In this document: positions 1 through 64,000 of the stretch, piece by piece | Layout: every line of letters begins with the position of its first letter | Position numbering within the stretch: the stretch's first letter is position 1 | NCBI GenBank assembly: GCA_024742285.1 | Contig: JANSYR010000004.1 | Span: forward strand, 1 to 64,000 | Length of the DNA: 64,000 bases | DNA from: a bacterium | Lineage (GTDB): Bacteria > Myxococcota_A > UBA9160 > UBA4427 | Direction of reading: 5' to 3' | The notes under the pieces: generated by a model | Database searches by the model: none | The model's input: only the letters and a program-made list of their open reading frames with translations | Told to the model about the DNA's origin: nothing | Translations under genes and position numbers: made by a program

Positions 1-108
1 AAAAACCACGCCGGATCGAACCGGGGTCCGGCGACGAGAACGCAAGTCACCCGCAGTTCCTGCGCGGTACTTCGCTCAGGCGTGGCGGAGGGACACGGAA
101 CCCGCGGA

Positions 109-444
109 TCAGCCGAGCTCGAACGCGGATTCTCCCGTTCGATCCCGGAACAGGGTCTTTCCCTGCGCACGGAGCTCCGCGAGCCAGGCGCGCGCCTGGG
201 CCAGCGCCGAGGCGAGGGCCGTCACGCTGTCGGGCCCTGCGACCTCGATCGGGCGATGGAGGTTCGCGAGGGCCACACGACAGACCCAGGCCCCCCCGTC
301 GCTCGCCCGCTCGGGCGCCGAAAGGGTCAGCGTGAGCCGCGTTCGCGCTCCGGCGGCCTCGGCGCTGTCTGCCCCATCCGCTGCATTCGCTGCTTCCGCC
401 GCCTCCGCCGCAAAGAGCTCGACGCTCGCGATCGCGCCCTTCAT
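109..444 (-). CDS. Conserved-looking hypothetical protein, 111 aa
   Basis: I do not recognise this protein. It has 111 residues: a short N-terminal beta-like stretch, an Ala/Glu-rich linker at about residues 12-32, then a compact domain with alternating strands (RTRLTLTLSAPE; WVCRVALANL) and a C-terminal amphipathic helix (ALASALAQARAWLAELRAQ). There is no signal peptide or membrane segment. The ATG at 442-444 is chosen because it overlaps the stop of the upstream Rdx-family gene in an ATGA, so the two are probably translationally coupled. It is likely a cytosolic partner of that thiol protein, by context only. Longer readings of this frame run antisense through fpg and are not credible. Confidence 0.6.
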   Translation of the reverse strand: MKGAIASVELFAAEAAEAANAADGADSAEAAGARTRLTLTLSAPERASDGGAWVCRVALANLHRPIEVAGPDSVTALASALAQARAWLAELRAQGKTLFRDRTGESAFELG

Positions 445-740
445 TCCGAATCCCCCTTGCGATCGGAGTGGCCGAGATCGCGCTCCGGCGCGACCCGGTC
501 CCGGATCCGCTGCTTCAGCTCGCGAAGCTCCGGGAAGCCCCCCTCTTCCTTTCGATCGAAGACGACCTCGTCGCCGAGGCGCACGACGAAGACGCCCCCC
601 GTTCGACCCGGCACGAGGGCCACCTCGGCCAGCTCGTTCTCGAAGGTCGTGAGCAGCTCCTGGGCCGTCCAGGCGGCGCGCATCAGCCAGCGGCAACCGA
701 CGCAATACTCGATCTCGACGCGCGGCGCGCGATCCGACAT
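441..740 (-). CDS. Rdx/SelT-SelW-SelH family thioredoxin-fold protein
   Basis: This 99-residue protein opens with a strand running into EYCVGCRW, a CxxC redox motif at about residues 12-15, followed by a helix and the GGVFVVRLGDEVVFDRKEEG hairpin typical of the bacterial Rdx (selenoprotein-W-like) family. In selenoprotein members the second cysteine is selenocysteine; here both positions are Cys. Family members are small cytosolic thiol-redox proteins of mostly undefined substrate. The ATG at 738-740 has a good ribosome binding site (GGAGGAA) about 6 bp upstream. It is the first gene of a two-gene minus-strand unit and is divergent from the Fpg gene, with about 97 bp of shared promoter region. 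Confidence 0.85.
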   Translation of the reverse strand: MSDRAPRVEIEYCVGCRWLMRAAWTAQELLTTFENELAEVALVPGRTGGVFVVRLGDEVVFDRKEEGGFPELRELKQRIRDRVAPERDLGHSDRKGDSE

Positions 741-837
741 GGGGTTCCTCCGAACCCCGGAGCGGGGTTCCTGCAGCGCCCGATGATACCCGCCTGCTTG
801 CTACCCTCGGCCGAGCGCGGGGGGCGCAGGAGGCCGC

Positions 838-1743
838 TTGCCCGAGTACCCGGATCTCACCGTCTACGTCGAAGCGCTCGAAGCGCGGATCGTCGGCCAG
901 CCCCTCGAGCAGCTCCGGATCCAGAGCCCGAGCCTGCTCAAGTCCGTGCAGCCGAAGCCCGCCGACGCCCTCGGCCGGGTCGTCCGCGACGTGTCGCGGA
1001 TGGGCAAGCGCCTGGTCATCCACTTCGACGACGAGCTCTTCCTCGTGCTCCACCTGATGATCGCCGGCCGGCTCCAGTGGAAGAAGCGGGGTGTGGCGAT
1101 CCCGCGCAAACGGGCCCACGCGGCCTTCGACTTCCCGAACGGCTCGCTCCTGCTGACCGAGGCGAGCACGAAGAAGCGCGCGTCCCTCCACGTCGTCGAA
1201 GGCCTTCGCGCCCTCGCCGATCTCGATCCGGGCGGGCTCGAGGTCTTCCGCGCGACGCCCGCGCAGTTTCGCGAGGCCCTCGAACGCGAGCGTCATACCC
1301 TCAAACGCTCGCTGACGGATCCCCACCTCTTCTCCGGAATCGGCAACGCCTACTCCGACGAGATCCTCCACCGCGCGGGCCTCTCCCCCGTCCGCATGAG
1401 CGACAAGCTCTCCGACGAGGAGCACGCGCGTCTCTTCGAGACGACGCAGGCGGTCCTCGAGGAGTGGACCGATCTGCTGCGCGCGGAGGTCGGCGAAGGC
1501 TGGCCCGAGAAGGTCACCGCCTTCCGCCCCGAGATGGCCGTCCACGGGAAGTTCCGCGAGCCGTGCCCGGTCTGCGCGACGCCGGTCCAGCGGATCGTGC
1601 GCGCGGAGAACGAGGTGAACTACTGCCCGGAGTGTCAGACCGGCGGCAAGGTCCTCGCCGATCGCGCGCTCTCGAAGCTGCTCGGCAAGGACTGGCCGCG
1701 CACGATCGAGGAGCTCGAGAAGCGGCGGCCTGGCGGCGCCTGA
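838..1743 (+). CDS. mutM: Formamidopyrimidine-DNA glycosylase (Fpg/MutM family)
   Basis: This is a base-excision repair bifunctional glycosylase/AP lyase for oxidised purines. The 301-residue protein begins (M)PEYPDLTVYVEAL, giving the mandatory Pro-Glu catalytic N-terminus after Met removal. That fixes the TTG at 838-840 as the start, with AGGAGG 4-5 bp upstream. A conserved Lys lies in the RMGKRL segment and an H2TH-like region at LFSGIGNAYSDEILHRAGL. The C-terminal zinc finger shows two CxxC pairs (CPVC about residues 242-245, CPEC about 263-266). About 35 residues follow the finger, longer than E. coli MutM, which ends soon after it. It is convergent with a TetR gene, with only 4 bp between the stops. 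It could belong to an Nei-like subclade; Fpg/Nei superfamily membership is firm. Confidence 0.93.
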   Translation: MPEYPDLTVYVEALEARIVGQPLEQLRIQSPSLLKSVQPKPADALGRVVRDVSRMGKRLVIHFDDELFLVLHLMIAGRLQWKKRGVAIPRKRAHAAFDFPNGSLLLTEASTKKRASLHVVEGLRALADLDPGGLEVFRATPAQFREALERERHTLKRSLTDPHLFSGIGNAYSDEILHRAGLSPVRMSDKLSDEEHARLFETTQAVLEEWTDLLRAEVGEGWPEKVTAFRPEMAVHGKFREPCPVCATPVQRIVRAENEVNYCPECQTGGKVLADRALSKLLGKDWPRTIEELEKRRPGGA

Positions 1744-1747
1744 GCCG

Positions 1748-2416
1748 TCAGTCCGACTCCGACTCGCCGACCGGCGCGAGCATGACCCGCGCGAAGCGGC
1801 GCAGGAAGCGCTTCTGGAGCTCGATCTGCTCCGGCGCGAGCGGATCCGCCCCGAAGAGCTCGCGGAAGAGCGGCGCCATCGTGAAGTGTCCCAGGATCAC
1901 GTGGATCCAGGCCGCCACCGCCATCGGCTGCTCGTCCTCGCTCCAGACGGTGAGTCGCGACGACATGGCGCCGAGGCCGGACTCGACGATCGGGCCGATC
2001 CAGCCGTGGACGATGTGCGAGAGGCTGGGGCCGCCGGTCAGCGACTCGTGCTGGATCAGCTTCGCGATGTTCGGGTGATGGGCCAGATGGTCCATGATCG
2101 CATCGAGGGTCCGATCGCTCGCCGTCTGTCGTTCCTCGACGGAGAGGGCTCCGGCCTCGTCGTTCGTGGCGGTGATGATCGCGAAGAGGGGCTGGACACC
2201 GCGGGCGAGCACGGCCTCGTAGAGGGCCTGCTTGCCGTCGAAGTGATTGTAGAGGGACGGTGCGGTCAGGCCGGCTTCTCGAGCGATGTCACGGACGGCG
2301 GTCCCGGCCAGCCCGCGCTCCGCGAAGAGCGCCTCGGCCACGTCCAGGATCCGCTCGCGGGTGGATTCCGGATCCGCCGGCGCGCTCGCGGGGCTGTCTT
2401 CGATCGCCTCTGCCAT
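1748..2416 (-). CDS. TetR/AcrR family transcriptional regulator
   Basis: This 222-residue protein has a typical TetR N-terminal helix-turn-helix at about residues 18-64 (RERILDVAEALFAERG, then TAVRDIAREAGLTAPSLYNHF). It is followed by a variable all-helical ligand and dimerisation domain. The family binds palindromic operators as dimers and releases them on ligand binding. A perfect 16-bp palindrome lies 54-69 bp upstream of the ATG, consistent with autoregulation. The aquaporin-VOC gene pair lies upstream in the same orientation, with no divergent neighbour, so the regulon cannot be read from position alone. The ligand is unknown. Confidence 0.93.
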   Translation of the reverse strand: MAEAIEDSPASAPADPESTRERILDVAEALFAERGLAGTAVRDIAREAGLTAPSLYNHFDGKQALYEAVLARGVQPLFAIITATNDEAGALSVEERQTASDRTLDAIMDHLAHHPNIAKLIQHESLTGGPSLSHIVHGWIGPIVESGLGAMSSRLTVWSEDEQPMAVAAWIHVILGHFTMAPLFRELFGADPLAPEQIELQKRFLRRFARVMLAPVGESESD

Positions 2417-2469
2417 GCGTCCTCTCGACCCCGCGGAGCAGCGTCACCCCGTTGGCGTGGGGTCCGCGG

Positions 2470-2485
2470 GAACGAACGTTCGTTC
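2470..2485. promoter_or_regulatory. Perfect 16-bp palindrome, probable TetR operator
   Basis: GAACGAACGTTCGTTC is identical to its own reverse complement. It sits 54-69 bp upstream of the ATG of the TetR gene at 1748-2416, inside a 196-bp intergenic gap. TetR-family regulators commonly bind such gap-free palindromes containing GAACGTTC-like cores. That this regulator binds it is inferred from position. Confidence 0.6.
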
Positions 2486-2612
2486 GACTCGAGTCTCGGC
2501 GCTCGATCCGTCGCCGTCAATGATGGCCGATCGGCGCTCCTCCGGAAGGATTCTCGTCAGACGGAAGAACTCTGCGCGTCGCACGAAGGGGCCTCGACGT
2601 CGCGGCGCCCCA

Positions 2613-3278
2613 TCAGTCGAGGGAGGTGTCGGCCCAGACCACGCGGTGGAGGAAGACCGCGGCGAGTGCGCCCAGAACCGGCGCCGCGCAGTAGAGCCAG
2701 AGCACCGAGACGTCCCCCGACACCACCGCCGGACCCAGCGAGCGAGCGGGATTCATCGATGCCCCGGTCAGCGGTCCCCCGAAGAGCGCGCAGAGCGCGA
2801 CCGTCGCGCCGATCGTCAGTCCTGCGAAGAAGGCCGACAGCTTGTGTCCGATCGCGCAGGCCATGATCACGAGCATCAGGATCGTCGTGAGCAGGACCTC
2901 CATCGCGAAGGCCGGTCCGAGCCCGCCGATCGGAAGCGTCGCGCCGAGCGTCGTCGCCTCCGGGTAGAGCCCGCGGAGCGTCGCCGCGCCGGCGAGGGCG
3001 CCGACACACTGCGCCAGGATGAAGGGGACGACCTCACGGGCCTCGAACTCCTTCGCGGCCCAGAACGCGATCGTGACCGCCGGATTGATGTGCGCACCGG
3101 AGATCGGCCCGAACGCGACGACCATCATCATCACGATCGCGCCGAACACGATCGAGATCCCCATGTGGGTCACCGCTCCACCGGACAGGTCGTTCGCGAC
3201 CACGGCGCCGCAGCCGGCGAAGACGAGGCCGAAGGTGCCGAGCAGCTCCGCGAGGAGCCGCCGCACGCGCACGTTCAT
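2613..3278 (-). CDS. MIP-family channel (aquaporin/glycerol facilitator-like)
   Basis: This 221-residue inner-membrane channel has six hydrophobic segments and both NPA boxes: GAHINPAV at residues 62-69 and GASMNPARS at 172-180, with the Arg that follows the second NPA conserved. It opens MNVRVRRLLAELLGTFGLVF, typical of AqpZ-like water channels. The length fits bacterial aquaporins (about 230 aa) better than GlpF (about 280), so water or a small neutral solute is the likely substrate. The ATG at 3276-3278 overlaps the stop of the VOC gene (ATGA), so the two are co-translated. Upstream in-frame sequence lies inside the VOC gene and is excluded. It is the last gene of a minus-strand run starting at the sulfotransferase. 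Confidence 0.9.
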   Translation of the reverse strand: MNVRVRRLLAELLGTFGLVFAGCGAVVANDLSGGAVTHMGISIVFGAIVMMMVVAFGPISGAHINPAVTIAFWAAKEFEAREVVPFILAQCVGALAGAATLRGLYPEATTLGATLPIGGLGPAFAMEVLLTTILMLVIMACAIGHKLSAFFAGLTIGATVALCALFGGPLTGASMNPARSLGPAVVSGDVSVLWLYCAAPVLGALAAVFLHRVVWADTSLD

Positions 3279-3676
3279 CCGCCCTTCCCCCGTTCCTCCG
3301 GCGGGACTACCGGACCTTCGCTGTGGCCGATCCGGAATCGGTGGCCGTTGTTGTCGGCGACGGTGAACTCGCGCATGCCCCACGGATGCGAGGCGATGTC
3401 GTCGACGATCGTGGCGCCGCGCTCACGCAGCGTCTCGATCACCGCGTCGGCGTTCTCGACGCGCACGAAGTTCGTGACCGGTTCGAAGGGCTCGTCGGTC
3501 TGGGAGAAGAAGATCTCGCTCTCTCCGTTGTAGACCGCGCCGTACTCCTCGTCGTAGTTCCAGGCGATCGCACAACCGAGGACGTCTCGATAGAAGCGCT
3601 GGGTCTCGCGCACGTCGCGCACGGGAAGCTGCGGCGTCACGAAGTGCCAACCCTGGTTCGGTATCGCGGTCGTCAT
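3275..3676 (-). CDS. VOC (glyoxalase/bleomycin-resistance fold) protein
   Basis: This 133-residue single-repeat pair VOC protein has the hallmarks PQLPVRDVRETQRFYRDVLG at the N-terminus, a central strand/helix unit (VTNFVRVENADAVIETLRERG) and REFTVADNNGHRFRIGH at the end. The family uses paired beta-alpha-beta-beta-beta modules to bind a metal or a drug. The substrate here cannot be read. Only one cysteine (about residue 35) is present, which argues against an ArsI-type C-As lyase despite the neighbouring aquaporin. It overlaps the aquaporin start by 4 bp and follows the LGWGSL-protein gene by 31 bp. Confidence 0.88.
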   Translation of the reverse strand: MTTAIPNQGWHFVTPQLPVRDVRETQRFYRDVLGCAIAWNYDEEYGAVYNGESEIFFSQTDEPFEPVTNFVRVENADAVIETLRERGATIVDDIASHPWGMREFTVADNNGHRFRIGHSEGPVVPPEERGKGG

Positions 3677-3707
3677 CGCGGTTCCTCCGCTCGCAATCGG
3701 CGCATGC

Positions 3708-4352
3708 CTAGCTTCCCTCTCCCGGCATCGGCGCGTCGGGCGGCGCCTCGGGCACGCCGGGGGTCGGCGGATTGGGTGGCGCCTCCGAAGCCGTCCATCC
3801 GAGCTCCGCCTCGAAGCGGGCACGCCGCTCGGTCCGGACGGTCGGCGGCGCCCGGCGAATATATTCCTCCGCCCGCGCCCGCGCCTCGCCCTCGAGCGCA
3901 CGAAGATGGTCGACGAGCTCGCCCGTCCGGGGGGCCGCGAAGCGCCCGTCCGGACAGCGCGAAGGCAGCGCCGTCCAGACGACCCCGTCGTAGCCGGACC
4001 CGGGCAGCCACGCCGAGACCGCGTCCCGCGTCGCCTCGCTCGCCTCCCCGCGAATGCCACCGGAGCCCGCGTGCAGCTGCGCCCCGATCCAGCTCGGCCA
4101 GCGCGCCGAACCGATCCGCTCGCGCCGTCCGAGCGCCTCGATCGCCGCGTCGAGACCGTCGACGTCGAGGGCCACCGCCCAGGTCGGGATCGCCACCGCC
4201 TGCTCGTCGATCACGAGCGTGACGCGGCCGTCGTGCGCGACCCGGGAGAACTCGATCGGGAGTCGCGGGCCGTCGGCGCGGAAGGGCCCGTCCATCGGCA
4301 GCGACCGCGGATCCCAGAGCAACGAGCCCCAACCCAGACAGGCGATGCGCAG
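3708..4352 (-). CDS. Conserved LGWGSL-motif protein, probable CTG start
   Basis: The product is unassigned. The frame reads LRIACLGWGSLLWDPRSLPM, a motif I associate with a conserved bacterial family that begins RIACLGWGSLIWDPR and resembles gamma-glutamylcyclotransferase-like folds. An in-frame TAG, the stop of the upstream sulfotransferase gene, leaves no ATG, GTG or TTG before the motif. The first candidates are CTG at 4350-4352, preceded by GAGGAG at good spacing, and TTG at 4320-4322, which would delete the motif. CTG is therefore preferred, giving 214 residues. The C-terminus is Pro-rich (PPNPPTPGVPEAPP) and probably disordered. It lies 30 bp downstream of the sulfotransferase gene in the same operon. 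Confidence 0.7.
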   Translation of the reverse strand: MRIACLGWGSLLWDPRSLPMDGPFRADGPRLPIEFSRVAHDGRVTLVIDEQAVAIPTWAVALDVDGLDAAIEALGRRERIGSARWPSWIGAQLHAGSGGIRGEASEATRDAVSAWLPGSGYDGVVWTALPSRCPDGRFAAPRTGELVDHLRALEGEARARAEEYIRRAPPTVRTERRARFEAELGWTASEAPPNPPTPGVPEAPPDAPMPGEGS

Positions 4353-4382
4353 GGTCGTCTCCTCGGTCCGGAGTGGCCAGGC

Positions 4383-5321
4383 CTAGCCGTTCGCCGCCTG
4401 GTCCGGCGACGGCGGACGTTCGTAGCCATAGGCCGGGGACAGCGTACCAGCGACCAGGTCGTCGATCTTCGCGACCTCGTCGTCGCTGAAGTAGTCCTTG
4501 TAGCCGCCGACCTTGGCGCGCCGGACCTTGTAGGTGTTCGGATCGCCCTTCTTGCCGGGCTTCATGCGTCCGCCGGCGAGCCAGTACACGTTCTTCTCTT
4601 CGAGCTTCCGCATGTTCTCGACGCTCGAGTATTCGACGGCGCTCTCGACCGCGTCCTCGTTCGCGCCGGTCCCGTTGATGAATTCCATCACGCGCTCGAG
4701 GACCGCGGCGGTATCGCTGCGCATGTCCTCGTAGCGGACGATGAGCAGGTCCTCGACGTGCTCGGCCTCCCGGGCCCAGAGGTTCAGGTAGTCGATGATC
4801 CCCGGGAGCCCGACGTTCTCGTCCATCACGAAGTCCCAGGCCGGAACCTCGGCGCCGTGGGGCGGGTACTTGTTGAGCTTCTTCTTGGCCGGACGCATGC
4901 GGTGCTGCCACTGGAAGTACTGGCTGACCGCGATGTCCTTCGGATTCCGGACGAGGAGGACGACCTTCTTGCCATAGAAGGACGCCTTCGAGTCGAACTC
5001 GCCGGTGTAGTCCTTGATGTAGTTGTCGTGGGTGAAGAAGATCTTCGGGATCTCGGGATTTCGGCGGTGGTAGTTCTCGAATCCGAGGAGGACCCCTTCC
5101 GGAATCCCGTGCATGATCTGGTAGTAGCGGGAGATCATCACGCGCAGCCAGGTCCGGCCGCTCTTGCCGAAGGACACGACGGCCACGTCCGCACGCGAGA
5201 GGCGGCGGGTCTCCTCGCGGCCGCGCAGCCAGCGTTCGATCCGAACGCGCCGGTCTTCGGGCAGCCAGAACAGGAGGGCCATCACGACCTCTCGGGTCGC
5301 CTTCTTGAGAATCGATTCCAT
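4383..5321 (-). CDS. PAPS-dependent sulfotransferase
   Basis: This enzyme transfers sulfate from PAPS to a hydroxyl or amine acceptor. The 312-residue protein carries both cofactor motifs of the sulfotransferase superfamily: the 5'-phosphosulfate loop SFGKSGRTWLR at residues 50-60 and the 3'-phosphate motif VRNPKDIAVSQYF at 124-136. A candidate catalytic His lies in FFTHDN (H98). An N-terminal hydrophobic patch (VVMALLFWL) may associate with the membrane. The acceptor is unknown; a glycolipid or surface glycan is plausible given the divergent LptFG gene. The ATG at 5319-5321 is the only sensible start. The released PAP could be degraded by the bisphosphate nucleotidase encoded at 13086-14090. 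Confidence 0.92.
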   Translation of the reverse strand: MESILKKATREVVMALLFWLPEDRRVRIERWLRGREETRRLSRADVAVVSFGKSGRTWLRVMISRYYQIMHGIPEGVLLGFENYHRRNPEIPKIFFTHDNYIKDYTGEFDSKASFYGKKVVLLVRNPKDIAVSQYFQWQHRMRPAKKKLNKYPPHGAEVPAWDFVMDENVGLPGIIDYLNLWAREAEHVEDLLIVRYEDMRSDTAAVLERVMEFINGTGANEDAVESAVEYSSVENMRKLEEKNVYWLAGGRMKPGKKGDPNTYKVRRAKVGGYKDYFSDDEVAKIDDLVAGTLSPAYGYERPPSPDQAANG

Positions 5322-5491
5322 GGCGGGGATCCTTCGGGCGGGGCGCCCGGGAGTGGCGGCAATCTATCACAGGCCGGCCCGAGACCCTGTCGAAATGGGT
5401 GTTTCCACCCTCATTTCGGTCCGGGAACCGGAAGGACGCTGGCCTCGTCCATCGCCGAGCGCAACACTCGCGCCCGAAGAGGAACTCCCGT

Positions 5492-7837
5492 TTGACCCCG
5501 TCCGCCGCCCACGCCCCGGTCGACGCGCCGACCCCGGACCCGGCCGCTGCGCCGGTCCCGCCGGAACGTCGCGATCGACGCCCGCGCCAGAGCCGCAAGC
5601 TGACCCGGTACCTGATCTCCGAGATGGTGCTGCCGTCGGTCTTCGCGCTCGGGGCGTTCGGCCTCGTCGTGCTGATGACCGATCTGCTGGGCTACGCCGA
5701 GCTGATCGTGAATCGCGGGCTCGGTCCGGGCGAGGTCGCCCAGATCGCTGGACTCCAGCTCGTCCCGACCCTCGCGCGGACGCTGCCCTTCGCCGTCCTC
5801 GTCGGCTCGCTGGTCGGACTCGGCCGGCTCTCGGGCGACCGCGAGCTCCTCGCCCTCGAGACGTCGGGCTTCTCCGCGAGACAGCTGGCGCGACCGGGAC
5901 TCCTCTTCGCCCTCGCCGCCACGATCGTCTCCGTCGGTCTGACCGTGGTCGTCGCCCCCGCCTCCCAGCGAGCGGTCCGCGACCGGATGATCACCCTCTC
6001 CGAGGAGAAGCCGGGCCTCGCCCTGCGCGAAGGCGCCGCCACGAGCATCGGCGGCTGGCGGATCGAGGCGCGCGAAGTCGAGGACGAGGGCGCGCGCCTG
6101 GCAGGCATCCTCCTCTTCATGCCGAGCCTCGGCGAGACCCTGTTTTCCCAGCGTGGCGCCGTCCATACGGATCCGGACGGCACCAAGCGCCTCGTCCTCG
6201 AAGACGGCCTCGTCCTCTCGAACGGCGAGACGCGCGCCTCGCTGCTTCGCTTCGACCAGATGGAGACCGTCCTCCCCGAGATGGAGGAGGAGAAAGGCGT
6301 ACCGGTCGATCCCGTCGCGACCCTCGCGTTCGGGCCGCTGATCGACGAAGCGAGCCGGACCGACGACCCCGCCGCCGCGCGGTGGGCGTTGATCGAGGCC
6401 CACCGTCGGATCGCCCTCGGCGCCGCGGCGCTCCCCTTCGGTCTCCTCGCCATGGGCCTCGCCCTGGGCCGTCGCGACCTCTCGCGCTCGGGCGGAACCG
6501 TGATGGGCCTCGTCGGCGCGATCGCCTACTACGCGCTCTTCCAGTTCGCGGAGGGCATGCTGCGCAACGAGGACGCACCGGTCGCCCTCGTCGTCTGGAT
6601 CCCGAACACCGTCCTGATCGTCGTCGCGGGCGTCCTGCTCTACCGCGCCGGACGGCACGCCTCCGAGTCGGACCGCAGCAAGGGCAACGACGGCGGCGGG
6701 GTCCTCGCCCGCGCCGGGATCGTCCGGAACAAGCTCCGCATGAAGCGGTACGCGCTCCCTCGCTACGTGAGCAGCCAATTCGTGCGAATGGTCGCCGCCT
6801 CGATCGTCGGCCTCGTCTTCGCGTATCTGGTGATCGACGTCTTCGACAACCTGAAGTGGTTCAATCAGTACGGCTCGACCGCCGACGAGATCGCCCGCTA
6901 CTACGGTGCGCGGCTCCCGGTCCTCGTGGGCCGCGTGGTTCCCATGGCCCTGCTCGTCGCCGTCGCCCTCACGATCAGCCTGATCGGCGCGAACGGAGAG
7001 CTGCTCGGCATGCGGGCTTGCGGGATCCCGGTCTTCCGCGTGCTCGCGCCGGTCTGGCTCCTCTGCGGCCTCGCCGTCCCCGCCTATCACCTGCTCGCGA
7101 ACGAAGTCGTGCCCCGCGCGACCGCCGAGGCGAGCCTGATCAAGAAGCGGGACATCAAGAACCAGGACGTCGGTCCCGTCCAGCAGCGCGAGCGCGTCTG
7201 GTACCGCGTCGGCACGCGAATCTACGAAATGGAGCGGCTCGATCTCTTCACCGGCCAGGCCAACGACGTGACCCTCTACGACCTCGGAAGCGACGGCCTG
7301 CCGGTCCGGCGGACCGACGCCGACTACGCGCGCAGCATCTCGAGCCAGGGCCTGTGGAGTCTCGAGGACGCGCGGACGGTCGAGCTCGCCGAGGACGATC
7401 GGCTGCGCCGCCCGAACAGCGTCCCGCGCCTCGCGGAGTTCGGCGAGGAGACGCCCTCCGAGATCGAGACCGCCCACATGACGCCCTCGGATCTGCGTCT
7501 CGCGCTCGCGGACCCGGACCTCGAGCCCCGGGAGATCTCCGCCTACCAGACCGATCTGCAGATGAAGATCGCGGCGCCGCTGGCGTGTCTGCTGTTGCCG
7601 TTGATCGCCCTCTTCTTCGCAGCCACCGGCCCCCCCTTCCCGCGACCGGTCCATACCCTGATCGCCTGCGCGATCATCGCCGTCGCCCACGCGCTCGCGA
7701 CCAGCTTCTCGGGCTCGATGGGCTACGGGGGAACGCTCGATCCCGTGCTCGCCGGGTGGGGTCCTTCGGTGCTCTTCGGTGCCGTGGCCGCCGGCATGGG
7801 CTTCCGCCTGCGCCGAAAGCTGAGCCGCTCCGGGTAG
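5492..7837 (+). CDS. LptF-LptG fused LPS-export permease
   Basis: This single 781-residue chain contains two complete YjgP/YjgQ permease modules in tandem. The first (about residues 38-395) begins LTRYLISEMVLPSVFALGAF, has TM pairs, a soluble jellyroll-like segment (about 170-280) and closing TMs. The second (about 415-781) begins LPRYVSSQFVRMVAASIVGL and carries the LptG-like YLVIDVFDNLKWF signature. LptF and LptG are normally separate proteins of about 360 aa that pair with LptB2 to extract LPS from the inner membrane. The chosen TTG at 5492-5494 has AGAGGA about 8 bp upstream; a GTG at 5399 would add 31 unconvincing residues. No frameshift is visible. lptA, lptB and lptC are not in the window. 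Confidence 0.92.
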   Translation: MTPSAAHAPVDAPTPDPAAAPVPPERRDRRPRQSRKLTRYLISEMVLPSVFALGAFGLVVLMTDLLGYAELIVNRGLGPGEVAQIAGLQLVPTLARTLPFAVLVGSLVGLGRLSGDRELLALETSGFSARQLARPGLLFALAATIVSVGLTVVVAPASQRAVRDRMITLSEEKPGLALREGAATSIGGWRIEAREVEDEGARLAGILLFMPSLGETLFSQRGAVHTDPDGTKRLVLEDGLVLSNGETRASLLRFDQMETVLPEMEEEKGVPVDPVATLAFGPLIDEASRTDDPAAARWALIEAHRRIALGAAALPFGLLAMGLALGRRDLSRSGGTVMGLVGAIAYYALFQFAEGMLRNEDAPVALVVWIPNTVLIVVAGVLLYRAGRHASESDRSKGNDGGGVLARAGIVRNKLRMKRYALPRYVSSQFVRMVAASIVGLVFAYLVIDVFDNLKWFNQYGSTADEIARYYGARLPVLVGRVVPMALLVAVALTISLIGANGELLGMRACGIPVFRVLAPVWLLCGLAVPAYHLLANEVVPRATAEASLIKKRDIKNQDVGPVQQRERVWYRVGTRIYEMERLDLFTGQANDVTLYDLGSDGLPVRRTDADYARSISSQGLWSLEDARTVELAEDDRLRRPNSVPRLAEFGEETPSEIETAHMTPSDLRLALADPDLEPREISAYQTDLQMKIAAPLACLLLPLIALFFAATGPPFPRPVHTLIACAIIAVAHALATSFSGSMGYGGTLDPVLAGWGPSVLFGAVAAGMGFRLRRKLSRSG

Positions 7838-7944
7838 CCGACGGTCGATCCTCGGCTCACCCCTCGGGCACGCCGGGTCATGCTCCGGACTCCGGGGCTG
7901 CGGTAGATTTCGCGAGCCGGGGAGCGCCGGCGCTGGGGAAAGCC

Positions 7945-9129
7945 TTGTCGGATCCGGGACCCGAGAGCACGATCGACGCCTCCTCGAGAGAGGCGAGCGA
8001 GCCGAGCGAAGAGAGCGAGCCGCGCGACGTCCCGATCGTCTGGCTGCTGATGGGCAATCGCGCCGGAGACAACTCCCAGGTGCAAGGCCTCGGTGAGGCA
8101 CTCGGCTGGCCCCTCGTCGAGAAGCACTTCGAGTTCCAACCCTGGGAGAAGGCGGTGAACCTGCCCTGGGGCGCCCACCTGCTGGGCATCAAGCGGGACC
8201 GTTCGACCCCCATGTCCGCGCCCTGGCCGGACCTCGTCATCTCCGCGGGACGCAAGAACGAGCCGATCGCGCGCTGGGTTCGCGCCCGGGCCCTCGCCGA
8301 GGAGGGCAAGCGGACCCGCCTGATCCACGTCGGGCGCCCCTGGGCCGCGCCGCCGAACTGGGACCTCGTGATCACGACGCCCCAGTACCGCCTGCCCCAC
8401 GACCCGAACATCCTCCACAACGAGACTCCGCTCCACCGCGTGACCCGCCCCCGCCTCGACGAGGACGCGCGCAAGTGGGCGGATCGCGTGTCCCACCTCC
8501 CGAAGCCCCTGATCGCCGTCCTGTGCGGTGGCAACTCCGGGCCCTACCCCTTCGACCGCGCCTCCGGCGAGCGCCTGGCCGCCGCGGCGGATGCCCTCGC
8601 GAGCGAGTTCGGCGGATCGCTGCTCGTGACGACGAGCAAGCGCACGCTGCCGGAGACGACCGAGGCGCTCTTCGAGGGGATCCAGTCGCCGTCGATCCTC
8701 TACGACTGGAAGCCCGACGACACGGACAATCCCTTCTTCGCGTTCCTGGGACTCGCGGACCGGGTGATCGTGACCGCGGACAGCGTGTCGATGATGACCG
8801 AAGCGTGCGTGACGGGGCGCCCGGTCTATCTCTATGACACCGGCGAAGGGATGACCTCGATGAAGGAAAACCCCTGGCTCGACGGCGAGGCGGGCCACGA
8901 GGCGGGCGATCCGAAGCTGGGGCTCTCACGCTGGCACCTGAAGGCGCACATCTATCGCCTGACGATGCGCATGGGTCCCCAGCGCCTGACCCGCGACATC
9001 CGGATCGTCCAACAGCTGCTGATCGACACCGGTCGCGCGGTCTGGCTCGGCGACGGACACCCGGACGCGGAGCCGGAGCCGCTGCGCGACATGGAGCGGG
9101 CGGTCGCGGCGGTCAGGGCGCTCTTCTAA
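7945..9129 (+). CDS. ELM1-family (mitochondrial-fission ELM1-like) protein, copy A
   Basis: This 394-residue protein belongs to the ELM1/DUF1022 family, named after a plant mitochondrial division protein; bacterial members are uncharacterised. Visible hallmarks are LLMGNRAGDNSQVQGLGEAL near the N-terminus, PDLVISAGRKNEP, LIHVGRPW and the C-terminal VIVTADSVSMMTEACVTGRPV, which resembles a nucleotide-sugar-type GT-B site. A GT-B-like enzyme acting on envelope lipids is a plausible role but not shown. The TTG at 7945-7947 is chosen because the first ATG lies inside the conserved LLMGNR strand. It lies 107 bp after the LptFG gene on the same strand and may be co-transcribed. A second copy is at 10269-11402. 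Confidence 0.85.
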   Translation: MSDPGPESTIDASSREASEPSEESEPRDVPIVWLLMGNRAGDNSQVQGLGEALGWPLVEKHFEFQPWEKAVNLPWGAHLLGIKRDRSTPMSAPWPDLVISAGRKNEPIARWVRARALAEEGKRTRLIHVGRPWAAPPNWDLVITTPQYRLPHDPNILHNETPLHRVTRPRLDEDARKWADRVSHLPKPLIAVLCGGNSGPYPFDRASGERLAAAADALASEFGGSLLVTTSKRTLPETTEALFEGIQSPSILYDWKPDDTDNPFFAFLGLADRVIVTADSVSMMTEACVTGRPVYLYDTGEGMTSMKENPWLDGEAGHEAGDPKLGLSRWHLKAHIYRLTMRMGPQRLTRDIRIVQQLLIDTGRAVWLGDGHPDAEPEPLRDMERAVAAVRALF

Positions 9130-9139
9130 TCCGCCGCCT

Positions 9140-9193
9140 GCGGGCGCTCGCCGGGTCGCCGCCGGCCGCGGGCGCTCGCCGGGTGACCGCCGG
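9140..9193. repeat. Two 26-bp direct repeats between convergent genes
   Basis: Units at 9140-9165 and 9168-9193 begin GCGGGCGCTCGCCGGGT and end CCGCCGG. They differ at only two positions and have a 28-bp period. They fill the gap between the convergent stops of ELM1 copy A and the glycosyltransferase-like gene. There is no T-run, so this is not a classical terminator. Confidence 0.7.
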
Positions 9194-9202
9194 TCGAAGG
9201 CG

Positions 9203-10138
9203 CTAGGCCGCGAGGGGCTCCACGCGGTCGAGCACCTCGAAGGCGTCGTGGCGGACGTGGTTGCGGTCCATCTCGTCGCGCAGGAAGTCCTCGGAGACGA
9301 TCCCCTTCTCGACGCACTCGCGGAGGAGGCCGAAGAAGAAGTCTTCCTGGCGCTTGTCCGGATGGCTCTTGTAGTCGGGGACGAAGGCGTAGTCGCCGAA
9401 GAACTTGCGGCGCGCGCGCAGCACCCAGCGCATCGGCGGGAAGAACTTCCACTTCTCCGCCGGCACGTAGTCGGCGGGCAGGCCGCTCTTCCAGGGCTGC
9501 GTCCGTCGCTTCGTATTGTGGATCAGCTTCGTCTTCTCGGTGAGCCGATCGAAATCGTTCCACTCGTGCTCGAAGAGACCGATCTTCGAGCGGTCCTCCT
9601 TCTTGAGCCCGATCCAGTCCTGGTAGTCGAGCTCGCGGCGGAAGAGCGAATCGAACTGCTCGCGCACCTTCCAGTGGGTGAGCTGCGCGCAGTCCAGGAG
9701 CATGACGCTCGTCGCCAGGATGCCCTCGAAGCCCTTGGCCCCGGAGCGCGGGCGACACACGATCCTATTGCCTTCCATGTCTCGGTTCAGCAGCTCGTTC
9801 ACGTCGCCCACGGCGAAGACGTCCGGGTCGGTCACGACCGCGCGGCCCTGGTAGCCCATCAGCTCCGGCGGCATGAAGCGCAGCGGCGTGAAGGACTGCA
9901 GATCCTCGTTGTGCCAGATCCGCGAGGCCCCGTCGCGCAGATAGGGTCGCCCTTCGTACTCCGCGAACCACGGGTAGTCCTGGTGGCGGATCAGGTGGAC
10001 GTCGAACGCGTCGGGGTCGCTGGAGTTGCGCTTGAGCGCGTACTGCCCGACGAGCGCGCCGACCATCTGGCGGTGATTCGTGTGGATGAAGACGTTGGGA
10101 CGGCTCGAATCGATCGCCGCGCTCGGTTCCGTGTTCAT
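9203..10138 (-). CDS. Putative GT-A-like glycosyltransferase
   Basis: This 311-residue protein has an N-terminal Rossmann-like strand (NVFIHTNHRQMVGALVGQYA), an acceptor-recognition-like middle and RAVVTDPDVFAVGDVNELL, where DPD sits like the metal-binding DxD motif of GT-A glycosyltransferases. The EHEWNDFD and LIHNTKRRTQPW segments later in the protein also resemble family 8-type or capsule transferases. I cannot assign a CAZy family from sequence alone. There is no signal peptide or TM segment, so a cytosolic role at the inner face is likely. The ATG at 10136-10138 is clear. It lies downstream of ELM1 copy B by 130 bp on the same strand. The sandwich between two ELM1 genes suggests a shared glycan or glycolipid pathway. 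Confidence 0.6.
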   Translation of the reverse strand: MNTEPSAAIDSSRPNVFIHTNHRQMVGALVGQYALKRNSSDPDAFDVHLIRHQDYPWFAEYEGRPYLRDGASRIWHNEDLQSFTPLRFMPPELMGYQGRAVVTDPDVFAVGDVNELLNRDMEGNRIVCRPRSGAKGFEGILATSVMLLDCAQLTHWKVREQFDSLFRRELDYQDWIGLKKEDRSKIGLFEHEWNDFDRLTEKTKLIHNTKRRTQPWKSGLPADYVPAEKWKFFPPMRWVLRARRKFFGDYAFVPDYKSHPDKRQEDFFFGLLRECVEKGIVSEDFLRDEMDRNHVRHDAFEVLDRVEPLAA

Positions 10139-10268
10139 CAATCGTTCCCTCCTCGACCCGGATGGGCGGACGCGGAGCCCTTCGGCGCCGCGCAGGCCGG
10201 TCGAATCGCGCCAGAGGCTATCACAGGCCCGTCTCGACCCCGTAGGGCGAGGCCGACGCCGCGTCTCG

Positions 10269-11402
10269 TCAGTCCTCGAGACCGGCCAGCGCGCGAACCC
10301 GGCGGACGGCCCCGACGAGGGCCTCGTCCACCCACCGCGACGCGGTGGGCATCGGGTCCGTCGACCACGCGGCGAACCCGTCCGCCACGAGCCGCCGCGC
10401 CGTCGCCGTGAGATCCCTGGAGTGGATCGGCCGTCCGAGCGCGGCCATCGTGCGCGCCACCACACCGCCCGCCGGAATCGCGTCCCGGGTCGGATCGACC
10501 GGGCGAAGCAGGCGCGCGCCCTCGAGCACGCGCTCGATCGCCGAGGGCGCCCGACCGAGCGCGAAGAGCGAGAGCGGTCGACCGAGCTGCGCGACCTCGA
10601 CCATCATCGAGAGGCTGTCGGTGGTGACCACGAAGTGATCCGCCAGCGCGAGCAGCCCCCGATACGGGTTGTCGATCGCAGCGAGCGACGCATCGTAGAC
10701 CGCGAGCTGCTCGTTCGGGTCCGGCTCCTTGGCCTCACGGAAGTAGTCGACGATGGCGGCCGGGGTCCGGCGGCTGGTCACGATGTAGAGGGAGCCGCGG
10801 TGCTCGGCGACGAGCCGGCGGGCATCCGCATGGAGCGCCCGCGCCTCCTCGACCCCGAAGCGGAGCCCGCCCGTCGGTCCACCGACGAAGAGCGCCGTGA
10901 GCGGCCGCGGCGCGAGTGTCAGCCGCCCGACCCAGGCCTTCTTCGTCTCCGCGAGCGCCTCGTGGTCCAGCTCCATGAGCGGGTAGCCGTGGCGCGCGAC
11001 GTTCGGCGCGTCCGGCAGGACGTAGTGATCCGCGGCGACGATCAGGTCGAAGGACGCCGCCTGTCCGCGCGGCTTCCCGACGACGACCAGGCGCGTGCGT
11101 CCGCCGGACGCCTCCTTGATCCAGAGCGCGACGCTCGCGAGTCGGCGCCCCGCGCAGACGACGAGGTCCGGCCAAGGCCCCTCGAGCGCATCGGACTTCT
11201 CGCGATCGACGTGATCGAGGGATACGGCGACCGGTGGCTTGGCGTCGACCCACTCGGGCTTGATCGCGAAGAACTTCTCGACGGCGAGTCCGTCGAGGCC
11301 GGCTCGGCGCGCGAGGTTGTGGACCTGTGCGTTGTCGCCGCGCTTCTCGCCGACCACGAGCCAGACCGTCGCCCGTTCTCCGCCTCGATCTTCTTCCTTC
11401 AT
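10269..11402 (-). CDS. ELM1-family protein, copy B
   Basis: This 377-residue paralogue of the protein at 7945-9129 has the same landmarks in the same order: WLVVGEKRGDNAQVHNLARR, PDLVVCAGRRLASVALW, RLVVVGKPRG, LTALFVGGPTGG and HFVVTTDSLSMMVEVAQLGRP. It is diverged from copy A, so this is an old duplication or separate acquisition rather than a recent copy. It is predicted soluble. Function is unknown; GT-B-like architecture is an inference. It lies 48 bp downstream of the sphingomyelinase-like gene and upstream of the GT-like gene, forming a likely three-gene minus-strand operon. The ATG at 11400-11402 leaves an acidic/basic MKEEDRGGERA leader before the first strand. Confidence 0.85.
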   Translation of the reverse strand: MKEEDRGGERATVWLVVGEKRGDNAQVHNLARRAGLDGLAVEKFFAIKPEWVDAKPPVAVSLDHVDREKSDALEGPWPDLVVCAGRRLASVALWIKEASGGRTRLVVVGKPRGQAASFDLIVAADHYVLPDAPNVARHGYPLMELDHEALAETKKAWVGRLTLAPRPLTALFVGGPTGGLRFGVEEARALHADARRLVAEHRGSLYIVTSRRTPAAIVDYFREAKEPDPNEQLAVYDASLAAIDNPYRGLLALADHFVVTTDSLSMMVEVAQLGRPLSLFALGRAPSAIERVLEGARLLRPVDPTRDAIPAGGVVARTMAALGRPIHSRDLTATARRLVADGFAAWSTDPMPTASRWVDEALVGAVRRVRALAGLED

Positions 11403-11450
11403 CCGCGCGGGAACGTACCGGATCGGGGACCCGGCGGTCGCGCGCGCAGG

Positions 11451-12617
11451 CTAGGCGCGGGCGTCGTCGAGGGTCCGCTCGAGCTGCGCGAGGGTCGCCC
11501 GTGCGTCCGCGAAGGCGCCCTGCTTTCCCTGCGCGTCGAAGTGGGCGAGCGCACCGTAGGCACCGGCCGGCAGGATCGAGAGGAAGGCGATCCCGCCCGC
11601 CGCGCCGCGCAGCAGCCGTCGTCGCGAGATCGGCGGCGCCCGTCGAACACCGAGGGCCACCACCGACGCAGCGGCGAAGGTGAGGGCCTGCTCGCTGTGC
11701 ACACGATGGCGCCGCGCGGCCTCGGCGTCCGCGACGTGGAGCAGTCGACGCGCCCGATCGATCGCCATCGGGTCCGGGGGACTCACGCTCGAGAACGCCA
11801 CGGGATGGACGAGCGGAGTGAGCGCGAGCTCGGCGCGGAAGCCGAAGTGGTCCGAGAGCGATCGGTCGATCTCACGGATCCGCGCGGTCTCGGCGAAGAG
11901 CAGCCGCGCGTCCCGGGCGCGCCAGGCGACGTCGGGTCCTGGACGGACGAAGAGGAAATCGATCCGCTTGTCTTCGGCGGTGCGATGACGCTTGTAGTAG
12001 TTGGTCCGCGAGAGGGTCGGGTGGCGACTGCCGCCACCGAGCTCGAAGGCGCCGGAGAGTCCCTGGAAGAGGTCGTACTCGGTCTCGCCCGCGGCGCAGT
12101 TGAAGTCGCCCCCGAGAACGACCGTACCTTCGGTCTCGCTCAGGTGGCGCAGGATCTGGAGGAGCTGCGCCAGACGGACGGCGCTGTTGAGGCGCGGTCG
12201 TTCGCGCCGATAGCGCGCGTGGAGATGGGTGTTCACGACCTCGAGGGGGCCGTGGTCGCTCTCGATGGCGACCGTCTGGAAGCCCTTGCCGCCGATGAAC
12301 TCGCCGGTCGAGAATCGCTCGGGGTCACCCCGGAATCGAAAGCGTTCGAAGCGCGAGCCCAGGATCGACTTGCGGGAGAGCGTCATCAGTCCGCCGTTCG
12401 CCCCGGGGCCGTCGGCCACCTCGAAGCCGGCCTGGAGCGCGCCGGCCCGCAGGGTCGTCCGGACCTCGTCGGTCCACGCCTCCTGGACCAGCAGCACGTC
12501 GAGGTCCGACGCCTGCAACCGACGCGCGATCAGCCGCATGCGGGACGAGACATCGTCCCCGAATCCGAAGGTTTCGGGGAGTCCCCAGACGTTGAAGGTG
12601 CCGAGGCGCAGGGACAC
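11451..12617 (-). CDS. Membrane-anchored EEP phosphodiesterase, neutral-sphingomyelinase-like
   Basis: The N-terminal 265 residues form an endonuclease/exonuclease/phosphatase domain with every hallmark: N9 and W11 in LGTFNVWGLP, the metal Glu in LLVQEAW (E46), NTHLHA (N129, H131), GGDFNC (D171, N173) and SDHFGF (D256, H257). The opening FNVWGLP and the C-terminal pair of hydrophobic helices (about 311-325 and 337-357) match the layout of eukaryotic neutral sphingomyelinase SMPD2. Cleavage of a phospholipid headgroup at the membrane is therefore likely; DNase activity is less so. The GTG at 12615-12617 has an excellent GAGGAGG upstream. It is followed at 48 bp by ELM1 copy B. Confidence 0.85.
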   Translation of the reverse strand: MSLRLGTFNVWGLPETFGFGDDVSSRMRLIARRLQASDLDVLLVQEAWTDEVRTTLRAGALQAGFEVADGPGANGGLMTLSRKSILGSRFERFRFRGDPERFSTGEFIGGKGFQTVAIESDHGPLEVVNTHLHARYRRERPRLNSAVRLAQLLQILRHLSETEGTVVLGGDFNCAAGETEYDLFQGLSGAFELGGGSRHPTLSRTNYYKRHRTAEDKRIDFLFVRPGPDVAWRARDARLLFAETARIREIDRSLSDHFGFRAELALTPLVHPVAFSSVSPPDPMAIDRARRLLHVADAEAARRHRVHSEQALTFAAASVVALGVRRAPPISRRRLLRGAAGGIAFLSILPAGAYGALAHFDAQGKQGAFADARATLAQLERTLDDARA

Positions 12618-13085
12618 AGGGCCTCCTCGGGGATCTCGAGATCGCCCGCGAGCTTCCGCCCGGGCGGCGCGAGACCCTCGGTGCGGAGCAGGAGAGGGAT
12701 CTCCGACCCGATTGGAATGCAAGTCGCAGACCGCCCGAGCGGTGGATTCGCGGTCCCTTCCGGTCGTTTCCCGATAGAGCAGACACCCGCTGCGGATGCG
12801 GCGTTGCCTGCCGCTCGGTTGCATCGTGCCGAGCCCCGAACGATCCCGGCGGGAAGCGCGAGCAAGGGAAGGACCGTGCCCTTCCAGCGCCCCTTTCGTT
12901 CCACTCCGCAGGCGATTGCGGTCACACGACGCGCGCCCTCGACGCCCCGATCATTCCGCTATCGTCGCGCCTCCCGCCCGGCGGGTTCCGTTCACGTCCC
13001 CATCTCCATCCACCTCCCACACTTTCACGCCCACCGCGAGCCCGCGCCGTACCGCGCCCGCGCGTCCGGGCCACCCGAGGAAGCC
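12618..13085. other. 468-bp divergent intergenic region
   Basis: This gap separates the divergent phosphodiesterase and bisphosphate-nucleotidase genes. I see no convincing small gene, tRNA or hairpin. It presumably holds two promoters, but no clear -35/-10 pair stands out in this GC-rich sequence. Confidence 0.4.
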
Positions 13086-14090
13086 GTGTCCACCATCGAC
13101 CTCCAGAGCGAACTCGACGCCGCGATCGTCGCCGTCCGCGACGCCGCCACCGTGTGCCAGAGCGTCCAGAAGAACCTCGTCACCGCCGCGACGATCGAAA
13201 AGAAGGACAAGAGTCCGGTCACCGTCGCCGACTTCGCCTCCCAGGCCCTCGTCTGCTCGGCCCTCGCCGGCACGTCCAAGGTCGCCGACGTCGTCGGCGA
13301 GGAAGACGCGAAGGATCTCCGCGAAGCCGGCGCCGAAGAGACCTGCGCCAAGGTCGTCGAGCACGTCCGCGGCGTGCGCGGCGCCGAAGTCTCGACCGAC
13401 CAGGCGCTGGACTGGATCGACCTCGGCGGCGTGACGCCCGACGGAATCGACACCCCGTACTGGACCCTGGACCCGATCGACGGAACCAAGGGCTTCCTCC
13501 GCGGCGAGCAGTACGCGATCGCCCTCGGCCTGCTCGACCACGGACGCGTGGTCTTGGGCGTCCTCGGCTGTCCGAACCTGCCCGGTCCGGACGGTCGGCC
13601 CGGTTGCCTCCTCGCCGCGACCCGCGGCGGCGGCGCGCAGATCCTGCCGCTGCTCGGCAATGGCCGCGACGGTGCAAAGGACATCCGCGTCAGCGACGTC
13701 ACCTCGACCGCCGCCGCCCGCTTCTGCGAATCCGTCGAGTCCGGCCACAGCGACCAGGATCAGAGCGCCCAGATCGCCAAGGCCCTCGAGATCACCGAAG
13801 ACCCGGTCCGCGTCGACAGCCAGTGCAAGTACGCGATCGTCGCTCAGGGCGAAGCGCAGATCTATCTTCGGCTCCCGACGCGCAAGGACTACCGCGAGAA
13901 GATCTGGGACCACGCCGCAGGCCTGATCGTCGTCGAGGAAGCCGGCGGGCGCGTGACCGACGTGCGCGGCAACGCCCTCGACTTCGCCCACGGACGCAAG
14001 CTCGAGAACAACGCCGGGATCATCGCCACCAACGGCCCGATCCACGACCGCGTGCTCGAGGTCGTCGGCCAGTACATCGACGTCGGCTGA
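13086..14090 (+). CDS. 3'(2'),5'-bisphosphate nucleotidase (HAL2-type)
   Basis: This 334-residue member of the Li-sensitive, Mg-dependent phosphatase superfamily shows KDKSPVTVADFASQALV (Asp49), GEED (Glu72, Glu73), WTLDPIDGTKGFLRG (metal Asp129, Asp132) and KIWDHAAG. DPIDGTKGF and the SPVTVADF opening fit the HAL2/Met22 PAP-phosphatase branch better than inositol monophosphatases or CysQ. The reaction would be PAP to AMP plus phosphate, relieving inhibition of PAPS-using sulfotransferases such as the one at 4383-5321. The start is GTG at 13086-13088. It is cytosolic and monocistronic, with a convergent PEP-CTERM gene 12 bp downstream. Confidence 0.88.
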   Translation: MSTIDLQSELDAAIVAVRDAATVCQSVQKNLVTAATIEKKDKSPVTVADFASQALVCSALAGTSKVADVVGEEDAKDLREAGAEETCAKVVEHVRGVRGAEVSTDQALDWIDLGGVTPDGIDTPYWTLDPIDGTKGFLRGEQYAIALGLLDHGRVVLGVLGCPNLPGPDGRPGCLLAATRGGGAQILPLLGNGRDGAKDIRVSDVTSTAAARFCESVESGHSDQDQSAQIAKALEITEDPVRVDSQCKYAIVAQGEAQIYLRLPTRKDYREKIWDHAAGLIVVEEAGGRVTDVRGNALDFAHGRKLENNAGIIATNGPIHDRVLEVVGQYIDVG

Positions 14091-14102
14091 CCGCCACAGT
14101 CG

Positions 14103-14885
14103 CTAAGCAACGAGCGACGGCGATCCCGCCTTTCTCCGCGCGAGACCGACCAGCACGAGCAGACCGGGCGCGAGCATCGCCACCGCCGACGGCTCGGGCA
14201 GCATGAGCTCGAGCGTGACGTCGTAGCTCGCGGTACCGGCGTGCGGACCCGGGTTCGAGCTCAGCGCCGGCGACAGGCCATTCATCACTGCGTTCAGGCG
14301 ATACGAGCCCGCCGGCAGCGTCCCGCTCAGGGCGAGCGGGCCGAACGTCGTGTCCTCGTTGAGGATCGCCGGGACCGCCGGACTCGTGTCGTCGAAGATC
14401 AGGCGTCCCGAATAGATGCCGTTCGGATCGTTCGAGAGCGAGACCGTCAGGACGTAGTCCACGGGCTCGATCACGTCGAAGGTGTACGTCGACGTGTTGT
14501 TGAGCTGTGCCCCGGCCACACCGACGCCCCATATCCACTCCGCTTCTCCCGTCGAAGTGCGGGACATCTCGAGCAGGTAGCTGTCCGAGGTCAGCGTGAG
14601 CGTCTCGGCGAGCAACATCGCCGCGTCGACGGTGGCCCAGCCGTCGGCATTGCCCCATTCCGTGGCGTGCGCCTCGTTCACGAAGAGATTCTGTGCGCCG
14701 TCGACCGCGTCGACCACGCGATGTCGATCGATCGTGCTCGTCGCGCCCGCCCAGACATCGAACGTGTACGAAGTGGCGCGGCTCGTGATCAACGCGATCT
14801 GCGCGCCGGCGATCGCAGGCGACCCGAGGACGAGGAGCACCGCGACCGCGATCAGCTTGCGAGCTGCGTTTCCCGACTCGGACAT
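14103..14885 (-). CDS. PEP-CTERM sorting-domain exported protein
   Basis: This 260-residue secreted protein has an N-terminal signal peptide (KLIAVAVLLVLGSPAIAGAQ) and a classical C-terminal PEP-CTERM tail: LPEPSAV, a hydrophobic helix (AMLAPGLLVLVGLA) and a basic RRK end. PEP-CTERM proteins are recognised by an exosortase and usually end up on the surface or in the exopolysaccharide. The body is Thr/Ser-rich and beta-like, with no enzymatic motif. The exosortase is not in this window. It is divergent from the beta-helix protein gene at 15110. Confidence 0.88.
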   Translation of the reverse strand: MSESGNAARKLIAVAVLLVLGSPAIAGAQIALITSRATSYTFDVWAGATSTIDRHRVVDAVDGAQNLFVNEAHATEWGNADGWATVDAAMLLAETLTLTSDSYLLEMSRTSTGEAEWIWGVGVAGAQLNNTSTYTFDVIEPVDYVLTVSLSNDPNGIYSGRLIFDDTSPAVPAILNEDTTFGPLALSGTLPAGSYRLNAVMNGLSPALSSNPGPHAGTASYDVTLELMLPEPSAVAMLAPGLLVLVGLARRKAGSPSLVA

Positions 14886-15109
14886 CGATCTCTTCTCCCC
14901 GACGTGCGCCCGCGGTGATTCCCGAGCGCCGGGCCACAGGCTCGACGAGCGGGATTAACGTGGCCGAAACCGAGAGCCCCTCGGGGCCGATCGCTCCCAC
15001 GGCCGGGACCAGGCCCCGTTGCGCGGCGGTTAACGCGCCCGGCGCAGGCTCTTCCCGTCGCTTCGGTCGGAGTTCCCCGACGCACGCGGCAAGCCACGAA
15101 AGGGCCTCG

Positions 15110-15919
15110 ATGATCCGGAAACGACGATCCACACGCGCCTGGCGCATTCTCCTCAAGGCGATCGCGCTCCTCTGCACGACGGCCGCCCCGGTGCTGGCCG
15201 GGGACGGTCGAATCGAGATCAACCAGGCGCGGGCCCTCGCGGGCGGCGTCAGTTCCAGCGACGCGCCAGGCTTTCCGGTCACGCTCGAATCCCAACGGAG
15301 CTACGTCCTGACCAGCAGCCTCTACGTGCCGGCCGCGACCCCGGGCATCCAGTTCCCTGCGAGCAGTGAAGGCATCAGCCTGGACCTGAACGGCTTCACG
15401 GTCGAGGGTCCGGTCGCCTGTACCGGTACACCCGTCAGCTGCAGCGCCCGCGGGGTCGCCGACGGAATCCGAGCGCACAGCGCCAAGGACGCCACGATCC
15501 GGAACGGGAACATTCGTGGCTTCGACGGCAGCGGCGTCGAAGCCTTGTTCGCGTCGGGGCTCACGATCGAATCGCTTCGCGTCCGGAGCAATGCCGGGGA
15601 CGGGCTGAGGCTGGGTGGGACGGTCACCGTTCGCGATTGCGCGCTCGTCCTCAACGGCGAGAGCGGCCTTCAGTCCGTCGGAGCGGGCGGCAATCTCAGC
15701 GGGCTCCACGCGGTCGACAACGGCGACATCGCCATCGACCTCGGCTCTGGCGACGGTGGAATTCTGAGCGACAGCTGGATTTTCTCGACCGGAACCGCGC
15801 TCCGGATCGGGAGCCTCTCCTTCTTCGGCTACCGCGACAACTCGATCCAGGGCGCCGTCTCGGGCTCGACGGGCAACCTCGGCGGAAACATCTGCAACGG
15901 GTCGCCGACGTGTCCGTAG
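15110..15919 (+). CDS. Exported right-handed beta-helix protein
   Basis: This 269-residue protein has a signal peptide (LLKAIALLCTTAAPVLAG) and a body of short repeating rungs (ATIRNGNIRGFDGSGVEAL; LTIESLRVRSNAGDGLRL; VTVRDCALVLNGESGLQSV). That is the signature of a parallel beta-helix like pectate-lyase-type or NosD-like proteins. The N-terminal ITLDLNGF-like motif (ISLDLNGFTVEG) is typical of bacterial surface beta-helix proteins. No catalytic residues are identifiable, so adhesion or glycan binding is as likely as lyase activity. The ATG at 15110-15112 directly precedes the basic n-region. Its 3' end overlaps the start of the next gene by 10 bp. Confidence 0.78.
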   Translation: MIRKRRSTRAWRILLKAIALLCTTAAPVLAGDGRIEINQARALAGGVSSSDAPGFPVTLESQRSYVLTSSLYVPAATPGIQFPASSEGISLDLNGFTVEGPVACTGTPVSCSARGVADGIRAHSAKDATIRNGNIRGFDGSGVEALFASGLTIESLRVRSNAGDGLRLGGTVTVRDCALVLNGESGLQSVGAGGNLSGLHAVDNGDIAIDLGSGDGGILSDSWIFSTGTALRIGSLSFFGYRDNSIQGAVSGSTGNLGGNICNGSPTCP

Positions 15920-16788
15920 GGCCGACGAAGGCGCGAAGACGAGACAGGCTGACCCTTTTCGCCGTCGGCCTCGTCGGTGCCGCCTGGTCGCTGACCGCGC
16001 TCGCCCAGCCGCCGACCGCCTACGACACGACCCTCCTCCTGGGCGCTTCGCCACCCATCCTCGTCGAGGACGAGGACGTCGTCGCGTTCTCCCCATCGGG
16101 TCCCGTGGTGCTCGCGGACCTGCCGCCCCTCCCCGCGAATGCGGGGCTCAACGCGTTCGAGCGCGACGGACCGGACGTGCTCTTCAGTCTCGACGTGACG
16201 GCGATCGTCGAGGGCACGACGATCGAGCCCCGGGACGTCGCGCGCTGGAACGGTTCGGCGTTGAGCCTGGAGATCGACGGAAGCGCAGTCGGCATTCCGG
16301 ACGGGATCGAGATCGACGCCGTCGCCCTGTCGCTCTCGACGGGCAACCTCCTGATCTCGATCGACGGCACCGCGCTCGTCGGACCGGTGACGGTCGAAGA
16401 CGAAGACCTCCTGCGACCCGCCCCCGCTCCTCTGATCGTCTTCGACGGGTCCGCCGAGGGGATCGACCCGGCGCTCGACCTGAACGGCTTCGGTCTGCTG
16501 ACGCCGACGCTCGGGCTCCTGACCTTCGACGGCAGCGGCCAGGTCGATGGCATCGACTTCGACGACGAAGACCTCCTCGCCTGGGACTTCACCACTGGAG
16601 CGTTCACCCTCTACCTGGACGGATCCGCCCTGCGCCCCGCCACCCCGGCCGCGGACGTCCAGGCCGTGCCGGAGCCACTCGTCGGTCGGATGACACTGTG
16701 GGGTGTACTCGCGCTCGCCTCGCGCGGGCTCAGGAAGCGGGTCGCCGAACGCCGACGGGCACACCTAGCCGGCGTGCGAAGCGGCTGA
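15910..16788 (+). CDS. Exported DGS-repeat protein with degenerate PEP-CTERM tail
   Basis: This 292-residue protein has a GTG start overlapping the previous gene, a signal peptide (LTLFAVGLVGAAWSLTALAQ), and about three diverged repeats of roughly 60-70 residues built on V/F-DEDLL, L-x-FDGS and LLISIDGT-like elements. The C-terminus reads VPEPLVGRMTLWGVLALASR followed by a basic stretch, a weak PEP-CTERM signal whose hydrophobic helix is short. It is likely a surface protein sorted like its neighbour. No enzymatic motif is visible. Its last 59 bp overlap, tail to tail, the 3' end of the BTAD regulator on the other strand, so the basic tail is encoded in shared DNA. Confidence 0.72.
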   Translation: MSVGPTKARRRDRLTLFAVGLVGAAWSLTALAQPPTAYDTTLLLGASPPILVEDEDVVAFSPSGPVVLADLPPLPANAGLNAFERDGPDVLFSLDVTAIVEGTTIEPRDVARWNGSALSLEIDGSAVGIPDGIEIDAVALSLSTGNLLISIDGTALVGPVTVEDEDLLRPAPAPLIVFDGSAEGIDPALDLNGFGLLTPTLGLLTFDGSGQVDGIDFDDEDLLAWDFTTGAFTLYLDGSALRPATPAADVQAVPEPLVGRMTLWGVLALASRGLRKRVAERRRAHLAGVRSG

Positions 16789-19700
16789 GGTCCGCGCCGA
16801 TCGGCAGCCCCGCTTCCTCCAGACGACGAAGCCCGAGCTCGACGACGGCGCGCGCGCTCCTTCGATCCCCTTTCCGGAAGTACGCGATCGCCTGGAGTCG
16901 GTAGGCATCCTCGGCGAGCTCGTCCTCGGCCAGCGCCGCTTCCAGCCAGCGATGGGCCTCTTCGAACCGTGACCGGCCTACGAGCAGGCCCGCGGCGCGA
17001 ACGCAGCCGGCGATGAACCTCGCCCGAAGGCGCACTCGCTCCATCTCGCCCCAGGACGCATCCGGCGCGTCCGACAGGAAGTCGCCGCGGTAGAGGGGCA
17101 AGGCCGACTCGAGCGCCGCCAGCGCGGCGGCCGTGCGCCCCGCGCGATCGAGTCGCTCCGCATGGTCGAGCCCCTTCTGGAACTCCTCCGAGTCGACCAC
17201 GAGCCAGCTCCCCGACTCCAGCCGGATCGAGCCCGATTCGGAGCGCACGAAGTACGGAGGCGCATTCGACTCCCGGGCCGGCTCGAGGGCGTTGATCAGG
17301 TGGTTGAGGTTGACGCGCAGATTATTCGATGCCGCCGGGCCGTCGAGCTCCGGCCAGAGGGCGTCGGCCAGCTCGTCACGCGAAGCGCGCCCCTTCCAGG
17401 CGAGGCGCTGCAGGAGCGCACGGACGCGCTGGCGGGCCAACGCCGGGTGCTGGACGATCACGCCGTCGCGTCGGACCTCGAGCGGACCCAGGAGGCCGAT
17501 CGAGAGTCGCTCGCTCGGCCTTCTCGGCGTCTCGCCGAGGATTCTGCGCGCGAGCGCCACGCGCGGCTGGTCCTCGGACCGGGTACCGAGACGATTCGTC
17601 AGCTCGGAGAGCGCCGCGCGTCGTCGACCCGCAACGTCGCGCGCAATGTCTTCCGCTGGACGTTGCCCCGCGGTCGCGGCCGCGAGTGCGAGCTCCAGCA
17701 CGAGATCGGGCACCAGAAACGACCGGAACAGCTCGACCCGGCCCCAGTCCAGGGCGGTCGCCGGCCCCGCGTCCCCTCGCTCTCGCAGGGCGACCAGGGC
17801 TCTCGCGGCCTCCAGCCCCCTCGCATAACACGGCCCGACCGGGAGCGCGTCGATCTCGTCGCGCGCGTCGGGAGCGAGCACGTAGAACTGCGGCAATGCT
17901 CGGAGGGAGTGGCGGTTGTAGCGCGCCTCCTCGGGCGCCTCGGCCGACGCGGCGGCGAAGAGCGCTCTTCCGTCCTCGCCACGCCCCTCGGACACCGCCA
18001 CCATCATCTGACCCGCGGCCACCGCCAGTGCCGCTCGCGGGCCGAGTCCATCGTGCGAATCCAGCGCCACGCCGGCCATCAGCTCGCGCGCGACGCTCTC
18101 CAATCCGGCGGCCGCCGAAAAGAAGGCAACGGTCGAGCGGAGCACGATCGAGTTGTGCAGATGCCCTGCGTCCTCGTTCGCGACCTCCCCCGACAATCGC
18201 TGGAGCGCGCCTTCGTCCAGGCGCCCGAGCAATCCGCGCGCTTCGAGCCGCGAAGCGCGAATCGACGCTCTGATCACGTGCGGGAGCTGCTCGTCCTCGT
18301 CGACGGAGATCCGCAACGCCCGCTCCGGCTCTCCAGCGTCCAACGCGGCGATGAGCAGCGTCGAGTCCATGATCGGGCGCAGCTCCGCGACGGAATCCCG
18401 CGCCGCATCGAGCCGCGGCAACGCTTCCGCCGCTCGCCCTTCGAGCAGCGCGGCCGTCGCGAGCGAGGACCTGGCCAGCCCCTCCCGGGAGGGATAGTCG
18501 AGCTCGAGCACCAGAGCCGCCACCTGTCGAAGCAGCACGCCGCTTCCCGCGAAGAAGCCCAGCATCGCCATCGCGTTCAGCGCACCCACCTCGAGATCGG
18601 TCTCAGCGCCCGCACGAAAATCCTCTCGTGCCTGGACGATCAATGGAAAGGCGCCCTCCGGATCGAAATGGATCCGGAAGACCCCCTCGACGAAGCGTCC
18701 GACCGCACGCGCTCGCGTCGCTTCGGATCGGGACCGGACGAGCGCCTCCAGGTCGGCGGTGGATGCGCGCAACCAGCGGGACACGCCCGCGAATCGCGAG
18801 ACGACGGAATCGACCTGCGACTCACTCCCGACGCGTTGGGCGAGCTCGAGCGACTCTCGGTGGAACCCCTGCGAAGACAGCCACTCCACCGCGGCATCCA
18901 CGCTCGCGGGATCCCACTCGGCGTCGATCGTTCGAAGCGTCGGTTGCCAGAGGGCGTGCAGGCGCCGCTCACCCCGCTCACCGGTCGACACGAGCGGCAT
19001 TCCGTCGAAGAGCTGCTCCGCCGTCATCGCCGAACCGGCGACCCCCGCGACACGGGCATCGTCGACCCAGTCGAGGTCCACGAGGCGCGCGAGCGCGCGG
19101 AGACGAGCGGGGTCGATCGCCGAGAGCACCTCTTCCCAGAGATAGTCGCCCACGCCGGATGCACCGACCGCAGCAGCCAGCTCGAGACCCGCTGGCCACC
19201 CGCCGAGGCCGCTGTCGCCGTCGAGACCGCGATCCGCGAGGAAGCGCGAGCGCTCCTCCTCGTCGAAGGCCAACGCCTCGTCGTCGAGGGTGGTGACCTC
19301 CCCCGCCGCGATCCAACGCGTGATCGCGAAGGGAAGACTGCCTCGTGTCGCGAGCACCAGGTGGCCGTTCTCCGGCAGGACGTGGAAGAGCGACTCCAGG
19401 AGACGTGCGCCCGGGGTCCCTGCGCCCAGTCGGTGCGCATCGTCGAGCACGAGCGCAACGTCGTTCGGACTGCGGCGCCAGATCGCGTCGGCGGCCGCCT
19501 CGACGACGTCGCGACCATCGTCCTCCAATCCGAACACCGCGCGAAGCGCGCTCGCCAGGGAGCGCTCCCCTTCATCCGACGCGCGGCAGCTCAGCCAGAC
19601 GTCGATCCCGGCAGGATCCTCGCGATTCGCCTCGAGCGCCTGCGAGAGCAGGATCGTCTTTCCGAACCCGGCGCCCCCGCGCACGACCGTCAGCTTCCGG

Positions 19701-19825
19701 TGGAAGCGTCCGTCGAGGGCTTCGAGCAGGCGCGGCCGGTCGATCGTTCGATCGATCGACACCGGGGACGACCACGAGGGTGCGGAGTTGGGATGCGCGA
19801 ACGAGTTCACACGGCTCTCTTGCAC
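16730..19825 (-). CDS. Large MalT/AfsR-like ATPase regulator with BTAD domain
   Basis: This 1031-residue signal-transducing regulator has an N-terminal STAND-like NTPase with Walker A GGAGFGKT (residues 50-57) and Walker B VALVLDDAH (about 122-130). A long alpha-helical, TPR/MalT-like middle spans about 300-770. Near the C-terminus a winged-helix DNA-binding segment (SIGLLGPLEVRRDGV, about 795-880) leads into a bacterial transcriptional activator domain (SWLVVDSEEFQKGLDHAERL to about 1000). SARP/AfsR proteins place BTAD at the N-terminus; here the order is reversed, as in the MalT-plus-BTAD class. It probably controls nearby surface-protein genes, by position only. The 3' end overlaps the repeat-protein gene by 59 bp. 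Confidence 0.88.
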   Translation of the reverse strand: MQESRVNSFAHPNSAPSWSSPVSIDRTIDRPRLLEALDGRFHRKLTVVRGGAGFGKTILLSQALEANREDPAGIDVWLSCRASDEGERSLASALRAVFGLEDDGRDVVEAAADAIWRRSPNDVALVLDDAHRLGAGTPGARLLESLFHVLPENGHLVLATRGSLPFAITRWIAAGEVTTLDDEALAFDEEERSRFLADRGLDGDSGLGGWPAGLELAAAVGASGVGDYLWEEVLSAIDPARLRALARLVDLDWVDDARVAGVAGSAMTAEQLFDGMPLVSTGERGERRLHALWQPTLRTIDAEWDPASVDAAVEWLSSQGFHRESLELAQRVGSESQVDSVVSRFAGVSRWLRASTADLEALVRSRSEATRARAVGRFVEGVFRIHFDPEGAFPLIVQAREDFRAGAETDLEVGALNAMAMLGFFAGSGVLLRQVAALVLELDYPSREGLARSSLATAALLEGRAAEALPRLDAARDSVAELRPIMDSTLLIAALDAGEPERALRISVDEDEQLPHVIRASIRASRLEARGLLGRLDEGALQRLSGEVANEDAGHLHNSIVLRSTVAFFSAAAGLESVARELMAGVALDSHDGLGPRAALAVAAGQMMVAVSEGRGEDGRALFAAASAEAPEEARYNRHSLRALPQFYVLAPDARDEIDALPVGPCYARGLEAARALVALRERGDAGPATALDWGRVELFRSFLVPDLVLELALAAATAGQRPAEDIARDVAGRRRAALSELTNRLGTRSEDQPRVALARRILGETPRRPSERLSIGLLGPLEVRRDGVIVQHPALARQRVRALLQRLAWKGRASRDELADALWPELDGPAASNNLRVNLNHLINALEPARESNAPPYFVRSESGSIRLESGSWLVVDSEEFQKGLDHAERLDRAGRTAAALAALESALPLYRGDFLSDAPDASWGEMERVRLRARFIAGCVRAAGLLVGRSRFEEAHRWLEAALAEDELAEDAYRLQAIAYFRKGDRRSARAVVELGLRRLEEAGLPIGADLSRFARRLGVPVGVRRPAS

Positions 19826-19985
19826 TCCGGGCGAGGAAGCCGCTGGTGCGCACGATCAACGACGGAGGCCACGCGAGCCTAACGAATCCCCTTCCCGGGC
19901 CCAGCCGAGGACGACGCGGGCGGACGCGACGCAGCCAGTCTCTCTCGGGAAACGCAAGCCAGCGATGGGGAAACGCATTCCGGGT

Positions 19986-20489
19986 TCATCCCTGCAGGAA
20001 GAACCACGCCCAGGGCAGGATCACGGTGTAGAGCGCGATCCCGACCAGGGCCCAGGGAAGCTGGCTCGCCGAGAACGCGTCCGGCTCCTCGACGCCGGTA
20101 TGCGCGACCGCGATCCGGTTGCCCACGAAGGCCAGCGCGGCCCCCGCCGCCAGCGGCACGGTCCCGACGAAGAGCAGCGGGAGCCACAGCTCGCGCTGGA
20201 CGAGCGGCGCGATCGCGACGGTCGGGACGAGCAGCAGCGTGCCGGGCACCGTCATGCCGTACTTCAACATCCAGAAGGGCGCGAGCAGGAGCGCCCCCGC
20301 GTTGAAGCCCCGCCGCGGATCGGCGAGCGGCGTGCCCGCGACGCGGGCGCGCGCGGCCTCGACCTCGATCCGACGATGGGCGAGCAGTGCCCAGTAGAGG
20401 CCGAGCGCTCCGAGGGTGATCGAGTAGGCAGCGATGACGTAGACCAAGACGCGTCTCCGGCGCGAGGATGTGCCGCCGGAGGGTATCAC
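19986..20489 (-). CDS. Small integral membrane protein, DUF2628-like
   Basis: This 167-residue protein has about four hydrophobic segments and the layout FNAGALLLAPFWMLKYGM then AFVGNRIAVAH, which resembles DUF2628-type membrane proteins (FNWAAFLFGPFW then GNRLY). Function is unknown. The reported start is a GTG at 20487-20489; a TTG a little downstream, just before VYVIAAYSITLG, is also possible. It is followed, after a 160-bp gap, by the BTAD regulator on the same strand. Confidence 0.65.
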   Translation of the reverse strand: MIPSGGTSSRRRRVLVYVIAAYSITLGALGLYWALLAHRRIEVEAARARVAGTPLADPRRGFNAGALLLAPFWMLKYGMTVPGTLLLVPTVAIAPLVQRELWLPLLFVGTVPLAAGAALAFVGNRIAVAHTGVEEPDAFSASQLPWALVGIALYTVILPWAWFFLQG

Positions 20490-20563
20490 GCGATCGCGGC
20501 GCGAAGACGGGGCGCGACGGATCGCTGCGGGGGCGACAGCGGGACGGAGCAGACGGAGCGGCT

Positions 20564-21298
20564 CTACTCGACGTCCGACTTCGGGTCGAGCCCCGTCGGC
20601 GGCGGGGCGGCGACGGTCGCGCTTTCGCGATCGCTGATCAGCTGTGCGAGGCGCTCGACGGCGTCCTCGGCCTGCCCTCGCATCAAGCGGTCACGGATGC
20701 CCGCCGGCAGCGACCCGCCGACTTCCGCGCGGCTCACGTAGGTCGCGAACGAGCCGAACGGCGCGCGTGGCCGGAATTCCCAGTAGCCTGCGGTCCGCAG
20801 TCGGAGCACGCCTTCTTCGGGCGGCGGGAGATGCTCGTTCTCGTCGACCCAGTCGATCCGGTGGATCCCACTCGACACGTCGTGGGAGGCGACGATCCGG
20901 ACCGCGAGCTCTCGATCCGAGAACATGAAGGGCAGGTCGACGAAGGTGTGGACGAGGGCCGAGTCCCGGGTCCGTTCGAGCAGGACCCGCCGTTCGCCGC
21001 GGGTCGTCGCGTCGTTTTCGGCCATCGACGCCATCAGCGTCCTGGCCGCGATCGCCGGCGGGACCTCGAAGCTCGTCTCGATCCGGAACGCGGGCACCCC
21101 GGGCGCGGGATCGGTCTCGACGTAGATGGACCACGGGAGGTCCCCGTCCCGCGTCTCCGACTCCTGCCAACCGGCGAAGGCGTCCCCGGGCGCGTCCGCG
21201 GACGCGGTGCCTGGGAGCGCGACGACCGCGAAAGTCGCCACCGCCGCGATCCACACGACGGCCCAGCTCGCTCCGGTCGAACGGTCTTCCCTCTGCAT
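20564..21298 (-). CDS. Exported START-domain lipid-binding protein
   Basis: This 244-residue protein has a signal peptide (AVVWIAAVATFAVVALPGTASA). Its body matches the bacterial START fold: WSIYVETDPAPGVPAFRIET early, VHTFVDLPFMFSDRELAVRI mid, and a closing region WEFRPRAPFGSFATYVSRAEVGG with a final amphipathic helix. START domains hold a hydrophobic ligand in a deep pocket, so periplasmic lipid or steroid binding is a fair guess. The ATG at 21296-21298 is the best start; 18 upstream in-frame residues would precede a second n-region. It is divergent from the SnoaL-like gene at 21406 with about 107 bp shared upstream. Confidence 0.8.
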   Translation of the reverse strand: MQREDRSTGASWAVVWIAAVATFAVVALPGTASADAPGDAFAGWQESETRDGDLPWSIYVETDPAPGVPAFRIETSFEVPPAIAARTLMASMAENDATTRGERRVLLERTRDSALVHTFVDLPFMFSDRELAVRIVASHDVSSGIHRIDWVDENEHLPPPEEGVLRLRTAGYWEFRPRAPFGSFATYVSRAEVGGSLPAGIRDRLMRGQAEDAVERLAQLISDRESATVAAPPPTGLDPKSDVE

Positions 21299-21405
21299 TG
21301 GACGACACTCCGGGGGTCCGCCGGTCCCGTGGGCTCCGGCGCAGTGCGTCACGCGAGGGTAGCCTTCCTGGAGCCCTTCTGGACAGGGCGCAAAGGAGAC
21401 GATTC

Positions 21406-21858
21406 GTGGCCGAAACGAAGAACGCGGAATGGACGGCAGACTCGATGTATGCGCTCGGGGTGCGGCACGCGACCGCCGAGGCGGAGGGCGATCTCGAGGC
21501 GACGATGGCGACCCTCGTCGACGAGCCGGTCTACGAGTTCTGGCCGATGGGCAAGCGGATGATCGGGACCGACGCCGTGCTCCGCTACTACGAACATCTC
21601 GTGAGCGACTTCATGCCGTCCCAGATCGGCTACGAGATGATCTCCGAGACGGTGAGCGCCGAGGCCCTCTCCCAGGAGTTCGTGATCGAGCTCCGCGGCG
21701 AGGACGGAGCGCCGGAGACCCACCGCGTGCTCGGCGTGCTCTACGCGGCTCAGGACGGATCCGGATTGATGGGCGGCGAGCGGATCTGGGGCTCGGACGA
21801 ATTCCTTCGCCGGATGATCGGCCCGATCTGGGACGAGCTCGAGACGATCGAGGCCTAA
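21406..21858 (+). CDS. SnoaL/NTF2-like protein
   Basis: This 150-residue protein has the nuclear-transport-factor-2 fold pattern: an N-terminal helix, EGDLEATMATLVDEPVYEFWP, GKRMIGTDAVLRYYEHL and curved strands to the end. The family includes cyclases, isomerases, dehydratases and ligand-binding proteins; the chemistry here is not evident. The GTG at 21406-21408 is chosen because AAAGGAGA lies about 6 bp upstream. Upstream in-frame extension to 21298 would overlap the START gene promoter. It is convergent with the membrane-protease-like gene, with a 9-bp gap. Two other SnoaL-like genes occur at 23199 and 59811. Confidence 0.8.
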   Translation: MAETKNAEWTADSMYALGVRHATAEAEGDLEATMATLVDEPVYEFWPMGKRMIGTDAVLRYYEHLVSDFMPSQIGYEMISETVSAEALSQEFVIELRGEDGAPETHRVLGVLYAAQDGSGLMGGERIWGSDEFLRRMIGPIWDELETIEA

Positions 21859-21867
21859 CGAAGCGCG

Positions 21868-22386
21868 CTAGACGGGGGGCTGGAGCGGCTCGGGCTCCGG
21901 CGTCTGGACCGCGGCCTGCTTCGGAACGGAGCGGGTCACGAGGCCGTAGATCAGAAGCGGCAGCTCGAGGGTCACACCGAGCAGCGCGAGGAAGAGCACC
22001 CCGCCCCGTGCGACGCGGGTCGCCAGGTATTCGTCGGGCAGACCCAGGTAGAAGAACGCGATCGCCAGGCCCGTCGCGGCGAAGCCGCCGAGGGACATCG
22101 CCACGAAGGTCCCGAGCGTGTTGCCCTCCGGACCGAAGCTGAAGAGGAAGCCGGAGGCGAGGTTGTCGCCGATCTCGGCCTTCCCGCCCGAGACGATCGC
22201 GCCGAGATAGTGGCTCCATTCGTGGGCCAGGTAGGCGCCGACGAAGAGCAGCACGCCCACGATCCATCCGGACAGGTCCGCGACGAAGTCGGTTCCCGCC
22301 GAGCGCGCCGCCAACAGCCACCAGGCGACGACGGCCGACGTCACGAGGACGAGATCACGAACGATGAATCGGTGGAGCATGGACAT
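21868..22386 (-). CDS. Integral membrane HExxH protein (M50-like)
   Basis: This 172-residue membrane protein has about five hydrophobic segments. The second ends in GAYLAHEWSHYLGAIVSGG, a zinc-metalloprotease HExxH motif embedded in the membrane as in site-2 proteases. The second M50 signature (NxxPxxxLDG) is not evident, and the protein is shorter than canonical RseP/SpoIVFB (over 280 aa), so protease activity is uncertain. The Pro-rich C-tail (TPEPEPLQPP) is cytosolic or periplasmic. No substrate or sigma factor gene is adjacent. The ATG at 22384-22386 precedes a basic MSMLHRFIVRD n-region. Confidence 0.7.
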   Translation of the reverse strand: MSMLHRFIVRDLVLVTSAVVAWWLLAARSAGTDFVADLSGWIVGVLLFVGAYLAHEWSHYLGAIVSGGKAEIGDNLASGFLFSFGPEGNTLGTFVAMSLGGFAATGLAIAFFYLGLPDEYLATRVARGGVLFLALLGVTLELPLLIYGLVTRSVPKQAAVQTPEPEPLQPPV

Positions 22387-22598
22387 GGCGACTGCCTAGC
22401 ACGCCCCGGTCGAGGGGGCTCCTCGAAAGGGACGGGCGCCGGACACACGTGTCCGGGTCGCCTCTCCTCGCGACGACGCTCCTCCTGGGAGCCGGAACGA
22501 TGTAGGGGGTGGGGGCGCGCCAGAAAGGCTCGCATCCCGCAAGGGCACCGCGAGCGGCTCCGAACGAATCGGAGCCCTCGAGGCCTCCGGGCCTGAGC

Positions 22599-22784
22599 TC
22601 AGCCGGGGAGGCGGAGGTGAAGGGTCGCGCCCTTCGTGGTGGCCTCGAGGTTGGACCACTCGGCCAGCAGTCGGCAACGTGTGACCTGAGCGCTCCCGGG
22701 CGACCCCATCTTGATCTTGATCTCGCCCTTCGGGCTGCTGTTGAGGCGGTCGATGACCGCGGACCAGTCTCTGACTTTCCGCAT
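22599..22784 (-). CDS. Small hypothetical protein, 61 aa
   Basis: This is a short basic protein: MRKVRDWSAVIDRLNSSPKG, then EIKIKMGSPGSAQVTRCRLL, then a beta-like tail ending HLRLPG. Composition and alternating pattern look like a compact folded domain rather than noise, and the codon pattern matches real genes around it. It is unrecognised, with no signal peptide. The ATG at 22782-22784 has only a weak Shine-Dalgarno sequence (CAGG). A 19-bp inverted repeat lies 57 bp upstream, possibly an operator. Longer readings upstream pass through AT-richer intergenic DNA and are rejected. Confidence 0.45.
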   Translation of the reverse strand: MRKVRDWSAVIDRLNSSPKGEIKIKMGSPGSAQVTRCRLLAEWSNLEATTKGATLHLRLPG

Positions 22785-22840
22785 GATTGAACCTGAATGT
22801 GTGATTGGTGACGGACGCTTCGAACTGACAATAGCTCTTA

Positions 22841-22859
22841 GCACGTGTTGGGAACGTGC
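22841..22859. promoter_or_regulatory. 19-bp inverted repeat upstream of small gene
   Basis: Arms GCACGT and ACGTGC are perfectly complementary around a 7-nt spacer. Located 57 bp upstream of the 61-aa ORF start in AT-richer DNA, it could be a regulator binding site. No cognate regulator can be named. Confidence 0.4.
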
Positions 22860-23125
22860 ATGGGCGAGCTTAATCACGGAAACCGCGCCGCCTAGCGTTG
22901 CGGTTTCGAATTCGGAAAATGTTCGCGGCCATTCGTCACGTTCGCGTCGAACGGAGCCGCGTCGCGTGGCCGAACGGGGTCTTGCGTCGTTCGATCGCGC
23001 ACCGGCTGTGGCGCTCCTCGAGATGTCCTCTCCTGGCGCGCATCCCCGAAAGCGTGGTCGCCTAACGGCCGTTCGGACCCTTCCAATCCAACTCACCGTC
23101 AGCAGACGGTCCGTCACAAACGACG

Positions 23126-23152
23126 ACGGGCCCACCAGAACGGCGGGCCCGT
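23126..23152 (-). terminator. Hairpin terminator after SnoaL-like gene
   Basis: Arms ACGGGCCC (23126-23133) and GGGCCCGT (23145-23152) pair perfectly, with two further G-C pairs beyond one mismatch. It lies about 47 bp past the stop of the gene at 23199-23633. On the minus strand it is followed by only a weak T-rich stretch (TTTGT). Confidence 0.6.
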
Positions 23153-23198
23153 GCGGACGTCGACTCATCGAGGCGATTGAACCAGTCGGTTCGTCGCG

Positions 23199-23633
23199 TC
23201 AGCCGTTCTCCGGCAGGTAGGTCTGGAAGAGCTCACCGATCTCCTGCTCTTCGTGGCGCGGAACCTTGTAGTAGGTCCGGATGGTCAGGTCCCCGTTCTC
23301 CTCGAACCGGTACGTCTCGATCGAGAGGCCGATCTGGTCGCGTCCATTCGAGTGGAAATGATTCTCGAGCAGCCAGGCGACCTCGTTGTCGCAGATGAAG
23401 AGCGAGCCCGGGACGATCCGGAAGCGGACGTTCGGTTGGAAGAGGTCCCAGGAGTCGAGGCAGGCGTGTTCGAAGCCCACCTTTTCGGGGGTTCCGACCG
23501 GATCGAGCATCCGCACGGTCCCCGGCGCGACCTTTTTGTAGTTTTCGATCCAGGCTTCCTTGTCACCGGCGTTCCAGAGCTTCGGGTAGTTCTCGGCCCA
23601 GGTCTTCAGCTGGTCGAAGGTCGGCTTCGGCAT
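23199..23633 (-). CDS. SnoaL/NTF2-like protein
   Basis: This 144-residue NTF2-fold protein shows FDQLKTWAENYPKLWNAGDK, then GFEHACLDSWDLFQPNVRF and a long C-terminal sheet with LSIETYRFEENGDLTIRTYY. There are no identifiable catalytic residues. The ATG at 23631-23633 is favoured by GAGGAGC about 5 bp upstream; a start five codons earlier is possible. The gene is followed by a hairpin terminator at 23126-23152 and preceded by a GNAT gene on the same strand 54 bp away. Confidence 0.8.
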   Translation of the reverse strand: MPKPTFDQLKTWAENYPKLWNAGDKEAWIENYKKVAPGTVRMLDPVGTPEKVGFEHACLDSWDLFQPNVRFRIVPGSLFICDNEVAWLLENHFHSNGRDQIGLSIETYRFEENGDLTIRTYYKVPRHEEQEIGELFQTYLPENG

Positions 23634-23687
23634 GTCTGCTCCTCGCACCTCCGTCGGGGACGGATCAAGTGCTGCTTCGGGAAGCGA

Positions 23688-24164
23688 TCAGGATAGTCGC
23701 TTGGTCATGAAATAGGTCGGCGGCGCGTCATGGGCGAACCCGAAGCGCTCGTAGAGACGCTGCGCGGCTTCGTTCGACCCGACCACCTCGAGCGTCAGCT
23801 TGGCCGCCTCCCGTGCACGGGCGCGCCGTTCGAGCTCGGCCAGGATCGCGGTGCCGACGCCGTGCCCCTGCGCTTCGGGCAGGACCGAGAAGTCGTGGAG
23901 GTTCACCGACGGCTGCCCCGCGAAGGTCGAGAAGCTCCAGACGCAGACCGCCGCCCCGACGACGCGCTCCCGCAGACGACCGAAGAGGACGAAAGCCATC
24001 GGGTGATCACGCAGTCCGGGCCCGAGGTTGCGTCGCGCTCGCTCGGAGAGCGGCGCGCTCTGTCCACCCGGCCCCCGCGCGTAGGCGTCGAGAATCTCGA
24101 AGAGGCGTTCGACCTGGGCCTCGTCCTCGAGATCCGCTTCGACGACGTCGATCGGATCGTCCAT
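23688..24164 (-). CDS. GNAT family N-acetyltransferase
   Basis: This 158-residue acetyl-CoA-dependent transferase has motif A at VNLHDFSVLPEAQGHGVGTA (V-x-P, then Q/R-x-x-G-x-G/A) and motif B at NEAAQRLYERFGF. The substrate is unknown. It is divergent from the P450 gene with a 129-bp shared promoter region. The ATG at 24162-24164 is clear. Confidence 0.9.
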   Translation of the reverse strand: MDDPIDVVEADLEDEAQVERLFEILDAYARGPGGQSAPLSERARRNLGPGLRDHPMAFVLFGRLRERVVGAAVCVWSFSTFAGQPSVNLHDFSVLPEAQGHGVGTAILAELERRARAREAAKLTLEVVGSNEAAQRLYERFGFAHDAPPTYFMTKRLS

Positions 24165-24293
24165 CGGGTGCGCCCTCCGCGCAGAGCGGCTCCGGGCTTC
24201 ATGCGCGGCGCGCCGTCTCGGGCAACCCTACGCTAGAGGACCGGATCGGGGCGCGCATTCACGCGCGACGGATGTGAAGGAACGAGAGCCGCC

Positions 24294-25478
24294 ATGCCGA
24301 CGATCGACCCTGCCAACGCCGATTTCGTGCTCGACGAGATGCCCGGCGACGCGCTCCACGCGTTGTTGCGCGCCTGTCGCGAAGCGGGGCCGATCGTGCC
24401 GACGCGCTTCATGGGGCTCGACGCGCGAGTGATCGCGGGTCACGACGCCTTGCTCGAGGCCTTCCTCGACGAAGCGACCTTCCCGGGACACCGCATGTAC
24501 CAGGCCTCCTTCGAGCCGGCGATCGGCGCGAGCTTCATCTCCGATCCGGATCCCGTGAGCCATCTGCGAACCCGGAAGCTCGCCACGCCCGCCTTCCGTT
24601 CCCGCGCCGTCTCCCGCTTCGCCGAGGAAGGCATCGCCCCCCTCGCCCACGAGCTCCTCGACGCCCTCGCCGACCGCGAGCGATTCGATCTCGTCGCCGA
24701 GTTCACCGCCCGCCTTCCCTACCTGGTGATCACCCGCCTCCTCGGTCTGCCTCGCGAACGCGAGGACGAGTTCCACGCCTGGGCCCTCGCCCTCCTCACC
24801 TTCCGTGACGATCCGGATCGTGCCCTCGAGGCCAAAGCCGCGCTCTCGGCCTTCCTCGCTCCGGTCGTCGAAGCGAGGCGCGCCGAGCCCCGCGACGACG
24901 TGATCAGCGAGCTGGTCGCGAGCGAAGTCGACGGACGCCGCCTGACCGACGAAGAGGTCTTCTCCCACGTCCGCCTCCTCTTCCCGACCGGCGGCGAGAC
25001 GACACACGGATCCCTCGGCAACCTGCTCTCCACGCTGTTCACGCGCGAAGGCGAATGGGCGCGCCTCGTCGCCGATCCGTCCCGCATCGAACGAACCGTC
25101 GCCGAGGGCCTCCGCTACGAGACCCCGATCGCCGTCCTGCCGAGGCTCTCGGCGAGCGCCCCGACGGCGTTCCGCGGCGAGAAGATCGACCCGGACACCT
25201 GGGTCCTCTTCGCGATCGCCGGCGCCAACCGCGACCCCGATCTCGTCGAAGCCCCGGACCGCTTCGACCCCGACCGCGCGCAACCGCCGAACCTGGTCTT
25301 CGGCCGCGGCCCGAAGAGCTGCCCCGGCCTCCACCTCGCCCGCCGCAACATGGAGGTCGCCCTCGGCGTGCTCACCGAACGCCTCCCCCACCTCACCCTC
25401 GAGGACGAATCCGCCGCCCTCCCGCGTCGCACCGTCCTGCGCTGCCCCGACGCCCTCCACGTCCGCCGCCTGGACTAA
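24294..25478 (+). CDS. Cytochrome P450
   Basis: This 394-residue soluble bacterial P450 has the heme-binding loop FGRGPKSCPGLHLARRN with the axial Cys near residue 344. The K-helix ExxR is EGLR in VAEGLRYET, and the I-helix oxygen-activation segment is FPTGGETTHGSL, with T-T following the acidic residue. The substrate cannot be read; the neighbouring SnoaL and START genes hint at hydrophobic compounds. No dedicated reductase is adjacent. A 2Fe-2S ferredoxin is encoded far downstream at 62518, but pairing is speculative. The ATG at 24294 is weakly supported by AAGGAA upstream. A tandem repeat follows the stop. Confidence 0.93.
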   Translation: MPTIDPANADFVLDEMPGDALHALLRACREAGPIVPTRFMGLDARVIAGHDALLEAFLDEATFPGHRMYQASFEPAIGASFISDPDPVSHLRTRKLATPAFRSRAVSRFAEEGIAPLAHELLDALADRERFDLVAEFTARLPYLVITRLLGLPREREDEFHAWALALLTFRDDPDRALEAKAALSAFLAPVVEARRAEPRDDVISELVASEVDGRRLTDEEVFSHVRLLFPTGGETTHGSLGNLLSTLFTREGEWARLVADPSRIERTVAEGLRYETPIAVLPRLSASAPTAFRGEKIDPDTWVLFAIAGANRDPDLVEAPDRFDPDRAQPPNLVFGRGPKSCPGLHLARRNMEVALGVLTERLPHLTLEDESAALPRRTVLRCPDALHVRRLD

Positions 25479-25526
25479 CGAAGAAGCAACGGGACCACCC
25501 ACGGTCACCGCAGCCCAGCGCTCACG

Positions 25527-25673
25527 CGCCCCGAACACGATCAACGGAAGTAGTCGAAGCTCGACTCGACGCCGCGAACACGATCAGCGTCAGTAGGAGC
25601 TCGACTCGGCGCCCCGAGCCCGATCGGCGTCAGAAGAAGCTCGACGACACGCCCCGAGCCCGATCGCCGTCGC
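25527..25673. repeat. Tandem repeat, about 3.6 units of 40-43 bp
   Basis: Units start at 25527, 25570, 25610 and 25650 (partial), each opening CGCC(C/G)CGA followed by a GATC-containing core and ending AGCTCGAC. Unit 1 is 43 bp with a 3-bp insertion; units 2 and 3 are 40 bp. The copies are diverged from each other. The array lies between the P450 stop and the DUF4279 stop, in the 249-bp convergent gap. It is not a CRISPR array because there are no spacers. Confidence 0.8.
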
Positions 25674-25727
25674 CTGAGGGGCCAGGCGCCACGCGGGCGT
25701 TCAAGCCGTGCCCCAGCCGCAAAAAGG

Positions 25728-26141
25728 TCAAGCGTCGACGTCACCCGAATAGATATCGAAGGCGGCGACCAGCCCGCGCTCGGAGAGGGCCTGGGCGATC
25801 CGGGGCGAGAGTTCGAAACCTTCGTTGTACTGGTCGAGGAAGAGGCTGCAGAGGATCGACGCCGAGAAGCGATCGGTCAGGCTCGACCACTCGTCCATGT
25901 CGTTCGAGAGCGAGCCGAGCATCACCTCGATGTGCTCCTCGAGCTCGACGCGCTCGGAGAGTGGGCTGTCGAGGATCCACGCGCCGGTCGGCTCGACGGC
26001 GTCGCCGCCCTTGCCCTCGATCTTGTCGCCCTTGCGATGCTGGCGCGACGGCGGGCGTCCGAGCAGCGCCGAAACCTCGTCGGGATCCAGGGACTCACCG
26101 AAGACGCGCAGAGAGGCACGTACGCGCCCGATCGCTGCCAT
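25728..26141 (-). CDS. DUF4279 domain-containing protein
   Basis: This 137-residue cytosolic protein opens IGRVRASLRVFGESLDPDEV SALLG, the characteristic start of DUF4279, with WILDSPLSERVELEEHIEVM and a closing region GFELSPRIAQALSERGLVAA. Function is unknown in the family; members are often encoded beside toxins or immunity proteins in other genomes. The ATG at 26139-26141 is clear. There is no obvious operon partner. Confidence 0.82.
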   Translation of the reverse strand: MAAIGRVRASLRVFGESLDPDEVSALLGRPPSRQHRKGDKIEGKGGDAVEPTGAWILDSPLSERVELEEHIEVMLGSLSNDMDEWSSLTDRFSASILCSLFLDQYNEGFELSPRIAQALSERGLVAAFDIYSGDVDA

Positions 26142-26234
26142 CGCTCACTCCTCTCCAGATCGTCGGGCGGGTTCGACCCGATCGCTCCCGATCCTATCAC
26201 AGTGACGCCAACGGCCCTCATGTCGCTTCGACGG

Positions 26235-26555
26235 CTACTTGAGTACGCAGCCTTCGTAGCAGGCCTTCCCGATCGAGACCGTTCCGGCCTGCGAGAGGCA
26301 GTCGAGGATGCATTCGTCCAGCGCGCTCAGATTCTCGCAGCGACTGCCCTGGTAGAGGTCGAAATCGTAGTCGGAGAGTTCGTGCCGGGCGTCCACCACC
26401 CGCCCACAGAGCATCATCTTCTGCCCCACCGTGAACTCGTTGAGCTCGTCGGCCCCGCCCCCGGACACGATGTTCGCGAGCTTCGCGCCGATCCAGAACA
26501 CCAGGAACGCGACCACGAGCGCGAGCAGCAGCGCCGGCAGGAATCGTTTCTTCAC
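26235..26555 (-). CDS. Membrane-anchored Cys-containing hypothetical protein
   Basis: This 106-residue protein has an N-terminal membrane helix (LPALLLALVVAFLVFWIGA) and an exported domain with five Cys after the helix (LCGR, SRCENL, DECILDCL, KACYEGC region), suggesting disulfide bonds. It is unrecognised. The GTG at 26553-26555 directly abuts the TAG stop of the upstream lipoprotein gene, so the two are probably translationally coupled. It is likely a periplasm-facing partner of that lipoprotein. Confidence 0.68.
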   Translation of the reverse strand: MKKRFLPALLLALVVAFLVFWIGAKLANIVSGGGADELNEFTVGQKMMLCGRVVDARHELSDYDFDLYQGSRCENLSALDECILDCLSQAGTVSIGKACYEGCVLK

Positions 26556-27044
26556 CTAACACCCCTCCACTTCGAACGTCTGGGAGAGCAGGACTTCACG
26601 CGTTTCTACGACGCGGATCACGAACTCGTAACGCCCGCTCTTCAGCTCCTCGGGATGCTCGAGGTGCCAGAGGGCGCGACCGGAGAGAACCGACTCGCCC
26701 CAGTCGAGCTCGGGGTTCGGGGCCCGCGCGGCCGACTCGGTCCCCCAGAGTCGTTCCGAGGGAATCGCGAGCTCGGGATGGATCCATCTGAACTCGACCG
26801 GAAGCACCCCGCCGAATCGCGCCCCCTCCGCCTCGATCCGGTAATCGACGCCGAAGAGCGCGCCGGGCGCGCAGGCGATCCGGGTCGTCTCCTCGACGAA
26901 CGCGTAGCGACCGGACTCGAGCGAGAAACGACCGGCGAGCTCCACCGACGCCGCGAGCGACTCGGGCGCGATCTGACCGCCGCACCCCGCGAAGACGAGC
27001 ACGGCAACCGAGAAGAGCGCCCATTCGACGCCTCGCCCTCTCAC
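26556..27044 (-). CDS. Lipoprotein with DUF3859-like domain
   Basis: This 162-residue protein has a signal peptide ending VAVLVFAGCGG, where AGC is a lipobox for lipidation. The body contains GVDYRIEAEG, a strand-rich core and HLEHPEELKSGRYEFVIRV followed by a LLSQTFEV close, which resembles DUF3859. The start is set at GTG 27042-27044, which overlaps the stop of the upstream GNAT gene (GTGA) and gives a normal n-region. A GTG 18 bp further upstream also exists. The downstream Cys-rich membrane gene begins immediately after the stop. Confidence 0.72.
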   Translation of the reverse strand: MRGRGVEWALFSVAVLVFAGCGGQIAPESLAASVELAGRFSLESGRYAFVEETTRIACAPGALFGVDYRIEAEGARFGGVLPVEFRWIHPELAIPSERLWGTESAARAPNPELDWGESVLSGRALWHLEHPEELKSGRYEFVIRVVETREVLLSQTFEVEGC

Positions 27045-27535
27045 AGTGCTCGTTCGAACCACGTCACGTCCCAGTACCGCCCGAACTTGAAGCCGACCTC
27101 ACTGAACGTCGCGATCCGTTTGAAACCGCACCGCTGGTGCAGTGCCAGCGAAGCGTCGTTCGGAATTGCGACGCCGCCGTAGGCCCGATGGGCCTGCGGC
27201 TCCTCCACCAGCGCGTCGAGCAGGTGGAGATAGAGCGTCGTTCCCGCCCCCGTCCCGACCCGATCGTGATCGAGATAGATGGAGGTCTCGACGCTCCGCG
27301 CGTAGGCCGGCTTCGAACGGAACACACCGCTCGAGGCATATCCGAGGAGATCGTCCCCGTCCGCAGCGACGAGAAGGCGGTGGGGTCCCGACGTCGAGAA
27401 GCCCTCGAACCAGCCCATGCGCGCCTCGAGGGTCACCGGTGCGAGGTCGAAGGTCACGTGGGTGTGTTCGACGTAGTGGTTGTAGATCTCGAGGAGCCGC
27501 GGAACGTCCTCGGCGATGGCGGGACGGATCTTCAT
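27041..27535 (-). CDS. GNAT acetyltransferase, phosphinothricin-acetyltransferase-like
   Basis: The 164-residue protein opens MKIRPAIAEDVPRLLEIYNH, typical of the Pat/Bar subgroup, with VETSIYLDHDRVGTGAGTTL as the acetyl-CoA loop and NDASLALHQRCGFKRIATF as motif B, plus a terminal GRYWDVTWFERAL close to that of known phosphinothricin acetyltransferases. Actual substrates may be methionine sulfone or sulfoximine analogues. The ATG at 27533-27535 overlaps the stop of the DUF6614-like gene (ATGA) and its own stop overlaps the lipoprotein start, so it sits in the middle of a tightly coupled run. Confidence 0.9.
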   Translation of the reverse strand: MKIRPAIAEDVPRLLEIYNHYVEHTHVTFDLAPVTLEARMGWFEGFSTSGPHRLLVAADGDDLLGYASSGVFRSKPAYARSVETSIYLDHDRVGTGAGTTLYLHLLDALVEEPQAHRAYGGVAIPNDASLALHQRCGFKRIATFSEVGFKFGRYWDVTWFERAL

Positions 27536-27885
27536 CAGAAGCGCTCGCCCCCGCGCTCCCTCCCCGGATCGGGGAAGTCGCGGTAGAGGGCGAACTCGAC
27601 CCGGGCCGCGTGGCGGTTCACCGCGTGGTGCAGCGATTCGATCGGCCCTTCCCGGCGCGAGACCTCGCCGAAAGCGCGATCGAGCTGGGCCAGGTCCTCG
27701 ACCTCGATCTCGACGTGGAACTCGCCGAGCGTGCGCGGACCGAGACCGAGCTTCCGCCGCGTGAGTCGGTGGCCCGCGATCCGGCCGTCTTCGCGGAGAC
27801 GGCCCAGGTAGGCGTGAACGGCGTCGGAGAACTCGACGTCCGAAGTGCCCGGCTCGAGGTCGCACCAGATGTGATAGACGTCCAT
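27535..27885 (-). CDS. DUF6614-like protein
   Basis: This 116-residue cytosolic protein opens MDVYHIWCDLEPGTSDVEFS and contains HRLTRRKLGLGPRTLGEFHV followed by a segment ending HHAVNRHAARVEFALYRDFP. That matches what I recall of the DUF6614 family. It looks like a dimeric ferredoxin-like fold, as in many small stress or heme-binding proteins, but no function is established. It is the first gene of a coupled four-gene minus-strand run (this, GNAT, lipoprotein, Cys-rich membrane protein), 19 bp after pyrE, so the run may even begin at pyrE. Confidence 0.75.
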   Translation of the reverse strand: MDVYHIWCDLEPGTSDVEFSDAVHAYLGRLREDGRIAGHRLTRRKLGLGPRTLGEFHVEIEVEDLAQLDRAFGEVSRREGPIESLHHAVNRHAARVEFALYRDFPDPGRERGGERF

Positions 27886-27904
27886 CGATGGTCCGCCCCG
27901 CCGG

Positions 27905-28468
27905 CTAGATGGGCAGATCCTCGCGCGTGAACAACGCTTCGAGGGTCACGTCGCGCTCGGCGAAGGCCTCCGCGGCGCCTTCGCCGCGATCGACCAGGCA
28001 GATCACCCGCGCGACCTTGCCGCCGGCCTCCTCGACGATGTCGAGGGCTTCGAGGGTAGAGCCACCGGTCGTCGTCGTGTCCTCGAGGAGCGCGACGTTC
28101 TGACCCGCCGCGAAGCCGCCTTCGAGCTGGCGCCCGAGGCCGTGCTTCTTCTTCTCCTTCCGCACGAAGAAGCCGAGGAGACCGTCCGTCGCCGGATCGT
28201 TCGCCGCCGCCGCGAGGACCGCGGACACGAAGGGCACCGCGCCGACCGCCATCCCGCCGACGGCGTCCACCGGCGGTCCGCTCTGCAGCATGTCGAGGAC
28301 CAGCTTGCCCGCGAGTCCCACGCCCTTCGGCCGCATCAGGGTCTGACGCAGGTCGAGGTAGAAGTTGCTCTTCTTGCCACTCGCGAGGGTGACCTCCCGT
28401 CGCTCGAACGAGACGTCGAGGATCAGGTTGAGGAGGGCCTGGCGATCGGCGGGCGTCACTTGGGGCAT
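27905..28468 (-). CDS. pyrE: Orotate phosphoribosyltransferase
   Basis: This enzyme converts orotate and PRPP to OMP in pyrimidine synthesis. The 187-residue protein has the PRPP-binding motif VALLEDTTTTGGSTLEAL near residue 130, FYLDLRQTLMRPKG near the N-terminus and the flexible catalytic loop RKEKKKHGLGRQLEGG. The ATG at 28466-28468 is clear. pyrF, the next enzyme in the pathway, is in the same window (35595) but in a separate transcription unit. Confidence 0.93.
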   Translation of the reverse strand: MPQVTPADRQALLNLILDVSFERREVTLASGKKSNFYLDLRQTLMRPKGVGLAGKLVLDMLQSGPPVDAVGGMAVGAVPFVSAVLAAAANDPATDGLLGFFVRKEKKKHGLGRQLEGGFAAGQNVALLEDTTTTGGSTLEALDIVEEAGGKVARVICLVDRGEGAAEAFAERDVTLEALFTREDLPI

Positions 28469-28514
28469 GTCTTGGGGGCGTCCTGTGATGAGGGTCTATC
28501 GATCGGGCGAGATC

Positions 28515-29693
28515 CTAGAGCTTGCGGATCCCGAGCGCGTACTCGGCCACCATCTTGGTGTGGAGGTCGGACGTGCCCTCACCGAACTCGAGCGCCTTGG
28601 CTTCCATCAGCAGGCGTCCGATCTCGTATTCCGCGGTGACGGAGTAGCCGCCGAAGACGGCCATGCCGTCGAGCGCGTTCTGGGTCGCGGCGACGCTGGC
28701 CTTCCACTTGGCGAGCGACGACTCGAGTGAGCAGCGCTCGACCCCCGCGTCCTTCATCCGTCCGAGCCGGTAGACGAGCTGCCGGGCCTGCTCGGTTCGC
28801 GCGACCATCTCTGCGAGCTTCGCCTGCACGAGCTGGAACTCGCCGATCGGCTGACCGAAGGCCTCGCGGTCCATCGCGTAGGGCGCCGTCAGGTCGATCG
28901 CGCGCTGGGACTGGCCGACGCAGCGAGCAGCGACCGAGAAACGACCCATGTCGAGGGCACCGCCCAGGATCGGGAAGCCGCCGCCGGGCTTGCCGAGCAC
29001 CGCCTCGTCCGGCACGAAGACGTCCTCGAAGTGGACCTCGGCCAGATTGTCGCGCTTGAGCGTCCGCATCGGGAACTTGCCGATGGTGAGGCCCTTCATC
29101 TCGCGGGGGTCTGCGACGAACGCGGTCACGCCCTTGTGCTTCTTCGTCCGATCGATCGAGGCGACGATGAAGAAGAGACCCGCATGGTCGGCGTGGGAGA
29201 TGAAGACCTTCGTGCCGTTCAGCAGATAGCCGCCGTCGACCGGCTTCGCGGTCGTCTCCATGTTCGCGAGGTCGGTGCCGCCGCGGGGCTCGGTCAGGCA
29301 GGCGGAGCAGATGATCTCGCCGCTGGCGATGCCCGGCAGGAATTTCTGCTTCTGCTCGTCGGAGCCGTGGGCGAGGATCGAGCCGGCGCAGAGCGAATTC
29401 GCGACGGACACGACGCTCGCGATCACCCAGTCGACCCGGGCGAGCTCTTCCATGATCACGCCGTAGGTCAGGACGTCGGTGTAGGACCCGCCGTACTCCT
29501 CCGGAATCATCGGACCCATCAGTCCGAGTTCCGGCAGCTTGTCGACGAGCTCGGTCGGGTAGCGCTCTTCGTTCTCGTATCGCTCGACGTGCGGAAGGAT
29601 CTCGGCTTCGGCGAAGTCCCGGACGGTCTTGCGGACGAGACGCTGCTCCTCCGTCAGGTCGAAGTCCATCATGCGCTCGAGGGCAGCGTTCAT
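28515..29693 (-). CDS. Acyl-CoA dehydrogenase
   Basis: This 392-residue FAD-dependent alpha,beta-dehydrogenase of acyl-CoAs has LTEEQRLVRKTVRDFAEAEI at the N-terminus, ICSACLTEPRGGTDLANMET (FAD/substrate signature), and DREAFGQPIGEFQLVQAKLA. The C-terminal EFGEGTSDLHTKMVAEYALG holds the Glu at the catalytic-base position of short and medium-chain enzymes. FGEGTSDLH recalls the glutaryl-CoA and related branch, so the exact substrate is open. The ATG at 29691-29693 is chosen; MDFDLTEEQ nine codons in is an alternative. The divergent region upstream leads to the AURKAIP1-like gene. Confidence 0.93.
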   Translation of the reverse strand: MNAALERMMDFDLTEEQRLVRKTVRDFAEAEILPHVERYENEERYPTELVDKLPELGLMGPMIPEEYGGSYTDVLTYGVIMEELARVDWVIASVVSVANSLCAGSILAHGSDEQKQKFLPGIASGEIICSACLTEPRGGTDLANMETTAKPVDGGYLLNGTKVFISHADHAGLFFIVASIDRTKKHKGVTAFVADPREMKGLTIGKFPMRTLKRDNLAEVHFEDVFVPDEAVLGKPGGGFPILGGALDMGRFSVAARCVGQSQRAIDLTAPYAMDREAFGQPIGEFQLVQAKLAEMVARTEQARQLVYRLGRMKDAGVERCSLESSLAKWKASVAATQNALDGMAVFGGYSVTAEYEIGRLLMEAKALEFGEGTSDLHTKMVAEYALGIRKL

Positions 29694-30101
29694 CGTCTCG
29701 GGTTCCTTGGTCGTCGGGCGCGGCGGGCGGGCGATACGGGGAGCGCCGGCCGGGGCCACCCGCGAATCGCCGGCGCGGCCGATTCCGCCTCGGGCGGCAC
29801 CGTGGGAGCCGGGGGGCGCGCGGACCGGCCCGGGGCAGCGCGGCGCGGGGCCGCTCCGTTGCGATACTAGCCGCTCCCGGGTGGGACGCCTGAAAACGTC
29901 CGGTTTCCGGGCGATTGGAGCGGTTTATCCCCGTGGGGCATCGGAAAACCGATGGAAATTCCGGGGCGCCTCGCCTAGATTTCCGGCCCTCCGGACGCCG
30001 ACCCCCCGCGACCGGCACCCGAATCCACCCCGCACGCCCGAGCCTCCCGCGGCAGACCCTGCCGGCGGCCTCGCTCGACCCGCGGAGAAAGACGATCCCC
30101 G
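29694..30101. other. 408-bp divergent intergenic region with inverted repeat
   Basis: It separates the acyl-CoA dehydrogenase and the 43-aa gene. A perfect inverted repeat CATCGG-AAAA-CCGATG lies at 29939-29954, in the middle, followed by AT-richer sequence that could hold the promoter of the small gene. No coding frame is convincing. Confidence 0.5.
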
Positions 30102-30233
30102 ATGAGCGCAAGCAAGAAGTCCCGCGGCCACATCAAGCGAAACAAGAGTGCCCGCTACCGCGCGAAGCTCAAGGCCAAGCACCGCCGCGCACGCAAGCGC
30201 CAGACCGGCGGTGAGCGGAAGTATTATCGATAG
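30102..30233 (+). CDS. AURKAIP1/COX24-domain small basic protein
   Basis: This 43-residue, highly basic protein, MSASKKSRGHIKRNKSARYR followed by AKLKAKHRRARKRQTGGERK and YYR, matches the short bacterial AURKAIP1/COX24 family. In mitochondria the COX24/AURKAIP1 tail is part of the small ribosomal subunit (mS38), so a ribosome-associated role is probable here. The start is ATG at 30102-30104. The stop codon lies inside a 10-bp-arm hairpin, and a second hairpin with a T-run follows. It is too short for routine gene finding. Confidence 0.8.
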   Translation: MSASKKSRGHIKRNKSARYRAKLKAKHRRARKRQTGGERKYYR

Positions 30234-30248
30234 GCTTCGCCTATCGAT
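30226..30248 (+). terminator. Perfect hairpin overlapping the stop of the 43-aa gene
   Basis: Arms ATCGATAGGC and GCCTATCGAT pair perfectly around a 3-nt TTC loop, or as a 9-bp stem with a UUCG-containing loop. It contains the TAG stop. It could act with the next hairpin in termination or in RNA stability. Confidence 0.6.
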
Positions 30249-30287
30249 GTGCACGGCGCTGCGCGCCGCGCACGGGTGACTCTTTTT
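30249..30287 (+). terminator. Rho-independent terminator
   Basis: A stem formed by CGGCGC/GCGCCG extended by GTGC/GCAC across one mismatch is followed within 10 bases by TCTTTTT at 30281-30287. It terminates the small AURKAIP1-like gene; the RND gene lies convergent beyond it. Confidence 0.65.
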
Positions 30288-30455
30288 GGCGGGCGCTGCG
30301 CGCCCTTGGGCTAGGGGCGGCGTTGCTCGCGCGAGGCGACGTGCCGGCGCTTTGAGGGGCGCCGTTCGTTGCGGGCCCGCCGCCGCACGCCGGTCCCGCA
30401 AGAGACCGTGGCGACGGTTCGTTGGCGACCCGCTCTTCGTCGACTCGTTGCGTCG

Positions 30456-33400
30456 TCAGGCGGCGCGGGCGGAGCTGGGGAGGCGGGCGACGACGCTTCT
30501 TGCGAGGGCGCCGACGCCGCTGATGGGCTGGTCCTGCTTGCGGCTCTCGAAGACGACGAAGACGCTCGGGACGAAGTAGAGCGCCAGGATCGAGGCGCCG
30601 ATCACGCCGCCGGCGATCGCGGTCGCCATCGGGGGCCAGAAGCGGCCGCCGAAGATGATCAGCGGCAGGAAGCCGCCGATCGTCGTCATCGTCGTCGCCA
30701 GGATGTGGCGCGTCGCGTCCAACACGACCTCCGCCGTCGCTTCCGGATCCGCGTTCACCGATCGTGCGTCCGATCGGAGGTGGTTCAGCACGACGATCGC
30801 GTCGTTGATCGCGAGCCCCACGAGCCCCATCGTGCCGACGATCGCGACGAAGCCCATCGGGTGGCCGAAGATCCAGATCGCGAGCATCGCGAGTCCGACG
30901 CTCAGGAACGCGACGGCGAAGATGATCGAGGCCATGCGGAACGAGTTGAACGTCAAGACGATCGTCGCCGCCATCAACACGAAGAGCGGGAGCGCGAACG
31001 CGGCGAGCTCCTGGGTCGACTCGGCACGCTGCTCGAAGTCGCCACCGAGCTCGAGTCGCACGCCGGGCGGGAGATCGATCGAGGCGGCGTCCATCCGCGT
31101 CGAGAAGTCGTCGAGGGACGTCTGGATCAGCTGATAGGGCACGAGGAACGCCTGGACGGTGTTCACGCGTTCGCCGTTGCGGCGGGTGATCGCCGCGAGC
31201 TCGGGCGTGAGCTCGAGTCCGCCGACGACGCTGAGCGGAATCCCTGCCAGCGCATCCGCGGACCCGACGTCGGCGTTCCCGCGCAGGAAGCGCGTCGCCT
31301 GGATCCGATCGATCGCCGCGCGATCCCGGTCCTCGACGCGGACGCGGATCGGAATCTCCTGCGTGCCGTCGAGGATCCGGCCGGCGCGCACGCCGGTCAG
31401 CGCCGCGTTCAGCTGATCCGCGATCTCGCCGAGGGGGAGACCCGCGAGCCGCGCCCGGTCCTCGCTCGCGTTCACGACCAGCTTCGGGCGGCCGCCGAGC
31501 AGCTTCGCCCGCGTATAGGTCACGCCCTCGGTCTCGGCGAGGACGGCGCGGATCCGCTCCCCGCCGTCGCGCAACGCGTCGAGATCGGGTCCGACGAGTC
31601 GCACCTCGATCGGCGCATCGAAGGGCGGCCCCTGCTCGAAGGGCAACGCCAATACCAGCGCCTCCGGCACCGCGCGCCGGAGCTCTGCCTGGAGCTCGGG
31701 CAGGATCCGCTCCGTCTCCGCCGGCGACGCCGTCTGGACGAACCCGCCGCCGTAGCTCGCGATGTCGTAGTTGCCGAACATGTTGTAGAAGACGCGCGCG
31801 GGCGACTCGCCCGTGAACCAGTGCGACTCGACGACGCCTTCCTTCGCGTCGACGATCGCGCGCACGCGATCCACGACCTGCCGGGTCGCGTCGATCGAAT
31901 AGTGGGCAGGCAGGTCGACCAGGACCTGGAACTGATCGCGATCGTTGGCCGGGAAGAACTGGAGCGGGAGCGAGCCCGCGACGGCGAAGCCCAGGATCGG
32001 AAGCGCCGTGCCGACCGCGACGCCCAGGGCCGGGCGGCGCAGGACGGCGACGATGCTCTGGCGGTAGCGCTCGCGAAGGACCGGGTTCGAGTAGCCGTGC
32101 CCCGAGCCTTCCGGTGCCTCGGGGTCGTGGGCGATGAAGAAGCCGGCGAACGCGATGATCACGGTCATCGACAGGGCGAAGCTCGACAGGACCGCGAGGC
32201 TCACACCGACACCGATCGTGCCCACGAACTCGCCGCTCGCGCCCGGCTGGAGCGCGATCGGCATGAACGCGAGGGTCGTCGTGAGCGACGACGCGCCGAG
32301 GGGCACGACCATCGCGCGAACGACCTGCCCGACCGCGTCGGCGCGGGCCACGCCGCGTCGCAGCTTCAGCGTGTACTCGTCGACCACCACGATCGCGTTG
32401 TCGATCAGCAGACCCAACGCGATGATCAATCCGGTCACCGAGATCTGGTGGAGCGGAATCTCGAGCCACTTCATCTCCATCAGCACGAGGAGCAGCGTGA
32501 GGGGCAGGATCGACGCCACCACGAGCGCGGACCGGAAGCCCATCATGAAGAAGAGCACCGCGACGACGATCGCGGCGCCGAGCGCCAGGTTCGTCACGAG
32601 ATCGGAGAGGCGCGCTTCGGTATAGCCGCTCTGGTCGAAGAGGATCCGGTAGCCGACGCCGGCCGGGACCTCCTCGCCGTAGCGCTCGATCACGCCGCGG
32701 GCGCGCGCGGCCCAGAGGTCGACGCGACCGCTCCGCGCCAGCATCGTCGCCGAAACGGCGACGCCCCGGCGCCCGTCGAGGATCGCCATCGTCGCCGGCG
32801 GGTCGACCTGGGTCTTCGAGACCGTCCCGAGGTCGCCGATCCGGAGCATGCGCCCATCGGACGTGCTCCGCAGCGGAATCGCGCGAACCCGGTCGACGTC
32901 GGTCAGCTGACCCGCCACCTCGAAGGGGATCGTGCTCGCTTCCGCCTCGAGGCGCCCCGCCGGTCGGCGCGTGTCCGCCTGCCCGATCGCCGCCGCCACG
33001 TCGTTCGCGTCGACGCCGATCTCGGCGAGCACCAAAGGATCGAGCGCGACCCGCAGCTCTTCTTCGGCTTCGCCGTAGAGCTCCGTCTCCTTCGTGCCGG
33101 GCAGGACGCGCAGGCGACTCTCGAGCTCTTCCGCGAGACGGGTGAGGAGCGCGAGCGGCGCCTCCCCCTCGCCGTCCCAGGTGAGGCCGACGAGGAGCGT
33201 GACCGCCGTCGACGTCCGGTCCGCGAACTCCGGGGGACTCACCTGTTCGGGCAGCTCTGGCAGGACGTCCGCGAGTTTGTCGCGCACCCGGGACCAGATC
33301 TCGTCGACGTCACTCTCGTCGTACTGCTCTTCGAGCTCGAGCCGGACGGACGAGAGGCCCGTCCGCGAGATCGACTCGATCGTCTCGATCTCGTGAATCT

Positions 33401-33611
33401 CCTGGAGACGGCGCTCGATCTTCTCGGTCACGAGGGATTCGACGCGATCCGCGGTCGCGCCGGCATAGAAGGTCGTCACGTCCGCATAGCGTCGCGAGAG
33501 GGCCGGGTCCTCCTGGCGCCGAAGCGTCTGGAGCGAGCCGAGCCCGCCGACGACGATCAGCCCGAGGAACAGGACGAGCAGGCGGCGGTGTCGGTAGAAG
33601 AGATCGCTCAC
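30456..33611 (-). CDS. RND efflux pump inner-membrane transporter (HAE1/AcrB-like)
   Basis: This 1051-residue proton-driven exporter has the classical RND plan: TM1 near the N-terminus, two large periplasmic loops (about 30-330 and 550-850) and two TM blocks. TM4 reads GLIIALGLLIDNAIVVVDEY, with the relay Asp kept and the adjacent residue Asn. TM10 reads GLAINDAIVVLNHLR, where AcrB has Lys. Substrates are probably hydrophobic compounds. The GTG at 33609-33611 lies 10 bp after the adaptor stop. No outer-membrane channel gene is present, so TolC must be supplied elsewhere. It forms an operon with the TetR and adaptor genes. Confidence 0.93.
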   Translation of the reverse strand: MSDLFYRHRRLLVLFLGLIVVGGLGSLQTLRRQEDPALSRRYADVTTFYAGATADRVESLVTEKIERRLQEIHEIETIESISRTGLSSVRLELEEQYDESDVDEIWSRVRDKLADVLPELPEQVSPPEFADRTSTAVTLLVGLTWDGEGEAPLALLTRLAEELESRLRVLPGTKETELYGEAEEELRVALDPLVLAEIGVDANDVAAAIGQADTRRPAGRLEAEASTIPFEVAGQLTDVDRVRAIPLRSTSDGRMLRIGDLGTVSKTQVDPPATMAILDGRRGVAVSATMLARSGRVDLWAARARGVIERYGEEVPAGVGYRILFDQSGYTEARLSDLVTNLALGAAIVVAVLFFMMGFRSALVVASILPLTLLLVLMEMKWLEIPLHQISVTGLIIALGLLIDNAIVVVDEYTLKLRRGVARADAVGQVVRAMVVPLGASSLTTTLAFMPIALQPGASGEFVGTIGVGVSLAVLSSFALSMTVIIAFAGFFIAHDPEAPEGSGHGYSNPVLRERYRQSIVAVLRRPALGVAVGTALPILGFAVAGSLPLQFFPANDRDQFQVLVDLPAHYSIDATRQVVDRVRAIVDAKEGVVESHWFTGESPARVFYNMFGNYDIASYGGGFVQTASPAETERILPELQAELRRAVPEALVLALPFEQGPPFDAPIEVRLVGPDLDALRDGGERIRAVLAETEGVTYTRAKLLGGRPKLVVNASEDRARLAGLPLGEIADQLNAALTGVRAGRILDGTQEIPIRVRVEDRDRAAIDRIQATRFLRGNADVGSADALAGIPLSVVGGLELTPELAAITRRNGERVNTVQAFLVPYQLIQTSLDDFSTRMDAASIDLPPGVRLELGGDFEQRAESTQELAAFALPLFVLMAATIVLTFNSFRMASIIFAVAFLSVGLAMLAIWIFGHPMGFVAIVGTMGLVGLAINDAIVVLNHLRSDARSVNADPEATAEVVLDATRHILATTMTTIGGFLPLIIFGGRFWPPMATAIAGGVIGASILALYFVPSVFVVFESRKQDQPISGVGALARSVVARLPSSARAA

Positions 33612-33621
33612 GGGTCCCCCC

Positions 33622-34788
33622 TCAACCCGCTTCGCCGACCGGCGTCACGGCGAGCCCGGGAATCAGGCGATGCATTCCGTCTGCGACGATCCGATCGTTC
33701 GTCTCGAGGGTGCCGCGAACGAAGGCGGCATCGCCTTCCGCGTGGACGATCTCGACGACGCGGCGCTCGGTCCGAGACACACCCTGGGCGTCCTCACGCA
33801 CGGCGAAGAGCGTCCAGGTTCCCCGACGCCCTTCGGCCAGGGCCGCCATCGGCACCCAGGCGCCGCGACTCGGAACGGAGCGCGTGACCCGGACCCAGAC
33901 GAGCGTCCCGTCCGCGACCCGGAGCGGATCGTCGGTCTCGGCATCGATCTCGAAGAGCGCCGCCCGCGTCCGCGTCTCGCGGTCGAGCTCGGGCAGCACG
34001 TGGCGCAGGGTCGCGCGGAGCGTGCCCGCCGATCCTTCGACTTCGTAGGTGCGCCCCGGCTCGAGGGACGCAGCCACCTCTGGCGGGACGCCGAGGCGGA
34101 CTTCGCGCGCGCCGTCTTCGATGAGCGACAGGACCGGCGTCCCCGGCGTCGCGACGTTGCCCTCGTCCTGCTGGCGTCGCACGACCACCGCCGGGTACGG
34201 CGCCTCGATCCGGGAGAGGCTGAGGGCGACCGCCGTGCGCTCGAGAGCGGCGCGATCCGCCGCGAGCTGTGCTTCGAGGCTCGCCTCTTCGGTCAGCGCC
34301 TCGTCGAGGGACTGGGCCGAGAGCGTGCCGGACGCGGCGAGGCGACGCTGACGCTTCGCGGTGACCCGGGCGAGCTCGAGGCGGGCCTCGGTCGCCTTCA
34401 TCCGCGCCCGCTGCTCCCGACGCTCCGCCTCGAGCGCGCGGGTGTCGAGCTTGGCGAGAAGCGCGCCGGCCTCCACCCGGTCTCCCTCGTCCACGAGGAT
34501 CTCGGCGAGGCGCCCGCCGCGCTCGAAGCCGACCTCGCTCCGACGCCGACTCGTGACGCGACCGGCGATCCGATCGCGCACCTCGAAGGCGTCGAGCACG
34601 ACGACGTCGGTGAGACGAACGGGAATCGCCTCCGTCGCCACCGCCGGCGGCGGCGGGGCCTCCCCGTTCGCGAAGGCCGCCCAGGCGCCGGCGATGAGGA
34701 GCGCGACGAGGACGAGTCGTGATCCCGTTCGGCGCAGCAGGCCGGACGGGTTCGACGCGTCAGTCGTCGTCTGCTCGGGGTTGGACAT
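33622..34788 (-). CDS. RND periplasmic adaptor (HlyD/MFP family)
   Basis: This 388-residue membrane-fusion protein has an N-terminal TM/signal anchor (RLVLVALLIAGAWAAFANGE), then a barrel/lipoyl module (RDRIAGRVTSRRRSEVGFER through GRLAEILVDEGDRVEAGALL). A coiled-coil hairpin spans about 115-195 and the lipoyl half returns at IEAPYPAVVVRRQQDEGNVA. It bridges the pump at 30456 to an outer-membrane channel. The ATG at 34786-34788 overlaps the 3' end of the TetR gene by 29 bp. Confidence 0.9.
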   Translation of the reverse strand: MSNPEQTTTDASNPSGLLRRTGSRLVLVALLIAGAWAAFANGEAPPPPAVATEAIPVRLTDVVVLDAFEVRDRIAGRVTSRRRSEVGFERGGRLAEILVDEGDRVEAGALLAKLDTRALEAERREQRARMKATEARLELARVTAKRQRRLAASGTLSAQSLDEALTEEASLEAQLAADRAALERTAVALSLSRIEAPYPAVVVRRQQDEGNVATPGTPVLSLIEDGAREVRLGVPPEVAASLEPGRTYEVEGSAGTLRATLRHVLPELDRETRTRAALFEIDAETDDPLRVADGTLVWVRVTRSVPSRGAWVPMAALAEGRRGTWTLFAVREDAQGVSRTERRVVEIVHAEGDAAFVRGTLETNDRIVADGMHRLIPGLAVTPVGEAG

Positions 34789-35425
34789 GGTGGACTCCCG
34801 GATCGCTCGAATTCGGGGGCGCACCGATTCCGCGTAAGAAGGTGTCGACGGCGGGCCCGATCAACTGATCGAGGTCGCGGCCGAGCAGGAATTTGTTGCT
34901 GAGTTCGAGGGTGACCAGGCCGTGCAACATCACCCAGGCGAGATGAGCCAGATCGATCGGGTCCCCGAACGCACGTCCGGAGTCGACCAGCTCTTCCATC
35001 ACGGACACCAGCGGTGTCCAGCCGCGCAACACTTCGCCCCGCGTCTCGGGATTGCGGAGCGTCTCTCCGAGATCCGTACTCGACGAGAGCGAGAACATGA
35101 TCCGGTAGGCGTGCGGTTCGTCGCGGGCGAAGGCGACGTAGGTCTTCGCGAACGCGTGCAGGCGATCCTCGGGATCGCGATGCTCGAGGGCGGCTTTCTC
35201 GGTCCGCACGCCCTGGCGGACGAAGGCTTCCGTCCGGACGGCGGCGAGGATCGCCTCCTTGTTCTCGAAGTACCGGTACGGAGTCATCGGACTGCAGCCC
35301 AGCTCGCCCGCCAGGGCCCGCATCGTCACTCCGTCGAAGCCGTTCTCCGCGAAGAGCCGCTCCGCCACGCGACACAGGTCGGCGCGGAACGCTTCGATCT
35401 CTTGCTCGGACAGGGCTCGCGGCAT
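34760..35425 (-). CDS. TetR family regulator of the efflux operon
   Basis: This 221-residue protein has a TetR HTH (LCRVAERLFAENGFDGVTMR then ALAGELGCSPMTPYRYFENK) and a TetR C-terminal domain (HAFAKTYVAFARDEPHAYRI). The closest subgroup is the TetR_C_33-like repressors. It is the first gene of the TetR-adaptor-pump operon, so local autorepression relieved by pump substrates is likely. A perfect 12-bp palindrome sits 16 bp upstream of its ATG at 35423-35425. Confidence 0.92.
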   Translation of the reverse strand: MPRALSEQEIEAFRADLCRVAERLFAENGFDGVTMRALAGELGCSPMTPYRYFENKEAILAAVRTEAFVRQGVRTEKAALEHRDPEDRLHAFAKTYVAFARDEPHAYRIMFSLSSSTDLGETLRNPETRGEVLRGWTPLVSVMEELVDSGRAFGDPIDLAHLAWVMLHGLVTLELSNKFLLGRDLDQLIGPAVDTFLRGIGAPPNSSDPGVHHVQPRADDD

Positions 35426-35440
35426 GCGCGTAACTTACAT

Positions 35441-35452
35441 CGTAAATTTACG
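35441..35452. promoter_or_regulatory. 12-bp perfect palindrome, candidate efflux operator
   Basis: CGTAAATTTACG is self-complementary and lies 16-27 bp upstream of the TetR start, embedded in an unusually AT-rich stretch (TAACTTACATCGTAAATTTA). A second TTAC sits 11 bp to the left. This fits a TetR operator overlapping the promoter. Confidence 0.55.
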
Positions 35453-35594
35453 CTGCATAGGACGACTCGTGTTCCAAAGGCGGAACAGACGATTTCCTGA
35501 GCCAGGACAGCGACTTACAAATGTTCGACCGGCGTACGTTCGACGGGTCACGCGCGGCCGGGGTTCTATTCGGCGTACGAATCCCGCGCGGGCG

Positions 35595-37743
<2,149 letters not shown>

Positions 37744-37766
37744 AGCGGGTCGCTACCCTCCCGGCC

Positions 37767-38900
37767 ATGCATACCGACTCGTCGCGCAAGCTCGCCTCGT
37801 TCACCGCCCTCGTGGCCCCCGCCACCTGGGCCCTGCTCGCCACCTTCGCGGTGTGCGTCACCACCGGCTGTGGCGCCCTGGGCCTCGATTCGAAGGGGCA
37901 GCCGACGGCGGCGGCCTCGACCGCCGCCCCGGGGCCCTCCACCGAAGGCGGCGATCGGGTCGCGCTCGTCCTCGACGGTCGCGAGATCACGGTCGACGAG
38001 CTGCACGCCCACATGCAGAAGCAGTTCCTCGACGAGCTGCTCCGCCAGCCCGAGTCCGAACTCTTCGAGCTGCGCGAGAACGCCGCGCGGGATCTGGTCC
38101 AGCGCCACGTGATCGACGCCGCCGCCGCGGAGGAAGGCCTTTCTCCGGAAGCGCTCCTCGAGAAGGTCACGAGCACCGTCCCCGAGACGACGGTCGAGCA
38201 GGTGACCGCCTGGTACACCGAGAACCAGTCCCGTCTGCGCGGCGCACGCCTCGAGGACGTCGCCCCGCAGATCAAGGACATGCTCGACAACGAGGCCAAG
38301 GCCCGTGCCTGGGGCGAGTACATCGGCCCGCGACTCGAAGCCCTCGAATGGCGCTTCGCCCTCACGCCGCCGCGCGTCGATCTCGAAGCGACCCGCCTGG
38401 TCCGCGGACCCGCCGAGGCCCCCGTCACGATCATGACCTTCAGCGACTACCAGTGTCCCTACTGCATCCGCTCGGAGCCGGTCCTCGCCGAGGTGCTCGA
38501 GCGCTATCCCGAGGACGTTCGGCTCGTCCATCGCCACTTCCCCCTCGACAGCATCCATCCCCAGGCCCGCCCCGCGGCGGAGGCCGCGATGTGCGCCGAC
38601 GAGCAGGGACGCTTCTGGGACTACCACGACGCGATCTTCGCCCGGAGCGGCCGCCTCGAGGCGGACTCGTTCGCGGAGATCGGACGCGAGCTCGACCTCG
38701 ACCTCGACGCGCTGGGACAGTGCATGGGCGAGCGCCGCTACCAGGCCTTCGTCCAGACCGACTTCGAAGCGGGCGAGGCGGCGGGGGTGACCGGCACGCC
38801 GGCCTTCTTCGTGAACGGCATCGCGCTCAAGGGCGCCCGGGACGCCGACGAGATCAGCCGCGTGATCGACTCGGAGCTCGCGCGAATCCGCGCGAACTAG
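37767..38900 (+). CDS. DsbA-like thiol-disulfide oxidoreductase with SurA-like N-domain
   Basis: This 377-residue exported protein has an N-terminal signal ending AVCVTTGCGALG, a near-lipobox whose Cys35 could be lipidated. Next comes an Ala/Pro linker, then an alpha-helical module at about 60-190 (ALVLDGREITVDELHAHMQK) resembling the SurA/PpiC chaperone N-domain. The C-terminus is a DsbA-fold thioredoxin domain with CPYC at residues 230-233 and the cis-Pro loop GVTGTPAFFVNG. It probably catalyses disulfide formation or isomerisation while holding clients. It follows tgt by 23 bp; its stop overlaps the convergent hydrolase stop by 4 bp. Confidence 0.87.
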   Translation: MHTDSSRKLASFTALVAPATWALLATFAVCVTTGCGALGLDSKGQPTAAASTAAPGPSTEGGDRVALVLDGREITVDELHAHMQKQFLDELLRQPESELFELRENAARDLVQRHVIDAAAAEEGLSPEALLEKVTSTVPETTVEQVTAWYTENQSRLRGARLEDVAPQIKDMLDNEAKARAWGEYIGPRLEALEWRFALTPPRVDLEATRLVRGPAEAPVTIMTFSDYQCPYCIRSEPVLAEVLERYPEDVRLVHRHFPLDSIHPQARPAAEAAMCADEQGRFWDYHDAIFARSGRLEADSFAEIGRELDLDLDALGQCMGERRYQAFVQTDFEAGEAAGVTGTPAFFVNGIALKGARDADEISRVIDSELARIRAN

Positions 38901-39736
38901 CCCGCCTCTTCGAGGAAGGCGATCAACGCGTCACCGAATGCGTCCGCCGAGTCCAGCATGATCGAGTGCCCGGCACGCTCGAAGACCCTCGTCTGCGCTG
39001 AGCCGCCGGCGCGGCGCATCATCTCCTCGCAGGTCTCGGCCGACAGGATCGACGAGAGCGCGCCCCGCGCCACGAAGATCGGCAGCCGGAGGCCCTGGTA
39101 GGTCGCCCAGAGTCGCGCCGAGGTCGCCTCGCTCGAAGGGGTCGCCGCCGCCGTCACGAACGCCGGATCCAGAGCGGGCTCGAAACGGCCGTCGAGTCGA
39201 CGCGCCAGACTCGCCTCCACCAACCGCGCGAGCGAATCCGCTTTCGCGAAGGGGTGCACCCTGGCCAGGATCCGCGCGTATTCGTCGACCGATTCGTACA
39301 CGCGGAACGTGTCGGCGACTTCCCCCAGGACGGCGCCCGCCCCATCCGCGCCGAGGGTGGGCCCGATGTCGACGAGGGTGAGCGAGCGTGCGTGCGGTCC
39401 GAGCCGTTCCGCGGCGATCATCGCGACCTGCCCCCCGAGCGAATGCCCGACCAGATGCACACCGGTCCCGCCCTGGGATCGCACGACCGCCTCGAGGGCC
39501 GCAGCCATCCGATCGAGCCCGTAGTCCGGCTCGGCCGACCAGGGCGACTGGCCATGTCCAGGCAGGTCGATCGCGATCGGTCGGAAGCGATCGGGGAGCG
39601 ACGCCACCGCGACGTCCCAGACCGCATGGCAATGGCCGAAGCCATGGACGAAGACGACGGGCTCCCCGGCGCGTCGCGGATCGAAATGCGCGATCGAAGC
39701 CGGCTGGCTCTCGGAAGCGAACCCGGCCACGCTCAT
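38897..39736 (-). CDS. Alpha/beta hydrolase coupled to PKS
   Basis: This 279-residue alpha/beta hydrolase has the oxyanion strand VVFVHGFGHCHAVWD, nucleophile elbow VHLVGHSLGGQVAM (Ser in GHSLGG), an acidic residue region and the catalytic His in ERAGHSIMLD. Its ATG at 39734-39736 overlaps the PKS stop (ATGA), so it is translated from the same message. A role as an external thioesterase/hydrolase that releases or edits the PKS-bound acyl chain is likely, because the PKS lacks a terminal TE domain. Esterase action on another substrate cannot be excluded. Confidence 0.88.
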   Translation of the reverse strand: MSVAGFASESQPASIAHFDPRRAGEPVVFVHGFGHCHAVWDVAVASLPDRFRPIAIDLPGHGQSPWSAEPDYGLDRMAAALEAVVRSQGGTGVHLVGHSLGGQVAMIAAERLGPHARSLTLVDIGPTLGADGAGAVLGEVADTFRVYESVDEYARILARVHPFAKADSLARLVEASLARRLDGRFEPALDPAFVTAAATPSSEATSARLWATYQGLRLPIFVARGALSSILSAETCEEMMRRAGGSAQTRVFERAGHSIMLDSADAFGDALIAFLEEAG

Positions 39737-42700
39737 CGATCCGCCCCTTCACCGGCATCGTCGATCCGATCCGCCAGCGCGCCGGCGATCTCCGACAGCG
39801 AAGGAAGACCCTCGAACCAGTCCCGCTCGATCTCGAGGGAGAGCGATCGGGAGAGCCCGACGAAGAGCTCCATGGTCATCAACGAGTCGAGACCGAGGGC
39901 ATCGAGACGACGGCCAGGCTCGAGCGCTTCGACCTGCGTCTCGTCGAGATCGAGGACCGTGGCCAGCTCGTTCGTGACGAGTCCGAGCGTTGCTTCGCGA
40001 CGCTCGGCGATCGACATGCGGGCCAGCTCCTCCCGGGAGTGCCCCCGGCTCGCGACCTCACGCGGCGCCCCGTCGCCCGCGACGGGGCTCTGCCAGCGCG
40101 CCGCATCCTCGGGATCGATCCAGGCGAGGGACGGGTGTGCCTCCGCCTCGACCGCTCTCGCCACGACGTCGACGAGGCGATCGAGGGTCGCCTCGCCGTC
40201 GATCGAGAGATCCGTCCAGCCCATCCACGCGTCCTCGGATCGCGCGAGCAGGTCGATCAGGAGTCGCCCCTCCCAGGCTCGATCCTCCGCCGGCACGCCG
40301 ACGGCGGCCGGGCGCAACGAGACGAAGAGCGTCCGCTCGGCCCCCCTACGCGCGAGCGCGTCGCGCCGGGCCGCGCGACCGGCCGCGTCTCCCCCGTCGA
40401 AGTGGACCCGCACGCCGCGCAGCGCCCGCGTCGGGTTCGCCGAAGCGACGTCGTCGGCCTCGACGCCGCGACGGCGGAACGCCTCGACGAAGTCGCGGGT
40501 CGACGACGGGCCGTGGGCCGAGACGAGCAGCCGACGCGTCTCCCCATGCATTCGAGACGACGGACGAATCGACGCCTCCGCGGCGGACTCGAAATCGAGG
40601 CAGACCCGGCCCACGTGGCGGCCCTGCGCGGCGTGACGGAACGCGCGCGCGCATTCCCCGACCGGAAAGACGACCCTCGGCGGCGGCTCCAGGGACTCGC
40701 GGGCCGTGGCGGCGAATCTGGCGAGGGACTCGGCGACCCAGTCCGCGTCCTCTTCGACGAGCGAAACCAGATCGCAGCGGCTGAGGCTCGCGTTCGCCGG
40801 CAGCTCGAGGGCTTCACTCCCCGGCGTCGCGCGGAGATCGACGAAGCGACCGAAGGACCCGAGGCGCCGCGCGAGGGCGCGCAGCCCGGCGCCCGACGCG
40901 TGCGAGACGATCACGTCGAAGCTCCCCTCGTCGTCGTCGCCACGCCCGTAGGCCAGCGCCCCCCGTCGACGCACCCCCGCGACGAGCGCATGTCCGACGC
41001 CCCCCCGACCGGCATCGACGTACACGCGCTCCCCGGCCTTCAAACCGACGACGCGGTCGAGCACATGATCCGCCACGACGGTCGGGAAGGTGGCCGAAGC
41101 CAGCGCGACCGGATCCGCCGCGCCGGAGACGCGCGCGACCCGCGCGGCGGGAACGCGCAGCCTGCGCGACATCGCCCCCCGGACGAGCCCGACCACGCGA
41201 TCCCCGATCGCCACCGAGGTCACCTCCGGCGCCACCCCGAGGACGCGCCCACAGAAATCGAGACCCAAGGCCGCGGGACCGGCGTCCCGATCGTCGAGCT
41301 CGGCGAGCACGTCGACCCGCGACAGCCCGGCGGCTTCGACTTCGATCATGACCTCGCCCGGACCCACCGCCGCCTCCGTCGCTTCCGTCCCTTCGATGGC
41401 CTGGAGCGCGACTCTCGAACCAAAGCTGCGTGCTGGCGTTCGCGCCACACGGAAGTCGGTCTCCGCCGCGCGGGTCCCCGACGCCTCAGAGCCCCCGACC
41501 GCCGCCGGATCGACGAGTCTCGGAACGCGAACGACGCCGGATCGGACCGCCAACCACCGGTCTTCGATCGAGCGTCCGAGCAGTCCCACCAGACGGGAAC
41601 GATCGGCAGCGTCCGCTGCGGCGCTCGCATCGAACACGCGACACCGATCGAGCTCCACGGCGTTGGTGAACTGTTCGATCTCCTTCGAGACCGATCGGGC
41701 GATCGGACTGCCCGCCCGTTCCTCCGACTCGACGGGCAGCAGCCCCCGGGTCGCGATCCAGATCTCCGCCGCGTCGGCGGTGACGGATCGGATCGATTCG
41801 GCCCAGGACCCTACGCGGTAGTCGCGGTGGAGGCGCGGTTCGCGGTCGCCGTCCGAGGGCGCGGCTCCCCAGGCGAGCAGCACCAGTCCCCAGGCCGAGT
41901 CATCCGATGCGCGCATCAAGGGCGCGAGCATCTCGAGGTCCTCGATCTTCGGACAGAAGCGGCACTCGTCCCCGCGCTTGCGGAGCTCGGAGGCCAGGAG
42001 CTCCGCGCGGGACGCGTCGTCGGACACCACGAGCCATCGACGGATCCCCGGCTCCGCGCCCTCCGCTCTCGAGGCCACCTGCGGCTCGAGCGCTCGCCAG
42101 GCGAGCGCCAGGGGAGCGTCCGTGGCGACCCCGGGCGAATCGATCGCGCCGCGCACCTGCGTCCGAACGCCGACCATCTCGGCGAGCACGTTTCCGTCCC
42201 GATCCTGGAAGGCGAGATCGAAGACGGGGGCGTCTCGTGTCGAGTCCGAAGTGTCCTCGTCGCGCCGCTCGACGCGACACCAGACCTCACTGCCGAGCTT
42301 CCCGAGAAGACGGATCCGTTCGACCGAGACGAGCTCGACGCTCGGGCCCGCGATCGCCGCACCGACTCCCTGCAGCGCCGCCTCGACGAGCACGGGATGA
42401 GCATGATAGGCGTGCCACTCGGACTCGATGCTCCGGGAGAGCAGCAGGCGACCGACGAGCACCCTTCCGTCGTCGCGCGCCGGCCGTCGGAGCTCCTTCA
42501 ACGCGCGAGAGCGGCGACTCGTCTCCACACCGGCGCGAGCGAGTCCCTCGTCCACGCGCTCCGCCTCGAGCACTTCCCCGTCCTCGGCGGAGAAGGGCGC
42601 GCCGATCTCCGCAGGCTCGGCTTCCCTTGCACGAAGCATCGCCGTCGCGTGGCGCGTCCACTCCGCCCCGGCGCGATCGGCGCGGCTCGACACGATCAGC

Positions 42701-45700
42701 TCGAACTCCTCGCCGCGCGGGCGGGCCACGAGCTGCAAGCGCCGGCGACCGGTCGCGCCGAGCGTGAGCGGCGCCTCGACGCGCAGGCCGTCGATCGGAC
42801 CTGCGCCGGCCGGCTGCAGACGCTCGGAGGCCGCGATCGCCAGCTCGAGGAAGATCGACTCGAGCACGACGGTCTCGCCGGCCACCCGACGATCCGCCAC
42901 GAACGCCGCCGTATCGGCGTCGAGGAGGGTCTCCCACAGCTGCACGCCCGGATCCGTCGAAGACTCGACCGGGGAGCCGAGCAGCGGGTGGGTCGGGCGG
43001 TCGCGGTCGAGTCGCGTGCGCTCGGAGAACCAGTAGCGGGTCCTCTGATAGGGATAGAGCGGAGTCGAGACGACCCGTCCGGACGGACCGAAGCGGGCGA
43101 AGTCGACCTCGACGCCCGACGTGAAGAGCGCCGCCACACAACGGGCGAGGGATTCCATGGCAGGCTCTTCGCGCACCAGCGACCCGACGAAGCCGAGCGC
43201 ATGTCCGGCGTCACGGCCGGTCTCGTCGATGGCGCGGGCGAGGGTCGGATGGGGCGAGATCTCGAGGAAGACCTCGCCGCCCTGCTCGGCGGCCGCGCGC
43301 ACCGCGTCGTCGAAGGCGACCGCGCGGCGCAGATTTCGGACCCAGTAGTCCGCATCGAGGACGGGCGGTGCCCCGCCCTCTCCGTCGACCGACGAATGGA
43401 TGGGAATGTCGGATGCCCGCACGATGAGGCGGTCGAGGTCCGCTCGGAAGTCGTCGACGAGGGGATCCATGTGGAAGCAATGCGACGCGAAGTCGACGTC
43501 CAGGAGCCGCGCGAACTCGCCTGCCGCCTCGCGTGCCGCAACGAAGGCCCGGACGCCCTCACGATCGCCGGACACGATGGTCGTTCGCGGCGAGCTGACC
43601 CCTGCGATCTCGACCCGTGACCCGTCCGAAGCGGCCTGCTCGGCATCGAGCCACCCCTGAACCGCGTCTCGCGAGGCCGCCACGACCGCCATCGCCCCCG
43701 CACCGCTCGCCCGCGCGACCACGCGTCCGCGAACGCAAGCGAGTCGCGCGACGGCGTCCACGTCGAGCGCTCCGGCCACGAAGGCCGCGGCGATCTCGCC
43801 CATGCTCTGACCGACGACGCGATCGGGCACGACGCCGAAGCTCCGGAGCAGCTCGGCCAGAGCGATCTCGAACGCCACCAGAACGGGTTGGAGCACGTCG
43901 AGGGGCCAGCCCTCGGCGTCGTCGGTGGACTCGAGGATCGACCGGAGCGACCAGTCGACGTGGTCACGGTAGGCCGCGTCGAGGACGTCGATCACCTCTG
44001 CGAAGACCGGCTCCTCCCGAAGCAGGTCGCGGCCCATCCCGACCCACTGCGCGCCCTGGCCGGGGAACACCATCACGAGCTGCGGGCGGCGGTCCGTCGG
44101 CGCGACGCCCTGGAGCGCGTCCCTGGGCGTGTCCCCGGCGAGCGTCGCATCGAGCACCTCGCGCAGCGCCGCGGGCGACGACGCGCGGAACGCGGCGCGG
44201 TGCGCACGCCGATCTCGCTTACACGCGTAGGTGTAGAGCAGATCGTCGAAGGCGGACGCCGGCGATCCTGCGAGGTCCGGATCGTCGAGTCGCGCGCGCG
44301 TCGCTTCGATCATCTCGCGGAGCGCACGGGGATGGTGGGCCGAGAGGGCGAGCACCCGTTCGCGGGTCGGCGGGCGGGAGGCCTTCGGTGTCGCGCGTTC
44401 CGGCGGGCTCTCGAGCACGACGTGGGCGTTCGTCCCGCTGATCCCGAAGCTGTTCACGCCGACGAGCGCCGGGCCCGGCTCGGGCCAGCCCGTCGTCTCG
44501 TCCTGCACGCGAATCGGAATCTCGTCCCAGGGAATCGTCGGGGTCGGCGTCTCGAAATGGAGCTGCGCGGGCAGTGTCCGATGGCGGATCGAGAGACACG
44601 CCTTGATCAGCCCCGCGACCCCGGAGGCGGACTCCGTGTGTCCGAGATTGCCCTTCACCGACGCGACGCGCAGCGGCCGCTCCGGATCCCGTCCCGGCCC
44701 CATGACGTCGGCGAGCGCCCCGATCTCGACGGGATCTCCGATCGCCGTCCCGGTTCCGTGCGTCTCGACGTACTGCACGCGCGCCGGCTCGACGCCGGCC
44801 TGCGCATAGGCGTCGCGCATGGCCTGGGCCTGACCGAGACGACCGGGCGCCATCATGTGCCCGCCGTCGCGCCCGTCCGAGCTGATGCCGCTCCCGCGGA
44901 TCACCGCGTAGATCGGGTCGTCGTCCGCGAGTGCGTCGGATACGCGCTTGAGCAGCACGACGCCCGCGCCTTCGGCCCGGACGAACCCGTCGGCGTTCGC
45001 GTCGAAGGCGCGGCAGGCGCCGGACCTCGAGAGCATGCCGCTCCGACTGAGCGCGATGTTGCCCTCCGGCGAAAGGAAGAGATTCGCGCCGCCGGCGATC
45101 GCCAGATCCGCCTCGCCACGACGAAGACTCTGGCAAGCGAGATGCGTGGCGATCAACGACGACGAGCAGGCGGTGTCCAGGGTGAAGCTCGGCCCGGTCA
45201 CGCCGAGCAGAAACGCGATCCGGCCGGAGAGCACGGCGTGGGACATCCCGCCGACGGTGAACACGTCGTGACCACGGAAGACGTGCTCTTCGCCGAGGAC
45301 GCCCGTGCGCTCCCGCGAGTAGTCCTCCGCCATGTAGCCGAGGATCACGGCCATGCGCTTCCCGGCGACGGAAGACGGCGGAATCCCGGCGTCCTCGAGC
45401 GCGTCCCAGGTCACCTCGATCATCAGCCGCTGCTGCGGATCCATCGTGACCGCGTCCCGCGGCGCCAGGCCGAAGGGCTCGGGATCGAAGAGCTCCGGGT
45501 GCTCCAGGAAGCCGCCCTTCTTCGACGAGATCCGGCCGGGCACGCGGGGGGTCGGGTCGAAGAAGTGATCGAGGTCGTAGCCGAGCGCGACGCGATGGGC
45601 CGGGGCCTCCCGGACCGTGTCGCGTCCGGAGCGGACGATGTCCCAGAACTCGGCGGGGCCGCGCGCGTCCGCGTAGCGACAGCCGATTCCGACGATGGCG

Positions 45701-45759
45701 ACGGGCTCGTCCGGGCTCCGGGGCGCGGGCGACGAGCTGCCCGCTTGCTTCGAACTCAC
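39733..45759 (-). CDS. Type I polyketide synthase, KS-AT-(DH)-(ER)-(KR)-ACP with decayed reductive domains
   Basis: This is a single 2008-residue module. KS at about 17-450 is intact: C198 in DTACSSSL, H334 in VETHGTGT, H374 in KGNLGHTES. AT at about 560-860 is intact: S652 in GQSMGE and H760 in FASH, nearest to the YASH of methylmalonyl-type ATs. DH at about 922-1205 has lost its catalytic His (HxxxG position is R957 in ADRRVAGETVV) and the paired Asp (E1126 in HPVLVEAAL). ER at about 1440-1722 keeps GGVG but is about 40 residues short in its cofactor half. The KR position, 1740-1890, has no TGGxGxxG and no Tyr. ACP Ser1959 lies in LGLDSL. There is no TE. The start is GTG at 45757-45759, overlapping the lipocalin stop. 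Confidence 0.93.
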   Translation of the reverse strand: MSSKQAGSSSPAPRSPDEPVAIVGIGCRYADARGPAEFWDIVRSGRDTVREAPAHRVALGYDLDHFFDPTPRVPGRISSKKGGFLEHPELFDPEPFGLAPRDAVTMDPQQRLMIEVTWDALEDAGIPPSSVAGKRMAVILGYMAEDYSRERTGVLGEEHVFRGHDVFTVGGMSHAVLSGRIAFLLGVTGPSFTLDTACSSSLIATHLACQSLRRGEADLAIAGGANLFLSPEGNIALSRSGMLSRSGACRAFDANADGFVRAEGAGVVLLKRVSDALADDDPIYAVIRGSGISSDGRDGGHMMAPGRLGQAQAMRDAYAQAGVEPARVQYVETHGTGTAIGDPVEIGALADVMGPGRDPERPLRVASVKGNLGHTESASGVAGLIKACLSIRHRTLPAQLHFETPTPTIPWDEIPIRVQDETTGWPEPGPALVGVNSFGISGTNAHVVLESPPERATPKASRPPTRERVLALSAHHPRALREMIEATRARLDDPDLAGSPASAFDDLLYTYACKRDRRAHRAAFRASSPAALREVLDATLAGDTPRDALQGVAPTDRRPQLVMVFPGQGAQWVGMGRDLLREEPVFAEVIDVLDAAYRDHVDWSLRSILESTDDAEGWPLDVLQPVLVAFEIALAELLRSFGVVPDRVVGQSMGEIAAAFVAGALDVDAVARLACVRGRVVARASGAGAMAVVAASRDAVQGWLDAEQAASDGSRVEIAGVSSPRTTIVSGDREGVRAFVAAREAAGEFARLLDVDFASHCFHMDPLVDDFRADLDRLIVRASDIPIHSSVDGEGGAPPVLDADYWVRNLRRAVAFDDAVRAAAEQGGEVFLEISPHPTLARAIDETGRDAGHALGFVGSLVREEPAMESLARCVAALFTSGVEVDFARFGPSGRVVSTPLYPYQRTRYWFSERTRLDRDRPTHPLLGSPVESSTDPGVQLWETLLDADTAAFVADRRVAGETVVLESIFLELAIAASERLQPAGAGPIDGLRVEAPLTLGATGRRRLQLVARPRGEEFELIVSSRADRAGAEWTRHATAMLRAREAEPAEIGAPFSAEDGEVLEAERVDEGLARAGVETSRRSRALKELRRPARDDGRVLVGRLLLSRSIESEWHAYHAHPVLVEAALQGVGAAIAGPSVELVSVERIRLLGKLGSEVWCRVERRDEDTSDSTRDAPVFDLAFQDRDGNVLAEMVGVRTQVRGAIDSPGVATDAPLALAWRALEPQVASRAEGAEPGIRRWLVVSDDASRAELLASELRKRGDECRFCPKIEDLEMLAPLMRASDDSAWGLVLLAWGAAPSDGDREPRLHRDYRVGSWAESIRSVTADAAEIWIATRGLLPVESEERAGSPIARSVSKEIEQFTNAVELDRCRVFDASAAADAADRSRLVGLLGRSIEDRWLAVRSGVVRVPRLVDPAAVGGSEASGTRAAETDFRVARTPARSFGSRVALQAIEGTEATEAAVGPGEVMIEVEAAGLSRVDVLAELDDRDAGPAALGLDFCGRVLGVAPEVTSVAIGDRVVGLVRGAMSRRLRVPAARVARVSGAADPVALASATFPTVVADHVLDRVVGLKAGERVYVDAGRGGVGHALVAGVRRRGALAYGRGDDDEGSFDVIVSHASGAGLRALARRLGSFGRFVDLRATPGSEALELPANASLSRCDLVSLVEEDADWVAESLARFAATARESLEPPPRVVFPVGECARAFRHAAQGRHVGRVCLDFESAAEASIRPSSRMHGETRRLLVSAHGPSSTRDFVEAFRRRGVEADDVASANPTRALRGVRVHFDGGDAAGRAARRDALARRGAERTLFVSLRPAAVGVPAEDRAWEGRLLIDLLARSEDAWMGWTDLSIDGEATLDRLVDVVARAVEAEAHPSLAWIDPEDAARWQSPVAGDGAPREVASRGHSREELARMSIAERREATLGLVTNELATVLDLDETQVEALEPGRRLDALGLDSLMTMELFVGLSRSLSLEIERDWFEGLPSLSEIAGALADRIDDAGEGADR

Positions 45760-46196
45760 GTCGGGAAGACGGCCCGTTCCACCCGCGTCCACGCGAGGCG
45801 ACCGACCGGGGCATCGTTTCCGACCGAGAGCGCGGCGGTGAGCAGCTCCAGACGGTCGCCGCTGATCTTGTACCAACGCTCCTGGATCGTCCCGGTCCAG
45901 GCTTCGAGGGAGCTCACCTCGACGAAGTGCCGGATCCGGTCCCCGTTGATTTCAAAGGGTCCGGTATAGGCCATGAACTGGTCGTAGGTGCTCGCCTGTG
46001 CGGCGGCGCCGAGCTCCCCGTCCGGCACTTCACCCCGGGCGGCGTTCATGAACGCCGCGGACATGAAGCCGTCGGCGTTGTAGAAGAGGTAGCCGGCGAG
46101 GTCCTCGCCGTACGGGTGACTGATCGTGCCGTCGGTCGCCTGGAGCTCGAACGCGTCGAGCCGCCAGGAGCCGAGCAGCGGATGCGCTGCGGTCAT
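45756..46196 (-). CDS. Lipocalin-like domain protein, first gene of PKS operon
   Basis: This 146-residue protein begins MTAAHPLLGSWRLDAFELQA, contains EDLAGYLFYNADGFMSAAFM and a GTIQERWYKISGDRLELLTA end, and matches the bacterial lipocalin-like (Lipocalin_5) domain: LLGSWRL, then G-YLFY and a terminal W-K. It has no signal peptide, so it would act in the cytosol, perhaps binding the PKS product or shaping its cyclisation. The ATG at 46194-46196 has GGGAGG about 7 bp upstream. Its stop overlaps the PKS start (GTGA). Confidence 0.85.
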   Translation of the reverse strand: MTAAHPLLGSWRLDAFELQATDGTISHPYGEDLAGYLFYNADGFMSAAFMNAARGEVPDGELGAAAQASTYDQFMAYTGPFEINGDRIRHFVEVSSLEAWTGTIQERWYKISGDRLELLTAALSVGNDAPVGRLAWTRVERAVFPT

Positions 46197-46951
46197 CTCG
46201 CCCTCCCATCGAATGCGAGCGCACAACCTATGGAGCGCATCGACCTCGATCAAAGGCGTGCATCAGACCGGACTTCGAGCGGAGTCCGAGATCGGACCCG
46301 TGACGCTCGCGAGTAGGACGAGAGAGCGGGACTGCTCAGGGGGGCGAAGACCACGTGCGCCGAAACGGGGTCCCGAAACGACTCGGCGGGGTCCCCGCCA
46401 CGGCTTTCGCCGACTACGTGAACCCCGCCGAGGGAGGTGAGCGTGCTTACCGGTTTCCGATCCGTGAGCGCCTCTGCCCGGGCTCGATTTTCATCCACGC
46501 AGACCGCACGAAGCGGATCGCGAGAATCGTGCTCATGGGCGAAGTCGTAGAACGCCTGAAAACCTGCGAACCCCGTACGGCCTGCGGTGGAGCCGTCCCC
46601 TGCCGGAGCTCGTGTTCGTCCTACGTTTTCGTCACTCTTGGTCCGGTCACCGGCCGAACAAGCCGACGGTGCCTCGAACCGCCTCTCTCACCTCCTCCGT
46701 TCCTTCTCGACTTTCTCACACCCGCGTCACCCGCTTCCAGTGGAAAATGCGCGTTCAGTCAAACTAACGCCCCGTTAGATAAAGCGATTTAGCCACTCCT
46801 GTTACACATTTTCGAGCCCGATCCCATTCCCTCGCCGAATCGGGTTCATCGAGACACTTCTCAGAAGGAATCCGCGCATCTACGAATTTCCGATCCCGAA
46901 CGACGCCTCGGCCATGACAGGACCGAGTGGATTCGGGAACATGCGCCGCCT
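46197..46951. other. 755-bp divergent intergenic region
   Basis: It separates the PKS operon (leftward) and ychF (rightward). Short frames exist on both strands, but none has sensible composition or a ribosome binding site. The right half (46700-46860) is markedly AT-richer and contains the inverted repeat at 46764-46778. It probably holds promoters for both flanking units. Confidence 0.5.
46764..46778. promoter_or_regulatory. 15-bp inverted repeat CTAACG-CCC-CGTTAG
   Basis: Perfect 6-bp arms around CCC sit in AT-rich DNA 174 bp upstream of ychF and about 570 bp upstream of the PKS operon. The form, with TAACG arms, resembles TetR-type operators. No regulator gene is adjacent. Confidence 0.45.
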
Positions 46952-48046
46952 ATGGGACTCACCTGCGGCATCGTCGGCCTCCCGAACGTCGGTAAGAGCA
47001 CGATCTTCAACGCGCTGACCGCCGCCGGAATCCAGGCCGAGAACTACCCCTTCTGCACGATCGAACCGAACACCGGCGTCGTGACCGTCCCCGACGGCCG
47101 GCTCCAGCAGCTCGACGACCTGATCCACTCCAAGAACGTCGTCCCGACGACCGTCGAATTCGTCGACATCGCCGGTCTGGTCAAGGGCGCGTCTCAGGGC
47201 GAGGGCCTCGGCAACCAGTTCCTCGGCAACATCCGGGAAACGAACGCGATCATCCACGTCGTCCGCTGCTTCGACGACGAGAACGTGGTCCACGTCGACG
47301 GCTCGACCGACCCGGTGCGCGACGTCGAAACGATCGAGCTCGAGCTCGGGCTCGCCGACCTCGACACCGTCGAGAAGCGCATCGACCGCGTGAAGCGGGT
47401 CGCGCGGTCGGGGGACAAGCAGGCCAAGGCCGATCTCGAGATGTTCGAGCAGCTCCGCGACCACCTGTCCGCCGATCAGCCCGCGCGGACCTTCGAGGTC
47501 GCCGAAGTCGTCCGCGCCTCGTTCGACGAAGCCTGTCTGCTGACCGCCAAGCCCATCCTCTACGTCGCCAACGTCGATGAGGAAGGGCTCGCTTCCGGCA
47601 ACGACTACAGCGCCGCCCTCGAGGCCCACGCCGCCACCTCCGGCGCCGAGGTCGTGCGCATCTGCGGCAAGGTCGAAGCGGAGCTCTCGGAGCTCGACGA
47701 CGAGGAAAAGGGAGAGTTCCTCGCGGACCTGGGGATCGAGGAGCCCGGGCTCCATCGCCTGATCCGCGCCGCCTACGCGCTCCTCGAGTTGGTCACGTTC
47801 TTCACCGCCGGCCCGAACGAGATCCGCGCCTGGACCATCCGCCAGGGCACCGCGGCGCCCCAGGCCGCCGGTGAGATCCATTCGGACTTCGAGAAGCACT
47901 TCATCCGGGCCGAAGTCATCCCCTTCGACACCTACATCGAATGCGAAGGCGAAGCCGGCGCGAAGGCCAAGGGCGTGATGCAGGTCGAAGGGAAGGAGTA
48001 CGTCGTCTCCGACGGCGATGTAGTCTATTTCCGGACGAGCGCCTGA
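46952..48046 (+). CDS. ychF: Redox-regulated ATPase YchF
   Basis: This 364-residue Obg-related P-loop protein prefers ATP and associates with the ribosome. It begins [20 protein letters not shown] (G1), followed by [14 protein letters not shown] and [20 protein letters not shown] (G3). The C-terminal TGS domain ([20 protein letters not shown]) ends [14 protein letters not shown]. Length and motifs are canonical. It is likely monocistronic, with a hairpin 29 bp after the stop. Confidence 0.95.
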
Positions 48047-48074
48047 TTTACCCGACGCGCGCAGAGCGCGCTGA

Positions 48075-48091
48075 CGATCGCTTCGCGATCG
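48075..48091 (+). terminator. Hairpin after ychF
   Basis: CGATCGC-TTC-GCGATCG forms a perfect 7-bp stem starting 29 bp past the ychF stop. There is no T-run after it, so it may be a processing or rho-assisted terminator. Confidence 0.45.
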
Positions 48092-48160
48092 CCCGCTCAA
48101 GGCTGTGCGGCCCAACTCCTTCTCTCGAGCCGGCCGGAGGCCGTACAGGAGACCCCCCCC

Positions 48161-49462
48161 ATGAGTGAAGAACAGAAGCATGGACTCGGCACGATGGCGG
48201 TCCACGCCGGTCAGGAGCCGGACCCCGCGACGAACGCGCGGGCGGTCCCGATCTACGCGACCACGTCCTACGTCTTCAACGACACGGAGCACGCGGCGAA
48301 TCTCTTCGGGCTCGCCGAGTTCGGGAACATCTACAGCCGGTTGATGAACCCGACCAACGACGTCCTCGAGCAGCGGCTCTGCGCGATGGACGGCGGGGCG
48401 GCGGCGCTCAGCCTCGCGTCGGGCCAGGCCGCGATCACCGCCGCGCTCCTCACGATCTGCCACGCGGGCCAGAACTTCATCTCCGCCACGAGCCTCTACG
48501 GCGGAACCTGGACGCTCTTCACGCAGACCTTCAAGCAGATGGGGATCGAGGTCCGCTTCTTCGATCCGGATCACCCGGAGCAGATCGACGACCTCGTCGA
48601 CGAGAACACCCGCTGCGTCTACTTCGAGAGCCTCGGCAACCCGAAGAACGACGTGCCGGACTTCGCGAAGATCACCGAGAAGGCGCACGCGCACGGTCTT
48701 CCGACGCTCTGCGACAACACGGTCATGACGCCGGCGCTGCTGCGACCGATCGAGCACGGCGTCGACATCGTCATCTACTCGACGACGAAGTTCATCGGCG
48801 GCCACGGCGTCCACATCGGCGGCGCGATCATCGACAGCGGCAACTTCCAGTGGGCCGAGAACCCCGACAAATGGCCGGAGTTCTGTGCGCCGTCGCCGTC
48901 CTATCACGGCGCCGTCTTCGAGGAGGCGCTCCGCCCGGTCGGCAACATCGCATACGTGATGCACATCCGGACCCACTGGCTCCGCGACACCGGCGCGGCC
49001 ATGAGCCCCTTCGCCGCGTTCCTCACGCTGCAGGGCCTCGAGACACTCCACCTGCGGATGCCGCGCCACTGCGAGAACGCCCTTGCCGTCGCGAACTTCC
49101 TCGAGGGCCACGATCTGGTCGAGTGGGTGAACTACCCGGGCCTGCCCTCGCACTCGCACAACGGCATGGCGAAGCAGTATCTGGCTGCTGGCGCGGGCGC
49201 GATCCTCGGCTTCGGCATCAAGGGCGGCGAGGCCGCGGGCAAGAAGTTCATCGAGAACGTGAAGCTCGCGAGCCATCTCGCCAACATCGGCGACGCCAAG
49301 ACCCTCGTGATCCACCCCGCCTCGACGACGCACTCCCAGCTCACGCCGGAAGAGCAGGCCAGCGCGGGCGTGACGCCGGAATACGTGCGCGTCTCCGTCG
49401 GAATCGAGGACGCCGCCGACATCATCGCCGACCTCGAGCAGGCCCTGCGCGCGAGCGCGTAG
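48161..49462 (+). CDS. metY: O-acetylhomoserine sulfhydrylase
   Basis: This PLP enzyme makes homocysteine from O-acetylhomoserine and sulfide. The 433-residue protein has AVHAGQEPDPATNARAVPIY at the N-terminus, YSRLMNPTNDVLEQRLCAMD, CDNTVMTPALLRPIEHGVDI and the PLP lysine in VIYSTTKFIGGHG. The length and IYSTTKFIGGHG loop fit MetY rather than MetB/MetC or MetZ. The ATG at 48161 lies 114 bp after ychF. It is followed 39 bp later by the metX-metW fusion, completing the acetylhomoserine route. Confidence 0.94.
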   Translation: MSEEQKHGLGTMAVHAGQEPDPATNARAVPIYATTSYVFNDTEHAANLFGLAEFGNIYSRLMNPTNDVLEQRLCAMDGGAAALSLASGQAAITAALLTICHAGQNFISATSLYGGTWTLFTQTFKQMGIEVRFFDPDHPEQIDDLVDENTRCVYFESLGNPKNDVPDFAKITEKAHAHGLPTLCDNTVMTPALLRPIEHGVDIVIYSTTKFIGGHGVHIGGAIIDSGNFQWAENPDKWPEFCAPSPSYHGAVFEEALRPVGNIAYVMHIRTHWLRDTGAAMSPFAAFLTLQGLETLHLRMPRHCENALAVANFLEGHDLVEWVNYPGLPSHSHNGMAKQYLAAGAGAILGFGIKGGEAAGKKFIENVKLASHLANIGDAKTLVIHPASTTHSQLTPEEQASAGVTPEYVRVSVGIEDAADIIADLEQALRASA

Positions 49463-49501
49463 GCCCGGCAACCCGAGGGTGGCGATTCGCGGGGGCACGG
49501 C

Positions 49502-51304
49502 ATGAGCGCCGATGAGGCCGGACACGTCCGTCTCATCGGCGCGCCGCTACCCCACGCCGAGGCCTGGCGGAGCGAGGAACCCCTCCGCCTCGAGAGCGGC
49601 GACGAGCTACCGCGCCTGCAGGTCACGTACGAGACCTGGGGCAGCCTCGACGGCGAAGGCAGCAACGCGATCCTCGTCTGCCACGCGCTCTCCGGGGACT
49701 CCCACGCCGCGAGCCACGCGGAAGACGACGATCCCGGTTGGTGGGAGCTGCTGATCGGGCCGGGCAAGGCGATCGACACCGACCGCTTCTTCGTGATCTG
49801 TTCGAACGTGCTGGGCGGCTGTCGCGGCACGACCGGGCCCGACTTTCTCCGCCCCGGCGGCGAGCGACGCTACGGCGCGGAGTTCCCGACGGTCACCGTC
49901 CGCGACATGGTCGAGGTCCAGCGACGCCTCCTCGACCACCTGGGCATCGACCGCCTCGCCGCCGTGATCGGCGGATCCCTGGGCGGACTCCAGGCGCTCC
50001 AGTGGTCGATCGACCATCCGACGCGGGTCGGCGCCGCCGTCGTGATCGCCGCCGCGCCCCGGCTCTCGAGCCAGGGCATCGCCTTCGACGTCGTGGGACG
50101 CAACGCGATCCGTCACGATGCCCATTTCGCCGAAGGGCAGTACTACGACGGCCCGTCGCCGGAGGCGGGGCTCGCCCTCGCGCGGATGCTCGCGCACATC
50201 ACGTATCTCTCCGACGAGTCGATGCGCGCGAAGTTCGATCCGACGCGGCTCCAGCCACGAGCGATCGAGACGGGCTTCGAGAGCGTCTTCTCCGTCGGCT
50301 CGTACCTCGCCTACCAGGGAGAACGCTTCGTCGAACGCTTCGATGCCAACAGCTACGTCACGCTCACGACGGCGATGGACCTCTTCGATCTCGGCGAGGG
50401 CCCGGACGCGATCCGCGAGTCCCTCTCGAAGAGCACCTGCTCGTTCCTCTTCCTCAGTTTCACGACGGATTGGCTCTACCCGGTCGAGGCGTCCCAGGAG
50501 CTGGTCGACGCCCTCGTCGCCGAAGGGCGACCGGTCAGCAGCTGCGTGATCGAGAGCCCGGCCGGGCACGACTCGTTCCTGCTGGAAGAGTCGATGGTCC
50601 TCGGCCAGCGGACCGTCGCAGCGTTCCTCGCCTCACAGCTCGGGGAGAGCGGGCCGATCCGCGTGCCCGAAGAGCCCGAGACCGACGAGCCCACGAGCAT
50701 CTTCTACACGAACCGCCTCGACTACGGGCTCATCCTGCGACTCATGCCCGAGACCGGGAGCGTCGTCGACCTCGGCTGCGGAAACGGCGAGCTGCTCTCG
50801 ATCCTTCGAGACCGCGGCCACGCGCCGCTCCTCGGTATCGAGCGTGAAGCCGACGCGGTCGCCGAGAGCATCCACCGGGGGATCGTGACCGTGCACGCCG
50901 ACGTCGACTCCGGCCTCGCGGCGATTCCCGACGACGCCTACGACGTGGCGCTGCTCTCGCAGACGCTGCAATCGATCCTCGACGTGGTCGGCGTCCTCCG
51001 CGAGATCGTCCGGATCGCGAAGCGCGGCATCGTGAGCTTCCCGAACTTCGCGCACCGTCCGCTCCGCGAGATGTTCCAGCGCGAAGGGCGCCTCCCCAAG
51101 GAAGAGGGCCTCTACGCCTACGAGTGGTACGACACGCCGAATCGGCGCTTCCCTTCGATCCTCGACTTCCAGGAGCTCTGCGCGACGCTCGGGATCGAGA
51201 TCGAAGAGGCGATCTACATCGACTCCGCCCGCGAAACCGAGGTCACCGACGACCCGAACCTCCACGCCGACCTCGCCGTCGTCGCGATCCGACGGATCGA
51301 CTGA
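49502..51304 (+). CDS. metX: MetX-MetW fusion: homoserine O-acyltransferase plus MetW
   Basis: This 600-residue fusion has residues 1-385 as a complete MetX alpha/beta-hydrolase: nucleophile S159 in GGSLGG, D323 in TDWLYP, H356 in AGHDSF, plus CHALSGDSHAA and GGCRGTTGP. Residues about 400-600 are MetW: an SAM-methyltransferase-like fold with VVDLGCGNGE (421-430) and the MetW-specific FPNFAHR and YEWYDTPNRRF. In proteobacteria MetX and MetW are usually adjacent genes whose products act together, so a physical fusion is sensible. Whether the acyl donor is acetyl- or succinyl-CoA cannot be read. It runs directly after metY. Confidence 0.93.
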   Translation: MSADEAGHVRLIGAPLPHAEAWRSEEPLRLESGDELPRLQVTYETWGSLDGEGSNAILVCHALSGDSHAASHAEDDDPGWWELLIGPGKAIDTDRFFVICSNVLGGCRGTTGPDFLRPGGERRYGAEFPTVTVRDMVEVQRRLLDHLGIDRLAAVIGGSLGGLQALQWSIDHPTRVGAAVVIAAAPRLSSQGIAFDVVGRNAIRHDAHFAEGQYYDGPSPEAGLALARMLAHITYLSDESMRAKFDPTRLQPRAIETGFESVFSVGSYLAYQGERFVERFDANSYVTLTTAMDLFDLGEGPDAIRESLSKSTCSFLFLSFTTDWLYPVEASQELVDALVAEGRPVSSCVIESPAGHDSFLLEESMVLGQRTVAAFLASQLGESGPIRVPEEPETDEPTSIFYTNRLDYGLILRLMPETGSVVDLGCGNGELLSILRDRGHAPLLGIEREADAVAESIHRGIVTVHADVDSGLAAIPDDAYDVALLSQTLQSILDVVGVLREIVRIAKRGIVSFPNFAHRPLREMFQREGRLPKEEGLYAYEWYDTPNRRFPSILDFQELCATLGIEIEEAIYIDSARETEVTDDPNLHADLAVVAIRRID

Positions 51305-51319
51305 AGGCCGAGCGTCGAA

Positions 51320-52222
51320 TCAGTCGTCGCCGCGACAGCGCGCGACCTGATAGACCCCGTCCTGCGCTTCGCCGGGCAGGTCCACGTGGACGGCGTAGCT
51401 GGGATAGCCGGGATAGTCGGCGCAGATGCGACGCTGATCGGGATGGATCCGAACGGGCCACAGACTCCGCGGGCGTGCCCGGAGCGAGGCGTGGTTGCGA
51501 AGCTCGAGATGTCCGGGCCAGGTCCGACCGAGTCCACCGCCCGGCGTCGGGCGATAGACGATCCCGACGCCCAGGCTCTGTCCGTCGACGCCGTCGTAGT
51601 CCCAGTAGCCGACGTCCTGCCACCCGCTCTGGAGCGCGAGCCCCTCGCCCGAGGGCGGAACGGCCGGGTTCGTCGGGTTCGAAGGGCCGGTCGAACGGCC
51701 GGTCGAAGGCGCACCCGACGCGACCATGCGGGGCGAGCGGAAGACGACCTTGTCCCGGTAGCCGAGGGTCCGCCGATTCATGTCCCGAGCGAGGAAGCGC
51801 TGGAACACGACCGCGCGGATCGACGTCGCCCGCGTCGACAGATTGGTCGCGATCACCGTGAACGAGTAGCTGCTGTCCGCGACGGCGGTCTGCGACCAGA
51901 CGGTGCCCGTCTTCCAGCCGACGCGCTCCCCGAACCCTCCCGTCGTCACGGCGTATTCGCTGCCGAGGTCGTCCTGGATCCGGATGTCCCGATAGATCTC
52001 GATCCCCTTGTCCGTGTAGCGGTTCGTGATCGAGAGACGACAGATCGCCGACCGGTCGGGGGTGATCTCGCAGGACGTCATCTCGATGGACACGTCGTTG
52101 AAGGACACCACGTTCGAGGAGGGCGGCGTCGGAACCGGGAGCTCGAGGGCAGCGAGCTCGGACTGACATCCGAGCAGGCAGACGATCCAGATCGTCCGGG
52201 AGAAGAGGGCGCGAGACTTCAT
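51320..52222 (-). CDS. Exported lipoprotein of unknown function
   Basis: This 300-residue protein has a signal peptide ending IWIVCLLGCQSE (lipobox LLGC). The body has strand-rich segments (SNVVSFNDVSIEMTSCEITP; YSFTVIATNLSTRATSIRAV), a Pro/Ser-rich linker at about 165-195 and a closing unit with VDLPGEAQDGVYQVARCRGD. It resembles a two-part beta-sandwich surface lipoprotein. No family is recognised. The ATG at 52220-52222 has GGAG about 7 bp upstream. The stop is convergent with metX-metW, leaving 15 bp between them. Confidence 0.7.
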   Translation of the reverse strand: MKSRALFSRTIWIVCLLGCQSELAALELPVPTPPSSNVVSFNDVSIEMTSCEITPDRSAICRLSITNRYTDKGIEIYRDIRIQDDLGSEYAVTTGGFGERVGWKTGTVWSQTAVADSSYSFTVIATNLSTRATSIRAVVFQRFLARDMNRRTLGYRDKVVFRSPRMVASGAPSTGRSTGPSNPTNPAVPPSGEGLALQSGWQDVGYWDYDGVDGQSLGVGIVYRPTPGGGLGRTWPGHLELRNHASLRARPRSLWPVRIHPDQRRICADYPGYPSYAVHVDLPGEAQDGVYQVARCRGDD

Positions 52223-52382
52223 GGTGACTCCAATCCGCACCGACCGGCGCGGTTCAGGAAAGAAGAAGGGGCACGCGTCTGTGCCGTTCGGTAGCAGGTC
52301 GGTTTCACGCCAGCGAGAGACGTACGCCCAACTTTGCCGCCCCTGCTTTCCGATCCGACATCCTTCGGTAAGCTCGGCCGCC

Positions 52383-52868
52383 GTGGCAAAACGAAACGGC
52401 GCACAGAAGTCCCCGCAAGAAGTCCTCGATTCCGAGTTCGGCGGTCCCGAGACCGGGATCTTCACCGACGGATCCTGCGACCCGAACCCCGGACCCGGCG
52501 GATGGGGTTGGGTCTGGGTCGAGAAGGGCGAGATCCTCGACCAGGGCCATGGACGCGCCCCCGACACGACGAACAACCGGATGGAGCTCCAGGCGCTGAT
52601 CGAAGCGTTCAAGAAGCTCCCCGAAGATCGCGACCTCGTCGCCTACTCGGACAGCCAGCTCTGCGTGAACACGATCAACGAGTGGGCGCCGGGCTGGGAG
52701 AAGCGCGGCTGGAAGCGCAAGAGCGGTCCGATCAAGAACCTCGAGCTCGTCCAGGAGCTCTACGCGCTCGCGCTGGCCAAGCCCCGGATCGAGCTGCGCT
52801 GGATCCGCGCCCACGAGGGCGCGCGCTGGAACGAGTACGCCGACGCGCTCGCGGCCTACGGCGCCTAG
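52383..52868 (+). CDS. rnhA: Ribonuclease HI
   Basis: This enzyme cleaves RNA in RNA-DNA hybrids. The 161-residue protein has all four acidic residues: D29 in FTDGSCDPNPGPGGW, E68 in NRMELQAL, D90 in YSDSQLCVNTI and D154 in NEYADAL. A 22-residue basic leader precedes the domain. The GTG at 52383-52385 gives a normal AKRNGAQ leader. The H of HEGARWNEYAD is at the flexible-loop His position. It is convergent with arsC, 12 bp apart. Confidence 0.93.
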   Translation: MAKRNGAQKSPQEVLDSEFGGPETGIFTDGSCDPNPGPGGWGWVWVEKGEILDQGHGRAPDTTNNRMELQALIEAFKKLPEDRDLVAYSDSQLCVNTINEWAPGWEKRGWKRKSGPIKNLELVQELYALALAKPRIELRWIRAHEGARWNEYADALAAYGA

Positions 52869-52880
52869 TACGGCCCTTCG

Positions 52881-53381
52881 TCAGACGTCCGCGATCGCGT
52901 GGATCCGATCGGCCAGCTCGGTGGCCGTGAGGGCGTCGAAGTCGAGGGCGACGAGCGCCTCGACCTTGTTCGCGAGCTGATCATGGATCCGCTCGAAGAA
53001 GGCCCGCTCCTCGTCCTCGGATCCTTCGAAGGCGGCCGGATCCTCGACGCCCCAATGCGCGCGGATGGGCGCCCCGGGCCAGACCGGGCAGGTCTCGTTC
53101 GCCGCGTTCCCGCAAACGGTGACGACGATGTCGATCGGGGGGGCGTCGTCGCCGGCGAAGACGTCCCAGCTCTTGCTGGACAGGCCCGAGGTCTGGTAGC
53201 CGAGGCGCGCGAGGGTCTCGATCGTTCGCGGGTGGGGCGCACCCTTCGGCTGGCTGCCGGCGCTGTGGCTCGCGAAGCGGGCGCCACCGCGGCGCGCGAG
53301 GGCCGCCTCCGCGAGCAGGCTGCGCGCCGAGTTGCCCGTGCAGAGGAAGAGAACCCCGATCGGCCGTGCGTCTGCTGCCAT
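52881..53381 (-). CDS. arsC: ArsC-type arsenate reductase / low-molecular-weight phosphatase
   Basis: This 166-residue protein has the P-loop CTGNSARS (Cys-x5-Arg) in VLFLCTGNSARSLLAEAAL, the acid Asp in VTVCGNAANETCPVWPGAP and a second Cys pair, the layout of thioredoxin-coupled ArsC. It could equally be a low-molecular-weight tyrosine phosphatase, but the CGNAANETCP element favours ArsC. No arsB, acr3 or arsR is nearby. The ATG at 53379-53381 is clear. Confidence 0.85.
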   Translation of the reverse strand: MAADARPIGVLFLCTGNSARSLLAEAALARRGGARFASHSAGSQPKGAPHPRTIETLARLGYQTSGLSSKSWDVFAGDDAPPIDIVVTVCGNAANETCPVWPGAPIRAHWGVEDPAAFEGSEDEERAFFERIHDQLANKVEALVALDFDALTATELADRIHAIADV

Positions 53382-53414
53382 GGCGCTTCGCCTCGCTCTC
53401 CCCGCGAACCGGGC

Positions 53415-53891
53415 CTAGGGCCCGCCGTCGAGATCGATCCCGTCCGTGACGTTGGCGAAGCGCTTCGCGAGGTCGAGCGCCTGGCGATAGCCGGCGATGA
53501 GGTCCTCTTCGGCCAGCGTCGACAGGCGATGGCTGAAGACCGCGTAGATCACGCCGTCGGAGAGGGCGTACTTCGCGTCGAGTCCGTGATGGAAATTCGC
53601 CTGGAGCATGCCCACCAGGTGCTGGACACCGACGTTCTCGGTCAGCGGAACGGGCACGATCAGCTGCATGCGATCGGTGTCCGGGTCCGAGATGAGCACG
53701 ACGTCGATTCCGTCGACCTGGCTCCGGAGATAGCCAGCGCCGCCCGCGATCTTCTCGACCTGCCCCTCGAAGATCCGTTCGAGCCTGACCTGATCCATCG
53801 CACCCGCGCCCGCCGGCGTCCCTCCGCCGATGGAGACGCAGCCGGAGAGCAGGATCGAAATCGTCGCGAGCAGGAGGACCCTGACCTTCAC
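53415..53891 (-). CDS. Lipoprotein with YbjN/type III chaperone-like domain
   Basis: This 158-residue protein has a signal peptide and lipobox (LLLATISILLSGC). The body contains RIFEGQVEKIAGGAGYLRSQ and LVGMLQANFHHGLDAKYALS, closely recalling the YbjN / T3SS-chaperone-like fold (two helices flanking a sheet), though normally cytosolic. The GTG at 53889-53891 overlaps the EVE gene stop (GTGA), so the two are coupled. Function is unknown. Confidence 0.72.
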   Translation of the reverse strand: MKVRVLLLATISILLSGCVSIGGGTPAGAGAMDQVRLERIFEGQVEKIAGGAGYLRSQVDGIDVVLISDPDTDRMQLIVPVPLTENVGVQHLVGMLQANFHHGLDAKYALSDGVIYAVFSHRLSTLAEEDLIAGYRQALDLAKRFANVTDGIDLDGGP

Positions 53892-54370
53892 TTCTTCGCT
53901 CCCTTGCCACCCTGCCTGGCCCGCGCCGCGGCGACGCTGTCCGCGATCTTCGGCACCTTCGTCTTGCCGAGCTTCGCGACGTGGCGGAACTCCTCCGAGG
54001 TGAGGGGGACGACCGAGAGGCGACCGCGCTTCACCAGCTGGATCTCGGGCAGCGCGGGATCGGCCTTGATGGTGGCGAGGCTCACCGGCCGCGTGAACGG
54101 GACGATCGGCGCGACATCGACCACGACCCACTGCGGGTCGTCCGCAGTCGGGTCGGGATAGCCCTCGCCCACGATCTCGACGATCCCGACGACCTCCTTG
54201 CCCTCGTTCGAGTGGTAGTAGAGAGCGAGGTCCCCGTTCTTCATGGCCGCGAGGTTGTTCCGGGCCTCGTAGTTGCGGACGCCGTCCCAATAGGTCTGGC
54301 CGTCCTTCACGAGGTCGTCCCAGGAATACTTGAAGGGCTCGGATTTCATGAGCCAATAGCCGCGTGCCAC
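53888..54370 (-). CDS. EVE-domain protein (THYN1-like)
   Basis: This 160-residue protein opens RGYWLMKSEPFKYSWDDLVK and includes WDGVRNYEARNNLAAMKNGD followed by DLALYYHSNEGK, the classic EVE/PUA-like pattern that reads modified bases. The C-terminal 20 residues are Ala/Lys-rich. The GTG at 54368-54370 is used because GGAG precedes it and it leaves a short leader; ATG at 54347-54349 would also be possible. Role in modified DNA or RNA binding is inferred from the family. Confidence 0.88.
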   Translation of the reverse strand: MARGYWLMKSEPFKYSWDDLVKDGQTYWDGVRNYEARNNLAAMKNGDLALYYHSNEGKEVVGIVEIVGEGYPDPTADDPQWVVVDVAPIVPFTRPVSLATIKADPALPEIQLVKRGRLSVVPLTSEEFRHVAKLGKTKVPKIADSVAAARARQGGKGAKK

Positions 54371-54453
54371 TCGGTTCTCCGGTGTTCTGGAGGGATGGGT
54401 CTGGTCGAGAGTAGGGAAGTCGGCGCAGGGAAGCGTCGCACAGTCGCGACGAG

Positions 54454-55662
54454 CTAGCGCAGCTCTTCCGGGGTCTGCTTCGCCATGTGATGGCCGGCGA
54501 CGAGGGCGAGGATCGGGCGCGTCGTCAGGCGATAGGCGGCGTTGGCGCGGATCCAGTTGAACCAGCCGGCGATCACCGACGGCTGCTCGCCGAGGGAGCG
54601 CAGGCCGAGGGCCGCGACTTCGTCCGCGTCGGCGCCACCGTGCGCGATCTCGCCGGCGACCTCCTGGAACTCGGTCTCGACGGTGCCGGGCTCGAGGACG
54701 AGGACGTCGATGTTGCTCGCGCGGAGCTCCACCCAGAGCGCTTCTCCGAGTTGTCCGTCGAAAGCCTTCGTCGCCGCGTAGACCGCGTGGAGCGGGAGCG
54801 GCTGTCGCCCGGCGACGGAGCCGGTGAAGAGGACACCGCCCCGGCCGCGTTCGCGCATCCCCTGCACGAACGCGTGGGTCAGGACGAGAGGCGCCTCGCA
54901 GTTCACCGTCACGAGACGGCGGAGTCGTTCGCCGTCGAGCAGATCGAAGCGTCCCGCGTAGCCGAGCCCCGCGTTGTTCACGAGCAGACCGATCTCGAGA
55001 TCGGAGACCGCTTCGACGAGCGCCGCCGCACCGCCGGCCTCGGCGAGATCCACCGCCACGACCCGGGTCTCGATCTCGTAGTCCCGCTCGAGCTCCGTCG
55101 CGAGACTCTGGAGCCGGTCCTCGCGCCGCGCGCTCAGCACGACGTTCACGCCGTCGGCGGCGATCTGCCGCGCGAGGGCCGTCCCGATCCCGGCCGAGGC
55201 CCCGGTCACGAGCGCCCAGTCGCCGTAGCGCGCGCGGAGCGCCAGCGGCTTCGGGTCGAAATGCTCGCGGTGCGTCCAGAACGCCCAGGTGAGCGCCCCC
55301 ATCGGCAGTGCGGGGAAGATCCCGACGATGATCCCCGAGAAGCCGCCGGTCTCGAGCGCCGTCCAGAGATAAAGACCGAAGGCGACCTGCGCCGTGTAGG
55401 CGGGCGCCCAGAAGGACATCCACGGGCGACGGCGGCGGAAGCCGTAGACGGCAGCGCCGTATACGAACCAGTGGGGCACGGCGAGGATCTTGGCCCAGAT
55501 GCCGGTGAAGAGGATCCCGAACCAGACCTCCTGGTCGACCTCGACGGGCTTCACGAAGAGATCCCACGGCATGTAGACGAAGGCCATGTACGCGCAGAAG
55601 ACCATCACCGCGTTCATCCACCACGGACGCTCGCGGAAGACGTCGAACAGCCACTCGCGCAT
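54454..55662 (-). CDS. SDR oxidoreductase with N-terminal membrane domain
   Basis: This 402-residue protein has residues 1-145 carrying about four TM helices ([75 protein letters not shown]). Residues 147-402 are a classical SDR with TGASAGIG (153-160), NNAG in LLVNNAGLG, and catalytic YxxxK in [10 protein letters not shown] after a Ser in GSVAG. It probably oxidises or reduces a lipid substrate at the membrane. The ATG at 55660-55662 has AGGAGA 5 bp upstream. It lies divergent from nothing nearby and downstream of the histidine kinase by 62 bp. Confidence 0.86.
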
Positions 55663-55724
55663 CGGATCTCCTCGGACGGGGCGCCGGGAAAGTAACCGAT
55701 GTGCAGGCCCCCGGGAGCCGTCGC

Positions 55725-57176
55725 TCAGGTCCGGCGCGGGTCGACGTGGAGCGGGAAGTAGAGATGGAAGGCCGTGCCTTCGCCTTGCGCGCTCTCGACG
55801 CGGAGCCCGCCCTGCGCGGACTTCACGAACGCAGCGACGCTCGCGAGACCGAGGCCGGTCCCCTCGCCGGGCGCCTTGGTCGTGAAGAAGGGCTCGAAGA
55901 CCCGGGGCAGGACGTCGGCGGGGATCCCGCAGCCATCGTCCCACACCGTCAGGCGAACGTGGTCGCCGGGCCGCAGCCCGGGGATCGGGTCGGCCTCCCC
56001 CGTCTCGTCCTGGCCCGACGCGTCGATGCGCACGACCCGCGTCGAGAGGTCGAAGTGCCCACCCTCGCCGACGGCTGCGCGCGCGTTGGCGGCCAGGTTC
56101 AGGAGTGCCGATTCGAGCCGACCGCGATCGAGGCGCACCGGCGCAGGCGTCGGGCCCGGGTCGATCGCACACTCGATTCCGCGCCCGAGCACCTGGCGGA
56201 CCCTCCCCGACAGCGACGCGATCGTGTCGCCGAGATCGAGGGTCTCGATCCCGTCGTGCTCCCGACGGCCGAATCGAAGGAGCTCGTCCACCACGGTCGC
56301 GGCCCGCTGGGCGGCGGCGCAGAGCTCCGCGAAGTCCTCGTGGCCCCGGTCGCCGGGCTTCAGGTCGAGCTCGAACCCGAGCAGCTCGCCGTAGCCCAGG
56401 ATCGCGGTCAGGATGTTGTTCAGGTCGTGGGCCGTCGTGCTCGTCATCCGGCCGATCGTCTCGAGGCGCGATTGGTGCGCCCTCGCCTGTCGCAGGGTCG
56501 CGAGGTCGCCCTCGAGGAGGATCCGGTCGAGGGCCAGGCCCACGAGTCGACCGAGATGCTCGGCCCGGTCCAGGGTCGCCAGCCGGTCCGCTCCCGCCTG
56601 CGCAGTCGCGGCGACGCCGAAGACGCCGAGGAGTCCTCGGGGCGAGGGGCACGGTACGAGCAGCACCGGGTGGGCACGTCGCCAGCCGAGCAGCGTCGCC
56701 CCTTCGCGCGCCTTCCCGATCGCGGTCGCCGGCCCCGTCGGCAGGTAGGCGATTCGCCCGGCGGTCAACGCGTCCCGTACGGCCGACTGCGCCTCGAGGT
56801 CGAGCCGCGCCGGAAGCGCCGAGAAGGATCGCGGCCCCGTCGACGGGGGGGCGAGCCAGCGCTCCGCATGCTCGAAGCCGCCGGCGGACCCGTCGGTCCC
56901 CGTCCGCCCGAAGCCCACGGCGACCATCGCGTCGGCCGCGAAGAAATCGACGACCTCGGCCCGCAGTCCGAGGCCGAGGGTCTCGAGGGCGAGCGCGATC
57001 GTGCCTTCGATCGTGCCGCCGTCCGGGTCGACGAGGCGCAGCGACAGTCGCTGGATCGCGGCTTCGAAGTCACGCCCGGGCGGCTCCGTCGGAGCCCCGG
57101 CGACCGGCCGGCCGCGGCGCTCCACACCTCCCGGCTCCCCGGCCTCGGCGATCTCCATCAGCAGCGAACTGGACAT
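55725..57176 (-). CDS. Soluble GAF-histidine kinase
   Basis: This 483-residue sensor has no TM segments, a GAF-like sensor at about 40-220, then a HisKA box [20 protein letters not shown] with H250. The HATPase has N-box [11 protein letters not shown]1 DDGCGIP and G2 GTGLGLASV. The [13 protein letters not shown] box is the NtrB-like/HPK4 type. No response regulator gene is adjacent; the ATP-binding C-terminus suggests full activity. The ATG at 57174-57176 starts in an acidic leader. It is divergent from aroC with 321 bp between. Confidence 0.9.
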
Positions 57177-57497
57177 GACTCCCGACCCCTCTCGGCAGCG
57201 ACTCCCGGAATCGCCCCCATGAAAAGGATGTCGTCGGGTCCGCGAGCAGGCTTTAGTGTTGCCGCAGCTTTCCACGGTCATTGGAATCCGATTCACCCCG
57301 GGCGCACAGGCATCCTCTGGAGGCCGTATCCGGGTTTTTCCCCGGCTTTTCGTTCTCCATCCAAAAGGGGTACCCTCGGCGCCGTTTCGACCCCCCTTCC
57401 GGGGCTGGGCTTCCGATCTGGAAAGGCGCGTGACTCCGCGCCACCTCCACCCCCCTCGACTCCCCGGCGAACCCCGCACGAGCGACCAGCGATCACC
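57177..57497. other. 321-bp divergent region, histidine kinase/aroC
   Basis: The region presumably holds promoters for both genes. It is slightly AT-richer at 57250-57370. I see no small gene, palindrome of note or riboswitch. Confidence 0.4.
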
Positions 57498-58595
57498 ATG
57501 GGCAGCGTCTACGGCCATCTCTTCCGCATCTCCACCTTCGGCGAGTCCCACGGCGGCGGCGTCGGGGTGATCCTCGAGGGGTGCCCGCCCCGGCTCGAGA
57601 TCGACATCGCCGAGATCCAGCGCGACCTCGACCGGCGGCGCCCCGGCCAGAGCGTCCTGACGACGCCCCGGCAGGAAGAGGATCGGGCCGAGATCCTGTC
57701 CGGTGTCTTCGAGGGTCGGACGCTGGGAACCCCGATCGCGATGCTCGTGCGGAACAAGGACGCGCGTCCTTCCGCCTACGACGAGATGCGCGAGACGTAT
57801 CGCCCCTCCCACGCCGACTACACGACCGACGCCAAGTACGGGATCCGGAACTGGCAGGGCGGCGGCCGCGCCAGCGCGCGAGAGACGATCGGGCGGGTCG
57901 CGGCGGGCGCGATCGCGCGCAAGCTCCTCCGCGAGTACGCCGGCGTCGAGGTCCTCTCGTGGGTCCGGCGCGTGAAGGACATCGACTCGAAGGTGGACCC
58001 GGAGACGGTCACGCTCGAGGAGATCGAATCGAACGACGTGCGCTGTCCCGACGCGGACGCCGCCGAGAAGATGTACGCGCTGATCGACGAGGCCCGGCGC
58101 GACGGCGACAGCGTCGGCGGCGTGGTCGAGTGCGTCGCGCGGGGCGTCCCGGTCGGGCTCGGAGACCCGGTCTTCGACAAGCTCGAGGCGGATCTCGCCA
58201 AGGCGATGATGTCGCTGCCCGCCGCCAAGGGCTTCGAGATCGGCTCGGGCTTCGAGGGCACGCTGCTCACGGGCAGCGAGCACAACGATCCCTTCGAGAT
58301 CGACGGCGAGGGGCGGACGAGAACGTCGACGAATCGCTCCGGCGGCGTCCAGGGCGGCATCAGCAACGGGGAAGCGATCACCCTGCGGATCGCCTTCAAG
58401 CCGACCGCGACGATCCGGACCGAGCAGCAGACCGTCACGTCGGGCGGCGAGGAGACGACCCTCGCGGCCCGGGGACGACACGATCCCTGCGTGCTCCCGC
58501 GTGCAGTGCCGATGGTCGAGGCGATGGTCTGCCTGACCCTCGCGGATCACTGGCTGCGGCAGCACGGCCAGGACGTCATCCCGCGAGAAGACTGA
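57498..58595 (+). CDS. aroC: Chorismate synthase
   Basis: This enzyme forms chorismate from EPSP with reduced FMN. The 365-residue protein begins [20 protein letters not shown] (FGESHG motif), has [20 protein letters not shown] and closes [20 protein letters not shown]. It is the canonical length. The ATG at 57498 is supported by conservation from the second residue. No other aro gene is in the window. Confidence 0.95.
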
Positions 58596-58800
58596 GCGCG
58601 CTCCGGACGGCTCGGCCCCGCACGCTCAGTAGGCCTCGCCATCCAAGAGGATCGCGATCGCCGCGGGACGGGAATCGGGATGGACCTTCCTCGCGGACGC
58701 CCCGGATTTCCGCAGCCGTCCGAAGCCCTTCGCGCTGGGACGCGTATCCTTCCCGTGGCGCCTGCCCCCGACCGATGGCAGCGCGGAGAGGATCTCTTCC

Positions 58801-59814
58801 ATGGCCAACGAATGGGCACAGCTGGCCAGCTACGGATCGCTCGTCGAAGCGGAGCTCGATCGCGCGCGACTCGAGCAAGCGGGCATCGAAGCGAGAACGG
58901 CGAGTGACGACGTGGGCGGCGCCTACCCGGTCCTCCAGGGCCACGGCTGCAGGCTCTTCGTTCGTGCGGAGGATCGGGGGCGGGCCTGGGCGCTCCTGGC
59001 CGACGCTCCCGCGCCACCGCCGGAGGTCGAGTCGCCGGACGTCCTCGCCGCCGCGGAAGACCAGGTCGCGAACCACGAAGGCAGAAGGCTCACGCGCTTC
59101 GAACCGCTCGACGTTCTGCTGATCTTCCTGCTGCTCTTCTTCGCTCTCGCGCTCGCCTCGTCGGCGACCGCCGTGCAAGAGGAGACCCGCGTCACCCTCG
59201 ATACGACCGATGGCCTCCAGACGAACGGCGTCATCGTCCGTGCGGCCGAATTCGGGGGCCGCCGAGCCGTCGAAGTCACGATGGAGAGCGATTTCGCCGG
59301 CGGCGACTCGAACACGATCGCCCTCGTCGAGGGCATCGATTTTCGGGACGGAACCATCGAGTTCGACGTCGCGAGTGGCGTCAACCCCGAGAGCTGGTTT
59401 CTCGTGAAGTGGATCGCGCGCGGCTTCGCCGGCATCGCCTTCCGCGTTGCCGACGACCTCTCGCGCTTCGAGTCGATCTACCTGCGGCCGACCAACGGCG
59501 ACGCCGAGGACCCGGTCCGGCGGTCACACGCCGTCCAGTACTTCTCCTACCCCGACTGGGACTTCGCGCGTTTCCGCGAGGAGTCCCCGGGCGTCTACGA
59601 AGCGCCCGCTCCGATCGGACCCGATCGCTGGATCCACGTGCGCGTCGAAGTCGCCGGATCCATGGCGCGCCTCTACGTCGACGACACGCCCGAACCCGTC
59701 CTCGTCGTGAACGACCTGAAGCTCGGCCCCGACGCCCGCGGCGGCATCGCCCTCTTCGTCGACGCCGGCACCAGCGCCTGGTTCTCGAACCTGGTGGTCA
59801 CGCCGGCACGCTAG
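58801..59814 (+). CDS. DUF2007 - TM - lectin-like fusion protein
   Basis: This 337-residue protein joins three parts. Residues 1-68 match DUF2007 (LVEAELDRARLEQAGIEART then GCRLFVRAEDRGRAWALL), a small predicted signal-transducing domain. Residues 104-122 are a TM helix (DVLLIFLLLFFALALASSA). Residues 127-337 form an extracytoplasmic beta-sandwich resembling concanavalin-like/DUF1080 domains (GTIEFDVASGVNPESWFLVK through WIHVRVEVAGSMARLYVDDT). That layout suggests a sensor-like membrane protein with an outer glycan- or ligand-binding face. Its stop overlaps the SnoaL-like stop by 4 bp. Confidence 0.8.
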   Translation: MANEWAQLASYGSLVEAELDRARLEQAGIEARTASDDVGGAYPVLQGHGCRLFVRAEDRGRAWALLADAPAPPPEVESPDVLAAAEDQVANHEGRRLTRFEPLDVLLIFLLLFFALALASSATAVQEETRVTLDTTDGLQTNGVIVRAAEFGGRRAVEVTMESDFAGGDSNTIALVEGIDFRDGTIEFDVASGVNPESWFLVKWIARGFAGIAFRVADDLSRFESIYLRPTNGDAEDPVRRSHAVQYFSYPDWDFARFREESPGVYEAPAPIGPDRWIHVRVEVAGSMARLYVDDTPEPVLVVNDLKLGPDARGGIALFVDAGTSAWFSNLVVTPAR

Positions 59815-60242
59815 TCGGCGAGATGCGCTGCCTGGTACGCCTGAATCCGAGCGTCGTCGCCTTCGTTCACGAGATCGGCGAAGAACCGGATCCGATCGCC
59901 CTCGAACTCGACGCGTTCCGTTCCGCTGAAGACGAGATCCGGCTTGCCGGCGAGGCTGTAGGTCCCGCGCCAGTCGAAGGTGACGGTGTCGTCGACGGCC
60001 ACCGGCGCGCCGAGGAGTTCCGTCTTTCGTGCGTCGAAGCGCCGATCGAGCTCGTCAACGCTCGCCTTCAGCTGGGCGAGGACCGCGTCGCGCCCTTCCC
60101 AACGGCCGCCGAGGGGTGGGCCGCCGGTGACTTCGTAGACGGCGTCCTCGGTCAGGAAACCTTCGAGTCGACTCCAGTCGTCGTCGGCGAAGGACTTTTC
60201 GAAGGCGGCGGCGAACTCGATGAAGCGCTGGATGGGGTTCAA
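59811..60242 (-). CDS. SnoaL/NTF2-like protein
   Basis: This 143-residue NTF2-fold protein has FIEFAAAFEKSFADDDWSRL, EVTGGPPLGGRWEGRDAVLA and a sheet-rich close GTERVEFEGDRIRFFADLVN. The TTG at 60240-60242 is the preferred start because AGGAG sits 7 bp upstream. It is one of three NTF2-like genes in the window. Substrate unknown. Confidence 0.78.
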   Translation of the reverse strand: MNPIQRFIEFAAAFEKSFADDDWSRLEGFLTEDAVYEVTGGPPLGGRWEGRDAVLAQLKASVDELDRRFDARKTELLGAPVAVDDTVTFDWRGTYSLAGKPDLVFSGTERVEFEGDRIRFFADLVNEGDDARIQAYQAAHLAD

Positions 60243-60352
60243 CGGAAGCTCCTGCGCGGGCGCACGGGACGCGGGCCGAGCGTAGCAGGACGTCGGGACG
60301 CCCTGCGGCATACTGAGGCCGCGCGTTGACGCGCTGAGGGGAACGACGCGCG

Positions 60353-61240
60353 ATGACGCCGAAGACGCCGCCCGCCGAAGTCGCGATCGACGAGGGCCTC
60401 GTCCGGCGTCTCCTTCGAGCGCAGCATCCCGACCTCGAGGACCGGACCCTCGCCCTGGTCGGCGAGGGCTGGGACAACGCGATGTACCGACTCGGCGACG
60501 ACCTCGTCGTTCGCCTGCCCCGACGCGAAGTGGCCGCGAAGCTCGTGCGGCACGAGCAGCGCGCGCTCGCGACCCTCGCGCCCCGGCTGCCGATTCCGAT
60601 CCCGACGCCCGTGCGGCGGGGCGTGCCCGGCGAGGCCTACCCCTGGGCCTGGAGCGTGATCCCCTGGTTCGACGGCGAAGAGGCCGTGTCCTCACCGCCG
60701 CCGGACGGAGACGCGGAACGCTTCGTCGAGTTCCTCCGCGCTCTCCACGCGCCTGCCCCCCCGGACGCGCCCGAGAACTCCGTGCGCGGCATCCCGCTCG
60801 TCCAGCGGGCCGAGGCCGTCGAGACCTGGTTCGCAGAGCTCCGCCGAGAGACCGACGTCGTCACACCCACGATCGAGGCGGCCTGGGCGGACGCGGTCGC
60901 TGCACCGATCGCGGAGATCGACGTCTGGCTCCACGGCGATCTGCACGGCCGCAACGTCCTGATTCGCGACGGCCGCTTCGCCGCGATCATCGATTGGGGC
61001 GACGTCACGAGTGGCGACGCCGCCTGTGACCTCGCATCGATCTGGATGTTGTTCGAGGACCCGGCGGTCCGCGCGGACGCACTCGATCGCTACGGCGCGG
61101 ACGAAGCGCTCCGGCGGCGCGCGCTCGGCTCCGCGATCAGCTTCGCCGCGGTGCTCCTCGCGCACGGGCGTCGGGACGCCCCGCTCCTCGCCCGGATCGG
61201 TGCGAACACGTTCCGCCGGGTCGAGACGGACCTCGCCTAG
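60353..61240 (+). CDS. Aminoglycoside-phosphotransferase-family kinase
   Basis: This 295-residue APH-fold kinase has GWDNAMYRLGDDLVVRLPRR (nucleotide loop), the catalytic HGDLHGRNVLIRDGRFAAII and IDWGDVTSGDAACDLASIWM. The family phosphorylates antibiotics, choline or metabolites. No resistance context is present, so the substrate is open. The ATG at 60353 follows GGGGAACGACGCG. A DUF4079-like gene is convergent just downstream. Confidence 0.9.
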   Translation: MTPKTPPAEVAIDEGLVRRLLRAQHPDLEDRTLALVGEGWDNAMYRLGDDLVVRLPRREVAAKLVRHEQRALATLAPRLPIPIPTPVRRGVPGEAYPWAWSVIPWFDGEEAVSSPPPDGDAERFVEFLRALHAPAPPDAPENSVRGIPLVQRAEAVETWFAELRRETDVVTPTIEAAWADAVAAPIAEIDVWLHGDLHGRNVLIRDGRFAAIIDWGDVTSGDAACDLASIWMLFEDPAVRADALDRYGADEALRRRALGSAISFAAVLLAHGRRDAPLLARIGANTFRRVETDLA

Positions 61241-61254
61241 CAGGCGATCTCCCG

Positions 61255-61680
61255 TCAGGGCAGCAGTGTGAAGCCCGCGATCGCGGACGCCAGCGCGGAC
61301 GCGATCGCCGCACCCGCCGCGATCCGATGGACGTCACGTGCCCCCGCCTTTCCGCTCGCGAGCGCTCGACCGCTCCAACCCGTCCAGAGGAAGAGGCCGA
61401 GCACGATCAGTCCGAGAATCGCGTGAAAGCTGTCGAAGACGCCGCGCTCGCGGAAGTAGAGCATCGACGGCGGGCCGGCGGCGAAGCCGACGACGACCAT
61501 CGCGATCGCGGACTTCCCGAATCGGAGATGACGCGCTCGAAGCGCGCGTCCGGGCGGTTGCCCCTTCGCGCGACGGCGACGGATCTCCAGACCCATTCGA
61601 GCGGTCGCGATCGCCAGCGCGATCGAGACGACCATCCAGAGTGGATGGGCGAAGGCGAGGACGCGCTGCCAGGTCTCCAC
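61255..61680 (-). CDS. DUF4079-like small membrane protein
   Basis: This 141-residue protein has four hydrophobic segments (HPLWMVVSIALAIATA; AIAMVVVGFAAGPPSML; FHAILGLIVLGLFLWTGWS; ASALASAIAGFTLL) with conserved-looking His/Arg before them (RARHLRFGKSA, FDSFHA). It resembles DUF4079 or cytochrome-b561-like proteins. Heme binding is unproven. The GTG at 61678-61680 is the best start but has no clear SD. It lies 23 bp downstream of the CinA-like gene. Confidence 0.65.
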   Translation of the reverse strand: METWQRVLAFAHPLWMVVSIALAIATARMGLEIRRRRAKGQPPGRALRARHLRFGKSAIAMVVVGFAAGPPSMLYFRERGVFDSFHAILGLIVLGLFLWTGWSGRALASGKAGARDVHRIAAGAAIASALASAIAGFTLLP

Positions 61681-61703
61681 GATGTCGCCGACGGGAGACG
61701 CGC

Positions 61704-62429
61704 CTACTCGATCTTGTAGACCGAGTCGGGGGGCAGGTTCGCGACGAGGCTCTCCATCGCCTTCTCGAGGTAGCTCTCGTCGCGGGACTCGAGCGTCAGC
61801 ATCACGCGGTAGTGCTCCTCGTTGATCCGCGGGTAGCTGCCGAGCATCAGCTCGGGGAACTCGCGCAGCAGCGCGTTCAGGATCTCGGCGATGTCGCTCT
61901 CCGCCGGACGGACGTAGAACTTCTTCAGCTGGAAAGGCACGCCGCTGAAACGATCCGAGAGCGAGTGGAACTTCTTCTCGAAGAGCTCCGGGATCCCCGG
62001 GAAGACGTGCACGTTCTCGACGATCACGACCGGAAACCAGAGCCCGCCCACGTCGATGATCTCCGCGCCGGTCGGGATGATCGCCATCTTCTTCATCGCG
62101 TCGTTCAGCGGTTTGTCCGAATAACGCGCCATCCGGTCGACCATCGACTGGTTCATCTCCAGCTCGCGATCGAAGGCCTTCGCGACCCCGTCCATCGTCA
62201 TGTCGTCGTGGGTCGGACCGATCCCGCCGGACGTGAAGACGAAGTCGAAGCGTTCCGACATGTCCCGGGTCTCGCGGGCGATCAGGTCGATGTCGTCGGG
62301 GATCGTCAGGATTCGCTCGAGATCGACGCCCAGCTTCCGCAGCTCCACGGCGAGGAACGCCGAGTTGGTATCGCGCACCTTGCCCGAGAGGATTTCGTTG
62401 CCGATGACGAGAAGTGCCGCGGTGGCCAT
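61704..62429 (-). CDS. Molybdopterin-binding (CinA N-domain-like) protein
   Basis: This 241-residue protein has an N-terminal MoCF_biosynth fold: ALLVIGNEILSGKVRDTNSA, DFVFTSGGIGPTHDDMTMDG and PVVIVENVHVFPGIPELFEK. The MoaB/CinA family binds molybdopterin or pterin-like nucleotides. The C-terminal 80 residues resemble FLAD1-like proteins, not the CinA nicotinamide-deamidase domain, which is absent. The ATG at 62427-62429 is chosen over an upstream start that would add a Pro/Ala leader. It is divergent from the ferredoxin gene. Confidence 0.85.
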   Translation of the reverse strand: MATAALLVIGNEILSGKVRDTNSAFLAVELRKLGVDLERILTIPDDIDLIARETRDMSERFDFVFTSGGIGPTHDDMTMDGVAKAFDRELEMNQSMVDRMARYSDKPLNDAMKKMAIIPTGAEIIDVGGLWFPVVIVENVHVFPGIPELFEKKFHSLSDRFSGVPFQLKKFYVRPAESDIAEILNALLREFPELMLGSYPRINEEHYRVMLTLESRDESYLEKAMESLVANLPPDSVYKIE

Positions 62430-62517
62430 GGCCAGAATCGTAACCCAGCCGGACGCGGCCGGGGGCTCCCCAGAGGCGTCCTCCGCCGACCCGGGTTCCA
62501 TTCCCTAGACTCCGGCG

Positions 62518-62811
62518 ATGCGTTGCCGAGTCCGATTCCTGCCCTCCGAGAAGGAGCTCGAAATCGAAGCCGGGGAGTTGACCCTCCTCGAGGCGACCCG
62601 TGCCGTCGGCCTTCCGATCGCGAGCGCCTGCGGCGAGAACGGGGCTTGTGCGCGATGCGGGCTCGAGATCGTCGAAGGCGCGGACGCGATCGAAGCGCCA
62701 TCTGATCGAGAGGTGCGCATCAAGGAACGCAATCGCATCGACGAGACTCTCCGCCTGGCCTGCCGCGTACGGCCGAGCGGCGACGTCACCGTTCGCGCGG
62801 CGTACTGGTAG
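62518..62811 (+). CDS. 2Fe-2S ferredoxin
   Basis: This 97-residue protein has the plant/adrenodoxin-type cluster motif in SACGENGACARCGLEIVEGA (C-x5-C-x2-C) and a fourth Cys in LRLACRVRPSG. It is an electron carrier; redox partners unknown, though a P450 is encoded at 24294. The ATG at 62518-62520 is clear. The CbiX-like gene follows 16 bp later, so the two are co-transcribed. Confidence 0.88.
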   Translation: MRCRVRFLPSEKELEIEAGELTLLEATRAVGLPIASACGENGACARCGLEIVEGADAIEAPSDREVRIKERNRIDETLRLACRVRPSGDVTVRAAYW

Positions 62812-62827
62812 GCGGAGGGAGGAACGA

Positions 62828-63205
62828 ATGAGCGTCCCCCGCCGAGCCCTCCTGATCGTCGACCATGGCAGTCGCAACGAGAACGCGAACCGGGCCATCT
62901 CCGACTTCGCAGGCCGAATCGCCGAAGCCCGACCGGATTGGCGGGTCGCCCACGCGCACATGGAGCTGGCGCAGCCCGACGTGTCGTCGACGATCGATGC
63001 CCTCGTCGAAGACGGCGTGAACGAGATCCACGTCCATCTGCATTTCCTGGGTCGCGGCTATCACGTCCGCGAAACGATCCCCGAGCTGATGGACGCCGCG
63101 CGCGCCCGCCATGCGGAGCTCCGCATCACGATCTCCGATCCGATCGGTGAACACCCGCGCCTGGTCGAGATCGTGCTCGAGAGCCTCAGCCCGGCCGAAG
63201 GCTGA
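62828..63205 (+). CDS. CbiX/SirB-like small chelatase
   Basis: This 125-residue single-domain chelatase opens ALLIVDHGSRNENANRAISD with the metal-binding His in DHGSR, and has EIHVHLHFLGRGYHVRETIP. Short CbiX-type chelatases insert cobalt or iron into sirohydrochlorin as dimers. No other cobalamin or siroheme gene is present. The ATG at 62828-62830 has GGGAGGAA about 4 bp upstream. It sits 16 bp after the ferredoxin gene. Confidence 0.82.
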   Translation: MSVPRRALLIVDHGSRNENANRAISDFAGRIAEARPDWRVAHAHMELAQPDVSSTIDALVEDGVNEIHVHLHFLGRGYHVRETIPELMDAARARHAELRITISDPIGEHPRLVEIVLESLSPAEG

Positions 63206-63224
63206 GCCCGACGCCTGCACGGCC

Positions 63225-63818
63225 TCAACGTCGCGCGTCGCGCCAGATCTCGTACGCGTAGAGCGCGGAGACTGCGAGCGCGTGGTCGATGCCGATCTCG
63301 CGCACGACGGCGCGAAGGTTCGTCACCGGAAGCAGCTCGAAGGTCGTGTGCTCCGTCGACTCGTTCCGGATCACGTCGACCTGCTCGCACTCGAGGGCGA
63401 GCTGCATGTGGACACGATTGCCGAAGAGCGCGGGATTCGGATTGAGCGAGCCGAGATCCTCGAGCCGGCCCGCGCGGAATCCGGTCTCCTCGAGCAGCTC
63501 CCGACCTGCCGCCTGCGCGGGCGTCTCGCCCGGGTCGATCAGACCCCCTGGAATCTCGAGGGTGACGGTCCGCGACCCGTGCCGGAACTGACGGACGAGG
63601 ACGAGATGTTCGTCGCGCGTGAGGGCCACGACGTTCACCCAATCCGGCGACTCGATCCGGTAGAAAGGATGCGCATCGCCGGTCCGCGGCGATTCCATCG
63701 TCGCGCGATGGACGTCGAAGACCTTGCAGTGCTGGAGGTGTTCCTCGTCGACGACACGCCAGGCGGGCGGCGGTGCGATCGGGGGGTTCGAGCGGTCATC
63801 GGAGTCGGATTCGGCCAT
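63225..63818 (-). CDS. Nudix hydrolase, ADP-sugar-pyrophosphatase-like
   Basis: This 197-residue protein has a full Nudix box GGLIDPGETPAQAAGRELLE followed by ETGF (pattern G-x5-E-x7-R-E-x2-E-E), with an N-terminal beta domain (FDVHRATMESPRTGDAHPFY) characteristic of ADP-ribose pyrophosphatase-like enzymes. The substrate is probably a nucleotide sugar. The ATG at 63816-63818 is clear. The CbiX-like gene is convergent 19 bp away. Confidence 0.9.
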   Translation of the reverse strand: MAESDSDDRSNPPIAPPPAWRVVDEEHLQHCKVFDVHRATMESPRTGDAHPFYRIESPDWVNVVALTRDEHLVLVRQFRHGSRTVTLEIPGGLIDPGETPAQAAGRELLEETGFRAGRLEDLGSLNPNPALFGNRVHMQLALECEQVDVIRNESTEHTTFELLPVTNLRAVVREIGIDHALAVSALYAYEIWRDARR

Positions 63819-63913
63819 CGATCGAGGCTACCACGCACGCCCGGGAAACCCGGCGTTCGCGGCCCCCGGTGCTAACTTGCGCCGCGCCTCGACCCCCAGG
63901 AAGGCTCGCCCGA

Positions 63914-64000
63914 TTGTCCTCCTCGTCCACCGAAGCCCGAAGCCTGCTCGAACGCGGCGGACACCTCTACATGGTGGGCTGCGCGGTCTTCGTCGGCCTC
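63914..64000 (+). CDS. Partial CDS, start of a membrane protein
   Basis: TTG at 63914-63916 opens a frame reading (M)SSSSTEARSLLERGGHLYM then VGCAVFVGL at the window end. An AGGAAGG lies about 9 bp upstream of the start. The last residues look like the beginning of a TM helix. The product cannot be identified from 29 residues. Confidence 0.55.
   Translation, partial: MSSSSTEARSLLERGGHLYMVGCAVFVGL

Follow-up and report, generated by a model that had tools for sequence, protein, structure and literature searches.

A MAS-like type I polyketide synthase with decayed DH, ER and KR domains in a conserved cassette with a Lipocalin_5 protein and an alpha/beta hydrolase

The window, i.e., the whole stretch of 64,000 nucleotides that was analyzed, encodes a large type I polyketide synthase (PKS) on the minus strand. 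The gene is a single frame with a GTG start, unbroken over 6 kb as the preliminary description had it. It is the middle member of a tight three-gene operon in which a gene for a Lipocalin_5 protein comes first and a gene for an alpha/beta hydrolase comes last, with a 4-bp overlap at each junction (Table 1). The KS, AT, both halves of DH, two halves of ER and the ACP were identified above the Pfam cut-off; a Pfam scan of the PKS returned no match to KR. The three-gene cassette, the pseudo-KR and the apparent retention of DH and ER (and not KR) as folds are absent from the preliminary description.

Table 1. Genes of the operon and domains of the PKS, with positions in the window.
Feature	Position	Strand	Remarks
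Lipocalin_5 (PF13924) protein, 146 aa	45756..46196	-	Operon gene 1; overlaps PKS start by 4 bp; Pfam E 1.7e-26
Type I PKS, 2008 aa	39733..45759	-	KS-AT-DH(relic)-psiKR-ER(relic)-KR(relic)-ACP
KS, residues 18-450	44410..45708	-	C198/H334/H374 intact; Pfam E 9.5e-85
AT, residues 560-890	43090..44082	-	S652 (GQSMGE), H760 (FASH); Pfam E 1.8e-75
DH relic, residues 915-1205	42145..43017	-	R957/E1126 replace His-Asp dyad; fold predicted intact
Pseudo-KR, residues 1206-1440	41440..42144	-	Between DH and ER; non-catalytic
ER relic, residues 1441-1735	40555..41439	-	About 31-34 residues gone from cofactor half; catalytic Lys region gone
KR relic, residues 1736-1925	39985..40554	-	Lacks Gly motif and Tyr; fold of low confidence
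ACP, residues 1926-2000	39760..39984	-	S1959 (GLDSLM); Pfam E 2.9e-7
Alpha/beta hydrolase, 279 aa	38897..39736	-	Operon gene 3; overlaps PKS stop by 4 bp; Pfam E 7.5e-24

A frame of 1410 codons is open on the plus strand opposite the PKS (39388-43620), and comparable antisense frames occur in two related loci (L009, L016). Such plus-strand frames, which reach at most 1410 codons, were set aside as genes and are ascribed to GC-rich codon usage. A second large PKS is encoded in the same genome (G000:C2:446525; positions 6304-12975 of L116). This one is read as KS-AT-KR-DH-ACP-TE in a frame of 2223 codons; many of the family's genomes encode relatives.

The catalytic residues of KS, AT and ACP are all present, and the residue numbers originally given for them are right. 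Alignment to the DH of CurK bears out the replacement of the DH His by Arg and of the DH Asp by Glu. R957 falls on the His mutated in the deposited H996F structure (5tz5), and E1126 on the Asp for which chain 5tz7 has Asn; thus, these positions are the catalytic ones. The Glu is not fixed, as an orthologue with 80% identity has Asp at the same position. The DH relic matches intact DH with an hhalign E-value of 3e-24 and passes the Pfam cut-off, as does the ER relic, for which the match to intact ER is at 1e-54. The ER relic is 295 residues long, compared with 317-338 residues in most homologues. Its gap, put at about 40 residues in the preliminary description and measured here as ~31-34, lies between GALAYGRGDDDE and GSFDVIVS. 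The stretch that bears the Lys in CurK and MAS is absent, along with part of the cofactor fold, so the shortening and the loss of the closing Lys region both stand. The Rossmann glycine motif of ER, a GGVG-type loop, still looks usable in the window PKS and in four relatives (L012, L016, L015 and L115).

The KR stretch (residues 1740-1890) contains neither TGGxGxxG nor any Tyr, as had been noticed. It aligns to an intact-KR profile over 34 columns only, in the first beta-alpha unit (E 2e-4). Given that ER also matches the KR profile, at 5e-5, this hardly beats a generic Rossmann match. A profile of the same stretch from ten relatives matched no solved KR. Thus, the claim that all three reductive domains are recognizable holds for DH and ER, by Pfam and hhalign, and barely for KR, in which ~34 residues match KR profiles. 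Judged from the sequence, DH and ER have decayed in place and KR is nearly erased. A KR cofactor site might have lain elsewhere in the PKS; the only regions of this kind found are the Rossmann regions of the pseudo-KR and ER, and neither has KR catalytic residues. MAS-type enzymes also carry a non-catalytic pseudo-KR between DH and ER. In three relatives (L014, L015 and L136) the pseudo-KR is deleted or much shortened.

The best solved matches of the AT are mostly methylmalonyl/ethylmalonyl-type ATs, and FASH occurs where those have YASH. Given this relationship, use of branched extender units is likely, and the extender is probably methylmalonyl-like. The interface motif of the KS (YMAE/HTAE/HMIE-like) is nearer to the LTHE of MAS than to TNGQ or VMYH, which are found in KSs accepting beta-hydroxy or enoyl chains (PMC12370991).

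Homologues were sought in a scan of ~85,000 genomes and in the genome's own family, and a lipocalin-guided search was added. We identified one orthologue with 80% identity, and others, full-length or partial, with ~40-56%. The lipocalin-guided search yielded a locus from another family of the same order (G076). Wherever a homologous locus covers the region, the lipocalin gene precedes the PKS and the hydrolase gene follows it; these loci span two families of one order. The cassette is kept while the flanking genes change. A survey of 379 genomes of the phylum placed the PKS-type lipocalin in this order alone. In the same genomes, the PKS-linked lipocalins form a close set, with E-values below 1e-50 except for one damaged copy, and generic lipocalins match at ~1e-25 and weaker. 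In one subgroup, genes for a TetR regulator, a sulfotransferase, an SDR and a weakly DUF1214-like protein lie beside the cassette (L115, 1427-5845; the same neighbourhood is seen in L014, L015 and L135). One MAG contig (L034) is titled Rhodococcus sp. and is assigned by taxonomy to Cyanobacteriota, likely a labelling slip.

Across 11 PKSs, the catalytic residues of KS and AT are invariant, and the ACP Ser is present in all ten sequences readable at that position. Frames of ~1,800-2,200 codons without stops are open in nine other loci from several genera. The KR glycine/Tyr motif occurs in none of the 11; only L136 retains the ER Lys position and only L012 the DH His. At the DH His position the 11 PKSs read Arg, Arg, His, Leu, Arg, Tyr, Tyr, Ala, Cys, Ala and Ala, and at the DH Asp position Asp or Glu. 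The variety of replacements for His suggests an early loss of DH function followed by separate drift in each lineage. In a KS-AT tree the 11 PKSs form one clade (SH-aLRT 100). The adjacent PKSs, from Streptosporangiaceae and a Chitinophagales MAG, have motif-intact KR and DH (L017 and L019) or, in the Chitinophagales MAG, motif-intact KR, DH and ER (L023). As a single clade adjoins PKSs with intact domains, the loss of the reductive domains is derived and old. Relatives across one order share both the loss and the two neighbouring genes; thus, we conclude that this is an established enzyme type rather than a dying gene. Sequencing error or a local frameshift was rejected for the same reason, that relatives share the same state.

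Two genomes hold incomplete versions of the cassette. In G019 (L135, G019:C90) the PKS-type lipocalin is intact (8837-9322) and the PKS and hydrolase genes have been cleanly lost before the next gene; the lipocalin may serve a purpose there independently of the PKS. In G024 (L138, G024:C63), which is of the same genus as the source of the window, only PKS residues 17-166 are represented (15550-16965), and the lipocalin match is split between two frames.

Between the window PKS and the orthologue with 80% identity, dN/dS is 0.041 for KS, 0.22 for AT and 0.15 for ACP. Values for the other domains are 0.35 (DH), 0.17 (pseudo-KR), 0.29 (ER) and 0.37 (KR), and those for the operon partners are 0.085 (lipocalin) and 0.29 (hydrolase). 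The pair L011/L013 is broadly similar, with the lowest value for KS and 0.10-0.19 for the relics, at synonymous sites that are near saturation. The relics are much looser than the KS of their own protein. As a control, another PKS with intact-looking motifs in the same two genomes gave 0.34 for KR, 0.28 for DH and 0.20 for KS; these values being similar, constraint on the relics is about equal to that on intact-looking KR and DH domains. The relic domains are under purifying selection. This, the relic state shared by orthologues and the invariant residues of KS, AT and ACP sustain the claim that the protein is still selected.

The region from residue 915 to 2008 was modelled from a ten-member alignment, with moderate overall confidence (mean pLDDT 69.6, pTM 0.40). 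The predicted DH and most of the predicted ER have pLDDT values mostly of 75-92, and the KR relic mostly of 36-55. The predicted DH fits the DH domains of CurF/CurK at a TM-score of 0.85, and the solved structures that best match the relic-region model come from the DH-ER-KR part of MAS-like PKSs. The MAS dimer, as seen by cryo-EM, has KS-KS', DH-DH' and ER-ER' interfaces (PMC12370991). Because the folds of these MAS interfaces appear to be kept, while KR is lost and the pseudo-KR is lost or shortened in three members, a scaffold role is favoured, and we infer that DH and ER could serve to hold the dimer. New roles for the relics, which had been raised as an alternative, gain no support where catalysis is concerned: we saw no conserved new polar cluster in these domains in the family alignment, and no invariant column in the KR stretch across the family.

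The Lipocalin_5 assignment of the first protein is secure (93.2 bits against a PF13924 cut-off of 25). It is predicted to form an eight-strand barrel, for which lipocalin-family proteins scored best among solved structures, albeit modestly; a sequence search of the PDB gave no real match. A literature search for a lipocalin-like protein associated with a PKS found no matching system. The protein may bind or cyclize the product. Three hydrolase residues conserved in the family (S99, D123 and H257) all align with the closest solved relative, 3kxp. These residues likely form the catalytic triad, and the enzyme is probably responsible for product release. The acid, D123, lies 24 residues beyond Ser99, apparently after the sixth strand, an arrangement shared with 3kxp; Ser, Ala or Gly occupies the more usual later position.

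We consider it probable that the protein is a MAS-derived, non-reducing type I PKS in which DH and ER are kept as scaffold and a beta-keto or pyrone-type product passes to the lipocalin and the hydrolase. An extender unit, probably of the methylmalonyl kind, would be loaded by KS, AT and ACP and joined to an acyl starter over one or a few condensation rounds. With KR erased, keto groups would stay unreduced, so that DH and ER would be left without substrate and their active sites would drift. Their folds would persist owing to their role in keeping the dimer together and bearing the ACP. An unreduced beta-keto chain is expected because KR, DH and ER seem unable to work. The beta-keto or pyrone-type product could then be handed to the Lipocalin_5 protein, for binding or for help with cyclization, and the alpha/beta hydrolase would release or hydrolyze it. 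In AviM with the PT His replaced, the KS-AT-PT-ACP protein still makes a pyrone, which forms by itself (PMC9135731). The minimal KS-AT-ACP machine with large structural relics proposed in the preliminary description fits this scheme and is supported by the relic state seen clade-wide among orthologues. A bolder version, in which the Lipocalin_5 protein would serve specifically as a polyketide cyclase or carrier and the DH-ER body, now emptied, would be a holding chamber for the unreduced chain, is unlikely. If true, loss alone, together with two helper genes, would have converted a reducing megasynthase into a non-reducing one.

Reduction could instead be supplied in trans, by a free-standing SDR or a FabG/FabI-type enzyme that acts on the ACP-bound chain to give a reduced product. 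L115 and L016 have SDR genes with KR-like Pfam matches directly next to the cassette, and related genes are found in L014, L015 and G019; trans reduction is possible in the SDR-adjoining relatives (L014, L015, L115 and L016). However, the window operon has no reductase gene, and the nearest predicted SDR-like gene is ~8 kb away (54454-55662). The neighbouring SDRs are also not one close orthologous set (~32% identity between those of L016 and L115), and G019 keeps its SDR though its PKS and hydrolase are gone. Overall, we regard this explanation as unlikely. Some reduction might also persist within the relic domains via substitute residues, for example if the Rossmann fold of ER, with its retained glycine loop, binds NADPH. 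ER acts after KR and DH, however, and both lack catalytic groups; moreover, the Lys position remains only in L136 and the window PKS has lost a piece of the cofactor half. Given the absence of KR, residual reduction is highly unlikely.

The DH relic may alternatively be a product-template (PT)-like cyclase that shapes a poly-beta-keto chain, as in AviM and CalO5. The predicted integrity of its fold is consistent with this, and the PT of the AviM type is a DH-like fold in an iterative PKS that has no KR (PMC9135731). AviM requires the catalytic His (PMC9135731), however, and the His shared by PT and DH is absent in 10 of the 11 PKSs, where Arg, Leu, Tyr, Ala or Cys is found; no other residue was seen to be newly conserved in its place. 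With this His gone, such a cyclase is quite unlikely. The last explanation, a pseudogene on its way out, draws on the PKS fragment and split lipocalin of G024 and on the losses in G019. Against it stand the long open frames of the other loci, the low dN/dS of KS and the invariance of the KS, AT and ACP residues, and on account of this conservation we judge it very unlikely indeed. We thus favour the non-reducing PKS with a DH/ER scaffold.

Single dead reductive domains are common in PKSs. In the present clade, DH, ER and KR are dead together in an intact chain of 2000 residues with DH and ER folds under selection, which provides a good natural test of non-catalytic dimer scaffolding. For such proteins, a Pfam domain count would point to a reduced product, although the product is probably unreduced. 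The three-gene cassette, with its Lipocalin_5 protein and hydrolase, marks a small, apparently unstudied pathway.

In PKSs of the LovB/LovC type, an inactive ER remains in place and LovC is the trans-acting ER partner. The window PKS likewise carries an inactive reductive domain in place, but in LovB only the ER is inactive and its partner is known, whereas no reductase is co-encoded in the window operon. The closest single domains by profile are those of curacin CurK and CurF (DH, E 3.8e-41; ER, E 1.5e-67), in which DH and ER are active and part of a modular assembly line. The bacterial orsellinic acid synthases AviM and CalO5 (KS-AT-PT-ACP) resemble the window PKS in being one-module enzymes with intact KS, AT and ACP, no KR and a DH-like domain that, here by prediction, does not dehydrate. 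AviM, however, keeps the His and is compact, without ER or KR, whereas the window PKS lacks the His and has remnants of both. MAS and MAS-like PKSs (PDB 9d2y, 5bp4) share the one-module order KS-AT-DH-psiKR-ER-KR-ACP on one chain, with KR a remnant here. MAS is the best full-length solved match (E 3.6e-205) and the best fold match of the relic region, and its KS Cys-His-His, AT Ser-His and ACP Ser are all present in the window PKS. Unlike MAS, the window PKS lacks the DH His-Asp dyad, part of the ER cofactor half and the ER Lys, and the KR GGxGxxG and Tyr/Asn, and it is encoded in a stand-alone three-gene cassette.
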